Shown here: piece after piece, positions 1 through 59,757 of the stretch | Numbering within the stretch: position 1 is the first letter of the stretch | Layout of the letters: every line of letters starts with the position of its first letter | DNA from: an uncultured Clostridia bacterium | GTDB lineage: Bacteria; Bacillota; SHA-98; UBA4971 | Reading direction: 5' to 3' | DNA length: 59,757 nucleotides | Assembly (NCBI GenBank): GCA_900019985.1 | Contig: FIZM01000002.1 | Span: 1 to 59,757, forward strand | Made by a program: the position numbers and the translations under genes | The notes under the pieces: generated by a model | The model's database searches: none | Told to the model about the DNA's origin: nothing | What the model saw: the letters and a program-made list of their open reading frames with translations, nothing else

Positions 1-965
1 AGCTTCTCAAAGAGGCTCCTGCTCACATCAGTGACGTGTTCGAGAATGCGTTCTTTTCGCATAGTCTCAAGAACTGCCAGTGACGCAGCACATCCCAGCG
101 GATTGCCTCCGAAAGTAGTGGCATGAGTCCCAGGTGTAAACACTTCTGCAACCTCGTCTTTTGCGAGGAGAGCCCCTATGGGGAATCCGCCTCCCAAGGA
201 TTTGGCAAGGGTTATTGCATCAGGTATAACGTCAAAATGCTCAAATGCAAACATCTTGCCTGTACGCCCCATGCCGGTCTGGACTTCGTCCATGATAAGG
301 ACGGCGCCGGCTTCGTCACAAAGCTCCCTGACCCGTCGAATATACTCTCTATCTGCCACATGGATTCCGCCTTCACCCTGGATAGGTTCAAGGAGGACAG
401 CGGCAGTCTCAGTTGTTACGGCACGTTCCATAGCAGATACGTCATTAAAAGGTACATATCTGAACCCGGGGACAAGAGGATCAAAGTCCTTCTGGTACTT
501 GGGCTGCCCTGTCGCAGTAAGGGAACCTAAGGTCCTCCCGTGGAAAGATTCAAGAGCCGTGACGATTTCATATTTCGCAGATCCGTGTTTTGCCTTGGCA
601 AATTTCCTTGCCAGTTTGATTGCAGCCTCGTTAGCCTCAGTCCCGCTGTTGCAGAAAAACGCTTTACCGAACGGTGTCCCTTGAACCAACCTCTGTGCAA
701 GGAGGGCTTGGTTTTCAATGTGGTATAGGTTTGAACAGTGCATTAACCTGCCTGCCTGTTCACTTATGGCAGAAACGACCCTGGGATGGCAATGGCCCAG
801 ACCGCATACTGCGATCCCACTTAGAAAATCCAGGTACTCGCGGCCATCAGCATCCCATACTTTGGTTCCGGACCCTCTGATGAGGGAGATCCCTGCCCGG
901 CCGTATGTGTTCATAAGGTAGTTTTCCGTAAGTTCTTTAACTTCTTCGGTCTTCAGATGTCTCAT
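1..965 (-). CDS. argD: Acetylornithine aminotransferase, C-terminus cut by window edge
   Basis: PLP-dependent transaminase converting N-acetylglutamate semialdehyde to N-acetylornithine, the fourth step from glutamate in the acetylated arginine pathway (cytosolic). The reading frame runs from ATG at 965 to the left edge without a stop, giving about 321 residues of a protein usually near 395. Visible class-III aminotransferase landmarks are NSGTEANE (about residues 107-113), the cofactor-binding Asp in MDEVQTG (D226) and the PLP lysine in TLAKSLGGG (K255). It is the last visible gene of argC-argJ-argB-argD. No Shine-Dalgarno sequence is seen before the ATG; instead the start overlaps the stop of a 48-codon ORF (ATGA), which suggests translational coupling. 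Related aminotransferases (GABA, ornithine) are less likely given the arg neighbours. Confidence 0.95.
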   Translation of the reverse strand, partial: MRHLKTEEVKELTENYLMNTYGRAGISLIRGSGTKVWDADGREYLDFLSGIAVCGLGHCHPRVVSAISEQAGRLMHCSNLYHIENQALLAQRLVQGTPFGKAFFCNSGTEANEAAIKLARKFAKAKHGSAKYEIVTALESFHGRTLGSLTATGQPKYQKDFDPLVPGFRYVPFNDVSAMERAVTTETAAVLLEPIQGEGGIHVADREYIRRVRELCDEAGAVLIMDEVQTGMGRTGKMFAFEHFDVIPDAITLAKSLGGGFPIGALLAKDEVAEVFTPGTHATTFGGNPLGCAASLAVLETMRKERILEHVTDVSRSLFEK

Positions 966-1108
966 GATAAAGGTGCAAGAATCCGATCCCGGAGACCGGA
1001 CTCTTGTCTCCCTCCCTTCTGTTCTCCTGCAGACATTTCCGGTCCGATGCAGAAGTTCTTCTTAGGCCCTTCTTTTTCGGTAAGAGTCTTTGTTAAGCTT
1101 CGTGTCAT
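962..1108 (-). CDS. Possible 48-aa small ORF coupled to argD
   Basis: An open frame of 48 codons fills most of the 178-nt space between argB and argD. It begins with ATG at 1108 and its TGA shares bases with the argD ATG, the usual geometry of translational coupling. The predicted peptide is hydrophilic, rich in Lys, Glu and Gly, with one Cys near the middle, no membrane segment and no family I recognise. Its own ribosome-binding site is weak (TTGGA-like). The main argument for it is that argD has no evident Shine-Dalgarno of its own. It may equally be non-coding leader sequence. Confidence 0.3.
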   Translation of the reverse strand: MTRSLTKTLTEKEGPKKNFCIGPEMSAGEQKGGRQESGLRDRILAPLS

Positions 1109-1142
1109 CTGTGTCCAAGCACATATCGTTCACAACCTGAGA

Positions 1143-2033
1143 CTACTTAACGATCATTGTCCCGATCCCTTTGTCGGTAAACATCTCCAGAAGGAGCGAA
1201 TGAGGACGGCGTCCGTCTATTATGTGTGTCCTTTCGACTCCTCCTTGCAATGCAGTGATGCAAGCTTCGACTTTCGGGATCATGCCTTTTACGATACGGC
1301 CGTCTTGTACCATCTTGTCCACCTCATCTATGGTAAGCTCCTCTATGAGAGATGACATATCAGACGGATCAGCCATGATCCCTTCAACATCTGTCAGCAT
1401 TATTAGCTTATAGGCGTTGAGGGCAGAGGCTAGACTGCCTGCCAGGTGATCAGCGTTTATGTTTAGAGTGATACCGCCGGCGTCCGTAGCCACAGGTGAA
1501 ATCACCGGGATAAACCCGGCTCCGGTTATAACATCAATGATGGCCGGATCAATTTTTTGGACATTGCCGACGTGACCCAAGTCGACTACTTTGCATTCCT
1601 CGTGCGATGAGCAACATATCTCCGGACCCACTTTTGAAGCTGTAATCAAAAATGCATCCTTTCCTGAAAGGCCTACAGCCTTCCCGCCGCTTTGGTTGAT
1701 CAGTGAGACGATTTCTTTGTTAATCTTTCCTGTCAGCACCATTTCAGCTATTTCAACAGTCTCAGCGTCTGTTACCCGCAACCCGTTAACAAACGCAGGT
1801 TCCTTTCCCAGGCGCTTCATAAGGTCAGAAATTTCTTTACCGCCTCCGTGGACTACCACAGGATTCATTCCAACGTATCTAAGGAGGGTGATATCAACGG
1901 CCACCATCTGTCTCAAACCAGGATCCGTCATGGCTGATCCACCGTACTTGATTACAATGGTTTTTCCGAAGAATGCCCTTATGTACGGCAAAGCCTCCAC
2001 CAATATGCCCGCTCTTTCGCTTGCACAATCCAT
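1143..2033 (-). CDS. argB: Acetylglutamate kinase
   Basis: Phosphorylates the gamma-carboxylate of N-acetylglutamate with ATP, the second step of arginine synthesis and usually the arginine-inhibited one in organisms with a cyclic pathway. It has 296 residues, normal for the amino-acid kinase family. The nucleotide-binding KYGGSAM motif is at residues 29-35, and the glycine-rich VVHGGGKEI segment binds acetylglutamate. The ATG at 2033 is preceded by AAGGAGG at 7-nt spacing, and that site overlaps the argJ stop, so argJ and argB are probably translated together. ArgJ in the same operon recycles the acetyl group, which fits feedback control at ArgB, though the arginine-binding helix cannot be judged by eye. 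Confidence 0.96.
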   Translation of the reverse strand: MDCASERAGILVEALPYIRAFFGKTIVIKYGGSAMTDPGLRQMVAVDITLLRYVGMNPVVVHGGGKEISDLMKRLGKEPAFVNGLRVTDAETVEIAEMVLTGKINKEIVSLINQSGGKAVGLSGKDAFLITASKVGPEICCSSHEECKVVDLGHVGNVQKIDPAIIDVITGAGFIPVISPVATDAGGITLNINADHLAGSLASALNAYKLIMLTDVEGIMADPSDMSSLIEELTIDEVDKMVQDGRIVKGMIPKVEACITALQGGVERTHIIDGRRPHSLLLEMFTDKGIGTMIVK

Positions 2034-2045
2034 GAAAATCCCTCC

Positions 2046-3311
2046 TTAAGTCGTATAGCTTGCATTAATCTTTACGTAATCGTAAGTCAGGTCGCATGTC
2101 CAAGCAGCTGCACTGCTACTTCCTGCGTTAAGATCAATAGTGATTTCTATGTTTTGCTCAGCTAAAACTTTTCTTGCGGCTACAAGGGGATCCTTTGACT
2201 TTCCGCAAGTACAGGTATTGTTGACGTTATTGGCGATTCCGGAACGCACCACAAGGACATCTCCTATGTAAACGTCTATCAAGTCCGGATCCAGATCCAC
2301 ACCTGCCCTGCCCAAAGCAGCCATGATCCGTCCCCAATTAGGATCCGCTCCGAAAACCGCAGTCTTGACCAGATTCGAAGAAGCCACTGTCTTTGCGATG
2401 CACCTTGCGTCCTCTGCAGTCTTTGCACCTTGAACCCTGACTTCAACGAACTTTGTTGCGCCTTCCCCGTCTTTCACAATCATCTTGGCAAGAGATGTCG
2501 TAACCATGCGGAGCCCCTCACAGAACTCCTGAAAATCAGGGCCATCCTCATCTATCACCGCGTTACCTGCCAGCCCGTTGGCCATGACTATTACCATGTC
2601 ATTTGTACTGGTATCTCCGTCAACCGTGATCATGTTGAAGGACTCGTTGACAGACTGAACCAGGGCCTTCTTTAACATGACAGGTGTGATTGCCACGTCA
2701 GTGGTGATAAACGCAAGCATAGTCGCCATATTAGGATGGATCATCCCTGACCCTTTGCAGATCCCGCCGATTGACACGTTTCCCTTGCAGATCTGCCCTG
2801 TCACAGAGATTTCCTTAATGACGCTGTCAGTAGTAAGAATAGCTCGGGCCGCGTCACTTGAACCCTCAGGACTCAACTTTGAAGCTGCCATGCGAATGCC
2901 TTCAGACACTTTCTGTATTGGCAGAGTTTTTCCGATCACTCCCGTAGACGACACCAACACGTCTCCCGGGCTGATACCCAGGGCATAGGCTGTTTCGGCA
3001 GCCATGATCCGGGCATGCTTGATCCCTGTTTCTCCTGTGCATGCGTTTGCGTTTCCGCTGTTCACCACTATTGCACCGGCACACCCGGTCTTCAGGTGCT
3101 CCATAGTCACAAGGACAGGCGCAGCCTTTACAAGATTCGTTGTGAAGACTCCTGCAGCTTGAGCCAGTTTTTCCGAGACAATCAAGGCAAGGTCCGGCCG
3201 AGATTTCTTTATCCCGCAATGTACGCCTGCTGCCTTGAAGCCCCGGGGCAGAGTAACCCCGCCAAGCGCCACATGCCAGTTACCTTGTGTCTCATGTTGC
3301 AACTCCACCAT
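2046..3311 (-). CDS. argJ: Bifunctional ornithine acetyltransferase / N-acetylglutamate synthase
   Basis: Transfers the acetyl group from N-acetylornithine to glutamate, recycling acetyl groups, and in bifunctional forms also makes N-acetylglutamate from acetyl-CoA. The 421-residue proenzyme shows the self-cleavage site in MATMLAF: cleavage before Thr197 would give alpha and beta chains and leave Thr197 as the N-terminal nucleophile. SSTGVIG (about 121-127) supplies the oxyanion hole. No argA is seen in the window. It lies 106 bp after argC and is almost continuous with argB. The start at 3311 follows a modest AAGGGG site at long spacing, so the exact N-terminus is less certain than the rest. 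Whether it is mono- or bifunctional cannot be read from sequence alone. Confidence 0.96.
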   Translation of the reverse strand: MVELQHETQGNWHVALGGVTLPRGFKAAGVHCGIKKSRPDLALIVSEKLAQAAGVFTTNLVKAAPVLVTMEHLKTGCAGAIVVNSGNANACTGETGIKHARIMAAETAYALGISPGDVLVSSTGVIGKTLPIQKVSEGIRMAASKLSPEGSSDAARAILTTDSVIKEISVTGQICKGNVSIGGICKGSGMIHPNMATMLAFITTDVAITPVMLKKALVQSVNESFNMITVDGDTSTNDMVIVMANGLAGNAVIDEDGPDFQEFCEGLRMVTTSLAKMIVKDGEGATKFVEVRVQGAKTAEDARCIAKTVASSNLVKTAVFGADPNWGRIMAALGRAGVDLDPDLIDVYIGDVLVVRSGIANNVNNTCTCGKSKDPLVAARKVLAEQNIEITIDLNAGSSSAAAWTCDLTYDYVKINASYTT

Positions 3312-3417
3312 TCTGCCTGTCGCCCCTTTTCTCGGACATTTTTTGCCTAACTAAAGCGCTGTTACACGTCTGATTGTTATCTACGCTTCTGAACCGCCTT
3401 GAGTTCCATCCCCCGTC

Positions 3418-4485
3418 TTAAGGCCAGATGGGAGCGGATTTAAGTCCCCTGTCCTCAGGCTCGCCAAACATAAGGTTCATGTTTTGGATTGCTTGGCCGG
3501 CAGCGCCCTTCACAAGGTTGTCTATTGCCGACATGACCAGGACTCTTTTTGTCCTTCCATCTACCCTGACACTGATATCGCAGTAGTTAGATCCCAGCAC
3601 TGCCTTAGTCTGGGGAATTTGATCCGGCGGTAGGATTCGGATAAACGTTTTCCCCTCATAGAAGCCTTCATAGGTTTCTCGAAGGCTCTCTATGTCGACA
3701 TTGACACCGGAAGCAAGGTCTGCCCATCCTGTCACCAGGATCCCGCGGTTCAGCGGCACAAGGTGAGGTGTGAAACTCAGGCTTACTGTTCCGTCGTATC
3801 CTCCTGCCTTAGAAATCGCAGCAAGCTCCTGTTCAATCTCAGGGATATGCCTGTGCCGGAGAAGCCCGTACGCCCTCGCGTTTTCGTTGCATTCGGGAAA
3901 GTGGTAGCCCTGGCCCGGCGTTCTTCCCGCCCCAGAGACACCGGAAAGAGCATTCACAATCAAGCTGTCGGCTCTGACCAACCCGAAGTGGATGAGAGGA
4001 GCCAATGCCAGGATAGTCGCAGTAGGATAGCATCCCGGGTTTGCTACGAGACGAGCATCCTGTATCTTCGCTGAATGCAGCTCAGTCAAACCGTATTCCG
4101 CTTCAGACAGCAATTCAGGTGCGCCATGGGTATATCCGTACCATTCTTCGTAAAGCGAAGCATCCTTAAGCCGTAAGTCCGAACCTATGTCGATTATCTT
4201 GATCTCCGGATTCAATGAAGTCAGCTCTTTTATCCAAGGCCAAGCAGCTCCTGCAGGAGAAGCTAAAAAGACAGCATCACATATATCTGCCAGTTCGCTG
4301 ACAGAAGCCTCCTGGAAATCAGGTAAGTCATAGCGATAAAAACCGGGATACACCTCCGAGACTGACTTCCCTGCGTGAGTCCTGGAAACGAGTTTAGTGA
4401 GAACAGCCCCTTCATGTCCCATAAGGAGCCTCATCAACTCTCCTCCTGCATATCCTGCTGCACCGACTATTCCAACGCGAATCAC
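3418..4485 (-). CDS. argC: N-acetyl-gamma-glutamyl-phosphate reductase
   Basis: NADPH-dependent reduction of N-acetylglutamyl phosphate to the semialdehyde, third step of arginine synthesis. The N-terminal Rossmann glycine motif GAAGYAGGE is at residues 8-16 and the catalytic cysteine is in NPGCYPTAT (C152). I chose the GTG at 4485 because it follows AGGTGG at suitable spacing and gives the family-typical beginning (VIRVGIVG...). An upstream ATG at 4524 in the same frame would add 13 atypical residues. The product is 355 residues. It is the promoter-proximal gene of the arg operon, with a 5' leader of roughly 165 nt. Confidence 0.95.
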   Translation of the reverse strand: MIRVGIVGAAGYAGGELMRLLMGHEGAVLTKLVSRTHAGKSVSEVYPGFYRYDLPDFQEASVSELADICDAVFLASPAGAAWPWIKELTSLNPEIKIIDIGSDLRLKDASLYEEWYGYTHGAPELLSEAEYGLTELHSAKIQDARLVANPGCYPTATILALAPLIHFGLVRADSLIVNALSGVSGAGRTPGQGYHFPECNENARAYGLLRHRHIPEIEQELAAISKAGGYDGTVSLSFTPHLVPLNRGILVTGWADLASGVNVDIESLRETYEGFYEGKTFIRILPPDQIPQTKAVLGSNYCDISVRVDGRTKRVLVMSAIDNLVKGAAGQAIQNMNLMFGEPEDRGLKSAPIWP

Positions 4486-4659
4486 AACCACATCCCACCT
4501 TACTGAATGTAGAGGCATGATCATACAATAGAGAAGTATAGATACAATAGAAGTATGGACATATTCATTGCATTTCTAAACCTATAGAACGCTGCTGTTC
4601 AAAACCTCCAGGCAACACTGGGAGCTGCCTATGGAAGCGCCTCAGACAAATATGGCATC

Positions 4660-4689
4660 ATTATACACTCATCTCGCATATTTATGCAA
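4660..4689 (-). promoter_or_regulatory. argC operon promoter with overlapping ArgR-like dyad
   Basis: On the minus strand TTGCAT (4684-4689) and a perfect TATAAT (4660-4665) are separated by 18 nt, a good sigma-A promoter. The -35 and spacer contain GCATA-AA-TATGC, a perfect dyad around a 2-nt centre that resembles ARG boxes (AT-rich, TGCAT/ATGCA half-sites), so arginine-dependent repression by an ArgR/AhrC protein is plausible. An isolated ATGAAT-like half-site lies downstream near 4564. The regulator gene is not in the window. Confidence 0.7.
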
Positions 4690-4755
4690 TACTCAAATGT
4701 AGGATTTTTGCGCCTTGCGGAAATACCACTCCTAAATACATTTATCCGGACAGTG

Positions 4756-4808
4756 AAAATGTCACCCCCTTCCCGCTGAATGCAGGCGGAATACGGAGGT
4801 GACATTTT
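4756..4808. terminator. Large inverted repeat, probable bidirectional terminator
   Basis: Perfect 11-bp arms AAAATGTCACC (4756-4766) and GGTGACATTTT (4798-4808) enclose 31 nt that contain a smaller CCGC/GCGG stem. A and T runs at the stem base on both sides give a terminator appearance in either direction. It lies after the beta-barrel gene and before the arg promoter, where insulation between units is expected. Confidence 0.5.
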
Positions 4809-4829
4809 AGCGAATCGGAAATAAGTGCA

Positions 4830-4878
4830 AACAGGCTGCGCGTTACCCCTATGTACAAACCCGGTTGCGCAGCCTGTT
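4830..4878 (-). terminator. 12-bp inverted repeat downstream of the beta-barrel gene
   Basis: Perfect arms AACAGGCTGCGC (4830-4841) and GCGCAGCCTGTT (4867-4878) flank a 25-nt loop. Read on the minus strand the second arm ends in TGTTTGC followed by TTATTT, a weak T-tract. It sits about 110 nt after the stop of the gene at 4987, so the simplest reading is that gene's terminator. A mobile-element end is an alternative, but I see no transposase remnant. Confidence 0.45.
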
Positions 4879-4986
4879 TCAATACATTTTATATCGTTGT
4901 CGTCTTTATTAAACTCATGCTTTCATAGACTAGACGCAACTTAAAAGTCGCGCCCGGCCTCAAAGCACAAGCTTACTAACGGATGC

Positions 4987-5520
4987 CTAGAAATCCATTC
5001 CTACGAGGACTCTAAATCCTGTAGTGCTTGGTGCATCCTGGGTCTTGAAGATGACCTCACCGGCGAGCCAGAACGGATCATAAACGTCTGCCATAATACC
5101 GCCGACCGCTTCCAGCCATGCCTTGGCACTACCTGCACCCAGCCTGACACCAAGGCCTGCGTCACCGTACACCATAAGCTGCGGGTGTACAGGCTGCTCT
5201 CCCCAAACACCTATCAGAAGATTAGGTGAGGTTCCACCGGCAGTATACAGCCTTACGCCTCCGTACGCGCCGACGAGAGCATCGCCGAACTCCTTAAGAT
5301 CCATGGAGGCCCAAATATCAGCCCAGCCTGCATTCTCAATGCCGAAGTAATCTATTCCCAAGTCTACCACGTCAGTAAGCGCCAACTCGCCTTTCAGAGT
5401 CAGGCCTCTGCCGTCCCCCTGGAAATAGTAGCCAACACCGATATGGTTTGCTGCAGAGGCTACTCCGGAAATCGTCATTGCACCTATGACCACCAGTGTG
5501 ATAAGAAGCTTCTTGCTCAT
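4987..5520 (-). CDS. Secreted small beta-barrel-like (outer-membrane-type) protein
   Basis: A 177-residue protein starting at ATG 5520 (the frame stays open further upstream, but this ATG has GGAGG 7 nt before it). It begins with a signal peptide: MSKK, a hydrophobic stretch and an ASA cleavage site near residue 25. The mature part is made of about ten alternating hydrophobic/polar stretches rich in Gly, Tyr, Trp and Leu, separated by short polar turns, and ends in VLVGMDF. A terminal Phe after an amphipathic strand is the known signal recognised by the BAM machinery. I infer an outer-membrane beta-barrel, which would imply a diderm cell. I recognise no specific family. It stands alone with its own promoter and following hairpins. 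A secreted beta-sandwich is the alternative. Confidence 0.7.
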   Translation of the reverse strand: MSKKLLITLVVIGAMTISGVASAANHIGVGYYFQGDGRGLTLKGELALTDVVDLGIDYFGIENAGWADIWASMDLKEFGDALVGAYGGVRLYTAGGTSPNLLIGVWGEQPVHPQLMVYGDAGLGVRLGAGSAKAWLEAVGGIMADVYDPFWLAGEVIFKTQDAPSTTGFRVLVGMDF

Positions 5521-5630
5521 GTTTATCCTCCTTTCTATTGAGACATTCGAAAGAATGGTTCGACAATATGCCGAAAACTCCTTCAAAAACACCTTCAAAA
5601 CATTGTTTTCCCTGATCGGGATAAAACTAT

Positions 5631-5659
5631 AGCATAAAGGAAGCACGCACTTTTTCCAA
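5631..5659 (-). promoter_or_regulatory. Candidate promoter of the beta-barrel gene
   Basis: TTGGAA (5654-5659) and TATGCT (5631-5636) are spaced 17 nt apart on the minus strand, leaving a leader of about 105 nt before the ATG at 5520. The match to consensus is moderate. The leader is A/T-rich. Confidence 0.45.
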
Positions 5660-5762
5660 ACAACCAGTAGATCCTGGAAGATCGTCATGTTATACTCAGA
5701 TAAACATGGGAACGAACCTACATGTACCGTGATTTTATACAGTCAGGAGGCGCGACACAGAA

Positions 5763-5951
5763 ATGTCAGCTGTTACCGTAGATTCAGGCCTCTGCATCGG
5801 TTGTGGTTTGTGTGCTGAAATATGCCCTGAAGCCTTTGAGATGGGTGACGACGGACTGGCCCATGTCATAGATGGCGCTGACTGCGACGAGTCAGACTGC
5901 TGCATTGAAGCGAGAGACTCATGTCCGACTGAAGCAATTAAGGTTGAATAA
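5763..5951 (+). CDS. Small [4Fe-4S] ferredoxin
   Basis: A 62-residue soluble electron carrier. C11, C14 and C17 (CIGCGLC) together with C54 (SCPTEAI) match the ligand pattern of single-cluster ferredoxins of the Thermotoga/Desulfovibrio type. C21 and one of C46/C47 are placed like the disulfide pair in those proteins. The ATG at 5763 follows AGGAGG at a slightly long 12-nt spacing. A TTATACT-like -10 lies near 5695. Its 3' end overlaps the 3' end of the convergent amrS gene by 14 bp. An electron donor role for the radical SAM protein next door is possible but is only inferred from proximity. Confidence 0.93.
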   Translation: MSAVTVDSGLCIGCGLCAEICPEAFEMGDDGLAHVIDGADCDESDCCIEARDSCPTEAIKVE

Positions 5952-6945
5952 CATGGATGGGTGCTCCGCAGTACAGGCACCTGGAATCCTTTAACTCAAG
6001 CCCGGTTGCGCCAAAGAGAGAACGCTTGATCACTGTGTTGCCGCATTGATAACAGAGGGTATCGCGGCCTTCCGCACCCGGGATATTCCCTAAATAGACG
6101 TATTTCAGTTTTTCTCTTGCGATCTCAGCTGCTTTACGTAGTGTGGCAACAGGTGTCGGAGGCTCTGTGAACTTATACGCCGGATAGTATCTGGAGAAAT
6201 GGACCGGAGTTGCATCACCGAGGACCTCTCGAATCCAGCTGACTAGCTTCATGATGTCATCTTCAGAATCATTTAAGCCGGGTATCAAAAGGTTCGTAAT
6301 CTCTATATGGCAACCTGCCTCCCTGGCAAGTTCAGCTGTGCGCAACACAGGTTTCAGCTTTCCGCTGCACACTTTTCCGTAGAACTCATGAGAAAAAGAC
6401 TTCACGTCAATATTCATAGCATCTATATCTGGAATAAGCTCTTTTAGCGGCGCTTCATTAATATGTCCGTTTGTCACCAGCACGTTTTTGAAGCCTTTTT
6501 CACGAACAAGCTCGGCAGTTTCCAGCACAAATTCAAACCAAACAAGCGGCTCAGAATACGTGTACGAAAGTCCGATGGACTGCTTCTTTTTGCCATAATC
6601 TTCAACAATCTCGGCTAATCTGAGAGGAGTAACCTTATGGGTCTCTGCGTCAGCTTGAGAAATATGCCAGTTCTGACAGAATCCGCAGGAAAGATTGCAT
6701 CCTTTAGCCCCGACTGAAAGGATCTCGGAACCCGGGTAGAAATGATACAGGGGTTTCTTCTCAATGGGATCCAGCGCGAACGCAGCTACTTCTCCATAGT
6801 TTAGGGAAACCAATCTACCGGATACGTTCTTCCGTACACGGCACACCCCCGTTTTTCCCGGCTGAATGTTGCAGTATTGTGGACAGAGGAGGCACAATAC
6901 CACCTCCCCCTGCCTGGTCTCCCAGTAAGATGCCGTTTTCATCAC
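5938..6945 (-). CDS. amrS: AmmeMemoRadiSam system radical SAM protein
   Basis: A 335-residue radical SAM protein of the pyruvate-formate-lyase-activase-like family that accompanies Memo and AMMECR1 proteins in many bacteria and archaea. The cluster-binding CxxxCxxC is C83-C87-C90 (GCNLSCGFC). An N-terminal cysteine group (C18, C21, C25, C35) and a C-terminal zinc-ribbon-like pair of CxxC motifs are typical of this subgroup. The start overlaps the stop of the Memo-AMMECR1 gene by 4 bp (ATGA), so the two are translationally coupled and probably work together. The reaction was not established as far as I know; peptide, RNA or metabolite modification have been suggested by analogy only. Confidence 0.92.
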   Translation of the reverse strand: MMKTASYWETRQGEVVLCLLCPQYCNIQPGKTGVCRVRKNVSGRLVSLNYGEVAAFALDPIEKKPLYHFYPGSEILSVGAKGCNLSCGFCQNWHISQADAETHKVTPLRLAEIVEDYGKKKQSIGLSYTYSEPLVWFEFVLETAELVREKGFKNVLVTNGHINEAPLKELIPDIDAMNIDVKSFSHEFYGKVCSGKLKPVLRTAELAREAGCHIEITNLLIPGLNDSEDDIMKLVSWIREVLGDATPVHFSRYYPAYKFTEPPTPVATLRKAAEIAREKLKYVYLGNIPGAEGRDTLCYQCGNTVIKRSLFGATGLELKDSRCLYCGAPIHVIQP

Positions 6946-8330
6946 GTATGCCTCTTGACCTCGAACCTCTCAAGTTGTATATCTTCGTCCGGACCTATGC
7001 CGGCTTTGCGTCGCGCGATCTCCACTTGCTCCGCAGGACTTTCTATTCCTTCGAGATCAGGCAGGAGCAATCCGCGTCTACGCCCTTTACTGACTATCAC
7101 CCCGTAGACTTTGGGGTCCAGCTCATCAAGGCTGGAAACAGGCTCACTGGGCATTAGGATGTCTACCGAATAGCTAAGCCTGGCAAGCTCCTCTTCTCTG
7201 ACAGGCTGAAACCGCGGGTCTTGAGTCGCAGCGGCGATAGCGTTTTCAATGATCTCCCGGGCCAGGCTGCCTGTGGTCGGCTCTATCGTCCCTATGCAAC
7301 CTCTCAATGCTCCACCTATTGTCAGAGTGCAGAATACCCCTGCTCGCCCCTGGAATTCTTCAGGAATATCTTCGGGAGGGCTTATCTTCTTGCGGGACTT
7401 TACATAAGTTTCAACCGCAGCCCGAGCCAGCCTTACAGGAAAGCTCTCAACACACCTGCCGCCCTGGGCACGTGAATCGCAATTCTCAGTCGACCCTGCT
7501 TCCGGACTGAAGACTACGCACCCGTACCCTACCCCGAATGGGCCTTCATATGACAGCACCTCTGACTTGAAGCCTCTGCCGGATAAAGCCCCAAGTGCAG
7601 TCACCACAGGACGGTAACCACACTCACCTGCTGCCTCCAATAAGGAGTCATCTATGGAAAAGACTCCTTTTACATCAGCATCCTGCAAATACTGAATAAG
7701 TCGTTCATCGAATTCCTTGCCCTCCGGACGATAGCCTGCAGGCGCACCTTCTGTCAGGCGATGGGATAGGTCTCCGCTGGCAACAAGGACAGCCCGCCTT
7801 CCCAGCCTCTCTGCTGCCTTATGGATGGCTTGTCCGAAACGATAAAGCATCTTGCGAGAAAGGAGTGCTGTACCCATAACAACTAACGGGACATCCGGAT
7901 CCAACTCTTCGCTGATAAAATGCATGGGAACGAGAACCCCGTGATCCAGCCTCCTGGGCCTCCTCAGCATGCCTCCGCGCCTTGACTCCAAGATGTCAAC
8001 TGTAACCCCTACCTTACCGGCTTCGTCCGCGATAGATGAAACCAGCTCCAAATCGTTTCTGAAGCTGTATTTAGCTTCGGGAACACCGAACGCGGAAAAA
8101 TCCCCGGAAAGAGGGTCATCAGCCAGAATCGCGATGGAACCAAGGAAGAACGCGGCGTGAGGGCTGATGACAATCACCACGTCAGGTTCGGCACAGCCTA
8201 CACGGCGGGCCAGCTCTTCCATGCCTTTTTGCGTGGCCTTAACAGCGCGGATATCATCTTTACCTATTTCAGGTATGAGAAGAGGCGGATGCGGAGCAAG
8301 GACGCATAGCACCACACCTGTCTGCTTCAT
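6942..8330 (-). CDS. Memo-like / AMMECR1 fusion protein (AmmeMemoRadiSam A+B)
   Basis: A 462-residue protein joining two conserved domains. Residues about 1-275 are a Memo-like domain related to LigB-type ring-opening dioxygenases, with conserved His-rich segments in APHPPLL, SPHA, LDHGVLVPMHF and SGDLSH. Residues about 297-462 are an AMMECR1 domain with the hallmark LRGCIG (342-347). I chose ATG 8330, preceded by GAGGTG at good spacing, over an upstream GTG at 8339 that has no room for a ribosome site. It overlaps amrS by 4 bp. The domains occur as separate genes or fused, always near the radical SAM gene; the shared function is unknown. Confidence 0.92.
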   Translation of the reverse strand: MKQTGVVLCVLAPHPPLLIPEIGKDDIRAVKATQKGMEELARRVGCAEPDVVIVISPHAAFFLGSIAILADDPLSGDFSAFGVPEAKYSFRNDLELVSSIADEAGKVGVTVDILESRRGGMLRRPRRLDHGVLVPMHFISEELDPDVPLVVMGTALLSRKMLYRFGQAIHKAAERLGRRAVLVASGDLSHRLTEGAPAGYRPEGKEFDERLIQYLQDADVKGVFSIDDSLLEAAGECGYRPVVTALGALSGRGFKSEVLSYEGPFGVGYGCVVFSPEAGSTENCDSRAQGGRCVESFPVRLARAAVETYVKSRKKISPPEDIPEEFQGRAGVFCTLTIGGALRGCIGTIEPTTGSLAREIIENAIAAATQDPRFQPVREEELARLSYSVDILMPSEPVSSLDELDPKVYGVIVSKGRRRGLLLPDLEGIESPAEQVEIARRKAGIGPDEDIQLERFEVKRHT

Positions 8331-8469
8331 GGAAACCACACCTCACCCAGGGTAATCCCTTTCATGGAGGACAGTCCCTTCGTAGAAGACGGCCCCTGTC
8401 GTAGGATAATCTCTAATATGCTACGATATTCTGTAAACGGTGAGGTTTTCCCTCTTTACTCCACCCTGG

Positions 8470-8503
8470 AATTGTCTAAACTCTCCTAAAATTGCCCAAA
8501 CTC
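8470..8503. repeat. Tandem 20-bp duplication around the amidase stop codon
   Basis: AATTGTCTAAACTC (8470-8483) and AATTGCCCAAACTC (8490-8503) differ at two of 14 positions and lie 20 bp apart. The second copy contains the last codons and stop of the amidase gene and the first lies just outside it, so it looks like a small duplication of the gene end. Confidence 0.4.
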
Positions 8504-9814
8504 CACGATATCGTAGTTGGGAGGAAGGGGTTCATCGAGGATGATGTGACCTGCTATGGTGGCCGGGATCGCGCCTTCAATGAGAATCCGGACTCCTTTT
8601 ACTCCCGGAATATCTGTCAGGGTATTGACAATGGAGTAGACGGTCAGCTCCTCAGCCCTGCTCCCTCCCCAGTGGTTCTCTTTAAGTTCTTTGCTAAAAT
8701 CAGCGTAAACTACATCGTCAACTATTTTCACTGACCTGAGCAATGTGCCCCGCGGTATAGTAGGACACAGCACACTGCTTCGTGCAGGGCCTTTGATCAG
8801 TTCTTGAACGATTCGGGCAGCGCGCGATTCCAGGTCGCCCACATCTTCTAGGCCGGGGATTTTCCGGACCTCAGGCATGAGATCGTCATCGAAATTGGTA
8901 GGCCCTGCAAAATACAGGGTCACCTCGTTTTCTTCCAGGTTCAAAGCTGCTCTGATTCTCGAAGGCAACGAAGTCAGGCCTTCCATATCCGTGAACCGGC
9001 CTGACAGGTCAGAAACCGGCTTTGCTTCATCACTTTTCCGGGTTTTGTTCTTCTTGTAAGAGTCCACGAGGTAATTGACGGTTCCATGGAAGATGGCCTC
9101 AGCCACCTGTTGTCTGTAGTCAGCTTGAGCAAGCAATGATTCCTCCCTGGGATTCGACAAGAAACCCACTTCTACAATGACTGCAGGCATCGTTGATTTC
9201 CGCAGCACATAGTAATCATCACCGGTTTTTGCCTTGCGTAGGTTCGGACCGAGTCCGCTGACAAGTTCTTTCTGAATGGCAATGGCCAGTTCTTTCGCCT
9301 GATTTGACTTGCTGTGGTAAAAGGTTTGCGCACCGGACCAGACAGGCTCGGGAAAGCTGTTGGCATGAATACTGATGAAAAGATCAGCATTGTGTTCTGT
9401 GGCAAGGGCAACACGGCCTTCCAGGTCAAGCCTTATCCAGCCGCCGCCGGAACTATTGCCCGAGTCTATGAGCCCTTCATCTGAATTCCTAGTTAGAACC
9501 GTATAAACAGCAGCCCTGTTAAACAACTGCGCTAAGCGCAGCCCTATATCCAGAACCACATCCTTCTCCAGGACTCCTGCACGGCCTTTTGCGCCTGCAT
9601 CGATTCCTCCGTGGCCCGGATCGATGACAATAATCTTACCGCAGACTGCTTGAGAGAGAGGGGCATTAACTTGCACTGATACGTAGGTGAGAACAAGGAG
9701 AAATGCCATGGCTACGCCGATCGTTCCCAAAGCGATAAACCAAGCCCGATTTGTCCAGAAGATAACCACCGGCGGCTTCAATAGAAATTCACCCTTTGGA
9801 ACGCGCCGTGACAA
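8486..9814 (-). CDS. N-acetylmuramoyl-L-alanine amidase with GerMN domain
   Basis: A 442-residue cell-envelope hydrolase. A transmembrane anchor or uncleaved signal spans about residues 24-48. It is followed by an Amidase_3 catalytic domain (about 59-255) with the zinc-site motifs IDPGHGG (His68), a conserved Glu after VLEKD, SIHANSF and the catalytic EVGFLSN. A linker leads to a C-terminal GerMN domain (about 295-440), found in GerM and other sporulation or germination proteins. Together this suggests a peptidoglycan amidase of the CwlD/AmiC type acting outside the membrane, possibly in spore cortex or septal peptidoglycan processing. The start is a TTG at 9814 with GAGGG about 11 nt upstream, so it is only moderately certain. 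Confidence 0.9.
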   Translation of the reverse strand: MSRRVPKGEFLLKPPVVIFWTNRAWFIALGTIGVAMAFLLVLTYVSVQVNAPLSQAVCGKIIVIDPGHGGIDAGAKGRAGVLEKDVVLDIGLRLAQLFNRAAVYTVLTRNSDEGLIDSGNSSGGGWIRLDLEGRVALATEHNADLFISIHANSFPEPVWSGAQTFYHSKSNQAKELAIAIQKELVSGLGPNLRKAKTGDDYYVLRKSTMPAVIVEVGFLSNPREESLLAQADYRQQVAEAIFHGTVNYLVDSYKKNKTRKSDEAKPVSDLSGRFTDMEGLTSLPSRIRAALNLEENEVTLYFAGPTNFDDDLMPEVRKIPGLEDVGDLESRAARIVQELIKGPARSSVLCPTIPRGTLLRSVKIVDDVVYADFSKELKENHWGGSRAEELTVYSIVNTLTDIPGVKGVRILIEGAIPATIAGHIILDEPLPPNYDIVEFGQF

Positions 9815-9872
9815 GAGAAAGAAAGCCCTCTTTAGGCGAACAGCTCCAATAACATAATTATGCGGGTACTAC

Positions 9873-10487
9873 CTAGTCAAGACCGCCACCGGTATTTGCT
9901 CCTTTCATAACCCGGTAGCCTCCGCCTTTCTCAATTTCCAAGGCCACGTCGAAAACCTCTGACATATGCTTTAGGATGCTCTTTGATCCTTGTTTCGTAC
10001 GGGCCACGACAAGGAGGCTTCCACCAGGCTTCAGGAATTCCCTTGCCTCGGCGATTAAGGAAAATACCACTGATTTACCTGCTCGAATCGGGGGATTACA
10101 TAAAACCAGATCGAATCTCATGCCGCGCACAGGCCGAAACCCGTCACCACACAAAACCTTTGTGTTTGCCACGCGGTTTAGCACAGCGTTTTCCCGGGCA
10201 AGTTCACATGCTCTCTCATTTACATCTACCATTATCACTTCTGACTCAGGTGCAAGCTTAGCAGCTACAATACCTATCGGTCCGTAGCCGCACCCGAGGT
10301 CTAAGATCTGATTTGCCCCGTCAAGATCCATTGCGTCTATGAGAAGCCTTGTTCCGCGGTCGAGTTTTCCCCTTGAGAATACGCCCCTGTCTGTCCTGAA
10401 TATGAACGGTATGCCCCGGATTTCAACTGAAATCTCTTTTATCGCCCGCTGGGAACCGGGCTTTTCTGTGAAGTAGTGCTCCGCCAA
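9873..10487 (-). CDS. RsmC-like class I methyltransferase
   Basis: A 204-residue SAM-dependent methyltransferase with motif I DLGCGYGP (63-70) and the NPPI catalytic motif (131-134) typical of N2-guanine or N-base methylation. The single-domain length matches the RsmC C-terminal half and the Bacillus YbxB-type proteins, so 16S rRNA guanine methylation is the likely role. The start is TTG at 10487, preceded by GGTGGTGAT, an excellent match to the anti-Shine-Dalgarno, at good spacing inside the end of nadE. The genes overlap by 49 nt. Precise target is not proven by sequence. Confidence 0.85.
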   Translation of the reverse strand: MAEHYFTEKPGSQRAIKEISVEIRGIPFIFRTDRGVFSRGKLDRGTRLLIDAMDLDGANQILDLGCGYGPIGIVAAKLAPESEVIMVDVNERACELARENAVLNRVANTKVLCGDGFRPVRGMRFDLVLCNPPIRAGKSVVFSLIAEAREFLKPGGSLLVVARTKQGSKSILKHMSEVFDVALEIEKGGGYRVMKGANTGGGLD

Positions 10488-11323
10488 TAGCGATAATCAC
10501 CACCTATGCCTCTTCTTTGCAACCTGGGCAAAGCAGGCATCTTTGTCTTGAATTTGTTGCTGCGAATACGAGCCCTGACTGCATCGAGAAAATCACGGTC
10601 AAAGCCTATCTTAAGCAATTCTTGTTTGGTCCTGCGCTCCTCTATCATCAGATATAGGAGTTTATCCAGATCGTCGTAGGTAAAGCCCAAATCCTCCTCG
10701 TCAGTCTGGCCTACCCAAAAATCCGCGCTGGGGGGTTTTGTCACGATATTCTCAGGCACTCCAAGATATCTTGCGTATGCGCGGATCTGCGTCTTATAAA
10801 GGTCGCCCAAAGGATCAAAGGCAAATGCAAGGTCGCCATGGAGGGTTCCATACCCGAGAAGGAGTTCAGTCTTGTTGCTTGTTCCTATGACAAGGCCGGA
10901 TATAGCCGCAGACAGGTCATAAAGTAGAATCATCCTTTGCCTTGCCATTATGTTGCCCAGCCTGACCTTATCCGGTTCCTCGCCTGTAGCGGCAAAAAGT
11001 GCACGATAGCAGTTATCAACGACTTCTGTAATATCAATGGTAACGCTTGGAAGCCCGAGAAGATCTCTGACAGTTTCTGCATCCTTGAGCACCTCAGGCC
11101 CGGTAGTATTGTACGGAAGGATCGCTGCAAGGACATTATCTGAGCCCAAAGCGTCAACTAGAAGAAACGCCAGAACTGCAGAGTCAAGGCCTCCTGAAAG
11201 GCCGAATACGGCTTTCTTCAGCCGTGCCTTGGACATTTGATCTTTTACGAATTCAACAAGGGTTTCATGGACGTACTCCTGATCGAGTTCGAGGCCTGGG
11301 ACGTCAATAAATGAATATAGCAT
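10439..11323 (-). CDS. nadE: NH3-dependent NAD synthetase
   Basis: Final step of NAD synthesis: amidation of nicotinate adenine dinucleotide with ATP. At 294 residues it is the short form lacking a glutaminase domain, so ammonia is the likely nitrogen source. The ATP-pyrophosphatase loop SGGLDS is at 43-48 and the nucleotide/NaAD-binding segment GTSNKTELLLGYGTLHGD is intact. It lies 24 bp after the enoyl-CoA hydratase gene and overlaps the methyltransferase gene that follows. The C-terminal tail of about 20 residues in the overlap looks less conserved than the rest. Confidence 0.94.
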   Translation of the reverse strand: MLYSFIDVPGLELDQEYVHETLVEFVKDQMSKARLKKAVFGLSGGLDSAVLAFLLVDALGSDNVLAAILPYNTTGPEVLKDAETVRDLLGLPSVTIDITEVVDNCYRALFAATGEEPDKVRLGNIMARQRMILLYDLSAAISGLVIGTSNKTELLLGYGTLHGDLAFAFDPLGDLYKTQIRAYARYLGVPENIVTKPPSADFWVGQTDEEDLGFTYDDLDKLLYLMIEERRTKQELLKIGFDRDFLDAVRARIRSNKFKTKMPALPRLQRRGIGGDYRYWRSTTSQKSPVPSGR

Positions 11324-11346
11324 GCTAAATACCTCTCTTAGGTCTC

Positions 11347-12174
11347 TTATTTCCCTGTAAATTGAGGCTTGCGCTTCTCAATAAATGCCAAGGTCCCTTC
11401 CTTCATATCTTCTGATGAACACAGCTTAGCAAAGCATTCTTCTTCCAGCTTCAGCCCTTCCTCGAAAGACATTGCAAGGCCCTCGTCAATAGCCTGTTTT
11501 GCCATCTTTATTGCAAGAGGTGCTTTATCCAGGATAGTCTTTGCAAGCTCTATACAAGTATTCTCCAACTCTTCATCAGGCACCACCCGGTTCACCAGGC
11601 CTATTCTCAAAGCTTCATCAGCAGTTATTATGCGGCCTGTAAATATCATGTCCCTGGCACGCGCTGCACCAATGAGCCTCGGCAACCTCTGGGTTCCGCC
11701 CCATCCCGGGATTATTCCGAGATTTACTTCGGGTAGTCCGAATCTTGCGCTTTGAGATGCAATCCTGATATCACAGCAAAGGGCAAGCTCCATGCCGCCG
11801 CCGAAACAAGCCCCTAAAACCCCGGCAATCACAGGCCATGGGAAACTTGCGATTTGGCTTGAGATTTCGTGTCCCCTTTTTGAAAGGTTTCTGCCTGTTT
11901 CCGATGTAAGCCTGTGAATCTCGCGGATATCCGCTCCGGCAGCAAACGCTTTCTTCCCTCCGCCTCTTATTATCACCACCATAGGTTCAGTGCGGTTTTC
12001 CAATCCCCGAAACACACTTGAGAGTTGGATTAATGTATCAAGGGTCAACGCGTTTACAGGAGGCCTGTCAATAGTAATGTGCGCCACACCGTCGTCATAA
12101 GTCAACTTCACACCCTTTGACTCCGCTGACTCCACAGGTGACACCTCCCTGGCTAATCCATATATGTCAGGCAT
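11347..12174 (-). CDS. Enoyl-CoA hydratase/isomerase (crotonase) family protein
   Basis: A 275-residue crotonase-fold enzyme. The oxyanion-hole segment AFAAGADIREI and both catalytic glutamates (E129 in GGGMELAL, E149 in LPEVNLGIIPG) of true enoyl-CoA hydratases are present, so hydration of trans-2-enoyl-CoA (for example crotonyl-CoA) is the best guess. No other beta-oxidation or butyrate genes are nearby, so the pathway is open. I start it at ATG 12174, which has GAGGG 9 nt upstream and follows the stop of the preceding gene by one base. A GTG at 12198 would only extend into that gene. The N-terminal 20 residues are an unusual polar extension. Confidence 0.9.
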   Translation of the reverse strand: MPDIYGLAREVSPVESAESKGVKLTYDDGVAHITIDRPPVNALTLDTLIQLSSVFRGLENRTEPMVVIIRGGGKKAFAAGADIREIHRLTSETGRNLSKRGHEISSQIASFPWPVIAGVLGACFGGGMELALCCDIRIASQSARFGLPEVNLGIIPGWGGTQRLPRLIGAARARDMIFTGRIITADEALRIGLVNRVVPDEELENTCIELAKTILDKAPLAIKMAKQAIDEGLAMSFEEGLKLEEECFAKLCSSEDMKEGTLAFIEKRKPQFTGK

Positions 12175-12175
12175 A

Positions 12176-12697
12176 TCAATATGCCCTCGACACCTCACTG
12201 ATTGCCTGGAGTTTGATCAATCCTACTTCTGTGTTGACAGCGAACATGAGCCCGAAAACTCTGTCAGGCACGGTAAAAGCGTACTTTGCTCTGATCTTCT
12301 GACCGGGATTGATCTGTCTCATCCAAAGAGACTGATCTCGGGTCACATAGTAGACGCTGGTGCTGCTGGGAATGTAAATCTGCCCGCCTCTGTCTATCAA
12401 ACGCAGGTCTTCACTGAGGATTACGAAGCGGGAGTTATTCTCGATAGAGATATCTACAACGAGGAGGTCATTGCTCCAAAACACCGCGTCTTCCACATTG
12501 ATTTTCACAGTCCAACGAAGAGTTGCCAGATCCCAGTGCAACCTTGCCTGTTCCAAAAGATCTTGGGCGCCGGGTATGATCCCAGGGTAACGGATGACAG
12601 CTACGGAGACTGCCAGTGCTGCCACAACTACACCAACAACAAGCTGAGTTATGATCTGTCTCTGCCGTCTCACTTGGCGTGGCACGTACGGTCTCAA
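12176..12697 (-). CDS. Membrane-anchored protein with DUF4352-like domain
   Basis: A 173-residue hypothetical protein. A basic N-terminus is followed by one transmembrane helix (about residues 17-38) and then an extracytoplasmic domain of about 120 residues. That domain looks like an immunoglobulin-type beta-sandwich of the DUF4352 kind: alternating strands around ENNSRF, LRLIDRGGQIY and a late PGQKIRAKYAFTVPD. Such domains are usually extracellular and of unknown role. The TTG start at 12697 has GGGGG 7 nt upstream. It overlaps a small basic ORF on one side and abuts the enoyl-CoA hydratase on the other. The family assignment is by pattern only. Confidence 0.7.
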   Translation of the reverse strand: MRPYVPRQVRRQRQIITQLVVGVVVAALAVSVAVIRYPGIIPGAQDLLEQARLHWDLATLRWTVKINVEDAVFWSNDLLVVDISIENNSRFVILSEDLRLIDRGGQIYIPSSTSVYYVTRDQSLWMRQINPGQKIRAKYAFTVPDRVFGLMFAVNTEVGLIKLQAISEVSRAY

Positions 12698-12819
12698 ACG
12701 ATGACCCCCAAACGTCGAGAAGTCAGTCTAAAGGTTATTTTTCGAGGTCTTCCGTGTGATCTCCTCCCAAACCTTTTCCGTCGCGGCACGACAAGTCCGT
12801 AGCATAGTGGCAGAAACAT
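12694..12819 (-). CDS. Possible 41-aa basic small protein
   Basis: ATG at 12819 has GAGGAG exactly 7 nt upstream, and the stop TGA overlaps the TTG start of the membrane-anchored protein that follows. The 41-residue product has a short hydrophobic start and then a strongly basic stretch with about a dozen Arg/Lys. It lies just after the ribosomal operon terminator. I recognise no family. The ribosome site and stop/start overlap favour expression; the length and lack of a clear promoter argue for caution. Confidence 0.35.
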   Translation of the reverse strand: MFLPLCYGLVVPRRKRFGRRSHGRPRKITFRLTSRRLGVIV

Positions 12820-12878
12820 AGGAAAGCTCCTCACAAAGCTTAATGCAAGCGCCATTGCGTAAAAGCAGTATAAACAAC

Positions 12879-12919
12879 AAAAAAACCGGCCGCAAAATCC
12901 ATAGCAGGAAAGCGTCCGG
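12879..12919 (-). terminator. Rho-independent terminator after rpsI
   Basis: On the minus strand CCGGACGC (12912-12919) pairs with GCGGCCGG (12886-12893) with one A-G mismatch, across an 18-nt loop, and is followed at once by seven T residues (12879-12885). It closes the ribosomal protein cluster about 60 nt after the rpsI stop. Confidence 0.85.
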
Positions 12920-12980
12920 CATTTAAGCTAGAAGTAGAAAAGCATATGCTTAACCGTATGGCTCAAAACTCAGAGCAAAC

Positions 12981-13388
12981 TTATCTCTTAGAGTACTGCG
13001 GAGCCCTACGGGCCTTCTTAAGTCCGTACTTGTGACGCTCCTTCATACGTGGGTCACGCGTCAGGAGCCCGGCCTTTTTCAGTGGCGTACGAAGATCCGG
13101 ATTGTACAGCTGCAAGGCTCTGGCTATGCCGTGCCTAACTGCACCTGCCTGACCTGATACTCCTCCGCCTTGGACTCTCACAATAATATCAAACTTGTCC
13201 GCTGAGTCAGTAACGACAAGGGGTTGACGAACAATAATATTAAGAATCTTTCGCCCGAAGTATTCAGAGACCGGTTTCCCGTTTACAATTATCTCTCCAC
13301 GCCCTGGCTTTAATCGCACTCTGGCGACTGAATGTTTACGTCTGCCGGTAGCCTGCACCACTTCCTGGCGTGTCTGTGCTAAATCCAT
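12981..13388 (-). CDS. rpsI: 30S ribosomal protein S9
   Basis: A 135-residue S9 whose C-terminal tail reaches the P-site tRNA in the small subunit. The conserved [14 protein letters not shown] segment and the terminal PQYSKR are intact. A short N-terminal extension precedes the core. The ATG follows AAGGAGG. It is co-transcribed with rplM 42 bp upstream, the pairing seen in almost all bacteria, and is the last gene before the terminator at 12879. Confidence 0.98.
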
Positions 13389-13430
13389 GCCTTACCCTCC
13401 TTCGTTCCGAATAAACGCTGCATAGGCTCG

Positions 13431-13865
13431 TTAACCCTCGATCTCGAGGGGTTCCGGTTGCTGCGCAGCATGGGGATGACTAGGTCCCCTATAGACCTTC
13501 AGCTTACGCCTAAGCTTACGGCCGAGCCGGTTCTTAGGCAGCATGCCTTTGACTGCATGCTCAATCACAGCCTCCGGCTTTCTGGCAAGCATATCTTCAA
13601 GAGAGACAGCTCTAAAGCCACCCGGATACCCGCTGTGCCTGTAGTACATTTTCTGCCGCATCTTATCCCCGGTCACTCTGACTTTTTCTGCATTAACCAC
13701 TATCACATAGTCGCCCATGTCCAAGTGTGGGCTGTAAGAAGGTTTATGTTTGCCCCGAAGTACACTTGCCACCTGGCTTGCCAGCCTGCCGAGAGTCTTG
13801 CCCTCAGCGTCAACCATATACCACCGGCCATCTGTGCCTTGGGGACTTAGTCCGCCACGAGCCAT
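13431..13865 (-). CDS. rplM: 50S ribosomal protein L13
   Basis: A 144-residue early-assembly protein of the large subunit. [16 protein letters not shown] near the start and [10 protein letters not shown] in the C-terminal half are diagnostic. Two adjacent ATGs (13868 and 13865) follow GAGGAGG; the second has the better 8-nt spacing and is used here. The frame is open further upstream, but a promoter lies there (13934-13962), so a longer protein is not expected. Preceded by a structured leader that may give autogenous control. Confidence 0.97.
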
Positions 13866-13877
13866 CATTGTATCCTC

Positions 13878-13931
13878 CTCGTGAAATCTCTGAACATCAA
13901 TAAAGTAAATACGGGCATCAAGCCCCACGAG
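13878..13931 (-). promoter_or_regulatory. L13-leader-like structured 5' UTR of rplM
   Basis: In the minus-strand transcript CTCGTG (from plus 13926-13931) can pair with CACGAG (13878-13883), which directly abuts the GAGG ribosome site of rplM. A GGGC-TTGAT-GCCC hairpin sits inside. The position and outline resemble the L13 leader of Firmicutes, in which L13 is thought to bind its own mRNA. The assignment is by structure seen by eye, not by model search. Confidence 0.5.
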
Positions 13932-13933
13932 TT

Positions 13934-13962
13934 ATTCTAATACAGCACTATCCGAGTGTCAA
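13934..13962 (-). promoter_or_regulatory. Promoter of rplM-rpsI
   Basis: TTGACA (13957-13962) and TAGAAT (13934-13939) are separated by 17 nt, close to the sigma-A consensus. It overlaps the very end of truA, so rplM-rpsI can be transcribed separately from the genes upstream. Confidence 0.8.
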
Positions 13963-13964
13963 GA

Positions 13965-14840
13965 TCATCCATTACCAAAGCTGTTTATGTCGTTGTTGTA
14001 GTCAACCTTAATCAGACAGAGGCCGTAGGCAGGAGCAGTAGGCCCCGCAAGCCTTCTGTCCCGGGCATCCCTTATCTTCAAGACATCGTCAGGGGATAGT
14101 TTCCCCAGGCCGACTTGAAGAAGTGTACCTACTATTGTCCTCACCATGTTGTACAGAAATCCGTTAGCCTCAATCCGAATCCTCAGGATAGGGTCATCAC
14201 ATGTTATGATCTCAAGCCTCTTCACGTTACGTGTGAATGTCTTAGCACTTCCTCCCGAAGATGCGAATGAGCGAAAATCATGAATCCCCACCAAATACCC
14301 GGCAGCTTCCTTCATTTCTTCCACGTTCAACCTGGCATTTACATGGCAGGTATAGTTGCGTGTAAACACTGACTGCACAGGCCTAGTATCAATAGAATAC
14401 TCATAAGTTTTCCAGCGCGCATCAAACCTGGCATGAAACGTCCAGGGGACCTCCTCTGCGCACACTACACGAATATCCCGAGGCAACACGCTGTTCAGAG
14501 CAGGCACGAACTTATCTACAGGGATCCCGGCACGCGTCTTGAAGTTGACTACCTGCCCCAGGGCGTGAACACCTGTATCTGTTCGTCCCGATGCTATTAC
14601 ATGGGAGAAGCTTTTCGTAACAGTCTCTATGGCAGCCTCTAAGGCAGCCTGAATAGTAGGGAGGTCTTTTTGGCGCTGAAAACCGTAATACCGGGTTCCG
14701 TCATATTCTACTACCAGTTTTATGTTCCGCGCTCCATCCGGCTGCTCCTGTACGTCTGCCTTCCGGATTCCCGGTGTTATTCTCCCTGTAAGTTCTTGGC
14801 TGTTCCTATCTATTCCGGCGCTGTTATTGTCGGCTTTCAT
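13965..14840 (-). CDS. truA: tRNA pseudouridine(38-40) synthase
   Basis: Isomerises uridines 38-40 in the anticodon arm of many tRNAs. The catalytic aspartate is D88 in ASGRTDTGVHA. The product of 291 residues is about 40 longer than usual because of a polar N-terminal extension before the family start at NIKLVVEYDGTRYYGFQRQ. I chose ATG 14840, which has AGGCGG 7 nt upstream, over an in-frame codon at 14879. Position after ecfT and before rplM-rpsI is standard in Firmicutes. Confidence 0.95.
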   Translation of the reverse strand: MKADNNSAGIDRNSQELTGRITPGIRKADVQEQPDGARNIKLVVEYDGTRYYGFQRQKDLPTIQAALEAAIETVTKSFSHVIASGRTDTGVHALGQVVNFKTRAGIPVDKFVPALNSVLPRDIRVVCAEEVPWTFHARFDARWKTYEYSIDTRPVQSVFTRNYTCHVNARLNVEEMKEAAGYLVGIHDFRSFASSGGSAKTFTRNVKRLEIITCDDPILRIRIEANGFLYNMVRTIVGTLLQVGLGKLSPDDVLKIRDARDRRLAGPTAPAYGLCLIKVDYNNDINSFGNG

Positions 14841-14982
14841 TACTAAACCGCCTGCCTGGATCCGGTCACTATCACACATTCAAACCTCTCGGTAGCTGCC
14901 GATTCTGCCGGACACGGCACATCCTCCGCACATTGTGAGGACAGACAAAGTTGTTTCAGTGAAGTGCGTGTCACCTTACAGC

Positions 14983-15774
14983 TCACAAATAAACCCCTAT
15001 GACTACCATTCCGGCAGTGACTGCCATCCCAGCCAATACATCTCGTGCAGTAAGCTTCATCTGCTTCATCCTGGTGCGTCCTTCGCCGCCGCGATAACAT
15101 CGTGCTTCCATAGCCATGGCAAGCTCATCTGCACGCCGAAACGCATTCACAAACAACGGAACGAGAAGAGGAATCAGGCTTTTTGCCCTTTGAAGCGCAT
15201 TGCCTGTCTCAAAATCCGCGCCTCTGGCCATCTGCGCCTTCATAATCTTCTCAGTCTCTTCAAGCAAAGTAGGAATGAACCTAAGGGCTATAGTCATCAT
15301 CATGGCAAGTTCATGGGCTGGAATTCCCACGCGCCTCATAGGTGACATAAGGTTCTCCAAGCCGTCCGTCAGCTCTATAGGTGATGTAGTCAGCGTCAAG
15401 ATGGAAGTGCCAAGGACCAAAAGCACAAGGCGAAACGCCATTGTAAAGCCGCGAAAGGCCCCCTCATACGTAGCTACCAGCGGACCTATGGAAAAAAGTG
15501 TGCGCCCTTCGTTCATGAAAAGATGAAACCCGAAAGTCAACACAAGGATGAACAAGAGCGGCCTCACGCCGTACAACACGAACCTGACAGGAAGCTGAGC
15601 AACAAGTATGGCACCAAGTATGAAAAGGAACACCAGCCCGTACCCTTGAACCGTATCAACCATAAATAAAATGGTGATGATAACGAGTGTAATAAGGATC
15701 TTTACTCTTGGGTCAAGTCTGTGAACAAACGATGTTCCGGGCATGTACTGACCAAGCGTAATATTACGAAACAC
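14983..15774 (-). CDS. ecfT: Energy-coupling factor transporter transmembrane protein
   Basis: The membrane scaffold of group II ECF transporters, linking the two ATPases to exchangeable substrate-binding S components for vitamins and metals. The 263-residue protein has about five hydrophobic segments and the cytoplasmic coupling motifs ARG (in MKAQMARGADFE) and the related MEARCYRGG, where the usual ARG is ARC. The GTG at 15774 has AAGGCGG 8 nt upstream and overlaps the end of ecfA2; GTG 15783 is the alternative. The genes form ecfA1-ecfA2-ecfT. Confidence 0.93.
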   Translation of the reverse strand: MFRNITLGQYMPGTSFVHRLDPRVKILITLVIITILFMVDTVQGYGLVFLFILGAILVAQLPVRFVLYGVRPLLFILVLTFGFHLFMNEGRTLFSIGPLVATYEGAFRGFTMAFRLVLLVLGTSILTLTTSPIELTDGLENLMSPMRRVGIPAHELAMMMTIALRFIPTLLEETEKIMKAQMARGADFETGNALQRAKSLIPLLVPLFVNAFRRADELAMAMEARCYRGGEGRTRMKQMKLTARDVLAGMAVTAGMVVIGVYL

Positions 15775-16633
15775 CGCTGTCACCGCCTTTGAGAACCCTT
15801 ATAATCTCATGCTTGGCCTCTTCTACAGTGAGGATATCAGTCCTCACATCCATGTTTCGCCTCTTAAGTTCATGCATAAGCCTGGTTACCTGTGGGACTT
15901 CAAGGCCTGCCCTTCGAAGAATATCTTCATTGCTGAAAACATCCTTAGTAGGCCCGTCTGCAATAAGCCTTGCCTTGTGAAGCACTACCACTCTCCTGGC
16001 AAGTTTGGCTACATCCTCCATGCTGTGAGAGACAAGGACTACGGTAAAACCGAATTTCTCATGCAATTCCCTGATCTCAGCAAGGATCGTGTCACGGCCC
16101 CGCGGATCTAAGCCGGAGGCCGGTTCATCCAAGACAATGACAGAAGGTTTCATAGCAATAACCCCTGCCATGGCGACACGCCTCTTCTCTCCTCCCGAGA
16201 GTTCAAAAGGAGATCTGTCACGGAGCTCTTTGTAATCCAGGCCAACCATTTTCATGGCCTCTTGAACTCGGCTTTCCACTTCATCATCGGGAATACCGAT
16301 ATTCCGCGGGCCGAATGCTATGTCTTTGAAGACAGTCTCCTCGAAAAGCTGGTGCTCAGGGTACTGAAACACAAGGCCGACCTTTTGCCGTATTGACTTA
16401 AGCCCAACACCTTTTCCCCAGATATCCACTTCATCAACGAATATCCGCCCTTTTGTCGGCTTAAGCAAGCCGTTAAAGTGTTGAATCAAGGTCGACTTTC
16501 CTGAACCGGTCTCCCCGACTATTGCTACGAACTCTCCGTCGTTTATCTCGAACGTTACATCGTCAATAGCGCATCGCTCAAACGGGGTGCCGGGATTATA
16601 CGTGTGGCTAAGGTTCTCTACCCGGATAGACAC
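15764..16633 (-). CDS. ecfA2: ECF transporter ATP-binding protein EcfA2
   Basis: One of two ABC ATPases powering the ECF module. Walker A GETGSGKST, the Q-loop in VFQYPEHQLF, signature LSGGEKRRVAMAG and Walker B VIVLDEPASGLDP are complete in 289 residues. I start it at GTG 16633, where GGATGTGAT gives a near-perfect ribosome site; GTG 16654 would add 7 residues inside the end of ecfA1. It overlaps ecfT by 11 nt. EcfA2 usually pairs with EcfA1 as an asymmetric dimer. Confidence 0.94.
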   Translation of the reverse strand: MSIRVENLSHTYNPGTPFERCAIDDVTFEINDGEFVAIVGETGSGKSTLIQHFNGLLKPTKGRIFVDEVDIWGKGVGLKSIRQKVGLVFQYPEHQLFEETVFKDIAFGPRNIGIPDDEVESRVQEAMKMVGLDYKELRDRSPFELSGGEKRRVAMAGVIAMKPSVIVLDEPASGLDPRGRDTILAEIRELHEKFGFTVVLVSHSMEDVAKLARRVVVLHKARLIADGPTKDVFSNEDILRRAGLEVPQVTRLMHELKRRNMDVRTDILTVEEAKHEIIRVLKGGDSGVS

Positions 16634-16637
16634 AGTA

Positions 16638-17522
16638 TCACATCCACTCCCCACTCGAAGACTGAGCGCTGCCTAGCTTTGATCCGCATAGCGCATCTGC
16701 AAACTCATGGACTGTCAGCACATCGAGGGGAATCTCTACCCCACTTCTAGCCAGCTCGTGAGCTAATTGTGTGACCTGGGGAACATCAAGATGAAGCCGC
16801 CTTATAGCTTCCACCTGGCTGAAAACATTTCTCGGGGCATCATCCATGACAATCCTTCCCGCATCCATCACTATTACCCTGTCGCAAAGAGCAGCCTCAT
16901 TCATGAAATGGGTGATAAGGACAACAGTAATACCGTCTTCTTTGTTAAGCCTCTTTACCGTATCAAGGACCTCCCGCCTGCCTGAAGGATCAAGCATAGC
17001 AGTAGGTTCATCAAGGACAATACACTCAGGCCTCATAGCAAGGACTCCTGCTATGGCTACGCGCTGCTTCTGTCCTCCTGACAAAAGATGAGGGGCATGG
17101 CGCTTATGCTCTGACATACCCACCCATTCTAAAGCCAGATCCACTCTTTTTCGGATCTCATCAGGTGGGACTCCCAGGTTTTCAGGGCCGAATGCGACGT
17201 CTTCCTCAACTGTTGTAGAGACTATCTGGTTATCCGGATTCTGAAAGACCATACCGACGGTCTGACGGATTTTCCAAAGATGGCGTGAATCTTTCGTGTC
17301 CATCCCGTTTACACGGACCGCACCCGAAGTTGGGAGGAACAAGGCATTAAAGTGCTTGGCCAATGTTGACTTACCTGACCCATTACGTCCGATGACAGCC
17401 ACGAATTCACCACGTGCAATGGAAAGGTTGATCCCGTCTAAAGCCGGCACATCTGTCCCGTCCGAACTGTAAGAATAGACTAGGTTTTCTGCTTCTATGA
17501 TTTTGTCGCTGATTCGGTTCAA
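16638..17522 (-). CDS. ecfA1: ECF transporter ATP-binding protein EcfA1
   Basis: First ATPase of the energy-coupling factor module: Walker [21 protein letters not shown]-loop, signature [13 protein letters not shown] and Walker [14 protein letters not shown]. The start is TTG 17522, 9 nt after AGGAGG; an upstream TTG at 17528 is too close to the site. About 294 residues. Located between rplQ and ecfA2 as in most Firmicutes, so the general ECF module is made alongside ribosomal proteins. S components are not in the window. Confidence 0.94.
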
Positions 17523-17635
17523 CCTCAAAAACCTCCTAAAACCTGCAAAAAGTGCGCATCAGCGCACTCATGCCAGGTCCCTACAAGAGGCTTATAAGAA
17601 AACACTAAAGTAGGAAAAATACTAAAAGCAGATTC

Positions 17636-17974
17636 TCACACCAGCTCCATTATTACTTCAAGTGCACCATCGCCACGACGCTCCCCGAGCTTGACGATGC
17701 GCACATAGCCGCCGTCACGGTCGTTATACCGAGGAGCTATGGTATCAAACAGCTTCTTTGTGACCTTAGGGTCTATAACATAGGCCTCTACCAGTCTGCG
17801 TGCGTGCAGATCCCCTCGCTTTGCCAAGGTTATCAGCTTCTCGGCCTCGGGCTTAACGAGTTTTGCCTTGCCCATAGTAGTGCGAATCCTCTCATGCTCA
17901 AAAAGCGAGGTTACAGAGTTTCGGAACATGGCTTTTCTATGCGCGCCGGTTCGTCCCAGTTTTCCGCAACTCAC
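17636..17974 (-). CDS. rplQ: 50S ribosomal protein L17
   Basis: A 112-residue large-subunit protein located near the exit tunnel. [15 protein letters not shown] at the start and the [16 protein letters not shown] segment near the end identify it. The GTG start at 17974 has GGAGG 9 nt upstream. It follows rpoA as the last gene of the alpha operon. Confidence 0.98.
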
Positions 17975-18005
17975 TGCCTAATCCCTCCAAAATCCCTTGA
18001 CAGCT

Positions 18006-18950
18006 TTACTCCTGATCATCAGACGGACGAAGCGTAAGCCCATGCTCTGCCAGTTTAGACTTGACTTCCGCCAGTGATTTCTTGCCAAGGTTTCTTATTT
18101 TCATCATGTCTTCTTCTGTTTTCTTAATAAGCTCTTCAACGGCATTAATACCTGCTCTCTTCAGGCAATTATAAGAGCGTACAGACAGATCCAGTTCTTC
18201 GATGGGTAGATCAAGCACCTTGTCTTTGGTATCTTCTGTCTTGTCTACCATTATCTCAACATCCTGGACCTCTTCTGTTAGGGTTGTGAACAGCTCCAGA
18301 TAGCTGGTTAGCACCTTCGCTGATAGGCTCACAGCCTCCTTAGGAGATATGCTCCCATCAGTCCAGGTTTCAAGGATCAGCCTGTCGTAATCAATCACCT
18401 GTCCGACTCGGGTATCCTCAACAACGTAGTTAACCCTTTTCACAGGCGAGAAAAGCGAATCTACAGGTATAACACCGATAACCGGCTCTAACTTGCGTTT
18501 CTCGGCAGGCAGGTATCCTCTACCTTTCTCCACCATGATCTCCATATAGAGCCTGCCGTCCTTATCAAGGGTAGCAATGTGAAGATCAGGATTTAGGATT
18601 TCCACATCAGCATCGGCAATAATATCTGCAGCGGTTACCTCTCCCTCGCCTTCCGCTTCAATACGGAGGGTTTTGGGTTCATCAGTATGCATCTTAACCA
18701 GGAGCTCCTTAAGATTCAAGATTATGTCGACAGTATCCTCGACAACCCCGGGTATCACTGAAAACTCATGGAGAACTCCTTCTATCTTCACGTATGCAAC
18801 AGCAGCGCCTGGCAGAGAAGACAGCAATACCCTGCGCAAGGAGTTTCCTAAAGTTATCCCGTAGCCCCGCTCGAGAGGTTCCACCACGAATCTTCCGTAG
18901 GTATCCGTGAGCTCTTCACACTCGATCCTAGGCTTCTCAATTTCAATCAT
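18006..18950 (-). CDS. rpoA: RNA polymerase alpha subunit
   Basis: A 314-residue alpha subunit. The N-terminal domain (about 1-228) dimerises and seeds assembly with beta and beta-prime; [20 protein letters not shown] is the conserved assembly segment. A linker leads to the C-terminal domain (about 245-305) with the [19 protein letters not shown] and [14 protein letters not shown] motifs that bind UP elements and activators. It lies between rpsD and rplQ in the standard alpha operon. Confidence 0.98.
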
Positions 18951-19020
18951 TCAAGTCTCCCTCCTGGTCCCTGCAGTTGGTGTCTGATACAAAGCGTACA
19001 CGTAAGCGAATCCATACAGA

Positions 19021-19650
19021 TTACCTTGAGTACAGCTCAACCACCATATGTTCCTGCACAGGAACGTCAATCTGTTCTCTACTCGGTAGACTAACTATTG
19101 TAGCAGTGAGACCGTCTTCATGAAGAGATAGCCATTCCGGAATCGTGCGATCCCCTGCTGTCTCCAAAGCCTTCCTGAAGGGGACAAGCTCACGGCTTTT
19201 TTCACGGACCCCTACGACATCCCCAGCTTTGACCAGATAAGAAGGGATATCAACTTTGCGGCCGTTAACCTCAATATGCCCATGCATCACCATTTGACGC
19301 GCTTCCGGTCTGGATGAAGCAAAACCAAGCCTGTACACAACATTATCAAGCCTGGACTCGAGGATCTGAAGCAAAGCTTCACCGGTAATCATACCCCGAG
19401 CTCTGACTGCCATATCGAAGTACCTTGCGAACTGCTTCTCCAGCACGCCATAAGTGCGGCGGAGCTTTTGCTTTTCACGCAACTGCAGGGCATATTCTGA
19501 AGCCTTCCTACGACCTACCCCGTGCTCACCCGGAGGATACGGTCTCCTGTCTATTGCGCACTTCTCAGTATAGCATCTGTCACCTTTAAGATATAGTTTT
19601 AGCCCTTCGCGGCGGCACAGCCTGCACACTGGGCCGGTATACCTTGCCAT
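19021..19650 (-). CDS. rpsD: 30S ribosomal protein S4
   Basis: A 209-residue primary 16S rRNA binder that nucleates 30S assembly. The N-terminus has the zinc-binding version (CRLCRREG followed by CYTEKC), and the S4 RNA-binding domain begins near [15 protein letters not shown] 19650 (MARYTG) is the true start; the open frame upstream reaches into rpsK. Placement between rpsK and rpoA is the Firmicutes-like and general bacterial alpha-operon order. Confidence 0.98.
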
Positions 19651-19685
19651 ATAAGTTGCCACCTCCAAATGGAGTCTTCTTTCAC

Positions 19686-20078
19686 CTACACTCGCCTTCT
19701 CTTCGGCGGTCTGCACCCGTTATGAGGAATGGGAGTTACGTCTTTTATCATGCTCACTTCGAGCCCTGCAGCCTGAAGTGCTCTAATAGCCGCCTCTCTC
19801 CCGGAACCAGGGCCTTTTACCAAGACCTCTATCTGACGCATGCCGTGCTCCATGGCAGTCTTGGCAGCAGCCTCAGCAGCCAACTGGGCAGCAAAGGGAG
19901 TCCCTTTCCTTGACCCCTTAAACCCTGAGGTCCCTGAACTTGCCCAAGCCACGACATTGCCCTGGGGATCCGTTATTGTAACAATAGTATTGTTAAATGT
20001 TGAACGAATATGGGCGACACCGCTCTCTATATTCTTTCTTTCGCGTCTTCTAAGCCTTGTTGTTCGCCTCTTAGCCAC
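19686..20078 (-). CDS. rpsK: 30S ribosomal protein S11
   Basis: A 130-residue platform protein next to the mRNA exit site. [18 protein letters not shown] and [20 protein letters not shown] are diagnostic, as is the basic tail [11 protein letters not shown]. The start is GTG 20078 after AAGGGGAG. Between rpsM and rpsD in the alpha operon. Confidence 0.98.
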
Positions 20079-20113
20079 GCTAAGCGCTCCCCTTTCTCCC
20101 TATCGCTAAAAGT

Positions 20114-20485
20114 TTATCTCGACCTTCGGGCACCAACTGTCTTCCTCGGGCCTTTCCTCGTCCTTGCATTAGTCCTGGTACGTTGCCCTCTGACAGGCAG
20201 GCCTCTACGATGACGCAGCCCGCGGTAGGAGCCAATGTCCATAAGCCTCTTTACGTGGGCAGCATTCTCCGCTCGGAGCTCGCCTTCCACCTTGTAGTCT
20301 CTGTCAATGACTTCTCTGAGGCGTGCTATCTCGTCCTCAGTAAGATCCCTAACCCTGGTATAAGGGTCTACGTCTGTCTTTTCAACGATTTCCATCGCAG
20401 TAGACCTTCCTATACCATAGATATAGGTTAAGGCAATGGCAATTCTCTTATCCCTTGGGAGGTCAACTCCTGCAATTCTAGCCAT
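20114..20485 (-). CDS. rpsM: 30S ribosomal protein S13
   Basis: A 123-residue head protein that contacts the P-site tRNA and forms intersubunit bridges with the 50S subunit. [14 protein letters not shown] at the start, [10 protein letters not shown] and the basic C-terminal [12 protein letters not shown] segment are conserved. Directly after rpmJ with a 20-bp gap. Confidence 0.98.
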
Positions 20486-20505
20486 TTATGCGCTTCACCT
20501 CCACC

Positions 20506-20619
20506 CTAACCCTGACGCTGCTTGTGCTTAGGGTTTTCACAAATCACCATTACGGTGCCCTTACGCTTGATTATCTTGCACTTGTCACATATTTTCTTTA
20601 CAGATGGTCTGACTTTCAT
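20506..20619 (-). CDS. rpmJ: 50S ribosomal protein L36
   Basis: A 37-residue zinc-ribbon protein, found by reading the gap between infA and rpsM. It begins [15 protein letters not shown] and carries the C-x2-C-x12-C-x4-H zinc site of the C+ type. The ATG at 20619 is preceded by GGAGG and a run of seven T on the coding strand. Confidence 0.97.
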
Positions 20620-20651
20620 AAAAAAACCTCCCGGCGCAACATCACAACACA

Positions 20652-20870
20652 TCACTTAAACCGATATGTTATCCTGCCTCTCGACAGGTCATACGGAGAC
20701 AACTCTACTGTTACCCTGTCCCCAGGTAAGATCCTGATAAAATGCATGCGCATTTTCCCGGACACGTGAGCGAGAACCCTATGCCCGTTTTCCAGCTCAA
20801 CTCTGAACATTGCATTAGGCAACGCCTCTATGACGGTTCCCTCTACCTCAATCGCGTCCTTCTTACCCAT
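20652..20870 (-). CDS. infA: Translation initiation factor IF-1
   Basis: A 72-residue OB-fold protein that binds the 30S A site during initiation. The sequence from [28 protein letters not shown] to the [13 protein letters not shown] end is typical. Its start overlaps the end of the KOW-domain gene by 8 nt, and rpmJ follows 32 nt later. Confidence 0.98.
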
Positions 20871-21159
20871 TGGAACAGCCCGCCCTTTCTGATCTGGCTT
20901 TCTTGATTGCCTTCAAAGCTTCACATACCTCCTCATTAGTTATGTCTATCCCCTGGAGGAGTTTTTCCCTGATGGAGTTGCTTACGACCCGCGTCATCAT
21001 AATATGCCTGATGTTCTTCTTCTTAGGTTTAGACACGGGCCTGTAGTATCCGTCAACAACTGCAACCGTAGTGTCGTTTAGAATCTCAGTTATTATATAA
21101 TACCTGCCTTTGTCCCTGCCTGCCGCGGATACGACAAATTGACCTAACTCAGGTTCCAT
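20863..21159 (-). CDS. KOW-domain RNA-binding protein (L14e/L27e-like)
   Basis: A 98-residue basic protein with an N-terminal KOW motif ([20 protein letters not shown]) and a C-terminal helical segment of about 50 residues. Related small proteins sit between map and infA in many Clostridia and resemble the archaeal/eukaryotic L14e family, so a ribosome-associated or RNA-binding role is likely, though I know of no defined function. ATG 21159 with GGAGG 10 nt upstream is chosen over TTG 21177. Confidence 0.85.
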
Positions 21160-21178
21160 TTCAGTCTGTCCTCCCAAA

Positions 21179-21946
21179 CTAGAGAGCAGTGAGTATTACC
21201 GGACCATCCCTGGTCACAGCGATTGTATGCTCAAAATGGGCTGACAGCGAACTGTCGCAGGTAACGACTGTCCAGTTATCCGCAAGAGTCTTCACTTCAG
21301 GGCTACCGGCGTTTACCATAGGTTCTATGGCTAACGTCATTCCTTCGGCCAACACAGGGCCTGGTTCCCCACGGATCACAAAGTTGGGGATTGCAGGCTC
21401 TTCATGAAGTTTACGCCCCACTCCGTGCCCTGATAAAGCTTTAACAATGGAAAATCCCTTTGACTCAACATGGCTCTGTATCGCTCTGGATATATCAGCT
21501 ATCCGCATGCCAACTCGTGCCTGCTCAATGCCGCGGTAAAGAGAATCTTCAGTGACTCGCATAAGCTCCATGGCTCGCTTTGAAACTGTACCCACAGGAA
21601 ACGTCATTGCACTGTCACAGTGAAATCCCTCAACCTCAGCGCCTACGTCAATGCTGACTATATCTCCTTCAACCAGTCTTCTGCTGCCCGGAATGCCGTG
21701 GACAACTTCTTCGTTAATAGACACGCAGACACTTGCCGGAAAACCATACAGGCCTTTAAATGACGGACTAGCACCTTTACTTGTAATGAACTCCTCGGCA
21801 TATTTGTCAATGTCTTTTGTAGTAATCCCAGGCCGTATAAGCTTACTTAACTCATTCAGAAGCTCTGCCAGTATGCGGCCTGACCTTTTCATAATATCAA
21901 TTTCTTCAGGGGTTTTGCAAATAACCAATGGAGATATTCTTCTCAA
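21179..21946 (-). CDS. map: Methionine aminopeptidase type I
   Basis: Removes the N-terminal methionine from nascent proteins. In 255 residues it shows the pita-bread fold metal ligands: Asp in SIDVGAEVEGFHCDSAMTF (two Asp), His in SGHGVGRKLHEEP, and Glu in LAIEPMVN and HFEHTIAV. The start is TTG 21946 with GGAAGG 8 nt upstream. It lies between adk and the KOW-domain gene, two bases after adk. Confidence 0.97.
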   Translation of the reverse strand: MRRISPLVICKTPEEIDIMKRSGRILAELLNELSKLIRPGITTKDIDKYAEEFITSKGASPSFKGLYGFPASVCVSINEEVVHGIPGSRRLVEGDIVSIDVGAEVEGFHCDSAMTFPVGTVSKRAMELMRVTEDSLYRGIEQARVGMRIADISRAIQSHVESKGFSIVKALSGHGVGRKLHEEPAIPNFVIRGEPGPVLAEGMTLAIEPMVNAGSPEVKTLADNWTVVTCDSSLSAHFEHTIAVTRDGPVILTAL

Positions 21947-21948
21947 TA

Positions 21949-22599
21949 CTATTTCCTTCCTTGAACCATAGAAATAATCGTCTCCAGGACCTTATCGGCA
22001 TCCTCTTCACCGTCGACCGTCTTTAAGATACCACGGCCTCTGTAATAGTCAACGACAGGTTCTGTCTGTGCCTTATACACCTTTAGGCGCTCACGCACAG
22101 TCTCTGCCTTGTCATCTATCCGCTGATAAATGTGGCCTTCGCACCTGGTGCATTTTCCGTCTTCAGGCGGCGGGTTGTTGGTCATATGATACAAGGCCCC
22201 GCATTTTGCACAGATCCTCCGGCCTGCAATCCTCTTTTCAACAACATCTTCCCCTGCATCGATGTAAATCACTGCATCCAGCGGAACTCCGAGGCCTTTC
22301 AGGATCTCATCTAAAGCTTCAGCTTGAGCCACGTCTCGCGGAAATCCGTCAAGGATAAATCCGGCCTCACAGTCAGCGTTGCTCAACCTGTCTTTTACAA
22401 GGCCTATAGTAATCTCATTAGGGACAAGCTTCCCTGAATCAAGATACTCCTTCGCGGAAATGCCTAGGGGTGTCTTTTGGGATATTGCTTCTCGAAACAT
22501 ATCTCCTGTTGATATATGCGGCACACCAAGACGTTGGCTGAGCCTTACCGCCTGCGTACCTTTTCCGACCCCAGGAGGGCCTAGGAGAACGAGACGCAT
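21949..22599 (-). CDS. adk: Adenylate kinase
   Basis: Interconverts ATP plus AMP with 2 ADP. The P-loop GPPGVGKGTQ (8-17) and the DGFPRDVAQAEAL AMP-binding segment are present. This is the long, zinc-containing form: the LID has two CxxC pairs (CAKCG and CTRCEG), usual in Gram-positive bacteria. 216 residues, between secY and map. Confidence 0.98.
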   Translation of the reverse strand: MRLVLLGPPGVGKGTQAVRLSQRLGVPHISTGDMFREAISQKTPLGISAKEYLDSGKLVPNEITIGLVKDRLSNADCEAGFILDGFPRDVAQAEALDEILKGLGVPLDAVIYIDAGEDVVEKRIAGRRICAKCGALYHMTNNPPPEDGKCTRCEGHIYQRIDDKAETVRERLKVYKAQTEPVVDYYRGRGILKTVDGEEDADKVLETIISMVQGRK

Positions 22600-22619
22600 A
22601 TCTTAAATCCTCCCACTAT

Positions 22620-23870
22620 CTACTTCATAAAGCCTTCATACTGCCTCATCAGCAGCTGAGCCTCGATTTGCTTCATAGTGTCAAGTGCGACACCTACCAT
22701 GATAAGAAGGGCCGTTCCACCGAAAGCTGCTCCGCTCAGTTTTGTAACATTGGTTACGATATTTGGCGCTATGGCTACTACAGCCAGGAACAATCCACCG
22801 ACAAAAGTCAGCCTTCCAAGGATTCTTTCCAAGTACTCCACTGTAGGCCTTCCTGGACGGATGCCGGGGATGAATCCACCGTACTTCTTCAGGTTATTGG
22901 ACACGTCATTAACGTTAAATGTCATGGCGGTATAGAAGTACGTAAATCCTATGATTAGCAGCGAGTAGACAATCATATACGAAACGCTGTCACCCTGCAG
23001 CCAATCAGACATAAAGGCTAGTTTAGGCACAAACTGCGCTATGGTAGCAGGAAATGCCAAAAGAGATGAAGCAAAGATAACCGGGATTACTCCTGCCTGG
23101 TTTACGCTAAGGGGAATGTGCGTACTCTGACCTCCGTAAACTTTGCGCCCAACCACGCGCTTTGCATATTGAACAGGGATTCTGCGGTTTGCCAAAGTAA
23201 TTGCCACTACTGCGAATATCGATACCAGACTTATGACCACATATAGTAGTGCACTGACTATACCGACTCCACCCTCGCCTACACTTACAATCAAGCCGCG
23301 GAATGTTGCAGGCAGCCTTGCTATGATACCTGTAAAGATAATAAGTGATATGCCGTTTCCTATTCCGTTCTCAGAGATTTTCTCACCTAACCACATGACA
23401 AAAGCGGTCCCTGCAGTCAACGTCGCGATAATCAAGAGGACTGACACAGTGCCTGTGTCGTCAAGTGCACCTCGTATACCGAAGGTGGTGGCAGTACCCT
23501 GGATAACTGCAAGGATCATCGCACCGTATCTCGTATACTGAGACAGCTTCTTTCTCCCTTCTACCCCGGACTTCGCCATCTCTTCGAAACTCGGTATCAC
23601 TACCTGCAGTAGCTGCATAACAATGGATGAGGTGATGTACGGCCCTACACCCATCGCGAATACTGTAAACCTCATGAGGGCTCCGCCTGCGAATAAATCG
23701 AGAAATTGAAATAGCCCGGCTTCTCCGAAGATCTGCGCGAGCTCAGCAACGTTCACCCCTGGAACGGGGATAAACGATGCCACACGGTAGACGGCAAGCA
23801 TCCCAATGGTGTACAGAATCTTTTTCCTCAGTTCCGGGATCCTGAAGGCGCTGGCAAGTGCTCCTAGCAA
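22620..23870 (-). CDS. secY: Protein translocase subunit SecY
   Basis: The ten-helix channel of the Sec translocase. 416 residues with the conserved start FRIPELRKKILYTIGMLAVYRV, the plug/TM2 region after FIPVPGVN, and the cytosolic C5 loop GFIPGIRPGRPT needed for SecA and ribosome contact. It follows rplO by one base, as in the spc operon generally, and pairs with SecE encoded at 49126. Confidence 0.98.
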   Translation of the reverse strand: MLGALASAFRIPELRKKILYTIGMLAVYRVASFIPVPGVNVAELAQIFGEAGLFQFLDLFAGGALMRFTVFAMGVGPYITSSIVMQLLQVVIPSFEEMAKSGVEGRKKLSQYTRYGAMILAVIQGTATTFGIRGALDDTGTVSVLLIIATLTAGTAFVMWLGEKISENGIGNGISLIIFTGIIARLPATFRGLIVSVGEGGVGIVSALLYVVISLVSIFAVVAITLANRRIPVQYAKRVVGRKVYGGQSTHIPLSVNQAGVIPVIFASSLLAFPATIAQFVPKLAFMSDWLQGDSVSYMIVYSLLIIGFTYFYTAMTFNVNDVSNNLKKYGGFIPGIRPGRPTVEYLERILGRLTFVGGLFLAVVAIAPNIVTNVTKLSGAAFGGTALLIMVGVALDTMKQIEAQLLMRQYEGFMK

Positions 23871-23871
23871 C

Positions 23872-24312
23872 CTATATCACCTCGACTTTGCCGCCTGCTT
23901 GTTCAATCTTCTCCACTGCAGATCGGCTAAATGCATGGGCCCTGACGACAAAAGGCTTATTTACTTCGCCGTCTCCCAAGATCTTTATACGGTCGCGAGC
24001 CCGCTTGATTATGCCTGATTCTCGAAGCGTCTCAGGCGAAATAACCGTATTCTCATCAAACCTGTCCAAGTCACGCAAATTGACAGGTACATATCTAACC
24101 TTAAAAGGATTGGTAAATCCGCGCTTCGGAATACGCCTGACTAGAGGCATCTGTCCGCCTTCAAACATAGGGCCTTTTGTACCGCCGGACCTTGACCTTT
24201 GTCCCTTGTGACCCCGGCCTGAAGTCTTGCCTAGGCCGCTCCCGATACCTCTACCGACCCTTTTTTTAGCTCGTTTGGCGCCTTCCGGCAGGGACAGTTT
24301 ATCAAGTCTCAA
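23872..24312 (-). CDS. rplO: 50S ribosomal protein L15
   Basis: A 146-residue assembly protein. The glycine/arginine-rich [20 protein letters not shown] stretch near the N-terminus is diagnostic. I chose TTG 24312, 8 nt after AGGAGG, which gives the family-type start; GTG 24321 is too close to the ribosome site. Confidence 0.97.
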
Positions 24313-24324
24313 TGGAGCCACCTC

Positions 24325-24504
24325 CTATTCCGTGACTTCTTCCACATCCACCAGATGAGCAACTTTAATAATCATCCCTCTGACAGCAGGGTTATCAGGA
24401 AGATAGCGAGACTGGTTAAGCTTTCTAAGCCCAAGTGCCCTGACTGTTGCCCTCTGGTCTTTCGGCCTCCCTATAGTGCTCCGTTTTAAAGTGACCTTAA
24501 GCAT
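24325..24504 (-). CDS. rpmD: 50S ribosomal protein L30
   Basis: A 59-residue protein beginning [18 protein letters not shown], typical for bacterial L30. ATG 24504 has AGGAG 9 nt upstream and gives the normal length. ATG 24549 with AGGGG upstream would add 15 residues not seen in the family, and a TTG at 24570 overlaps rpsE. The start remains slightly uncertain. Confidence 0.95.
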
Positions 24505-24562
24505 CCTCTTTATCTCCTGACTATCTTTGGTGTTATCATTTCCTAACATCTGCCACACCCCT

Positions 24563-25057
24563 CTAGCCAAGGATCTCTTCGACAGACTTTCCTCTGCGCT
24601 TTGCTACATCCTCTGCGCGAGTCAGCGACTTAAGTCCCTGAACTGTGGCACGAACGACGTTGAACGGATTGGCAGATCCTAGTGATTTCGTAAGAATGTC
24701 GCGAATACCGGCCAGCTCTACAACGGCTCTTACCGGACCCCCGGCAATCACTCCTGTACCCGGTGAAGCAGGTTTTAGCAAGACGCTGCCTGCGCCGGCC
24801 TTTCCCACAACCTCATGGGGAATGGTAGTCCCGACAATAGGAACCTCAAACATGTTCTTCTTTGCCTCTTCGGCTCCCTTGCGAATGGCTTCTGCGACTT
24901 CAGCCGCTTTTCCGACTCCTGTCCCTACGCGCCCATTGCCATCGCCTACAACCACGAGGGCGCGAAAACTCCGGGTACGTCCTCCTTTGGTTGTCTTAGC
25001 CACAGGGTCTATATTTACGACTTTTTCCATGAGTTCCGGACTTTCCATATCTATCAT
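24563..25057 (-). CDS. rpsE: 30S ribosomal protein S5
   Basis: About 164 residues. It has the double-stranded RNA-binding-like N-terminal domain ([19 protein letters not shown]) and the [18 protein letters not shown] segment of the C-terminal domain. S5 works with S4 and S12 in decoding fidelity. The ATG at 25057 is favoured by an upstream GGTGAT; GTG 25069 is the alternative. Confidence 0.97.
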
Positions 25058-25084
25058 TATCTCAATCACCCACTTCCCCGGACC

Positions 25085-25453
25085 TTAAAACTCAAGTCCG
25101 CTTTCGCGAGCTCCTTCTGCTAAAGCAGCAACTCTACCATGATAAAGGTTGCCTCCGCGATCAAACACTACTTGCTTGATACCTTTTGCCTGCGCCTTCT
25201 CGCCGATAAGCTTGCCTACCAAACGTGCAGCCTCAACATTGCCGCCGTTTTTCACCTGGGATCTAATCTCCGGGTCAAGGCTGGATGCAAAGGCTAAAGT
25301 AGTCCCGCTTTGATCGTCAATAATCTGAGCATAAATATGCTTCAGAGACCTGGCTACTGCAAGACGGGGCCTATCTTGCGTACCTGATATTCGTTTTCTT
25401 ATGCGGCGATGTCTTCTTGCTCTCGCAACTTTTCTATCTTCGCGCTTGAACAT
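25085..25453 (-). CDS. rplR: 50S ribosomal protein L18
   Basis: A 122-residue 5S rRNA-binding protein. [20 protein letters not shown] at the start and [21 protein letters not shown] near the end are conserved. Together with L5 (26723) it forms the central protuberance with 5S rRNA. Confidence 0.98.
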
Positions 25454-25498
25454 GCCTTACCCCACCCTTCATACGTTCCACTACCTGCCGGCAGATTA

Positions 25499-26038
25499 TC
25501 ATACCTTACCGGCTTTTCCGGCCTTCATGCGGATTCGTTCGCCGTCGTACCTGATGCCTTTGCCTTTGTACGGTTCAGGAGGACGAACAGCTCTAATGTC
25601 AGCTGACACCTGGCCAACTACTTCCTTGTCTATACCTTTCACCACAATCCTGGTGGGTGAAGGGACTTCTATTTCAATGCCTTCCGGAGGAACCATCTCC
25701 GCCGGATGTGACAACCCCATACTGAGGACTAGCTTATTCCCCTGCAGAGCGGCTCTGTAACCTGTCCCTGAGACCAAGAGGGTTTTCTGAAAACCTTCAG
25801 TTACGCCTTTCACCATATTGGCAATGAGGGTCCTTGTCAGTCCGTGAAGAGACTTTGCTCTTTTCCCATCGTTAGAGCGGTTCACGATGATGTTGCCGTC
25901 CTCTATAGAGACGTCAATCTCCTGACTGATGCGCCTTGTAAGTGATCCCTTCGGTCCCTTAACTGTGATCACGGCACCTTCTATGTTTACCTCTACTCCG
26001 TTTGGAATCGGTATAGGCGCTTTGCCGATCCTGGACAT
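25499..26038 (-). CDS. rplF: 50S ribosomal protein L6
   Basis: A 179-residue protein near the factor-binding site. It has two similar domains; [16 protein letters not shown] begins the first, and the [24 protein letters not shown] tail is typical. Directly between rpsH and rplR. Confidence 0.98.
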
Positions 26039-26051
26039 TATCTCTCACCCC

Positions 26052-26450
26052 CTACCACACATAACAGATTACCTCGCCGCCTACTCCTTCTCGCCTGGCA
26101 TCCTTATCGGTCATTATACCTTTAGGAGTGGATATGACCGCTATTCCCAGGCCTCCAAGGACCTTCGGAATGTTGTCCTTATTAGCGTAGACTCGAAGTC
26201 CCGGTTTACTTATGCGTTTCAAACCTGTAATCGCCTTTTGCTTATTGGGACCGTACTTCAGGTGCAGCCTAAGGATTCCCTGCTTTCTATCGGCCACTAC
26301 CTCATAATCCCTGATATATCCCTCTTCCTTAAGGATCTTCGCGATGTCGCGCTTCACCCGCGAGGAGGGCATCTCAACGACGTCCCGCGAAACGGTGTTG
26401 GCGTTCCTGATCCTTGTGAGCATGTCAGCAATGGGATCCGTCGTCACCAT
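26052..26450 (-). CDS. rpsH: 30S ribosomal protein S8
   Basis: A 132-residue protein that binds the central domain of 16S r[18 protein letters not shown] at the start and [28 protein letters not shown] at the end (read in parts) are diagnostic. In E. coli S8 represses its own operon; no such site is evident here by eye. Confidence 0.98.
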
Positions 26451-26493
26451 TCACATCGACCTCCTCCATATGCGGAATTGCTTGGCATATTCA

Positions 26494-26679
26494 TCACCAG
26501 CTCGCCTTCCTCACTCCAGGGATCTCGCCCTGGGAAGCAAGCCTGCGGAAGCATATCCTGCACATATCGAATTTTCTCATATATGCCCTAGGTCGTCCGC
26601 ATATAGGACACCTGTTATAGTTTCTTACACGGTATTTTTTCGGTTTCCTCTGTTTTTCTATGAGGCTCTTTTTAGCCAA
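26494..26679 (-). CDS. rpsN: 30S ribosomal protein S14, zinc-binding type
   Basis: A 61-residue type Z S14 with two CxxC pairs, CPICG and CRICF, holding one zinc. This short form is usual in Gram-positive and thermophilic bacteria. No zinc-independent paralogue is in the window. Confidence 0.98.
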
Positions 26680-26722
26680 AGCTATCCCCCTTCCATAGCC
26701 GGATTCAATTGACCTTCCCAGT

Positions 26723-27265
26723 TCAGCTTGAGAAAGGCATACCCATAGCCTTTAGCAGGTCATATCCTTCCTCATCTGTTCGGGCAGTAGTAACAATTGA
26801 AATATCCATGCCCCGTAGTTTGTCTATCTTATCGTAGACTATCTCGGGAAATACCAGCTGCTCCTTAAGGCCTAAGTTGTAGTTGCCTCTACCGTCGAAC
26901 CCGTCAGCAGACACCCCTCGAAAGTCTCTTATTCTGGGAAGGGCCACGTTGAAAAGCTTGTCGAGGAAGTGATACATCCTCTCGCCCCGGAGCGTAACCT
27001 TGCACCCAATAGGCATTCTGGCCCTAAGCTTGAAGGACGCAATTGACTTTTTTGCCCGTGTAATAATGGGCTTTTGTCCTGTAATCGCAGTAAGATCGCT
27101 GACTGCGGCATCAAGTGATTTCGGATCACCTACTGCTTCCCCTACCCCCATGTTTATAACGACTTTGTCAATCTTGGGAATTTCCATGACGCTCCTATAC
27201 CCATACTTTTCACGGAGGGCAGGTGCAACTTCATTAAGGTATTTCTCCTTTAGCCTTGCCGCCAC
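26723..27265 (-). CDS. rplE: 50S ribosomal protein L5
   Basis: A 180-residue 5S rRNA and P-site tRNA contact protein. [19 protein letters not shown], the KSIASFKLR segment and [19 protein letters not shown] are conserved. GTG 27265 gives the usual length and has GGGGG 8 nt upstream; GTG 27274 is possible. Confidence 0.97.
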
Positions 27266-27283
27266 TTGGCTCACCCCCGATAC

Positions 27284-27604
27284 CTACTTGTCTATGTCGC
27301 GCCCGCACTCCTTGCATACTCGCACTGACTCCCCATCCGGAGTCCGCTTTCTACCGGTTCGAGTAGGCTTGTTACACTTCGGGCAGATCAGCATCACTTT
27401 CGCCAATGGCATTGGCGCCGGTTTCGATATGATGCCTCCCTGCGGGTTCAGCTGAGTCGGTTTAGTGTGGCGCTTTACCTCATTTGCGCCCTCCACAATT
27501 ACCCGCCGGTCTTTAGCGAGAACCCGTAGGACTTTTCCTCGTCTATCCTTGTCTTTCCCCCAAAGAACGATTACCGTATCGCCCTTCTTCACATGAGGTT
27601 TCAT
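27284..27604 (-). CDS. rplX: 50S ribosomal protein L24
   Basis: A 106-residue assembly initiator with an N-terminal KOW motif (KGDTVIVLWGKDKDRRGKV). The C-terminus has a zinc-ribbon-like pair, CPKCNKPTR and CKECG, common to many bacterial L24 proteins. Confidence 0.98.
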   Translation of the reverse strand: MKPHVKKGDTVIVLWGKDKDRRGKVLRVLAKDRRVIVEGANEVKRHTKPTQLNPQGGIISKPAPMPLAKVMLICPKCNKPTRTGRKRTPDGESVRVCKECGRDIDK

Positions 27605-27660
27605 TGTTCTTAAAACACCTACCTATTCGCAGCCCAAAGGTTTCATCTTAAGAAGCTCCA

Positions 27661-28029
27661 TTATAGAACCTCAGGTGCCAAGGAGATTATCTTCATAAAC
27701 TCCTTTTCACGCAGCTCCCGTGCGACAGGACCGAATATTCGAGTCCCTCTGGGATTGTTCTGCTCGTTTATGATAACCGCTGCGTTTTCATCGAATCTGA
27801 TGTGGGATCCGTCAGGACGCGATATCGTATCTTTTGTTCTGACAATCACTGCCCTGACTACGTCCCCTTTTTTCACAACGCCACCGGGTGCGGCTTCTTT
27901 AACACTGGCAATGATGATGTCTCCTACCCCTGCGAACTGAGGATTACCGCTGCCCAGCACCCTGATGCATTTTATTTTCTTACCGCCTGTATTGTCGGCG
28001 ACATTCAGCATTGACTCCTGACGAATCAC
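27661..28029 (-). CDS. rplN: 50S ribosomal protein L14
   Basis: A 122-residue protein at the subunit interface. [18 protein letters not shown] at the start and the [21 protein letters not shown] segment are diagnostic. GTG 28029 has AAGGAGG 9 nt upstream and gives the standard length, so an open extension to 28050 is not used. Confidence 0.98.
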
Positions 28030-28087
28030 CTGGCAGTCCCTCCTTGTCAAAGAGCGCCTTTTACGCCCTGGCTAATCCTGTACGGGA

Positions 28088-28345
28088 CTACTTTGCCCTT
28101 TCAAGGATCTCCACAACACGCCATCTCTTCCGCTTGCTCAGCGGCCTTGTTTCCATAAGTCGAACCCTGTCCCCGACTTTGGCCATGTTATCTTCGTTGT
28201 GCGCCATATAGCGCTTGGTCCTCTTTATCCTTCGGCCGTAGAGTGGATGGGGGACTACTCGTTCAACAGCAACGATAACTGTTTTGTCCATACTATCGCT
28301 TACCACTCGACCTGTGCGCATCTTACGCCTTCCTCGCGCATCCAC
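28088..28345 (-). CDS. rpsQ: 30S ribosomal protein S17
   Basis: An 85-residue OB-fold protein. [19 protein letters not shown] and [16 protein letters not shown] are conserved. The start is GTG 28345, 8 nt after AAGGAGG, which gives the family length; the frame continues into rpmC upstream. Confidence 0.97.
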
Positions 28346-28358
28346 GGTATAACCCTCC

Positions 28359-28565
28359 TTAAGACCGCTGGTCAATGCCGAGCTCGCGCTGGCGCAAGAC
28401 TGTCTTGACCCGTGCTATGTCCTTGCGAACTTGGCGAACACGCATGGGGTTGTCAAGCTGACCGGTGGCCACCTGAAACCTGAGGTTAAAAAGCTCCTCT
28501 TTCAACGAGTCAAGTCTCAAGTTCAGTTCGTCGGTGGAAAGCTCACGTATTTCTCTAGCTTTCAC
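28359..28565 (-). CDS. rpmC: 50S ribosomal protein L29
   Basis: A 68-residue helical-hairpin protein at the exit tunnel, where SRP and trigger factor dock. [20 protein letters not shown] and the [21 protein letters not shown] end identify it. GTG 28565 gives the typical beginning; GTG 28574 lies 3 codons upstream. It overlaps the end of rplP by 11 nt. Confidence 0.97.
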
Positions 28566-28989
28566 CTGCCTCACCGCCTATCATCATCCTCTTGACAAAC
28601 TTAGTCTTAATAGGAAGCTTGAACGATGCCAAACGCATAGCCTCCCGCGCCACCTCTTCCGGCACACCTGCGATCTCAAACATTATCCGTCCAGGTTTTA
28701 CCACAGCTACCCAATGATCCGGATTACCTTTTCCACTGCCCATACGGGTTTCAGCCGGTTTCTTGGTAACTGGCTTATCAGGGAATATCCTGATCCAGAC
28801 CTTTCCACCTCTTCGTATATATCGGGTCATGGCAATTCGCGCTGCCTCGATTTGCCTGGCTGTAATCCATCCCGGTTCCTGGGCCTGAAGCCCAAATTCA
28901 CCCATGGATACCTCGAAACCGCCGGCAGCCTTGCCTTTCATTCTGCCGCGCATGACCTTACGGAACTTAGTTTTTCTTGGTTGTAACAT
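28555..28989 (-). CDS. rplP: 50S ribosomal protein L16
   Basis: A 144-residue protein near the A site and peptidyl transferase centre. [19 protein letters not shown] at the start, the [16 protein letters not shown] segment and conserved Arg/Gly residues are all present. Directly follows rpsC with a 2-nt gap. Confidence 0.98.
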
Positions 28990-28991
28990 CC

Positions 28992-29645
28992 TTACCGGCC
29001 TCCTTCAGCAGCAGCACTCTCAGGAAGCACATCGCCTTTGTAGATCCATACCTTAATGCCGATTCTACCGTACGCAGTATGAGCTTCTGCAAAACCGTAG
29101 TCTATGTCAGCCCTCAGAGTGTGAAGAGGAACTTTCCCTTCGCTGTAACCCTCTGTGCGAGCGATTTCAGCTCCTCCCAGCCTGCCGCTGACCTGTACTT
29201 TCATGCCTTCGGCGCCTTGCCTCATCGCCCTTGAAAGCGCCTGTTTCATTGCTCTGCGGAAAGAAATTCTCCTTTCGATCTGCGAAGCAACGTTTTCTGC
29301 GACTAATTGGGCGTCAAGATCCGGGTTTTCCACCTCGACGATGGCCACTGACACATGCTTGCCTGTGATAGCCTCAAGGTCACGCCTGAGAGCTTCCACT
29401 TCCTGCCCGCCGCGGCCGATGACCATTCCTGGCCTCGCGGTGTGGATATTGACCTTCACCCGGTCTGCGACTCGCTCGATCTCTGTCTTAGAGATCCCGG
29501 CATGATAGAACTTTGCCTTCACATACTGTCTGATGTGGAGGTCCTCATGGATCAACTGAGAGTAATTCTTGTCATCATACCATTTGGCAGCCCAATCCTT
29601 AACTATTCCCAGCCTCAGACCATAGGGATGAACCTTCTGTCCCAA
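28992..29645 (-). CDS. rpsC: 30S ribosomal protein S3
   Basis: A 217-residue head protein with a KH domain ([19 protein letters not shown]) that contributes to mRNA entry and helicase activity. The start is TTG 29645 ([14 protein letters not shown]), 9 nt after AAGGAGG; the frame stays open to 29672 but that would overlap rplV and is not family-like. Confidence 0.97.
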
Positions 29646-29649
29646 CCTG

Positions 29650-29997
29650 TCATCCCTCCTTCTCTCTGACAACTACTGTAATGTGGCTGGTTCTCCTGAG
29701 AATCGGCGCAGGCATTCCCCGCATTCTTGCCCGCCATCTCTTCATGGTCGGGCCTTCATCGATTCTCACATCTGCCACATATAAGTCATCTTTATTGAGC
29801 TCGAGGTTATGTTCGGCATTGGCTATGGCAGACTTCAGCACCTTGCTGACTAGTTCAGCACCTCTTTTGCGAGTATGCCTAAGTATAGCAAGGGCTTCCT
29901 CAACGTTCTTCCCCTTTACAAGGGGTGCGACCTGCCTAGCCTTTCTAGGAGAAATTCTGACATAACGAGCTATAGCTCGAGCTTCCATCATAGCCAT
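29650..29997 (-). CDS. rplV: 50S ribosomal protein L22
   Basis: A 115-residue tunnel protein. [20 protein letters not shown] and the loop [26 protein letters not shown] (read in parts), which lines the exit tunnel, are conserved. ATG 29997 has GGAGGGG 9 nt upstream. Confidence 0.98.
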
Positions 29998-30038
29998 AGC
30001 AATTATCCCCTCCAGCTCCCCGACTGCCTACGTCCTGA

Positions 30039-30323
30039 CTATTTCAGTGAAGTAGACCTGGCAGTATGTGCTCCATGTCCTCTGAACGTTCGAGTCGGGG
30101 TAAACTCACCTAACTTGTGCCCGACCATATCTTCAGTGATATAAATCGGCACATGCCTTCGCCCATCATGCACTGCAATAGTGTGACCCACCATCTCGGG
30201 GAAGATGGTTGAGGCTCTTGACCACGTCTTAATTACTTCCTTATGCCCCTTCTCATTCAAAGCCTTAACTCTTGCCAAGAGCTTCGGGTCAACATAGGGG
30301 CCTTTCTTCAATGATCGTGACAT
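30039..30323 (-). CDS. rpsS: 30S ribosomal protein S19
   Basis: A 94-residue head protein that contacts the 50S subunit. [15 protein letters not shown] at the start and [14 protein letters not shown] near the end are diagnostic. Between rplB and rplV in S10-operon order. Confidence 0.98.
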
Positions 30324-30343
30324 TAGCCCAGCTCCTTCCCCTC

Positions 30344-31168
30344 TTACTTCCGCCTTCTGACTATCAGCTTATCAGAAGGTTTTTTCTTCCTTGTCCTGTA
30401 ACCCAGAGTCGGCTTGCCCCATGGAGTCACAGGTGACGGCATTCCAATGGGAGAACGGCCTTCTCCACCACCGTGCGGGTGGTCTACCGGGTTCATGGCC
30501 TTTCCTCTCACCTTCGGCCTACGCCCAAGATGTCTGGTCCTGCCGGCTTTGCCTATGGTGATAATCTCATGCTCCACATTTCCGACCTGTCCGATAGTGG
30601 CTTTGCACTCCTGCCTTATCAGCCTGACCTCACCTGAAGGAAGCCTAACATGGGCGTAGTTTCCTTCCTTCGCCATGAGTTGTGCCCCTGCCCCTGCAGA
30701 GCGAACCAACTGGCCGCCTCTGCCTGGAATCAGCTCTATATTGTGGATGATTGTGCCTGTTGGTATGTCACGCAACATAAGTGCGTTCCCAGGCTTAATA
30801 TCGGCACCGGCTCCGGACATAACGGTATTGCCCACTGCGAGATCAACAGGTGCAAGAATATACCGCTTCTCTCCGTCAGCGTAATGGAGCAATGCAATCC
30901 TTGCGGATCTATTGGGATCGTACTCAATGCTTGCCACCTTTGCCGGAATACCGTCTTTATCCCGCTTGAAGTCTATGATCCTGTACTTTCTCTTAGCTCC
31001 GCCGCCTCTGTGCCTGATGGTAACCTTGCCGTGAACATTTCTGCCGGCAGACTTAGGATTCGGGCGGAGAAGACTCTTTTCCGGTTTCTTCTTAGTCAGT
31101 TCTGAGAAGTTTGATCCGCTCATGAACCGCCTTCCTGCGGTAACCGGCTTATATCTCTTAATTCCCAA
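30344..31168 (-). CDS. rplB: 50S ribosomal protein L2
   Basis: A 274-residue core protein near the peptidyl transferase centre. It has the N-terminal OB domain, [20 protein letters not shown], and the universally conserved C-terminal histidine region [11 protein letters not shown]. The start is TTG 31168 after AGGAGGGG. Confidence 0.98.
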
Positions 31169-31242
31169 CTCTTACCCCTCCTTTTCTAACCACCTTGCTG
31201 CCAGAGGGGGGTTCACTCCAGCTGCTTCAACTTGCCGCTAAC

Positions 31243-31530
31243 TTACAAACCCTCAAAGAGTGGAATGGTATGACCTTCCTCCAGAGTCACTACAGCCTTC
31301 TTCCACTCGGGAGTCTTGCCTTCGAACCGTCCCATCCTTCTGGTCTTACCGGGCATCTTTAAGGTGTTTACCTTTTTGACCTTGACCTTAAATACCTCTT
31401 CAACCGCCTTCTTAATCTCGACCTTGGTTGCACGGACGTCTACCATAAAGGTATACTTGTTGCCTTCCAGTCCGGTCATGGTCTTCTCAGTCAACATCGG
31501 CCTTATGATGATATCCCTTGCGGTCCTCAT
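31243..31530 (-). CDS. rplW: 50S ribosomal protein L23
   Basis: A 95-residue protein at the exit tunnel that anchors trigger factor and [16 protein letters not shown] and [18 protein letters not shown] are typical. Its ATG overlaps the stop of rplD by 4 nt. Confidence 0.98.
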
Positions 31531-32153
31531 TTTACGAGCACCTCCTCGACTACATCCGCAGCTTCCTTAGCAAGAAGAAGCTTATCGCAGTTGAGGATGT
31601 CATAAACATTGAGCTTAGGAGGAGTAAGCACCTTGACGCCTGGGATATTTCTGAAAGACAACTCTACATTGCTATCCGGCTGTTTCAGAATTACCAGGGC
31701 TTTTCCACGTGCATCGAGTTTCTCTAGCATATTCGCCATTACCCTGGTCTTCGGCTCAGGCATAGTAAGTCCGTCAATAACCAAGACCTTCTCATTCTCA
31801 GCTTTAGAAGATAACGCTGATAACAGTGCAATCCTCCGAGCCTTCTTCGGCAAATTGTACCTGTACTTCCTCGGCCTCGGGCCGAATGTTATCCCTCCGC
31901 CTCTCCAAATGGGAGATACGCGGCTACCATGTCTTGCTCTTCCAGTTCCCTTTTGCCGCCAGGGCTTCGATCCACCCCCGGCAACTTCGCTCCTGGTTTT
32001 CGCTTTCGCTGTACCAAGGCGTTCCGAAGCCAGCTGCATCACGACAGCCTCATGGAGAACATGCTCATTGACAGGGACCCCGAAGACCGAGGCAGGGAGC
32101 TCGTAGTCGCCTATTTTCTCGCCGTTCATGTTGTATAGAGGCGCTGTTGGCAT
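31527..32153 (-). CDS. rplD: 50S ribosomal protein L4
   Basis: A 208-residue protein whose extended loop ([25 protein letters not shown], in parts) reaches the exit tunnel. In E. coli L4 represses its own operon by binding the S10 leader. The start ATG 32153 (MPTAPLYN) is family-like; GTG 32162 lies 3 codons upstream. Confidence 0.97.
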
Positions 32154-32167
32154 CCAGATCACCTACC

Positions 32168-32815
32168 TCACTTCTTGTTCTTTGCCGCCCTGCTCTTAAC
32201 TGCTTCTCTGATAATAAGCAGTGAACCGCGTCGTCCGGGAACTGACCCTTTGACAAGCATCAAGTTCCGCTCAGGATCTACCTTGACGACTTTAAGGTTT
32301 TGGATCGTTACGCGCTCTCCTCCGAGGCGGCCCGGGAGTTTTCTGCCCTTGAGCACCCGCGCAGGACCGGTTGCACCGAGTGCGCCCGGACGGCGATGGT
32401 ACATTGACCCATGGCTCATAGGGCCTCTCCTAAAGTTCCATCTCTTGATCGCGCCTGCGAATCCTTTCCCGATAGACGTTCCGGTAATATCAACCAAGTC
32501 GCCCTCGCTAAATATGTCAGCTTTGATCTCCGAGCCTACCTCGTGCGGCAAATCTTCCGAGGCCCTGAATTCCCTAAGATAGCGCACCGGGCGGACTTTG
32601 TGACGCTTGAAATGGCCCATGTCCGGCTTATTGACAAGGCGCTCACGAATATCGCCAAAACCTAACTGAATTGCGTAGTAGCCGTCTTTTTCCATGGCCT
32701 TCTTTTGAACGACTACACACGGGCCGGCTTCTATTACTGTAACCGGAATTGCATGCCCATCATCGGTGAATATCTGTGTCATTCCAAGCTTCTTACCTAA
32801 TATTCCCTTTGCCAT
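32168..32815 (-). CDS. rplC: 50S ribosomal protein L3
   Basis: A 215-residue early-assembly protein. It begins [19 protein letters not shown] and carries the conserved central loop [19 protein letters not shown] that approaches the peptidyl transferase centre. Between rpsJ and rplD. Confidence 0.98.
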
Positions 32816-32877
32816 TTACCTCGCACCCCCTTCGTTGCCACATTCACCACTACACCCGCCTGGGTTACGAGGTGAGG

Positions 32878-33186
32878 TTAGAGTTTAATCTCAATACCTA
32901 CGCCTGCCGGCAAGTCCAGCCTGGTAAGATCATCAATGGTCTTTTGCGTAGGTTCGATAATGTCAATAAGCCTCTTATGAGTCCTCATTTCAAATTGTTC
33001 CCTCGAGTCCTTATCCACGTGTACAGATCTTAACACTGTATACACGCTTCGTTCCGTAGGCAACGGAATAGGACCCGAAACCCTGGCTCCACTTCGACGT
33101 GCAGTCTCTACGATCTTTTCTGCTGACTGATCCAAGAGCCTGTGGTCGAATGCTTTTAGTTTAATTCTGATCCTCTGCTCAGCCAT
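32878..33186 (-). CDS. rpsJ: 30S ribosomal protein S10
   Basis: A 102-residue protein that also serves as NusE in antitermination complexes with Nus[22 protein letters not shown] and the [17 protein letters not shown] loop are conserved. ATG 33186 has AAGGAGG upstream. It is the first gene of the S10 group, 174 nt after tuf, with a GC-rich hairpin in between. Confidence 0.98.
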
Positions 33187-33290
33187 GATCTTACTTCCTC
33201 CTTGCAGCCGTCTGATCAAGTTCGCAGACTCGCTCCCCTGAAATTCCCCTGCCTAGGCAAGCAACCTCCAGGTTCACAGCTTGCAGCAAG

Positions 33291-33323
33291 GGGCCGGGTC
33301 GACGACGGGTACAAACCCGGCCC
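33291..33323 (-). terminator. GC-rich hairpin between tuf and rpsJ
   Basis: Perfect 9-bp arms GGGCCGGGT and ACCCGGCCC around a 15-nt loop, centred about 55 nt after the tuf stop. No T-tract follows on the minus strand, so it may be a partial terminator, a processing site or an S10 leader element rather than a strict end of transcription. I see no separate rpsJ promoter after it. Confidence 0.45.
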
Positions 33324-33360
33324 GTTTATTCATCATTCTTACGATAGTGCACGCACGACT

Positions 33361-34566
33361 CTACTCGATTATTGATGAGACAACACCTTTACCGATTGTG
33401 CGGCCGCCTTCACGGATAGCGAAGCGGAGGCCTTCCTCAAGGGCGATAGGTGTAATCAGCTCAATAGTCATGGTAATATTGTCGCCAGGCATTACCATCT
33501 CGACTCCCTCAGGAAGCACAGCAGTGCCTGTTACGTCAGTGGTCCTGAAGTAGAACTGCGGACGGTACCCTGTAAAGAACGGTGTATGCCTTCCGCCCTC
33601 GTCCTTGGACAGGACGTAAACTTCGCCCTTGAACTTCGTGTGGGGCTTGATGGATCCCGGTTTCGCAAGGACTTGACCTCTTTCGATCTCGTCCTTCTCT
33701 ACACCCCTCAGAAGAACACCGATGTTATCTCCGGCTACACCCTCTTCAAGGGTCTTACGGAACATCTCTACGCCTGTGACTACAGTAGTCCTGGACTCAT
33801 CAGTAAGCCCGACGATTTCTACCTGCTCCCCTACCTTGACTCTTCCTCTCTCTACCCTGCCTGTGGCTACTGTGCCGCGGCCGGTGATGGAGAAAACGTC
33901 CTCAACAGGCATTAGGAACGGCTTGTCAATGTCACGCTCAGGCGTGGGAACGTAGCTGTCAACTGCATCCATAAGCTCGAGGATACGGCCACACCACTTG
34001 CAGTCGCGGCTTCCGCAACCGCACTCCAAAGCCTTTAGAGCGGAACCACGTACAAATGGGATGTCGTCTCCGGGGAACTCATACTTGGACAGGAGCTCCC
34101 TGACTTCCATCTCTACGAGATCTACCAGCTCTTCTTCGCCTTCCATTCTGTCGCACTTGTTAAGGAACACAACGATATAAGGAACACCTACCTGCCTGGC
34201 AAGGAGTATGTGCTCCCTGGTCTGGGGCATCGGTCCATCCTCTGCGCTTACCACGAGAATAGCACCGTCCATCTGAGCTGCTCCGGTAATCATGTTCTTG
34301 ACATAGTCAGCGTGTCCCGGGCAGTCAACGTGAGCATAGTGCCTGTTTTGAGTTTCATACTCAACGTGATAAGTAGAGATGGTGATACCGCGCTCCCTCT
34401 CTTCAGGAGCCTTGTCGATCTCGTCAAACTTCCTGTAGTCTGCCAAGCCTGCTTGACTCAGAACAAGCGTAATTGCTGACGTCAGCGTCGTTTTACCATG
34501 GTCAATGTGTCCGATAGTCCCGACGTTGACATGGGGTTTTGTCCTCTCAAATTTCTGCTTGGCCAT
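33361..34566 (-). CDS. tuf: Elongation factor Tu with four-cysteine insert
   Basis: The GTPase that carries aminoacyl-tRNA to the ribosome. 401 residues from ATG 34566. G1 [10 protein letters not shown]3 DCPGHADY and G4 NKCD are intact. After SALKALE the usual short spacer is replaced by a segment with Cys182, Cys184, Cys189 and Cys192 (CxC-x4-CxxC) before the [11 protein letters not shown] helix. The arrangement could bind zinc. I believe similar inserts occur in some anaerobic Clostridia, but cannot verify it here. The gene follows fusA closely and is followed by the hairpin at 33291. Confidence 0.98.
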
Positions 34567-34613
34567 TCCTGTCATCCTCCCTTGGAATTGGTCTTCTTTC
34601 CATAATTAGTTTT

Positions 34614-36689
34614 TTATCTTCCCCAAGCTATAACAACGGTTTTTGCGATAGCTTCGGGCACTTCCTCGTAACGGACGAAATTCATATTATACGTCCCTCG
34701 TCCCTGTGTCAAGGATCTCAGGTCTGTCGCATATCCAAACATTTCCGCCAGAGGAACCTGGGACTTGATAACATGGAGCTGTCCCTCTCTCTCCATACCC
34801 TGGACTTTACCGCGCCTTGCATTTATATCAGCAAGGACATCGCCTGTAAACTCCTCAGGAACCACCACTTCAACGCTCATAATCGGCTCAAGAAGACGCG
34901 GATTGGCACGCCTTACTCCGTCCTTGACCGCCATTGATGCTGCAATCCTAAACGCCATCTCTGATGAGTCTACCTCATGGTAAGAACCGTCAATCAGCAC
35001 AACCTTCATATCAACCATGGGGTAACCTGCCAATTCGCCTGCTTCCATTGCGTCTTTTACGCCTGCCTCGACAGCTTGGACAAATTCCCTAGGCACTACT
35101 CCGCCTTTCGTAGCATCCTCAAACACAAACCCTTCACCACGAGGTTGAGGTGAAAGAGCAAGGACAACATGGCCGTACTGCCCTTTGCCTCCTGACTGCC
35201 TTATGAACTTCCCTTCACTTTCCACACTTGACGTAATTGTCTCCCTGTATGCCACCTGTCGCTTGCCGACATTTGCATTGACCCCGAATTCCCTGATAAG
35301 CCTATCAACGATAATCTCCAGGTGAAGTTCGCCCATACCTGATATAACTGTCTGCCCGGTCTCAGGATCCTGCTTCACATGGAATGTAGGATCCTCATCT
35401 GTAAGCCTGGCTAAAGTCAAAGTCAGCTTATCTTCGTCTGCCTTAGTTTTCGGCTCCACTGCAACAGATATTACAGGTTCAGGAATGGATATGGTCTCAA
35501 GGATAATGGGAGCCTCCTCATCACATAAGGTGTTCCCTGTAACAACGTCCCTGAATCCCACTGCAGCCACTATGTCACCGGCATAGGCATAGTCTGCGTC
35601 CTGACGGTGATTGGCGTGCATATGAAGGATACGGGCAAGCCTTTCCTTTTTGTTACGGCTGGCATTATACACATATGAACCTGCACGAACCGATCCGGAG
35701 TACACGCGGAAATACGTCAGCTTCCCTACGTACGGATCCGCTGCAATTTTAAAAGCCAATGCGCAAAACCGCTCATCCTCAGCAGGCAGCCGCATTTCTT
35801 CCTCACCTGTCTTCGGGTTCGTTCCGACAACAGGAGGCAGGTCTTTCGGCGCAGGCAAGTAATCTACCACTGCGTCAAGGAGAGGCTGGATTCCTTTATT
35901 CCTGAAAGCCGAACCACATAGGACAGGTATTACTTTACCTGATAACGTCCCTTTCCTGAGGGCCGGTTTTATGGCTTCAGGTGTAATGCTCCGGCCTTCA
36001 ATGTAATCTACCATAATATCGTCGTCTATCTCAGCAAGGGCTTCGATGAGTTCTTCCCTATGTTTCCGTACGTCTTCCTTAAGCTCATCAGGTATTTCCG
36101 TCTCTTTTCTCTCGATTCCCAGATCATCCATGTACACAATGGCTTTTTCATCAATCAGGTCCACAATTCCCCTGAAGTTCTCCTCAGCGCCAATGGGCAA
36201 TTGAATGGGAACCGCGTTGCCGCCAAGCCTTTCTCTTACCATTCTCACAGCACGCTCAAAATCCGCCCCAACCCTGTCCATCTTATTGACGAATATGATC
36301 CGCGGTACCTTGTAGCGATCCGCCTGGCGCCATACAGTTTCAGATTGCGGCTCTACTCCTCCGACAGCGCACAAAACTGCAACAGCTCCGTCAAGGACAC
36401 GAAGCGACCTCTCAACCTCCATTGTGAAGTCCACGTGCCCGGGAGTGTCTATTATGTTAATTCGATGGTCGCGCCAATAACATGTGGTAGCAGCAGCAGT
36501 AATCGTGATCCCGCGCTCTTGCTCCTGCACCATCCAATCCATTGTCGCAGCACCATCGTGAACTTCCCCGATCCTATGCACTCGGCCGGTATAGAAGAGG
36601 ATACGCTCGGTGGTAGTAGTCTTACCTGCGTCAATATGCGCCATAATCCCTATGTTCCTTGTGTTTTCCAATGAGAACCTTTCCGCCAC
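34614..36689 (-). CDS. fusA: Elongation factor G
   Basis: The translocation GTPase. About 691 residues, with G1 [24 protein letters not shown] and NKMDR in domain I and the normal five-domain length. Domain IV carries the [12 protein letters not shown] segment. The start GTG 36689 has AAGGAGG 9 nt upstream; the TTG at 36713 lies before the ribosome site. Between rpsG and tuf in the str operon. Confidence 0.98.
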
Positions 36690-36753
36690 CTTATATCCCC
36701 TCCTTCCTTCCAAGCATTATAGCGGGAGAAGCTAAATAACCTTAGAACCAATC

Positions 36754-37224
36754 CTACCACCTATAATGAGCGAATGCCTTATTGGCTTCTGCCATCCTGT
36801 GAGTCTCTTCTCTCTTCCTTACGGAAGCTCCCTGGCCTTGAACAGCGTCAAGAAGTTCATTGGCCAGTTTCTCAGCCATAGACTTCTCAGACCTGGCTCT
36901 GGCGTTTTGGACTATCCAACGCAGCGCCAAGGCAGAACGTCTTTCCGGCCTTACCTCAACAGGCACCTGATAAGTGGCACCGCCGACTCTACGAGGCCTG
37001 ACCTCCAGGATGGGCATGACATTCTTTACCGCCCGTTCAAACATTTCTATCGGATCTTTCCCTGTCTTTTCACCGATAATGTCCATGGCACCGTAGAAAA
37101 TCGACTCTGCAGTACCCTTCTTGCCGTCAAGAAGAAGTTTATTAATGAGTTGAGCTGCCAGCACATTACCGTACACCGGATCCGGAAGTACTTCTCGCTT
37201 AGGAATTCTGCCCCGTCTGGGCAT
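36754..37224 (-). CDS. rpsG: 30S ribosomal protein S7
   Basis: A 156-residue head-nucleating protein that contacts the E-site t[22 protein letters not shown] at the start and [20 protein letters not shown] in the centre are diagnostic. ATG 37224 has GGGGG upstream. In E. coli S7 feedback-controls its operon. Confidence 0.98.
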
Positions 37225-37270
37225 CCGCACACCCCCTTCCCTCTCAAAAAAGCTAATTCTCTTTTACACC

Positions 37271-37687
37271 TTATGACTTAGGCCTCTTGGTTCCGTACTT
37301 TGATCGCGCCTGTCTCCTGTCAGCTACCCCCGCAGCATCGAGAGTCCCTCGCACAATATGATAACGCACACCGGGGAGGTCCTTTACTCTGCCACCTCTG
37401 ATAAGGACGACAGAGTGCTCCTGGAGATTGTGTCCTATCCCAGGAACATATGCAGTCACCTCGAGACCGTTGCTCAGCCTGACCCTGGCTATCTTACGCA
37501 GTGCAGAGTTGGGCTTCTTAGGAGTTGTCGTCCTAACAACTGTGCAGACACCCCTCTTCTGCGGGGCCCCACCGGTGTACTGCGATCTCCGGGTACGAGA
37601 ATTGTAAATCCACCTGAGAGCCGGAGCAGACGATTTTTGACTTAACTTTTTGCGTCCCTTACGCACTAACTGATTGATTGTGGGCAC
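37271..37687 (-). CDS. rpsL: 30S ribosomal protein S12
   Basis: A 138-residue decoding-centre protein. It has [13 protein letters not shown] at the start, the streptomycin-site [10 protein letters not shown] loop with unaltered Lys, and [21 protein letters not shown]. The start is GTG 37687, about 11 nt after AAGGAGG, which gives the family-type beginning; GTG 37699 overlaps the ribosome site. Confidence 0.97.
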
Positions 37688-37735
37688 GCTCCTTCGCACC
37701 TCCTTCCCCGAATGAACTTACCTTTACACACAACA

Positions 37736-37765
37736 TGCCCCTTCCACCTCGAGGTGCAAGGGGCA
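37736..37765 (-). terminator. Palindromic hairpin between ybxF and rpsL
   Basis: A 30-nt near-perfect palindrome: 8-bp arms TGCCCCTT / AAGGGGCA, one G-G mismatch, then CACC-TCGA-GGTG. On the minus strand it is followed by TGTTGTGTGT, so termination would be weak. It sits 36 nt after the ybxF stop and 48 nt before rpsL. An attenuator or protein-binding site is equally possible. Confidence 0.4.
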
Positions 37766-37801
37766 CCGCAAATCTTCTATTCGAACCCTGCAATTTCAGT
37801 C

Positions 37802-38053
37802 TCAGCTGACTAAAATTGCTGCCGAGGCGGCCCCAACTTCAATGCCACATGCTTTCCCGAGTTGCGCCATGGTATCAACATAGACAATCTCGACGCCACT
37901 TGCTTCGCACAACTCTAATACGCTTCTTGTAATTTTCTCATCTGCATCTTTTGCCAGGTAAACGGTTTTCGCTTCTCCCCTTTCAAGAGCTTTGATGGTC
38001 TGCTTGGTGCCTACGGCCTTACGCCGCGCCATCTTCAACTCATCGTGGGACAT
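37802..38053 (-). CDS. ybxF: L7Ae-family ribosomal protein (YbxF type)
   Basis: An 83-residue L7Ae/L30e/Gadd45-fold protein. Members of this family bind kink-turn RNA. The conserved segment VGTKQTIKALERGEAKTVYLAKDAD and a hydrophobic C-terminus fit YbxF, which binds K-turns and associates with ribosomes in Bacillus. It lies between rpoC and rpsL exactly as in Bacillus. The ATG at 38053 has only a weak ribosome site; ATG 38032 is the alternative. Confidence 0.92.
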   Translation of the reverse strand: MSHDELKMARRKAVGTKQTIKALERGEAKTVYLAKDADEKITRSVLELCEASGVEIVYVDTMAQLGKACGIEVGAASAAILVS

Positions 38054-38128
38054 ATCCTGTTTTCTCTCCTCCCTGGTTTTCCCCTAGATACTAAGCCGTC
38101 CAGAAGCGTACCAGCCTTGCGCCATAAC

Positions 38129-38158
38129 ATTCTAGCACTGCCTTATTACCGCTGTCAA
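38129..38158 (-). promoter_or_regulatory. Promoter of ybxF-rpsL-rpsG-fusA-tuf
   Basis: TTGACA (38153-38158) and TAGAAT (38129-38134) are spaced by 18 nt in the gap after rpoC. This is a strong match and suggests that the str genes have their own start in addition to read-through from rpoBC. Confidence 0.8.
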
Positions 38159-38186
38159 GAACCACCGAAAAAGGATAACCCTTTGA

Positions 38187-41100
38187 TTATTCGCTGACAG
38201 CTGCATCCTCACCAAGACTGTCGTCACTGTATTCAAGGACATCTTCACTGTCAGCCGCGGCTTCCGCCACATGGCTCACAGGAACAACATTTCTATATCG
38301 GCTCATACCTGTACCTGCAGGTATCAGTTTACCGATAATCACGTTCTCTTTCAACCCAATCAGAGGATCCATACGGCCTTTGATCGAAGCATCTGTCAAC
38401 ACTCTCGTTGTTTCCTGGAAGGAAGCTGCTGACAGGAAGCTGTCAGTAGCCAGAGAAGCCTTGGTAATCCCTAAAATGACAGGCTTTGCTATAGCAGGCT
38501 GCTTCCCTTCAGCCATGACACGCGCATTCTCTTCTTCAAATTCAAATACGTCTACAAGCCCGCCTGGGAGAAGGTCCGTATCTCCGGGATCCTCGACTTT
38601 TACTTTACGCAACATTTGCCTGATTACGACCTCAATGTGCTTATCATTGATCTCTACTCCCTGGGACCTGTATACCTCCTGAACTTCCCTTACAAGATAG
38701 CTTTGAACTGCACGAACACCTTTTACTCTGAGAATGTCGTGGGGATTTAAGGAACCTTCAGTAATTTGATCCCCTGCCGTTATGAACTGGCCTTCTCTGA
38801 CTTCAAGCCTGGCGCCGTACGGGACTGTGTAAGTTTTCTCTTCTCCGTCCTCAGCCCTGACCACAACTTTTCTCGTGCCTTTTGATTCCACTATGCTTAC
38901 ATGGCCGTCAATCTCGCTGATGAGTGCCTGGCCTTTGGGTTTTCTCGCTTCAAACAGCTCTTCAACCCTGGGCAAACCGTGAGTGATATCATCGCCTGCT
39001 ACACCGCCTGTATGGAACGTCCTCATAGTGAGCTGCGTTCCCGGCTCGCCTATGGATTGAGCAGCAATGATACCTACTGCCTCACCGACTTCCACCAGGT
39101 TTCCGGTGGCCAGGTTGCGTCCGTAGCATTTTACGCACACTCCGTACCTGGTCCTACATGTCAAAGGTGATCTGACAGTGACTTCCGTTATTCCTGCGAG
39201 CTCTATCCGCCTTGCGTCGTCTTCAAGGATTTCACAACCTACACCTATGATTACCTCGCCTGTATCAGGGTGGACAATATCTTCACACGCGACTCTCCCG
39301 ACAATCCTTTCTCGTAGAGGCTCTAACACGTCATCCCCCTGCCAGACAGCGGTAAGAGTGATTCCCTGATCCGTTCCGCAGTCCTCTTCGCGGACAATAA
39401 CATCCTGGGCCACGTCCACAAGACGCCTTGTGAGGTAACCTGAGTCTGCGGTTCGAAGCGCTGTATCAGCCAGGCCTTTTCTTGTTCCGTGGGTGGAGCT
39501 GAAGTACTCAAGCACTGTCAATCCTTCACGGAAGTTGGCCTTAATCGGGAAGTCAATCGTCCGTCCTGACGGGTCAGCCACAAGGCCTCTCATTCCCGCC
39601 AGCTGGCTCAGCTGAGACACGTTTCCACGGGCTCCTGAAATAGCCATCATGTAAACCGGATTAAGCTCGTCGAATCCGTCCAGCATTGCTTGCTGGATCC
39701 TTTCCTTTGCTTCAGTCCAGCTGTCTATGACAAGCTGGTACCGTTCATCATTAGTTATAAGGCCCCTTCTGTGCTGCTGTTCGATTTCTTCGACTCGCTT
39801 TTCGGCTTCTTTTATGATCTGATCTTTTTCATCAGGAATAACAATGTCCTCTACTCCCACAGTTGTGCCGGATTGTGTTGCATACCTGAACCCGATTGTC
39901 TTCAGGTTGTCAAGGATCACCGATGTTCTGGTGTTGCCGTATTTTTGATGGCACATAGATATCAGGCGAACGAGGAACCCTTTCCTCACAGGCCGCCCCA
40001 ATGGCAGCTCCTCGATGATCTCCTTTATCGGGCGCTCTTTAACACTGTCAATGACTGCACCGGTATATTGGAACTCGTCTACCGTGCTTTCCACGGCGTC
40101 ATTGATGTACGGGAAATCATCAGGAAAGATCCTGTTGAAAACCAGCCTGCCTACTGTGGTAACAAGAAGCTTCTTATCCTTGTCTTCGTCAGTAAAGCCT
40201 ATAACATGCTTTTCTTTAGGCATTCTTACGGCAATCAAAGAGTGCAGTTTTACAGCGCCTTCTTTATATGCCTTGTATGCCTCGTCAGGAGATGCAAAAA
40301 ACTTGCCTTCGCCTTTTTCTCCCCTTCGAGCAATAGTCAGATAGTAGCAACCCAGGACAAGGTCCTGTCCGGGAGTTGCTATAGGTTTGCCGTGTGCAGG
40401 CGAGAGAAGGTTATTCACAGACAGCATCAAGAGCCGTGCCTCAGCTTGCGCTTCTGCAGACAGCGGCACGTGGACAGCCATCTGGTCCCCGTCAAAGTCC
40501 GCATTATAAGCCGGGCAGACCAGCGGATGGATCTGAATCGCCTTACCTTCTACCAGCACAGGCTCGAATGCCTGGATCCCGAGGCGGTGCAAAGTCGGCG
40601 CCCTGTTCAGAAGGACAGGATGATCTTTGATAACATCTTCCAAGACATCCCATACCTCGTCACGGACTCGCTCAACCATTCGCTTCGCACTCTTGATGTT
40701 GTGGGCATATCCGTTTTCCACCAGCTTCTTCATGACAAAAGGCTTGAAAAGCTCCAATGCCATCTCTTTAGGCAGTCCGCATTGGTGCAACTTTAGCTCA
40801 GGGCCGATCACAATCACAGACCTGCCTGAATAGTCCACACGCTTGCCAAGGAGGTTCTGGCGGAATCGGCCTTGCTTACCCTTTAACATATCAGATAAGG
40901 ATTTAAGGGGACGATTGCCAGGGCCTGTTACAGGCCTTCCTCTGCGTCCGTTATCGATTAGCGCATCAACTGCCTCCTGGAGCATCCTCTTTTCGTTCCT
41001 GACTATAATGTCAGGCGCATTGAGCTCAATTAGCCTTTTGAGCCGGTTGTTTCTGTTGATAACCCGCCTGTAAAGGTCATTCAGATCTGAAGTCGCGAAC

Positions 41101-41843
41101 CTACCGCCGTCCAGCTGCACCATGGGACGGAGGTCAGGCGGAATCACAGGAATAACGTCAAGAATCATATGCTCCGGACGGTTTCCTGATTTCCTGAAGG
41201 CTTCAGCGACTTCAAGACGTCTTACCGCCCTTTGCTTCTTCTGTCCGGATGATGTACGGATTTCGTCTCTGAGCTCATGCACAAGTTCGTCCAGGTCGAT
41301 CTCTTCAAGGAGCTTCTTTATAGCTTCTGCCCCCATACCTGCGTAGAAGAGATCCCCGAACCGATCTTTCATTTCTCTGTACTCGATCTCCGAGAGCAGT
41401 TGTTTCTTGGTAAGAGGGGTCTCCCCCGGATCAACAACTATATATGCTGCAAAATATATGACTTTCTCGAGGACGCGCGGGGAAAGGTCAAGAAGCAGCC
41501 CCATCCTGCTTGGAATACCTTTGAGATACCATATATGAGAGACAGGCGCTGCAAGCTCAATATGGCCCAGCCGCTCCCTGCGCACCTTAGACCTTGTAAC
41601 TTCAACTCCGCATTTGTCACAGACAATACCCCTGTACCTGACCCTCTTATACTTGCCGCAATGGCATTCCCAGTCTCTCGTGGGACCGAAAATCTTCTCG
41701 CAGAACAAGCCCTCACGTTCAGGCTTGAGGGTACGGTAGTTTATCGTCTCCGGCTTCTTGACTTCTCCGCTTGACCACTGCCTGATCTGCTCAGGTGATG
41801 CAAGTCCGATACGAATCTTTCCAAAATTGCTGACGTCTAGCAA
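38187..41843 (-). CDS. rpoC: RNA polymerase beta-prime subunit
   Basis: The catalytic clamp subunit, 1218 residues. It shows the N-terminal zinc site (CHCGKY and CDKCGVEV), the absolutely conserved active-site [12 protein letters not shown] that holds the catalytic magnesium, and the second zinc site ([13 protein letters not shown]). The bridge-helix and trigger-loop region including [15 protein letters not shown] is intact. The start is TTG 41843, 8 nt after AGGAGG. It follows rpoB by 24 nt. The length is normal for Firmicutes without large lineage inserts. Confidence 0.98.
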
Positions 41844-41867
41844 CGACCTCTCCTCCTCTCCCTCACG

Positions 41868-44800
41868 CTAAAGCACGTCCTCATCATCGGGGTCATCCTG
41901 GAAAAAGTCGTCGTCTTCGCCTTCGTCATCTTCGCCTTCGCCGATGGCGTATTCTTCGTACTCACTGTCATTGTCATCAGCCTCTTCATCAAGTTCCTCA
42001 TCAAGGCTATCTTCTTCCACAAAGTCGTCCTCGGAAGGTATCAGTTCCTCAATCTGCATGCCTATGTTGTCTTCCTCGTCCTGTCCGTCATCTTCCTCAG
42101 ACTCACCTTCATAGCTGACTTCCAGTGCCCTCATTTTTCCTTCACGCGACGGAAGCTCATCTCTGAATACATCGTCTCTTTCTCTGCCCCCGATATCTAT
42201 TTCCAAAGCTTTCGCAGTGTCAACAATATCATCGTCAGATTCACCGATTTCTATCTCTTGCTCATCATCACTGAGGACTTTCACATCCAAGCACAAGCTT
42301 TGGAGTTCTTTTACAAGCACTTTGAAGGATTCAGGAACTCCGGGCTCAGGTATGTTGTCTCCTTTGACAATAGCTTCGTATGTCTTAACCCTTCCTACAA
42401 CATCGTCAGACTTAACAGTAAGCAGTTCTTGGAGTGTATAGGCTGCCCCGTACGCTTCCAGCGCCCAAACCTCCATTTCGCCGAACCTTTGTCCTCCGAA
42501 CTGGGCTTTACCTCCGAGAGGCTGCTGTGTGACAAGGGAATACGGCCCTGTGGAGCGGGCATGGATCTTGTCGTCTACAAGGTGGAGCAGCTTCATTAGG
42601 TACGCATACCCCACTGTCACAGGGGTATCAAAAGGTTCCCCTGTACGTCCGTCATAAAGAATGGTCTTGCCGTTCCGCGGAAGCCCGACTTCCTCAAGGA
42701 AATCCATGACTTCATGCTCTGTGGCACCGTCAAATACAGGGCTCGCCACATGCACGTTTGCCTTTCTCGCAGCAGCTCCCAAGTGAGTCTCGAGAATCTG
42801 CCCGAGGTTCATCCGGGAAGGCACCCCCAGGGGATTAAGGACTATGTCAACAGGCACCCCGTTGGGCATGAAAGGCATGTCTTCCTCAGGCAAGATTTTG
42901 GCAATGACACCTTTATTGCCATGGCGGCCTGCCATCTTGTCGCCTTCGGAGATCTTACGCTTCTGAGCCACGTAGACTCTGACAAGACGGTTGACACCCG
43001 GGCTCAGCTCGTCGCCGGCTTCTCTCGAGAATACGTGGACCGCCACTACCTTTCCGGACTCGCCGTGAGGGACTCTGAGAGATGTATCCCTTACCTCGCG
43101 GGCCTTTTCACCGAAGATCGCGCGTAGGAGACGCTCTTCTGCGGTAAGTTCAGTCTCACCCTTAGGAGTGACTTTACCGACCAGAATATCGCCTGTGCGC
43201 ACATGGGCACCAACGTGGACAATGCCCCTCTCATCCAAATCCTTTAAGGCTTCCTCGCCGACATTGGGGATATCCCTTGTAATCTCTTCTGCTCCAAGCT
43301 TGGTATCTCTCGCTTCACACTCGTATTCTTCTATATGAACGGATGTAAATACGTCTTCCTTTACCAGTCGTTCACTGATCAAGATAGCGTCCTCATAGTT
43401 ATATCCTTCCCACGGCAGGAACGCTACAAGCACATTGCGCCCTAATGCCAGTTCAGCATTTTCAGTAGCCGGGCCGTCAGCGATTACGTCTCCTTTTTCA
43501 ACCCTTTCGCCTACACGGACGATAGGCTTCTGGTTGACACAAGTCCCCTGGTTAGACCTGACGAACTTCAGGAGTTTATATGAATCAACTGTACCTGCGT
43601 CTGTCTGGATGATAACCTCTGAAGCCGAAACCCTCTTAACAACACCTGAGTTTCTGCAAACGACGACAGCGCCTGAATCTTTAGCGCATTTACGTTCCAT
43701 ACCTGTTCCGACAAAAGGCGCCTCAGTCCTAATCAAGGGGACTGCCTGGCGTTGCATGTTTGAACCCATCAACGCACGGCCTGCATCGTCGTTCTCAAGG
43801 AATGGAATAAGGGCCGTAGCTACACTGACGATCTGCTTCGGCGAGACGTCCATGAAATCTACCTGCTCGCCTGCGACTTCAATAATCTGGTCTTTATAAC
43901 GGGCTACAACCTTGTTCTTTACGAATCTCCCATCGTCAGCCAGCTCTTCACTGGCCTGGGCTATCACATATTTATCTTCCTCATCAGCAGGGAGATAGAC
44001 GATTTCACCGGTTACCTTACCATCGATTACTTTACGGTAAGGAGTCTCGATGAAACCGTAGTCGTTAATCCTGGCATAAGTACACAGCGACCCGATTAGC
44101 CCGATGTTAGGGCCTTCAGGAGTCTCAATAGGGCAGATCCTTCCATAGTGAGAGTGGTGGACGTCGCGCACTTCAAAACCGGCCCGCTCTCTGCTGAGTC
44201 CGCCTGGGCCAAGTGCAGACAAACGCCTCTTGTGCGTCAGTTCAGCCAATGGATTTATCTGGTCCATAAACTGAGACAGCTGGCTCGATCCGAAGAATTC
44301 TTTAATCGCTGCCACAACCGGCCTTGTATTTATCAAGGTCTGGGGTGTCACAGCATCCACATCTTGGATGGTCATGCGCTCTCTGATTACCCGCTCCATT
44401 CTGGACAAGCCTATGCGGAACTGGTTCTGCAAGAGTTCTCCTACGGACCTCAGCCGTCTGTTGCCTAAATGGTCTATGTCATCAACAGATCCTATTCCCT
44501 GGGTCAACGCTAAGAAATAATTGATAACGGCAATAAGGTCAGCTTCTGTAAGGATCTTTAAGTCTTCACCCGGCGCACCGTTATCAACGAGCTTAACCTC
44601 TCCGCCGCTGGGTGAAATGACAACAGCTTCCAGCACCTGCCCGTCCCCTCTGAGCTTCTGGAGGGATTCAGCAACCTGTCTGGTAACTGTTACCCCTCCA
44701 TCCATAAGGATCTCGCCGGTAGTTTGGTCAACGACCGGAGATGCCAGTTCATATCCTATGAGCCTTTCCGGAAGGGTAAGTTTCTTGTTGAGTTTATAAC

Positions 44801-45599
44801 GCCCTACAACAGCCAGGTCATAGCGACGAGGCTCGAAAAAGAGACTCTCAAAAAGTGACTCGGCGCTTTCCTCAGTTGGAGGTTCTCCCGGCCTGAGGCG
44901 CTTGTAGATCTCTATTAATGCTTCTGTCTTAGACTCTGTACTATCTCTATCCAGTGTGCTCCGGACAGCTTCATTATCTCCAAGGACATCTATGATACTT
45001 GCATCAGTGCTGTAGCCAAGAGCGCGAACGAGCACAGTTGCAGGTATCTTACGGGTTCTGTCGATCCTTACCCAGATGCATTCCTGAGAATCCATCTCAA
45101 ACTCAAGCCACGCACCGCGATTAGGGATAAGGCTTGCTGAATAAAGACGCTTACCTGAAGAATCACGTGTAAAGTCGTAGTACACTCCGGGCGACCTTAC
45201 AAGCTGGCTGACGACTACCCGCTCCGCACCGTTAATCACAAAGGTGCCTTTCTCAGTCATTAAAGGGAAGTCACCCATGTAGACTTCTTGTTCTTTTACT
45301 TCTCCGGTTTCTCTGTTAATCAAGCGAACCTTTGCTTTGAGGGGGGCAGCGTATGTCAGATCACGCTGCTTACATTCCTCTACGGAGTACTTAGGAGGAT
45401 CGAACTTGTGACTGACAAACTCAAGCACCAGATTACCGGTGAAATCCTGTATTGGGGATATGTCCTGAAATGTCTCGGCAAGTCCCTCTTCTCTGAACCA
45501 TTCATAGGTGTGCCTTTGGATCTCAATAAGATTCGGGACTTCTAGGACCTCGTCAATCTTGGAAAAACTTAGTCGCTGTCGTTCCCTGGCCTTTGTCAT
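41868..45599 (-). CDS. rpoB: RNA polymerase beta subunit with long acidic tail
   Basis: The second large catalytic subunit, about 1243 residues. The rifampicin-region segment [18 protein letters not shown] and the [12 protein letters not shown] motif near the active site are normal, and Ser/His/Arg positions look rifampicin-sensitive. The C-terminus ends in a low-complexity tail: 44 of the last 78 residues are Asp or Glu, with no Lys or Arg. ATG 45599 has an AGGATGG site at good spacing; ATG 45608 is 3 codons upstream. Transcribed from its own strong promoter (45809-45837) as well as possible read-through from rplL. Confidence 0.97.
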
Positions 45600-45808
45600 T
45601 ACTGCCATCCTGTCACGCTCCCATCTCCCACCCGGAATATTGAGCGCCTATCTAGTGAGTTAACACGCAGGCAATGATAGCGCTGTTATTTACAGAACGA
45701 AAAATGCCATCGACTAGAAGGAAAAGAAGGATCCTGTGTAGTATAAATAAGCAAGCACAAAATCATACAAATGCATCTACTCCAAATGCAATGGTGCCGC
45801 ATTCTTTA

Positions 45809-45837
45809 ATGATAGCGAATGCTGGCCAATATGTCAA
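45809..45837 (-). promoter_or_regulatory. Promoter of rpoB-rpoC
   Basis: TTGACA (45832-45837), 17-nt spacer, TATCAT (45809-45814). It lies directly after the hairpin at 45841-45880 in the 300-nt gap between rplL and rpoB, leaving a leader of about 200 nt before rpoB in which I see no further clear element. Confidence 0.85.
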
Positions 45838-45840
45838 GCA

Positions 45841-45880
45841 TAAGGGGCTACTCGTTCGTGGAAAAAACGGGAGCCCCTTA
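45841..45880 (-). terminator. Attenuator/terminator hairpin after rplL
   Basis: Perfect 9-bp arms TAAGGGGCT and AGCCCCTTA around a 22-nt loop that contains a T6 run. It begins about 37 nt after the rplL stop. A partial terminator between rplJL and rpoBC is a known feature of this operon in bacteria, where it lowers polymerase relative to L7/L12. Confidence 0.65.
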
Positions 45881-45917
45881 TCTTTACTGCAATACATATA
45901 GTATAGCACAGAAATTC

Positions 45918-46298
45918 TTATTTTATCTCGACTGTAGCACCTGCTTCCTCAAGCTGCGCCTTGAAACCCTCTGCCTCTTCCTTGCTGACTCCTTCTTTAA
46001 CAGGCTTCGGTGCGCCTTCCACGAGCTCCTTGGCTTCTTTCAGTCCAAGGCCGGTCAGCTCACGGACAACCTTAAGAACAGGGATCTTCTTGTCGCCTGC
46101 ACTTACCAGGATGACGTCAAACTCTGTCTTTTCTTCTTCTTCAGGTGCTGCTGGGCCTGCTGCCATTGCAGGGCCTGCTGCGACTGCTACGGGCGCAGCT
46201 GCGCTGACTCCGAACTTCTCCTCAATGGCTTTGACGAGCTCTGAAAGCTCAATAACTGTCATATTGGCAATGGCTTCAATAATCTCTTCTTTAGTCAT
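45918..46298 (-). CDS. rplL: 50S ribosomal protein L7/L12
   Basis: A 126-residue stalk protein, present in multiple copies, that recruits translational GTPases. It has an N-terminal dimerisation helix ([15 protein letters not shown]), an Ala/Pro-rich hinge, and the globular factor-binding domain with [20 protein letters not shown]. Follows rplJ by 71 nt. Confidence 0.98.
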
Positions 46299-46369
46299 GC
46301 TTTGTCTCCCCTTTTTATGTTAGTTATCAGTCGTTTTTTATAAAACTCTTTTCTTGAGGCTTCACCTTG

Positions 46370-46906
46370 TTATGCGGTGGCCTCTTCTTTTTGACGCCTT
46401 ACGGCATCAACAGCATAAGCAAACTTCGTAATTATGCCGGACAATGCCCGGGCGAATCCGGATACAGGTGCTGCGAAAGCTGCGGCCACTTGTCCCAGCA
46501 TTACATCGCGAGGAGGCAGAAGTGCCAGGCTGCGCACATCCTCAGGCCCCATAACCCTTCCCAAGAGGGCGCCGCCTTTTATCTCCAACTCCCGATACTC
46601 TCTTGTGAAATCATTTATGATCCTTGCTACCTCTGCAGGATCCTCATAAGCGAATGCAATCGCTGTAGGGCCTTCCAAGTATTCATCCAGGCCGTCAAGG
46701 CCGGTATCTTTCGCAGCGATTTTCGTCAAGGTATTCTTGACAACTCTGAACTCGCTTTTGGATTCATCGAGTTTTCGTCTGAGGTTCATCAGCGAGCTCA
46801 CATTCAAACCGCGATAATCAACGAGTACAACACCTTGGGCTTCCCCCAGCTTCTTCTTGAGTTCATCTACAGCTGCTACCTTTCCTGGTTTAACCAAGTC
46901 TACCAT
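46370..46906 (-). CDS. rplJ: 50S ribosomal protein L10
   Basis: A 178-residue stalk base protein that binds 23S rRNA and L7/L12 dimers. VVLVDYRGLNVSSLMNLRRKL and FRVVKNTLTKIAA are conserved. ATG 46906 follows AAAGGGGGG. The open frame extends upstream through the leader hairpin but is not family-like there. Expression is probably controlled by L10 binding to the leader described at 46975-47105. Confidence 0.97.
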   Translation of the reverse strand: MVDLVKPGKVAAVDELKKKLGEAQGVVLVDYRGLNVSSLMNLRRKLDESKSEFRVVKNTLTKIAAKDTGLDGLDEYLEGPTAIAFAYEDPAEVARIINDFTREYRELEIKGGALLGRVMGPEDVRSLALLPPRDVMLGQVAAAFAAPVSGFARALSGIITKFAYAVDAVRRQKEEATA

Positions 46907-46974
46907 ACCCCCCTTTCCCTGATACTCAGAATCTTTAGATCTCGATATAGATAACAGAATGCCCCCGCGCGAGA

Positions 46975-47105
46975 GCAGGGGCACATCAAATCCGAAGCCA
47001 ACGAAAACGAGGCTTAACGTCTGCTTTGAAATGCCGTCCCCGACCTCGGCGGGCTAACGCAAGTTGCGTTTATTAAGTCTTTTGACACCCGCTGTCTTGG
47101 GCAAT
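46975..47105 (-). promoter_or_regulatory. L10 leader-like RNA upstream of rplJ
   Basis: The minus-strand sequence contains the conserved pieces of the Firmicutes L10 leader: GCCCAAGACAGC, then a GGGTG...AAAGACTTAATAAA segment, GCCGAGGT, and a final GC-rich hairpin (TGCCCCTG... paired with ...GGGGGCA, about 46962-46984). In this leader L10(L12)4 binding is thought to favour the terminator hairpin and reduce rplJL expression. Boundaries are approximate. Confidence 0.75.
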
Positions 47106-47157
47106 GGAAGACCGCAAAACAGCTTTTCTTTTTTGTTTAGTCTTACCCTTCAACAAT

Positions 47158-47853
47158 CTACGACAGTATTTGGGCAGGGTTGACTCGGATCCCAGGGCCC
47201 ATCGTAGAAGACAAGGCTACACTCCTCAGGTAAGTACCTTTAGCGGCTGCAGGCTTTGCCTTGACCAGGGCATCCACTACCACTGCCATGTTTTCTAAAA
47301 GCTTCTCGTTTTCAAAAGATGCTTTTCCGATAGTTACGTGCACTATACCTGACTTATCAGCCCTGTACTCGACCTTGCCTGCCTTAATCTCCTTAACAGC
47401 CCGCTCTATCTCAAATGTCACAGTCCCTGTCTTGGGGTTAGGCATCAGGCCTCTAGGGCCTAATATGCGTCCCAGGCGGCCGACTACACTCATCATATCA
47501 GGTGTAGAAACAGCTACGTCAAAGTCGATCCAACCGCCTTGGATTTTCTCAGCCATGTCTTCTGCACCGACAAAATCGGCACCTGCTGCTTCTGCTTCCT
47601 TAGCCTTTTCACCTTTTGCAAAAACGAGGACTCTGACTGCCTTACCTGTTCCGTGCGGAAGGGCTACTGCACCTCGCACCTGCTGGTCAGAACGCTTCGG
47701 GTCAATACCCAGCTTTACCGCCAGCTCTACAGTCTCGTCAAAACGGGCCTTTGCAGTTGATTTCACAAGATCGATTGCTTCAGCCGGAGAATATAGATGC
47801 TGCCTGTCAACGAGCTTCACAGCTTCTTGATAACGCTTACCACGAACTGCCAT
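47158..47853 (-). CDS. rplA: 50S ribosomal protein L1
   Basis: A 231-residue L1-stalk protein that moves deacylated tRNA out of the E site. The [21 protein letters not shown] segment is the universal signature. ATG 47853 (MAVRGKRY) has AAGGAGG 11 nt upstream. In many bacteria L1 represses rplK-rplA translation. Confidence 0.98.
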
Positions 47854-47921
47854 CTTGATATTAACCTCCTTGTGGTGCAATCGAAGCTTACCGCTTCTCC
47901 CACTTTTCTCCCACTTCTTAA

Positions 47922-48350
47922 CTAACCGACGATCTCCACACCCATGCTCCTGGCTGTGCCTGCTATTATCTTCTCAGCAGCCTCCAGGGATGTGGCGTTC
48001 AGGTCCTTCATCTTTTCTTTTGCGATCTCTTGGAGCTGTGCTTTGGTAATCCTTGCAACCTTATCTCTGTTGGGAACGCCTGAGCCCTTCTCAATACCTG
48101 CAGCTTTCCGAATAAGGAATGAAGCAGGTGGAGTTTTCAGCTCGTAAGTGAAGGATCTGTCTTCATATACCGTTATCTCAACAGGAATGATTGTCCCGTC
48201 TTGAGATGCGGTTTTCTCATTGAATGAACGCACAAACTCCATAATGTTGACGCTGTGTTGTGCCAATGCAGGACCTACAGGCGGTGCCGCCGTAGCCTTC
48301 CCTGCAGGAATCTGGAGTTTGACGACAGCTGCTATTTTCTTTCTAGCCAT
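47922..48350 (-). CDS. rplK: 50S ribosomal protein L11
   Basis: A 142-residue protein of the GTPase-associated centre and target region of thiopeptides. It contains [21 protein letters not shown] with the flexible Pro residues, and [19 protein letters not shown]. Start ATG 48350 with GGAGG 10 nt upstream. Confidence 0.98.
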
Positions 48351-48393
48351 AGCGTATGTCCCTCCTGCCCACCTAGCCAAAGGTCTTACCTAA

Positions 48394-49068
48394 TCAAATC
48401 TTCTCCACCTGGCCGAAATCCAATTCAACAGGTGTATCCCGCCCAAACATTGATACCAGCACTCTGAGCTTCCCTTTGTCTGCTTGAATCTCCTGGACGA
48501 TTCCTGTGAAGTGCTGGAATGGCCCGGATGTTACCCTAACACCTTCACCAATGGAAAAATCAATTCTCGGACGGGGTTCTTCAACACCTATCCGCCTCAT
48601 GATTTCGCGAAGCTCAGTCTCATGAAGGGGAATAGGCTTGTTCCCGGTGCCGACAAAACCGGTAACTCCCGGCGTATTCCTTACCAAATACCAGGAGTCA
48701 TCTTCCATAACCATTTCAACCAGAACATATCCGGGGAATATCTTCTTCTGAGCAATTTTTTTCTTGCCATCCTTAAACTCGTACTCTTCTTCAGTGGGAA
48801 TAAGGACCCTGAATATTTTGTCCTCTTTCTCCATGCTCTTTATTCGGCGTTCAAGATTTGTCTTTACCTTGTTCTCATAGCCTGAGTACGTATGGATGAC
48901 ATACCAGTTTCTATCGGGATGTTCTTTATCTTCGGTAAAATCTGCATCGGACGCATCCGGCCGGCCTTCTTCCTCCGGGCCTGTTTCAGTTCCACCGGTA
49001 GCAGCAAGTTCATCTTCAGCCTGTTTCAGCATGTCTTCAGCAGAAAAGGACTTATTAATCTCATCCAC
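48394..49068 (-). CDS. nusG: Transcription termination/antitermination protein NusG
   Basis: A 224-residue NusG that binds the RNA polymerase clamp and, through its C-terminal KOW, S10 or Rho. The NGN domain starts at NWYVIHTYSGYENKV (about residue 53) and the KOW domain with VRVTSGPFQHFTGIV is near 165. Preceding the NGN domain is an acidic, low-complexity extension of about 50 residues that most NusG proteins lack. The GTG at 49068 has no clear ribosome site; ATG 49032 would still leave about 40 extra residues, and there is no start codon closer to the core. Between secE and rplK. Confidence 0.95.
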   Translation of the reverse strand: MDEINKSFSAEDMLKQAEDELAATGGTETGPEEEGRPDASDADFTEDKEHPDRNWYVIHTYSGYENKVKTNLERRIKSMEKEDKIFRVLIPTEEEYEFKDGKKKIAQKKIFPGYVLVEMVMEDDSWYLVRNTPGVTGFVGTGNKPIPLHETELREIMRRIGVEEPRPRIDFSIGEGVRVTSGPFQHFTGIVQEIQADKGKLRVLVSMFGRDTPVELDFGQVEKI

Positions 49069-49125
49069 TTGTATAAGGGCATCACTGCTTGTTGCAGTTC
49101 TTGCCCCTCACCCCCTACTGAAGTC

Positions 49126-49326
49126 TTATCTTATCAGGACTTGCAGAACCCGGGAAAACGCGTAGTCTATTAACCCAATATATGTGGTAGAAATAATGAC
49201 AACGAAAATGACTACTAACGCAGACGTGACCAGCTCTTTACGACCGGGCCAGGTCACCTTCCGAAGCTCCGCCCTGACTTCTCGGAAAAACTTGCCTATA
49301 CGTCCAAACCATTCAGCAATACGCAT
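49126..49326 (-). CDS. secE: Protein translocase subunit SecE
   Basis: A 66-residue short-form SecE with a single transmembrane helix (about residues 36-58) that clamps SecY. FFREVRAELRKVTWPGRKEL is the conserved amphipathic region. ATG 49326 gives the family length; GTG 49344 is possible. Between rpmG and nusG. Confidence 0.96.
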   Translation of the reverse strand: MRIAEWFGRIGKFFREVRAELRKVTWPGRKELVTSALVVIFVVIISTTYIGLIDYAFSRVLQVLIR

Positions 49327-49346
49327 AACGGCAACCTTCCCCACCT

Positions 49347-49496
49347 TTAGCGAGTCTCTCTATGGACGGTATGTGATTTGCAGAAACTGCAGTACCTCTT
49401 AAGCTCGATCCTATCAGGGTCGTTCCGCTTATTCTTCTCAGTGCGGTAGTTTCGCCGTTTGCACTGAGTGCATTCTAAGGTAATTCCAATTCGCAC
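49347..49496 (-). CDS. rpmG: 50S ribosomal protein L33
   Basis: A 49-residue zinc-ribbon protein found by reading the gap before secE. It has CxxC pairs CTQC and CSFC and the segment [21 protein letters not shown]. The start is GTG 49496, 9 nt after GGGGG. The Zn-binding type again. Confidence 0.95.
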
Positions 49497-49527
49497 CCTT
49501 TTACACCCCCAGATAGATTACTTCTAA

Positions 49528-49556
49528 AATTTAGCATAATAGAGGTGAGGTGTCAA
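49528..49556 (-). promoter_or_regulatory. Promoter of rpmG-secE-nusG-rplKA
   Basis: TTGACA (49551-49556), 17-nt spacer, TAAATT (49528-49533), ending about 30 nt before the rpmG start. Separates the tRNA transcript from the ribosomal genes. Confidence 0.8.
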
Positions 49557-49640
49557 CGTATCTTGGGCTGACAAAAATTTTCACTTCCTGTTGACACATT
49601 ATCTGTATCAGTCTTCCAGATCAGGAGGTACAAGAAAAGG

Positions 49641-49661
49641 AGCGCCGGCTGTAAAGGCGCT
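49641..49661 (-). terminator. Hairpin after the tRNA cluster
   Basis: AGCGCC and GGCGCT arms (6 bp) with a 9-nt loop, followed on the minus strand by CCTTTTCTTG. It is located 16 nt after the tRNA-Thr 3' end and before the rpmG promoter, as expected for a modest tRNA terminator. Confidence 0.5.
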
Positions 49662-49676
49662 ATCCGAAATTCCAAA

Positions 49677-49752
49677 TGGAGCCCACGGCCGGATTCGAAC
49701 CGGCGACCCCATCCTTACCATGGATGTGCTCTGCCTGCTGAGCTACATGGGC
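49677..49752 (-). tRNA. tRNA-Thr (anticodon GGT)
   Basis: 76 nt including an encoded CCA. Acceptor GCCCATG pairs with CGTGGGC, the D-arm is GCTC/GAGC, the anticodon stem CATCC/GGATG holds loop ATGGTAA, and the T-arm GCCGG-TTCGAAT-CCGGC is perfect. Confidence 0.97.
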
Positions 49753-49787
49753 TCGTATCGCAAGGATAAAATCAAATGCCACATTAA

Positions 49788-49864
49788 TGGAGCGGGAAAC
49801 GGGATTCGAACCCGCGACCTTCAGCTTGGAAGGCTGACGCTCTAACCAACTGAGCTATTCCCGC
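49788..49864 (-). tRNA. tRNA-Gly (anticodon TCC)
   Basis: 77 nt with encoded CCA. Acceptor begins GCGGGAA, the anticodon stem TCAGC/GCTGA holds loop CTTCCAA, and the T-arm CGGG-TTCGAAT-CCCG is intact. Confidence 0.97.
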
Positions 49865-49892
49865 CTATCCAAAAGTGCCAAATGAAAATTTC

Positions 49893-49977
49893 TGGTGGAG
49901 AGGAGTGGATTTGAACCACCGTAGGCAACGCCAGCAGATTTACAGTCTGCCCCCTTTAACCACTCGGGCACCTCTCC
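49893..49977 (-). tRNA. tRNA-Tyr (anticodon GTA)
   Basis: 85 nt with encoded CCA and a long variable arm, as expected for tRNA-Tyr in bacteria. Acceptor GGAGAGG pairs with CCTCTCC; the anticodon stem CAGA/TCTG holds loop CTGTAAA. Confidence 0.97.
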
Positions 49978-50025
49978 ACGCAAGCCTCGCAACTTGCACA
50001 AGGCGCAAGTCTCGATTGCTTTTAC

Positions 50026-50054
50026 ATATTAGCATAGGAAATAGGCATATGCAA
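50026..50054 (-). promoter_or_regulatory. Promoter of the tRNA-Tyr-Gly-Thr cluster
   Basis: TTGCAT (50049-50054), 17-nt spacer, TAATAT (50026-50031), about 50 nt before the tRNA-Tyr 5' end. It is divergent from the transhydrogenase genes. Confidence 0.75.
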
Positions 50055-50183
50055 GTACAGTTTGCGCAACTTTTGAAAGAAGTCAGTGCATGAGCCTACT
50101 TTTGGAAGGACTTTACGCTCCTCTCAAGAATACTGAACCTGCCGGAACGAAGCTTAGTCTTTATTGACCGGGAGGGCATGAAA

Positions 50184-51359
50184 ATGAGATTTAGGGGTCT
50201 TGCCATCGGAATCCCTAAGGAGATCATGGAAGGTGAGCGACGGGTAGCTGCAATCCCAGACACAGTCAAAAAAATGGTATCTGAAGGCGCAAACGTCCTT
50301 GTGGAAGAAGGTGCCGGGCTGGGTTCGTATTTTTCCGATGAAGACTATAAAGCAGCAGGTGCAAGACTTGTCGGTAGTGCAGAAGAGCTGTTCAGAGAAG
50401 CAGACATAATCCTCAAAGTAAAAGAGCCTCTTTTCAATAGAAACATAGGAAAACATGAAGTCGATTTGATGAAGGAAGGCCAATGCATCGTCTCTTTTCT
50501 CCACCCTGCCGCCCCTGCCAACCACGAGATGATCAAGAATTTAGCTTCGAAACGAGTCATATCTTTTACGTTAGACAGCATACCCAGGATATCCAGGGCG
50601 CAGTCTATGGACGCACTCACATCAATGAGCACAGTAGCCGGGTACAAAGGAATGATTATGGCAGCTAACACACTGCCTAAGTTCCTTCCAATGATGGGGA
50701 CTGCGGTAGGTATGATTAGGCCGGCACAGGTTCTGGTTATAGGAATAGGAATCGCAGGCCTTCAGGCTATAGCCACTGCAAAGCGGTTAGGCGCAGTGGC
50801 CCATGCTACAGATATCAGGCCTGACGCATGTGAGCAAGGGAAAAGCCTAGGCGCAAAGATCATAGACCTTGGGATCCCGCCGGAGATTGCAGTAGGAGAA
50901 GGCGGATACGCAAAGAAGCTGCCTGATGAGTGGCTGCGCAAAGAACAAGAGATCCTCAGAGGGGTTGCCCCTGAGATGGATGTCGTGTTCCTGTCTGCAC
51001 TTGTACCCGGTAAAAGGGCGCCTACCCTTATCACCGAAGAGACTGTCAAGTCCATGAAGCCCGGATCCACAATAGTGGATGTTGCCATCGACCAGGGAGG
51101 CAACGGAGAACTCACCGAACCCGGCAAGATCGTAGAAAAGCACGGTGTAAACATAATCGGAATCCTGAATATACCTGGGACCATCCCAACGAGTTCCACC
51201 TGGATGTTTGCAAACAATGTATACAACTACGTAGCATACCTTGTGGAAGACGGCAGGATCAAACTGGACGCAACCGATGAAATCATCGCATCATCCCTTG
51301 TAACGCGTGATGGAAGAGTCGTCCATCAAGGAGCTCTAGAAGCCATGGGGTCGGCATAG
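50184..51359 (+). CDS. pntAA: NAD(P) transhydrogenase subunit alpha part 1
   Basis: The soluble NAD(H)-binding domain of the proton-translocating transhydrogenase, which uses the proton gradient to reduce NADP+ with NADH. 391 residues, related to alanine dehydrogenase. IGIPKEIMEGERRVAAIP opens the domain, the nucleotide-binding GIGIAGLQAIATAKRLGA is near the middle, and the mobile RQD-loop-like DQGGNGELTEPG follows. I chose ATG 50184, 7 nt after GGAGGG; ATG 50178 is too close. First of three genes on the plus strand, divergent from the tRNA promoter. Confidence 0.94.
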   Translation: MRFRGLAIGIPKEIMEGERRVAAIPDTVKKMVSEGANVLVEEGAGLGSYFSDEDYKAAGARLVGSAEELFREADIILKVKEPLFNRNIGKHEVDLMKEGQCIVSFLHPAAPANHEMIKNLASKRVISFTLDSIPRISRAQSMDALTSMSTVAGYKGMIMAANTLPKFLPMMGTAVGMIRPAQVLVIGIGIAGLQAIATAKRLGAVAHATDIRPDACEQGKSLGAKIIDLGIPPEIAVGEGGYAKKLPDEWLRKEQEILRGVAPEMDVVFLSALVPGKRAPTLITEETVKSMKPGSTIVDVAIDQGGNGELTEPGKIVEKHGVNIIGILNIPGTIPTSSTWMFANNVYNYVAYLVEDGRIKLDATDEIIASSLVTRDGRVVHQGALEAMGSA

Positions 51360-51398
51360 AGCCGAACATAGAGCCAAAAAGAAGGAGCTGCTTCTAAG

Positions 51399-51707
51399 AT
51401 GAGCTTCCCAATGCTTTTGGTGTTGTTTATCGCTGCAAGCATCGTTGGGTACAGAGTCATAAGCGATGTCCCAAGCCTCCTCCACACCCCTTTGATGTCA
51501 GGCACAAATGCTCTGTCAGGCGTGACTGTCCTAGGTGCGCTGGCAGTTGCAGCCGCAGCTAAGATAACAGGATATCGGTTCCTGGGGGCGATTGCCGTTA
51601 CCCTTGCCATGATAAACGTTGTCGGCGGATTTTTCGTAACCCACAGAATGCTTAAGATGTTCAAAAAAGCCAATGAGGGAGAGAGCCGGGAAAATGTCAT
51701 GGGTTAA
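51399..51707 (+). CDS. pntAB: NAD(P) transhydrogenase subunit alpha part 2
   Basis: A 102-residue membrane subunit with three to four hydrophobic helices. The conserved PLMSGTNALSGVTVLGAL segment follows the first helix, and GGFFVTHRMLKMFK closes the protein. The split alpha subunit (PntAA plus PntAB) is as in Rhodospirillum and many anaerobes. It overlaps pntB by 14 nt. Confidence 0.94.
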   Translation: MSFPMLLVLFIAASIVGYRVISDVPSLLHTPLMSGTNALSGVTVLGALAVAAAAKITGYRFLGAIAVTLAMINVVGGFFVTHRMLKMFKKANEGESRENVMG

Positions 51708-53112
51708 CATGCTTGGACTGGTATTCGTGATAGGAAGCATCTACGGCATCAGGCTTATGAGTTCTCCTGTCACTGCTGTTTCCGGGAATCTCGTAGGTTC
51801 TCTTTCCATGGCAGGCGCCATCATCTTAACTCTCGTGGCTGAAGGTATCGTAAGCATTCCCGTCCTCTGGGTTGCAATAGCTGTTGGAGCACTCAGTGGA
51901 TACTATCTGGCGGTTAAAGTCGCCATGATCCAGATGCCTCAGATGGTAGCCTTGCTGAATGGGTTTGGAGGAGGAAGTTCCGCTATCGTGTCCCTCCTTG
52001 CACTCCTTGGAATACTCGGAGATATCGCTGCTACTGACAAGCTTACCGCGGCGCTGGGCCTTGTCATCGGAAGTATCACCTTAAGCGGGAGCCTTATTGC
52101 CGCAGCAAAACTCCACGGGAAGATGGAGCAGAAGCCAATACTGTTTAAAGGGCAATCCACATGGAACAACCTGGCGCTTGTTTTGATAGGGCTCCTGTTT
52201 GTATCTATTTTTCCGGCCGGTTCCGAAGGGATTCCCATTCGGGCATTTGGGATTCTCGTGCTTTCCCTTGTTTATGGAGTTCTGTTCACTATAAGAGTAG
52301 GCGGAGCTGACATGCCTATTACCATTTCCCTTCTCAACTCATTTTCCGGCGTAGCAGCATCTATCTCAGGGTTTGCAGTTCGCAACCCTCTTTTGGTGGC
52401 TGTAGGAGCAGTGGTTGGGACATCCGGCCTTGTCTTAACCCGCCTGATGTGCAAAGCGATGAACAGAAGCCTCTCTCAGGTGCTTGCCGGAAAAACGGTC
52501 CTTGTAAGCAAGGAATCGGATACCGGAGCCATTTCAGTTCACGAAGCTGAAATCTCTGAGGAAAAGTGCAAAACAGACACGGAAGGTCAAGATGATTTCC
52601 TATCCTTTATAAGAGACGCCAAATCGGTGATTGTCATCCCCGGGTATGGAATGGCATTAGCCCAGGCTCAACACGAGGTTAAGAAGCTTACTGACATCCT
52701 GGAAGACATGGATAAAGAGGTCAGGTTCGCCATCCACCCTGTCGCAGGCAGAATGCCTGGCCATATGAACGTGCTCCTTGCAGAAGCTGATGTCCCCTAC
52801 GATAAGCTTTATGAAATGGACGATATCAACGAGGGATTTAGAGAAACAGACGTAGTCATAGTAGTTGGGGCCAACGACGTAATCAATCCTGCTGCAAACA
52901 CCGCTGAAGGGACTCCCATATACGGCATGCCTATACTTCGGGCGTACGAAGCGAAGCACGTCATTATCTTCAACTTAGATACGAAGCCCGGCTACGCAGG
53001 TGTTGACAATCCATTGTATTCCATGGACAATGCAACACTGGTCCTGGGTGATGCAGCAGAAACGCTCCTTGAGGCGATATACTGCCTACAAGAGATGCAA
53101 AACTCCGGGTAA
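51694..53112 (+). CDS. pntB: NAD(P) transhydrogenase subunit beta
   Basis: 472 residues: about nine membrane helices that form the proton channel with PntAB, then the NADP(H)-binding domain III. The latter shows VIVIPGYGMALAQAQHEV for NADP binding, FAIHPVAGRMPGHMNVLLAEA, and the VVGANDVINPAANT signature. ATG 51694 gives the usual N-terminus before the first helix; ATG 51673 is 7 codons earlier within pntAB. The complete enzyme is therefore encoded. Confidence 0.95.
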   Translation: MSWVNMLGLVFVIGSIYGIRLMSSPVTAVSGNLVGSLSMAGAIILTLVAEGIVSIPVLWVAIAVGALSGYYLAVKVAMIQMPQMVALLNGFGGGSSAIVSLLALLGILGDIAATDKLTAALGLVIGSITLSGSLIAAAKLHGKMEQKPILFKGQSTWNNLALVLIGLLFVSIFPAGSEGIPIRAFGILVLSLVYGVLFTIRVGGADMPITISLLNSFSGVAASISGFAVRNPLLVAVGAVVGTSGLVLTRLMCKAMNRSLSQVLAGKTVLVSKESDTGAISVHEAEISEEKCKTDTEGQDDFLSFIRDAKSVIVIPGYGMALAQAQHEVKKLTDILEDMDKEVRFAIHPVAGRMPGHMNVLLAEADVPYDKLYEMDDINEGFRETDVVIVVGANDVINPAANTAEGTPIYGMPILRAYEAKHVIIFNLDTKPGYAGVDNPLYSMDNATLVLGDAAETLLEAIYCLQEMQNSG

Positions 53113-53164
53113 CGGTATTGACTGCCATGGACCGAGTAACAGTAGGAAACACCGCTCCGGAATC

Positions 53165-53173
53165 TGATATAAT
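53165..53173 (+). promoter_or_regulatory. Candidate extended -10 promoter of the DMT permease
   Basis: TG-A-TATAAT fits the extended -10 pattern (TATAAT at 53168-53173). No good -35 is seen. It lies 70 nt before the permease start. Confidence 0.45.
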
Positions 53174-53242
53174 GTATCAATTGGTGCCATTGACAAAGAA
53201 ATCGCAGGAAACACGCGGCAAGGAGAAGACGGAAAAAGACAG

Positions 53243-54157
53243 ATGAAACCACTCGTGAATCTGCAACGCATCAGTAACGCAGACAACCCACGACAAATAT
53301 CTGTAATCCTAATGATCGTTACTGCACTGCTGTGGAGCCTCGCAGGCCTAGCCATAAAGTCTGTGGAATGGAACCCTATGGGAATAGCGGGGGCAAGATC
53401 CGCTATCGCTGCCATTGTGCTGCTTGTGGCTAACGGAACCCCTGGATTTAACTGGTCTTTTCCTCAGGTCGGCGGTGCCATAACTTATGCCGGCACGGTA
53501 ATCTCATTTGCATTTGCCAACAAGCTTACCACTGCAGCAAACGCCATACTGCTCCAGTATACCTCACCTGTCTGGATTGCACTGCTTGGAGCTGCGTTCC
53601 TTGGCGAGCGCGCCACATGGAAAGACTGGTTGACCATTGCAACGGTAATAGCAGGAATGACGCTGTTCTTTGCAGATGATCTTACGCAAACAAGCCTTAT
53701 AGGTACGATAATTGCCATTTCCAGCGGTTTTTTCTTCGGGTCTCTCACCTTGTTCTTGAGAAAGCAGAAAAAGGAATCCCCCATGGAGACCGTGCTTCTC
53801 GGCAACATCCTGACAGCATTGATATGCGTCCCCTTTATGCTGGGATCATCCCCCGGTTCTCGTGGATGGCTGCTCCTTATGCTTGCAGGCGTATTTCAGC
53901 TGGGAGTCCCATATATTCTGTATGCTACCGCCATCAAACATGTAACCGCTCTGGATGCGGTGCTCATTACTGCCATTGAACCTATCCTGAATCCCCTCTG
54001 GGTTCTCCTGGTATTCGGCGAAAGGCCCGGGCGTTGGGCCTTGGCAGGCGGGGCGATTGTTCTCGCATCTGTTACAGTCCGAGGCATACTCGCAGCCATC
54101 ATCAATAATTCTGCGTCTGCCACGGGATCAGGTAGGGCCACAGATGATCTTTCCTAG
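53243..54157 (+). CDS. EamA/DMT-family permease
   Basis: A 304-residue membrane protein with ten predicted helices, made of two EamA repeats of five helices each (about 20-155 and 165-295). Motifs include TALLWSLAGLAIK near the first helix and YTSPVWIALLGAAFLGE, repeated weakly as EPILNPLWVLLVFGERP in the second half, which is typical of the family. DMT carriers export amino acids or other metabolites; the substrate cannot be read here. Independent of the pnt genes by a 130-nt gap with its own possible promoter. Confidence 0.9.
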   Translation: MKPLVNLQRISNADNPRQISVILMIVTALLWSLAGLAIKSVEWNPMGIAGARSAIAAIVLLVANGTPGFNWSFPQVGGAITYAGTVISFAFANKLTTAANAILLQYTSPVWIALLGAAFLGERATWKDWLTIATVIAGMTLFFADDLTQTSLIGTIIAISSGFFFGSLTLFLRKQKKESPMETVLLGNILTALICVPFMLGSSPGSRGWLLLMLAGVFQLGVPYILYATAIKHVTALDAVLITAIEPILNPLWVLLVFGERPGRWALAGGAIVLASVTVRGILAAIINNSASATGSGRATDDLS

Positions 54158-54310
54158 CCTGCCGGTAAACCCATTAACTCCACTAGGAATAGCTGTGAAC
54201 AGAATTCCCCCGGAAGCGGCTTGTGCTGCAGACGACCGCATCAGTATTTAGGTAGGCTCATCACTTAAAGCTAAGCTGAGCGTAGAGCTGCAACATCAGC
54301 AATAGGCAGT

Positions 54311-54361
54311 CCAAAACAAAAAGCAGATCCCTGAATCATCAGTTGATTCATTGATCTGCTT
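54311..54361 (-). terminator. Rho-independent terminator of the TRAP-kduI operon
   Basis: On the minus strand AAGCAGATC and GATCTGCTT (9 bp), a 2x2 internal loop, an inner 7-bp TGAATCA/TGATTCA stem and a 5-nt loop are followed by TTTTTGTTTT. It lies 64 nt after the kduI stop. The DMT permease gene converges from the other side. Confidence 0.85.
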
Positions 54362-54424
54362 CGCCTTGTACATTCGGTATTTTTGCATTAGTCTTTCCCA
54401 CTTGCCGGCGGCGAAGACCCTCTT

Positions 54425-55255
54425 TTACAGCAAGTCCTTCATGGGTATTCCGTCGGAATCGGTAAATGTCTGATTCTCTCCTGCCATTGCCCAGATCATC
54501 GTGTAGCTGCTTGTTCCTGCACCGCAATGGACAGACCAGCCGGGCACAATAATGGCCTCCTCATTTTTCGTAACTATGTGACGAGTCTCTTTAGGTTCAC
54601 CCATTATGTTGAATACCACTGCTTCTTCGTCCAGCTCGAAGTTTAAGAAGATCTCTGTCTTCCTGGCATGTGTATGAGTGGGCATATTGCCCCATACGTT
54701 GCACGGCTCTATCGCTGTCATTCCCATCGTCAGCTGCGAAGTCCGGACGTTTTCGGGAACAATGTATTTGTAGAGCACTCGTTTGCTGCACGTTTCCTTT
54801 GAACCAATGTAGATCGGTTCTATTGAATCGAACTCAACCTTCTTAATGGGATAAGCTTGATGTGCAGCTGTACACACCAAGTAAAACTTGGCCGGTTCTT
54901 CAGGATTCCTGCTCGAGAACTCGATATCACGTGCTCCCATGCCGATATATAGCAAGTCCTTGTAGCCTAGGACATATTCTTCGCCGTCTACCTTAATCGC
55001 TCCGGGAGAGCCGATATTAATGACTCCCATTTCCCTTCTTTCCAGGAGGTAGTCAGTTCCGGTAGCTTCTTTATACCCCTCTATGGCAATGGGCTCCCGG
55101 GGACATATGCCGCCTACGATCATCCTATCAAAGTGGGTGTAAACAAGTCTCTGCTCTCCGGGAACAAAAAGGTTCCGGACGAGAAATTCGCGACGCAAGC
55201 CCTCTGTTGTAAGGCCTTTAACGTATTCCGGGTTGACTGCGTATCTTATCTCCAT
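54425..55255 (-). CDS. kduI: 5-dehydro-4-deoxy-D-glucuronate isomerase
   Basis: Isomerises 5-keto-4-deoxyuronate (from unsaturated uronate oligomers of pectin or glycosaminoglycans) to 3-deoxy-D-glycero-2,5-hexodiulosonate. 276 residues with a double cupin fold. The zinc ligands known from E. coli KduI map to H194, H196, E201 (THTHARKTE) and H243 (GWSVHCG). It is the last gene of dctP-dctQ-dctM-kduI. No kduD or lyase is in the window, so the complete pathway must lie elsewhere. Confidence 0.95.
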   Translation of the reverse strand: MEIRYAVNPEYVKGLTTEGLRREFLVRNLFVPGEQRLVYTHFDRMIVGGICPREPIAIEGYKEATGTDYLLERREMGVINIGSPGAIKVDGEEYVLGYKDLLYIGMGARDIEFSSRNPEEPAKFYLVCTAAHQAYPIKKVEFDSIEPIYIGSKETCSKRVLYKYIVPENVRTSQLTMGMTAIEPCNVWGNMPTHTHARKTEIFLNFELDEEAVVFNIMGEPKETRHIVTKNEEAIIVPGWSVHCGAGTSSYTMIWAMAGENQTFTDSDGIPMKDLL

Positions 55256-55331
55256 TTGCGTTATTTCAAACTCCCCTTTCGTGTGTATTCACTCTCCCGT
55301 AGGTTGCCTTCTATTGTCACTTAACACCTGA

Positions 55332-56624
55332 TTACACTGCACCCGGCATGAATTTCATAGGCAGGTAGAGGACTAGTTGCGGGAAGAATACAAGTAATAG
55401 CAACACAACAATCATGACCAAATAGAAGGGTATAAACTCTCCTATTACTTCTTGAATGGTTGTTTTCCCTACAGCACAAGCAACAAACAGCACACAACCT
55501 ACAGGCGGAGTCACAATGCCAATCGCCAGCGCAATGTTGATAATCGTTCCATAAAAGATGGGGCTGATCCCCAGCTTCATAGCTGCAGGCAGAAACATGG
55601 GGGTGGTAAGCATGATAACAGGGTCATTGTCCATGACACAACCGATAGCCAGCATGAAGACGACTATCATGAGCATAAAAACAGTGGGATTGCTCGTCAC
55701 AGACAAGAACCAATTGACCACTGTGTTCGGAACATTGTTAAGCGCCAGTATCCAGCTGAGAGGGGCAGCTGCTCCGATCAGCGTCAATGAAACGGCTGAA
55801 GTTACCCCTGTTTCAGCCAGACACTTAATCAAAGTGTCTAACCTCAGTTCTCTCAATAATAAGCCCAACACAAACGCATAGAAAACTGCCACGACTGCTG
55901 CCTCAGTGGCAGTAAATACTCCTGTGAATATTCCTCCTAATATGATGATAGGCAGAATGAGTACAGGTATGGCCTTGTAAGTATTCTTAAGCATTTGTCT
56001 GAAAGAAACCCGCGGATGTTTCGGATAGTTCCTGACATGACCCTTGTACATGACTAGAAGTATCTGTGCGAGCCCTATCAATATTCCGGGAATTATACCC
56101 GCCAAGAACAAAGCGCTTACAGATGAGTTGGAAACCCAGGCATATATAATAAGAGGGATACTCGGCGGAATAATAATTCCAATAGTTGAAGATGCACCGG
56201 TAACAGCTACACTGAAAGGCCGATCATAGCCTTCCTCGATCATAGCGTGCATGATCATAGCGCTTGCACCGGCTGTATCAGCAGTAGCAGATCCTGACAT
56301 ACCTGCACATATCATGGATACAACCACGTTTACAATGGCAAGCCCGCTCCTGACAAAACCTATAATCGAAGTGACAAAATCAACCAGTCTCCTCAGAATA
56401 CTGGTGTTAGTCATGATATTCGCAGCCAGCATAAAGAAGGGCACTGCCAACAGAGGAAAGGAGTTGATGCCTCCTAACAGTTTTTGGCCGATCAAAGAGA
56501 CCGGAATCTGTATAGGGCCCCACCGCAGCATGATCCAGGATGTGGCAATTATGGCGTAAATAATGGGACAGTTAAGAAGGATGAAAAATGCAAAAATACC
56601 TAAGAATGTTAATACAACACTCAT
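55332..56624 (-). CDS. dctM: TRAP transporter large permease
   Basis: A 430-residue DctM-type membrane subunit with 11-12 helices that carries substrate with sodium. Helix motifs such as VSMICAGMSGSATADTAG and IIPPSIPLIIYAWVSN are typical of the family. The start overlaps the end of dctQ by 4 nt, so the two are translationally coupled. With kduI following, uronates or similar acidic sugars are the likely cargo. Confidence 0.94.
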   Translation of the reverse strand: MSVVLTFLGIFAFFILLNCPIIYAIIATSWIMLRWGPIQIPVSLIGQKLLGGINSFPLLAVPFFMLAANIMTNTSILRRLVDFVTSIIGFVRSGLAIVNVVVSMICAGMSGSATADTAGASAMIMHAMIEEGYDRPFSVAVTGASSTIGIIIPPSIPLIIYAWVSNSSVSALFLAGIIPGILIGLAQILLVMYKGHVRNYPKHPRVSFRQMLKNTYKAIPVLILPIIILGGIFTGVFTATEAAVVAVFYAFVLGLLLRELRLDTLIKCLAETGVTSAVSLTLIGAAAPLSWILALNNVPNTVVNWFLSVTSNPTVFMLMIVVFMLAIGCVMDNDPVIMLTTPMFLPAAMKLGISPIFYGTIINIALAIGIVTPPVGCVLFVACAVGKTTIQEVIGEFIPFYLVMIVVLLLLVFFPQLVLYLPMKFMPGAV

Positions 56625-57154
56625 ACGTTCTCTGCCATCCTTTCTCGACGTCTCTCAATGGCGTCTTTGATAAAGGACAAGATATCTTCAAGAATATAGA
56701 AGCAAGACAGGGTACCGCAGGCTAACACCGCTGAGTATACGTAAGACATACGAATACCCAGAGCAGGACTGATTTGTCTTAAGGTCAGCTGAGTCAGATA
56801 GACCCCGTTATTGACCATTACGTCAAAGATCAATATGAAGAGAAAAACATCCATGGCAAAGGCCAAACCTTCTTGAACACCTTTGGGGAACTGTTTCACT
56901 AGAATATCAAGGGAAAAATGTGACTTGCGCTTTATTCCGATCGCTGCCCCTAAGAGAACAATCCATATGAGGAGAAACCGAGCCATCTCTTCCGTCCAAT
57001 GGAGAGGATTGTTCAATGCGTAGCGGAACACTACTTGAAGAAGTACAACCACTGAGAGAATTGCCGCAAGTATTGCTATTATGTATTCAACAAACCTGGC
57101 TCTCTTTATGGCCCTTAAAACTTTCAGCAGCGTGTCTATTATTATCATTGACAC
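56621..57154 (-). CDS. dctQ: TRAP transporter small permease
   Basis: A 177-residue DctQ-type subunit with four predicted helices. The conserved WTEEMARFLLIWIVLLGAAI segment follows the second helix, as in most DctQ proteins. It is separated from dctP by 213 nt containing a 20-bp hairpin and overlaps dctM. Confidence 0.92.
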   Translation of the reverse strand: MSMIIIDTLLKVLRAIKRARFVEYIIAILAAILSVVVLLQVVFRYALNNPLHWTEEMARFLLIWIVLLGAAIGIKRKSHFSLDILVKQFPKGVQEGLAFAMDVFLFILIFDVMVNNGVYLTQLTLRQISPALGIRMSYVYSAVLACGTLSCFYILEDILSFIKDAIERRRERMAENV

Positions 57155-57217
57155 CGTGCTCCCTTCAGACGTTTACATTCACATTCATTCGGAACGGATT
57201 ACTCTCTTTCTGAGATA

Positions 57218-57260
57218 GAGGAAATTCCATAACTGCGAAACGCAATTATGAAATTTCCTC
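57218..57260 (-). promoter_or_regulatory. 20-bp RNA hairpin between dctP and dctQ
   Basis: Arms at 57218-57237 and 57241-57260 are complementary over 20 bp with a 3-nt loop. In the minus-strand transcript the only two non-Watson-Crick positions are G-U pairs. No T-tract follows. The position between the binding protein and the permease genes fits an mRNA-stabilising or processing structure that keeps dctP in excess. Confidence 0.65.
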
Positions 57261-57367
57261 ATATGGCAACAGTTCAAAAGAAGATTTCTCTACCTGCTAT
57301 GAAGAGAGCTTTCTTCCGTATGTCCTTGCAGACGAGAACCTCGTACTGCAAGCGAACTGTGATCACA

Positions 57368-58354
57368 TCACGGTACGGACAGTACGAAGTCAACCAAGTC
57401 GCTTCCGAGCCTGTCGAGAACCTCGTCCCAGAGCGGCATTACGGCTTCCTTGAACTCTTCCTGGTCGACTTCGATAATGTTGACGCCCTCTTCCCTCAAA
57501 GCATTGAGAGCATCAACTGTCAACTGGGCCCAGGACTTGCGGCCTGCTTCGATGAATGCGGGGAGACACTGGATCAAGATCTGCTTATCGCTGTTGGACA
57601 GATTGTCCCATGTCTTCTTGCTGGCGAGAAGTCCTGTGATGTCAATGGTGTGAACGTCCAGAGCATAGTTGGGAGCAACCTCATAGTGCCTCTGTGTGTA
57701 GTATGCTCCGGGGTCATTTTCAGCACCGTCGATAACTCCTGTCTGCAGTCCGCTGTAGACTTCACCGTATGCCATGGGGACTGCTTTTCCTCCCATCATG
57801 TTAACCAGGTCGATGTATACCTTGTTCTCCATGACCCTGATCTTCTGGTCTTTCAGGTCTGCCACACTGTAAACCGGCTTCTTGGTGTAGAAGCTTCTGC
57901 CACCTCCGCATATCCATGCCAAAGTGTAGAAGCCCGGATCATGCTCCTCAACATATGCATTCATTTTTGCTGCTAATCCTGAATCAAGGCACCTGACGAG
58001 GTGGTCTACGTCTTTAAACAGGTAGGGTAGGTTGAGTGTGTCGATCATTGGTGCGAAGCTTCCAAAGGGTCCGAGAGAGCTTGTGCAGAAGTCAATGGTG
58101 CCCATCTGAACGCCCTCAATCAGCTCTCGCTCATAACCAAGCACTGCGTTGGAATAGACTTCGAGCTTGATTTCGCCGTTACTTGCTTCCCATATCGCCT
58201 CAGACCAAGCCTTGAAGGCCTGATGGTATGGATAGTCTTCCGTGCTGTCGTCTCCTGCACGGAGCACCAATCTTGGAGCTGCGAATGCTGACAGTGATCC
58301 CATCAATAGAATAGCCACACAAAGAAGAGATACGACCAGTAGTCTCTTACTCAT
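57368..58354 (-). CDS. dctP: TRAP transporter substrate-binding protein
   Basis: A 328-residue DctP-family protein. Residues 1-25 are a signal peptide ending AFA, without a lipobox cysteine, so the mature protein would be released by signal peptidase I. The family motif GEVYSGLQTGVIDGAEND is present, with the substrate-ion Arg expected in DQKIRVMEN. ATG 58354 has AAGGAGG 10 nt upstream. First gene of the operon. A freely soluble TRAP binding protein is usual in Gram-negative cells, less so in monoderm Firmicutes, where lipoproteins dominate. Confidence 0.94.
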   Translation of the reverse strand: MSKRLLVVSLLCVAILLMGSLSAFAAPRLVLRAGDDSTEDYPYHQAFKAWSEAIWEASNGEIKLEVYSNAVLGYERELIEGVQMGTIDFCTSSLGPFGSFAPMIDTLNLPYLFKDVDHLVRCLDSGLAAKMNAYVEEHDPGFYTLAWICGGGRSFYTKKPVYSVADLKDQKIRVMENKVYIDLVNMMGGKAVPMAYGEVYSGLQTGVIDGAENDPGAYYTQRHYEVAPNYALDVHTIDITGLLASKKTWDNLSNSDKQILIQCLPAFIEAGRKSWAQLTVDALNALREEGVNIIEVDQEEFKEAVMPLWDEVLDRLGSDLVDFVLSVP

Positions 58355-58410
58355 TTATGAGACTCCTCCTTATTGGTGTTTTTTTGACAATCCCCATTTG
58401 TTTTTTCAAG

Positions 58411-58436
58411 TCAGCTCTTGAACACTATCACCTCCT
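58411..58436 (-). promoter_or_regulatory. Perfect Shine-Dalgarno with 4-codon leader ORF before dctP
   Basis: AGGAGGTGAT (58427-58436), a full match to the 16S rRNA 3' end, precedes GTG-TTC-AAG-AGC-TGA (58411-58425). It lies 57 nt before the dctP start, which has its own site. It may be a leader peptide, a ribosome standby site or a chance match. Confidence 0.35.
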
Positions 58437-58733
58437 AATTCATTTTTTTCTCTCATTGATTTAAAGCATGGTACTGTGGTATATAGGTGTTTGAAAAGTA
58501 TTTTCTTAAATCACCTTGCGGCAACACCGCTCCTTTATGCCACCTGTATCTATCGATTTCCTAAGGAGTTATTCTACTTGAAACTCAAAACTCCTTCCTG
58601 TAGAAAACTTTCTTCATAGATTATTTCGTTATTACTTTAGAAAAGTTTGAGTTAGCTATATTTCATGTGGCGGAAGAAAGTAGGACTGAAGGGAATCAAC
58701 GTGTAGCCGCCCGGAAGCCGCAGGAGGTTTACC

Positions 58734-58961
58734 ATGAGCCATCACCTGTACGTCGTCACCGGTATGCCCTCACTGGTATGTCGTCACCGGCTAGTCCTCA
58801 CTGGTATATCGTCACCGGTAAGTCCTCACCAGTATACGGTCACTGGTAAGTCTATTGCTCCAGCTAGCAGTTACAGGTGTCATCATCGCAAGTCGTTGCC
58901 GGCTGAATACATAGCACAGCGCTTGCAATACTGCTTTGCACATAGACATATCATTCCCTAA
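58734..58961 (+). CDS. Possible 75-aa repeat protein
   Basis: ATG 58734 has AGGAGG with 6-nt spacing. The frame of 75 codons begins in the tandem repeat array. Because 3 x 14 nt is 42 nt, the array gives a 14-residue protein repeat in this frame: VVTGMPS..., VLTGISS..., TVTGKSI... . No signal peptide or membrane segment is seen, and I recognise no family. A second frame is open over the same array, so the open frame alone is weak evidence. Confidence 0.3.
   Translation: MSHHLYVVTGMPSLVCRHRLVLTGISSPVSPHQYTVTGKSIAPASSYRCHHRKSLPAEYIAQRLQYCFAHRHIIP
58738..58849. repeat. Eight-copy 14-bp tandem repeat
   Basis: Contiguous 14-bp units with consensus GTCSTCACYGGTAW. Copies start at 58738, 58752, 58766, 58780, 58794, 58808, 58822 and 58836. 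Odd and even units alternate in sequence (CACCGGT versus CACTGGT), giving also a 28-bp period. The first unit is the most diverged. No unique spacers, so it is not a CRISPR. Confidence 0.85.
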
Positions 58962-59035
58962 GTAGTTTCCTCAGAATCATTGAGATCAGTAAAATTTCTT
59001 TCTTAGCGATAAAGGAACACCTTGATGTCGATTGA

Positions 59036-59073
59036 ATTGTCTAACATGTAGGTTGCATTGTCTAACAAGTAGG
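59036..59073. repeat. Pair of 17-bp direct repeats
   Basis: ATTGTCTAACATGTAGG (59036-59052) and ATTGTCTAACAAGTAGG (59057-59073) differ at one position and are 21 bp apart, both followed by TTGC after a few bases. Spacing of two helical turns fits a regulator site. Confidence 0.6.
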
Positions 59074-59262
59074 ACGTTGCGAATGAGTTACAATGGTGAC
59101 GGTCCCCTGTCGGAACCTATTAGCCGCCGGAATATATGGCCAGTCATCAGAAAGCGAATTCAAGCTATCTTTAAGCTGTCTTCAAGCCAAAGGCTTGCTT
59201 CAATAGAGAACCCCGGTTGAAGGAAGCGGCTTCAAGAAGACGGGCTCAAGAAAGCGCAAAAC

Positions 59263-59276
59263 CGGTATCTATACCG
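59263..59276. promoter_or_regulatory. CGGTAT-CT-ATACCG dyad before the flavodoxin-like gene
   Basis: A perfect 6-bp inverted repeat with a 2-nt centre directly before the AAGGAGG at 59281. ACCGGTAT here also occurs in the upstream tandem repeat. A protein-binding operator is more likely than an RNA hairpin because the centre is too short for a loop. Confidence 0.45.
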
Positions 59277-59302
59277 ATCCAAGGAGGAACAAAGCCTTAG
59301 TA

Positions 59303-59757
59303 GTGTATGATTCCTTCTACGGCAATACTAAACAGGTAGCCCTGGCAATCGGTGACAGTCTGGCGTCCTTCGGAAGCTGTGACACACTTCATGTAGACGA
59401 GATAACGCCTGAACACTTAAAAGGAATAGACATCTTGATTGTCGGTTCTCCTACGCGGGCATTCAGGCCGACAAAATCCATCAGCAGTCTCTTGGACGTC
59501 ATTCCTCAGGGTGCACTTAAGGGGATCGGAGTGGCAGCTTTTGATACGAGAATGGCCCAAGCAGACGTACCCTCTCGTCTATTACGCGTTATGGCAAGGT
59601 TGTTTGGATATGCAGCAAAACCTATAGCTCATAAGCTCGTGAAAAAGGGAGGAACCCTAATAGCTGAGCCTGAGGGTTTCTTCGTTGAAGGACTCGAAGG
59701 GCCACTGAAGGACAATGAACTCCAACGAGCGTCAGCCTGGGTGGAATCGGTTCTAAA
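59303..59757 (+). CDS. Flavodoxin-like protein, C-terminus cut by window edge
   Basis: At least 151 residues of a flavodoxin-fold protein: VYDSFYGNTKQVA is the FMN phosphate-binding loop after the first strand, GIDILIVGSPTRAF is the next FMN-contacting loop. Electron transfer with FMN is expected. The natural start would be a codon for the residue before KALVVYD, but that codon is AAC, not ATG, although AAGGAGG (59281-59287) ends directly before it. The only canonical start in the open frame is GTG 59303, with an overlong 15-nt spacing and a clipped first strand. The gene may be damaged or use an unusual start. It runs past the right edge. Confidence 0.8.
   Translation, partial: MYDSFYGNTKQVALAIGDSLASFGSCDTLHVDEITPEHLKGIDILIVGSPTRAFRPTKSISSLLDVIPQGALKGIGVAAFDTRMAQADVPSRLLRVMARLFGYAAKPIAHKLVKKGGTLIAEPEGFFVEGLEGPLKDNELQRASAWVESVL

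Follow-up and report, generated by a model that had tools for sequence, protein, structure and literature searches.

A probable small outer-membrane barrel protein in a lineage of Bacillota with LPS-type outer-membrane genes

Introduction

Does a small secreted protein encoded by a member of the Bacillota reside in an outer membrane, and does its host build one? The question was raised by a gene near the start of a 59,757-nucleotide stretch of DNA (here called the window; contig FIZM01000002.1, assembly GCA_900019985.1) from an uncultured Clostridia bacterium. In an initial annotation its product had been described as beta-barrel-like, with about ten amphipathic strands and a terminal Phe, and was taken, together with a DctP protein in the same window, to point to an outer membrane in a Firmicutes lineage. 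This study focused on the gene and its relatives, the predicted fold of the protein, and the envelope genes of its own genome and class.

The gene and its family

Translation of the minus strand at 4987-5520 from the ATG at 5520 gives 177 aa; features of the locus are collected in Table 1. A 233-aa version from an in-frame upstream ATG was rejected, because the alignment of the homologs begins at the internal ATG. The description as a small secreted protein was borne out by a signal peptide without a lipobox, in which the cleavage-site motif is AxA (ASA), S22 and A23 are invariant in the alignment of 13 homologs, and residues 3-16 form a helix in the AlphaFold model. In those members of genus 1 that were examined, a radical-SAM gene lies on one side and argC on the other, and genus 2 retains the same neighbourhood with extra genes inserted between; these neighbours (arg genes and MEMO/radical-SAM genes) are uninformative on an envelope function.

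Table 1. Features of the small-barrel locus, in window coordinates
Feature	Position	Strand	Basis or remark
CDS, predicted 177-aa small outer-membrane barrel	4990..5520, stop codon 4987-4989	-	translation, homologs, alignment
Shine-Dalgarno AAGGAGG	5527..5533	-	6 nt before ATG, direct sequence reading
Signal peptide, residues 1-23, type I, ends VASA, without lipobox Cys	5452..5520	-	sequence
Mature ten-stranded barrel domain (predicted), residues 24-177	4990..5451	-	AlphaFold, Foldseek
Last strand and C-terminal Phe, GFRVLVGMDF	4990..5019	-	candidate BAM recognition signal
Hairpin AAACAGGCTGCGC...GCGCAGCCTGTTT	4829..4879	-	about 110 nt past stop codon; 12/13 family genomes

A search of 61 related genomes recovered the protein from every one of the 13 genomes, in two genera, that belong to its GTDB family, and from no genome of the class's other two families. 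The other 12 members are 40-86% identical to the window protein. The terminal Phe reported earlier (F177) is not only present but invariant in 13/13 members, against a baseline of about 11% among mechanically called ORFs, and it is accompanied in the last strand by invariant R170 and G174; a C-terminal Phe is also seen in the lineage's BamA, OmpM-like and LptD proteins. Four charged residues (E45, E137, E155 and R170) are invariant and, from the strand phase of the model, are predicted to face inward, and the mature part has no invariant Ser or His among the 13 members. The protein rose above no cut-off in Pfam, NCBIfam or PDB sequence searches, a PHROGs search gave no family membership, and Pfam searches detected no SLH domain; the models PF13505 and PF01389 came closest, with a best E = 0.015-0.019 among the 13 members, short of the Pfam cut-off. 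Within the broad class of small outer-membrane proteins (OMPs), it represents a new member, one that lacks annotation.

Downstream of the gene, a hairpin recurs in the family (sites L003-L015) at about 45-315 nt past the stop codon, its arms nearly fixed (ACAGGCTGYG...CRCAGCCTGT) amid diverging surrounding sequence, and with three base pairs changed on both sides. The strict pattern occurs in 9 of the 17 class genomes, each time with a copy beside the small-barrel gene, and a reversed control pattern had no match in any of the 17; apart from a second site in one genome (G012), the hairpin is nearly always single-copy. Rfam gave no match across window 4600-5800. The hairpin is likely the terminator or mRNA end of the small-barrel gene.

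Predicted fold

Structure prediction, which had been set beforehand as a possible refutation, returned a transmembrane-type barrel. The full-length AlphaFold run gave ten strands at a mean pLDDT of 82.7, with four models at about 80-83, while the mature form reached a mean pLDDT of 88.9 and a pTM of 0.78, with one confident model out of five; the input alignment held five homologs. Every listed Foldseek match in the PDB was an outer-membrane or designed transmembrane barrel, among them Ail, OmpX, OmpA, KdgM, pOmpT, NanC, FapF and the designed TMB10 (TMt 0.63, rmsd 4.6). TM-scores to single PDB entries were moderate (0.4-0.7) and the rmsd often large, and the superpositions are too loose to assign the protein to any one family. 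The about ten amphipathic strands read from the sequence agree with the ten of the model, and the alternation of strand hydrophobicity exceeded that of shuffles for both the sequence (p = 0.013) and the family profile (p = 0.0002), with strand boundaries taken from the AlphaFold model.

A profile of the 13 proteins was searched against 399 genomes of the same phylum, and outside the family it matched only four, all weakly. All four encode BamA, a gene present in 88 of the 383 sampled genomes from outside the class; calculated by hand and with relatedness disregarded, the chance of such a coincidence is about 0.003. The strongest of these matches, in another Bacillota genome (L101), lay in the barrel at the N-terminus of an OmpA protein (PF13505/PF01389 together with PF00691); two of the four covered mostly the signal peptide and first strands.

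Outer-membrane genes of the genome and its class

The genome was also examined for bamA, lpx, lpt and SLH genes, by family searches and inspection of stretches of the genome, and all were found. Contig C8 carries TamB, BamA (Omp85 E = 1.9e-50, POTRA E = 9.7e-32), Skp/OmpH and LpxD inside 12 kb, and contig C7 carries LptA, LptC, an MsbA-like ABC exporter, LpxB, LpxI, LpxA, FabZ and an LpxC that is incomplete, ending at the contig edge, so that all four of lpxA, lpxB, lpxC and lpxD, for lipid A synthesis, are represented. Curated LptD models match the LptD of this lineage weakly or not at all: the cluster protein of a congener (G001) scored E = 3.4e-7 against the LptD model, far under its cut-off, and the Pfam model had no match in the genome itself, for which reason LptD was sought with the congener's protein and identified by homology on contig C32. 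In most class genomes the full-length LptD is accompanied by a further LptD-like protein of shorter length, about 540-660 aa (G000:C66:1169-2551 and similar places).

In the congener, one 36-kb contig carries the whole outer-membrane cluster contiguously, with LptB, two LptF/G permeases, a DUF3084 protein and SLH proteins in addition; of the LPS transport set, LptA, LptC and LptD are present in the genome under study, and LptB and LptF/G were seen in the congener only. One of its SLH proteins, of 841 aa, has weak porin/OMP matches and resembles an OmpM-like fusion. SLH proteins occur in the genome under study and in 17/17 class genomes, the porin matches being known from the congener's protein. 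Two further proteins are encoded within the cluster: one of 503 aa, without a Pfam match, separates Skp from LpxD, and one with an S55 peptidase of the SpoIVB type adjoins TamB (L002:2569-4080 and L002:14007-15917).

Across the class, BamA was found in 16 of 17 genomes (missing from G002), as were LpxC and LptD (both missing from G015). These absences are likely assembly gaps, because G002 keeps the small barrel, LpxC and LptD, and G015 (family f2; L057) retains BamA and LpxD; the congener of the latter, G013, has all. Alternatively, G015 may have lost its LPS locus, perhaps recently. A BamA tree of 33 rows recovered the class as a single group with 100/100 support, and BamA-family proteins as such occur in 103 of the 399 Bacillota genomes sampled, in more than 30 families. 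The nearest named relatives are MAGs labelled 'Bacillota/Firmicutes bacterium' (UBA6811, AS23ysBPME_252, AS02xzSISU_21 and Yes71-24), and the lineage may belong to Limnochordia or to a sister class. With regard to sporulation genes, the window carries an amidase and a GerM-domain protein at 8486-9814, and SpoIVA (G000:C253:704-1414) is present in 17/17 class genomes.

Discussion

Judged from its gene content, the organism is supported as a two-membraned (diderm), LPS-type member of the Bacillota, because its genome carries the machinery for building an outer membrane. The outer membrane proposed from the window is upheld by the BamA, Lpx, Lpt and SLH genes; the small barrel by itself is insufficient as proof of a diderm envelope. 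A PF03480 match (E = 4.5e-71) confirms the DctP protein at 57368-58354, and it does lack a lipobox, as had been stated, but the argument drawn from it for a periplasm is weak and not diagnostic. It might be supposed that the outer-membrane genes came from a Gram-negative contaminant of the genome bin, which comprises 306 contigs and carries these genes off the window contig. The stated contamination of the assembly is, however, 0.02%, and the class-wide occurrence of the genes (BamA and LptD each in 16/17 genomes, with the barrel in 13/13 of its family) and the recovery of the class at full support in the BamA tree make contamination a poor explanation, whose probability we consider next to negligible.

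The small barrel is probably a family-specific, BAM-inserted, closed OmpX/OmpA-N-like OMP of these diderm, LPS-type Bacillota. As modelled, it has the signal peptide, membrane-type barrel and C-terminal aromatic residue by which BAM-dependent OMPs are recognised. Its localisation, BAM dependence and function are inferred, and its route would run from Sec export and cutting by signal peptidase I after Ala23, through escort by Skp across the periplasm and recognition by BamA of the C-terminal strand (...LVGMDF), to insertion into the outer membrane as a ten-stranded barrel. Neither an enzyme nor an open porin appears as likely as a closed structural or surface protein, because charged residues are predicted inside the barrel and invariant Ser and His are lacking. 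PagL, PagP and OmpT represent catalytic outer-membrane barrel families, and the same lack in the mature part speaks against a catalysis like theirs.

A small specific porin, serving solute uptake through the outer membrane in the manner of KdgM and NanC, is suggested by the Foldseek results, in which the mature model matches KdgM best among PDB entries and attains a TMq of 0.67 with NanC. KdgM and NanC have twelve strands, however, against the ten predicted here, invariant charged residues are predicted to occupy the barrel interior, and no transport gene adjoins the small-barrel gene, all of which make a porin unlikely. Soluble barrels of about 150 aa, such as those of the lipocalin and avidin kinds, also exist, and a secreted protein of this type, periplasmic or extracellular in a diderm host, would be compatible with the signal peptide, the size and the looseness of several PDB superpositions; it would account poorly for a set of listed structural matches that are all transmembrane barrels, for the invariant terminal Phe and alternating strand hydrophobicity, or for a profile match that extends to an OmpA barrel, and is very unlikely.

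These results add one family and a small class (17 genomes in the collection) to the evidence on diderm Bacillota, which is used to argue for an outer membrane in the ancestor of the phylum. The gene content suggests that this diderm lineage possesses at least some of the sporulation genes, and because spoIVA is found throughout, the class is a candidate system for the coexistence of spore formation and an outer membrane. The small barrel could serve as a surface marker of its family. A more far-reaching combination, in which a spore-forming diderm class stands apart from Limnochordia, the barrel founds a new OMP sequence family, and the hairpin functions as a regulatory RNA or as the precursor of one, strikes us as quite improbable.

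Comparison with known systems

The envelope type is one already known, LPS-type as in Halanaerobiales, Negativicutes and Limnochordia. Antunes et al. 2016 (PMC5007114) described a conserved outer-membrane locus in Halanaerobiales and Negativicutes, which the congener's cluster resembles, and PMC11456536 states, with reference to Taib et al. 2020, that each of the 46 Limnochordia UBA genomes analysed there has the outer-membrane cluster. The diderm Firmicutes cluster and that of the present lineage share a locus of TamB, BamA, Skp, LpxD, Lpt, LpxC, FabZ, LpxA, LpxI, LpxB, MsbA and an OmpM-like protein. The small-barrel gene, in contrast, sits outside the cluster, and the available parts of PMC5007114 and PMC11456536 contain no mention of a small barrel of this kind.

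OmpM, the SLH-porin tether, is also an OMP of diderm Bacillota and is encoded in the outer-membrane clusters of related genomes, but the small barrel has no such SLH domain and reaches about one fifth of OmpM's length. KdgM and NanC are, like the modelled protein, small monomeric OMP barrels, and KdgM is the closest structural match of the mature form, although sequence identity to them is only 8-14%, the predicted strands are fewer, and uptake genes are not linked. The OmpX/Ail and OmpA N-terminal barrels (PF13505, PF01389) have eight strands, whereas the small barrel has ten predicted strands, falls below the Pfam cut-offs and carries no C-terminal peptidoglycan-binding domain; these barrels are likewise small, with a signal peptide and an aromatic end, and share with it a weak profile similarity.
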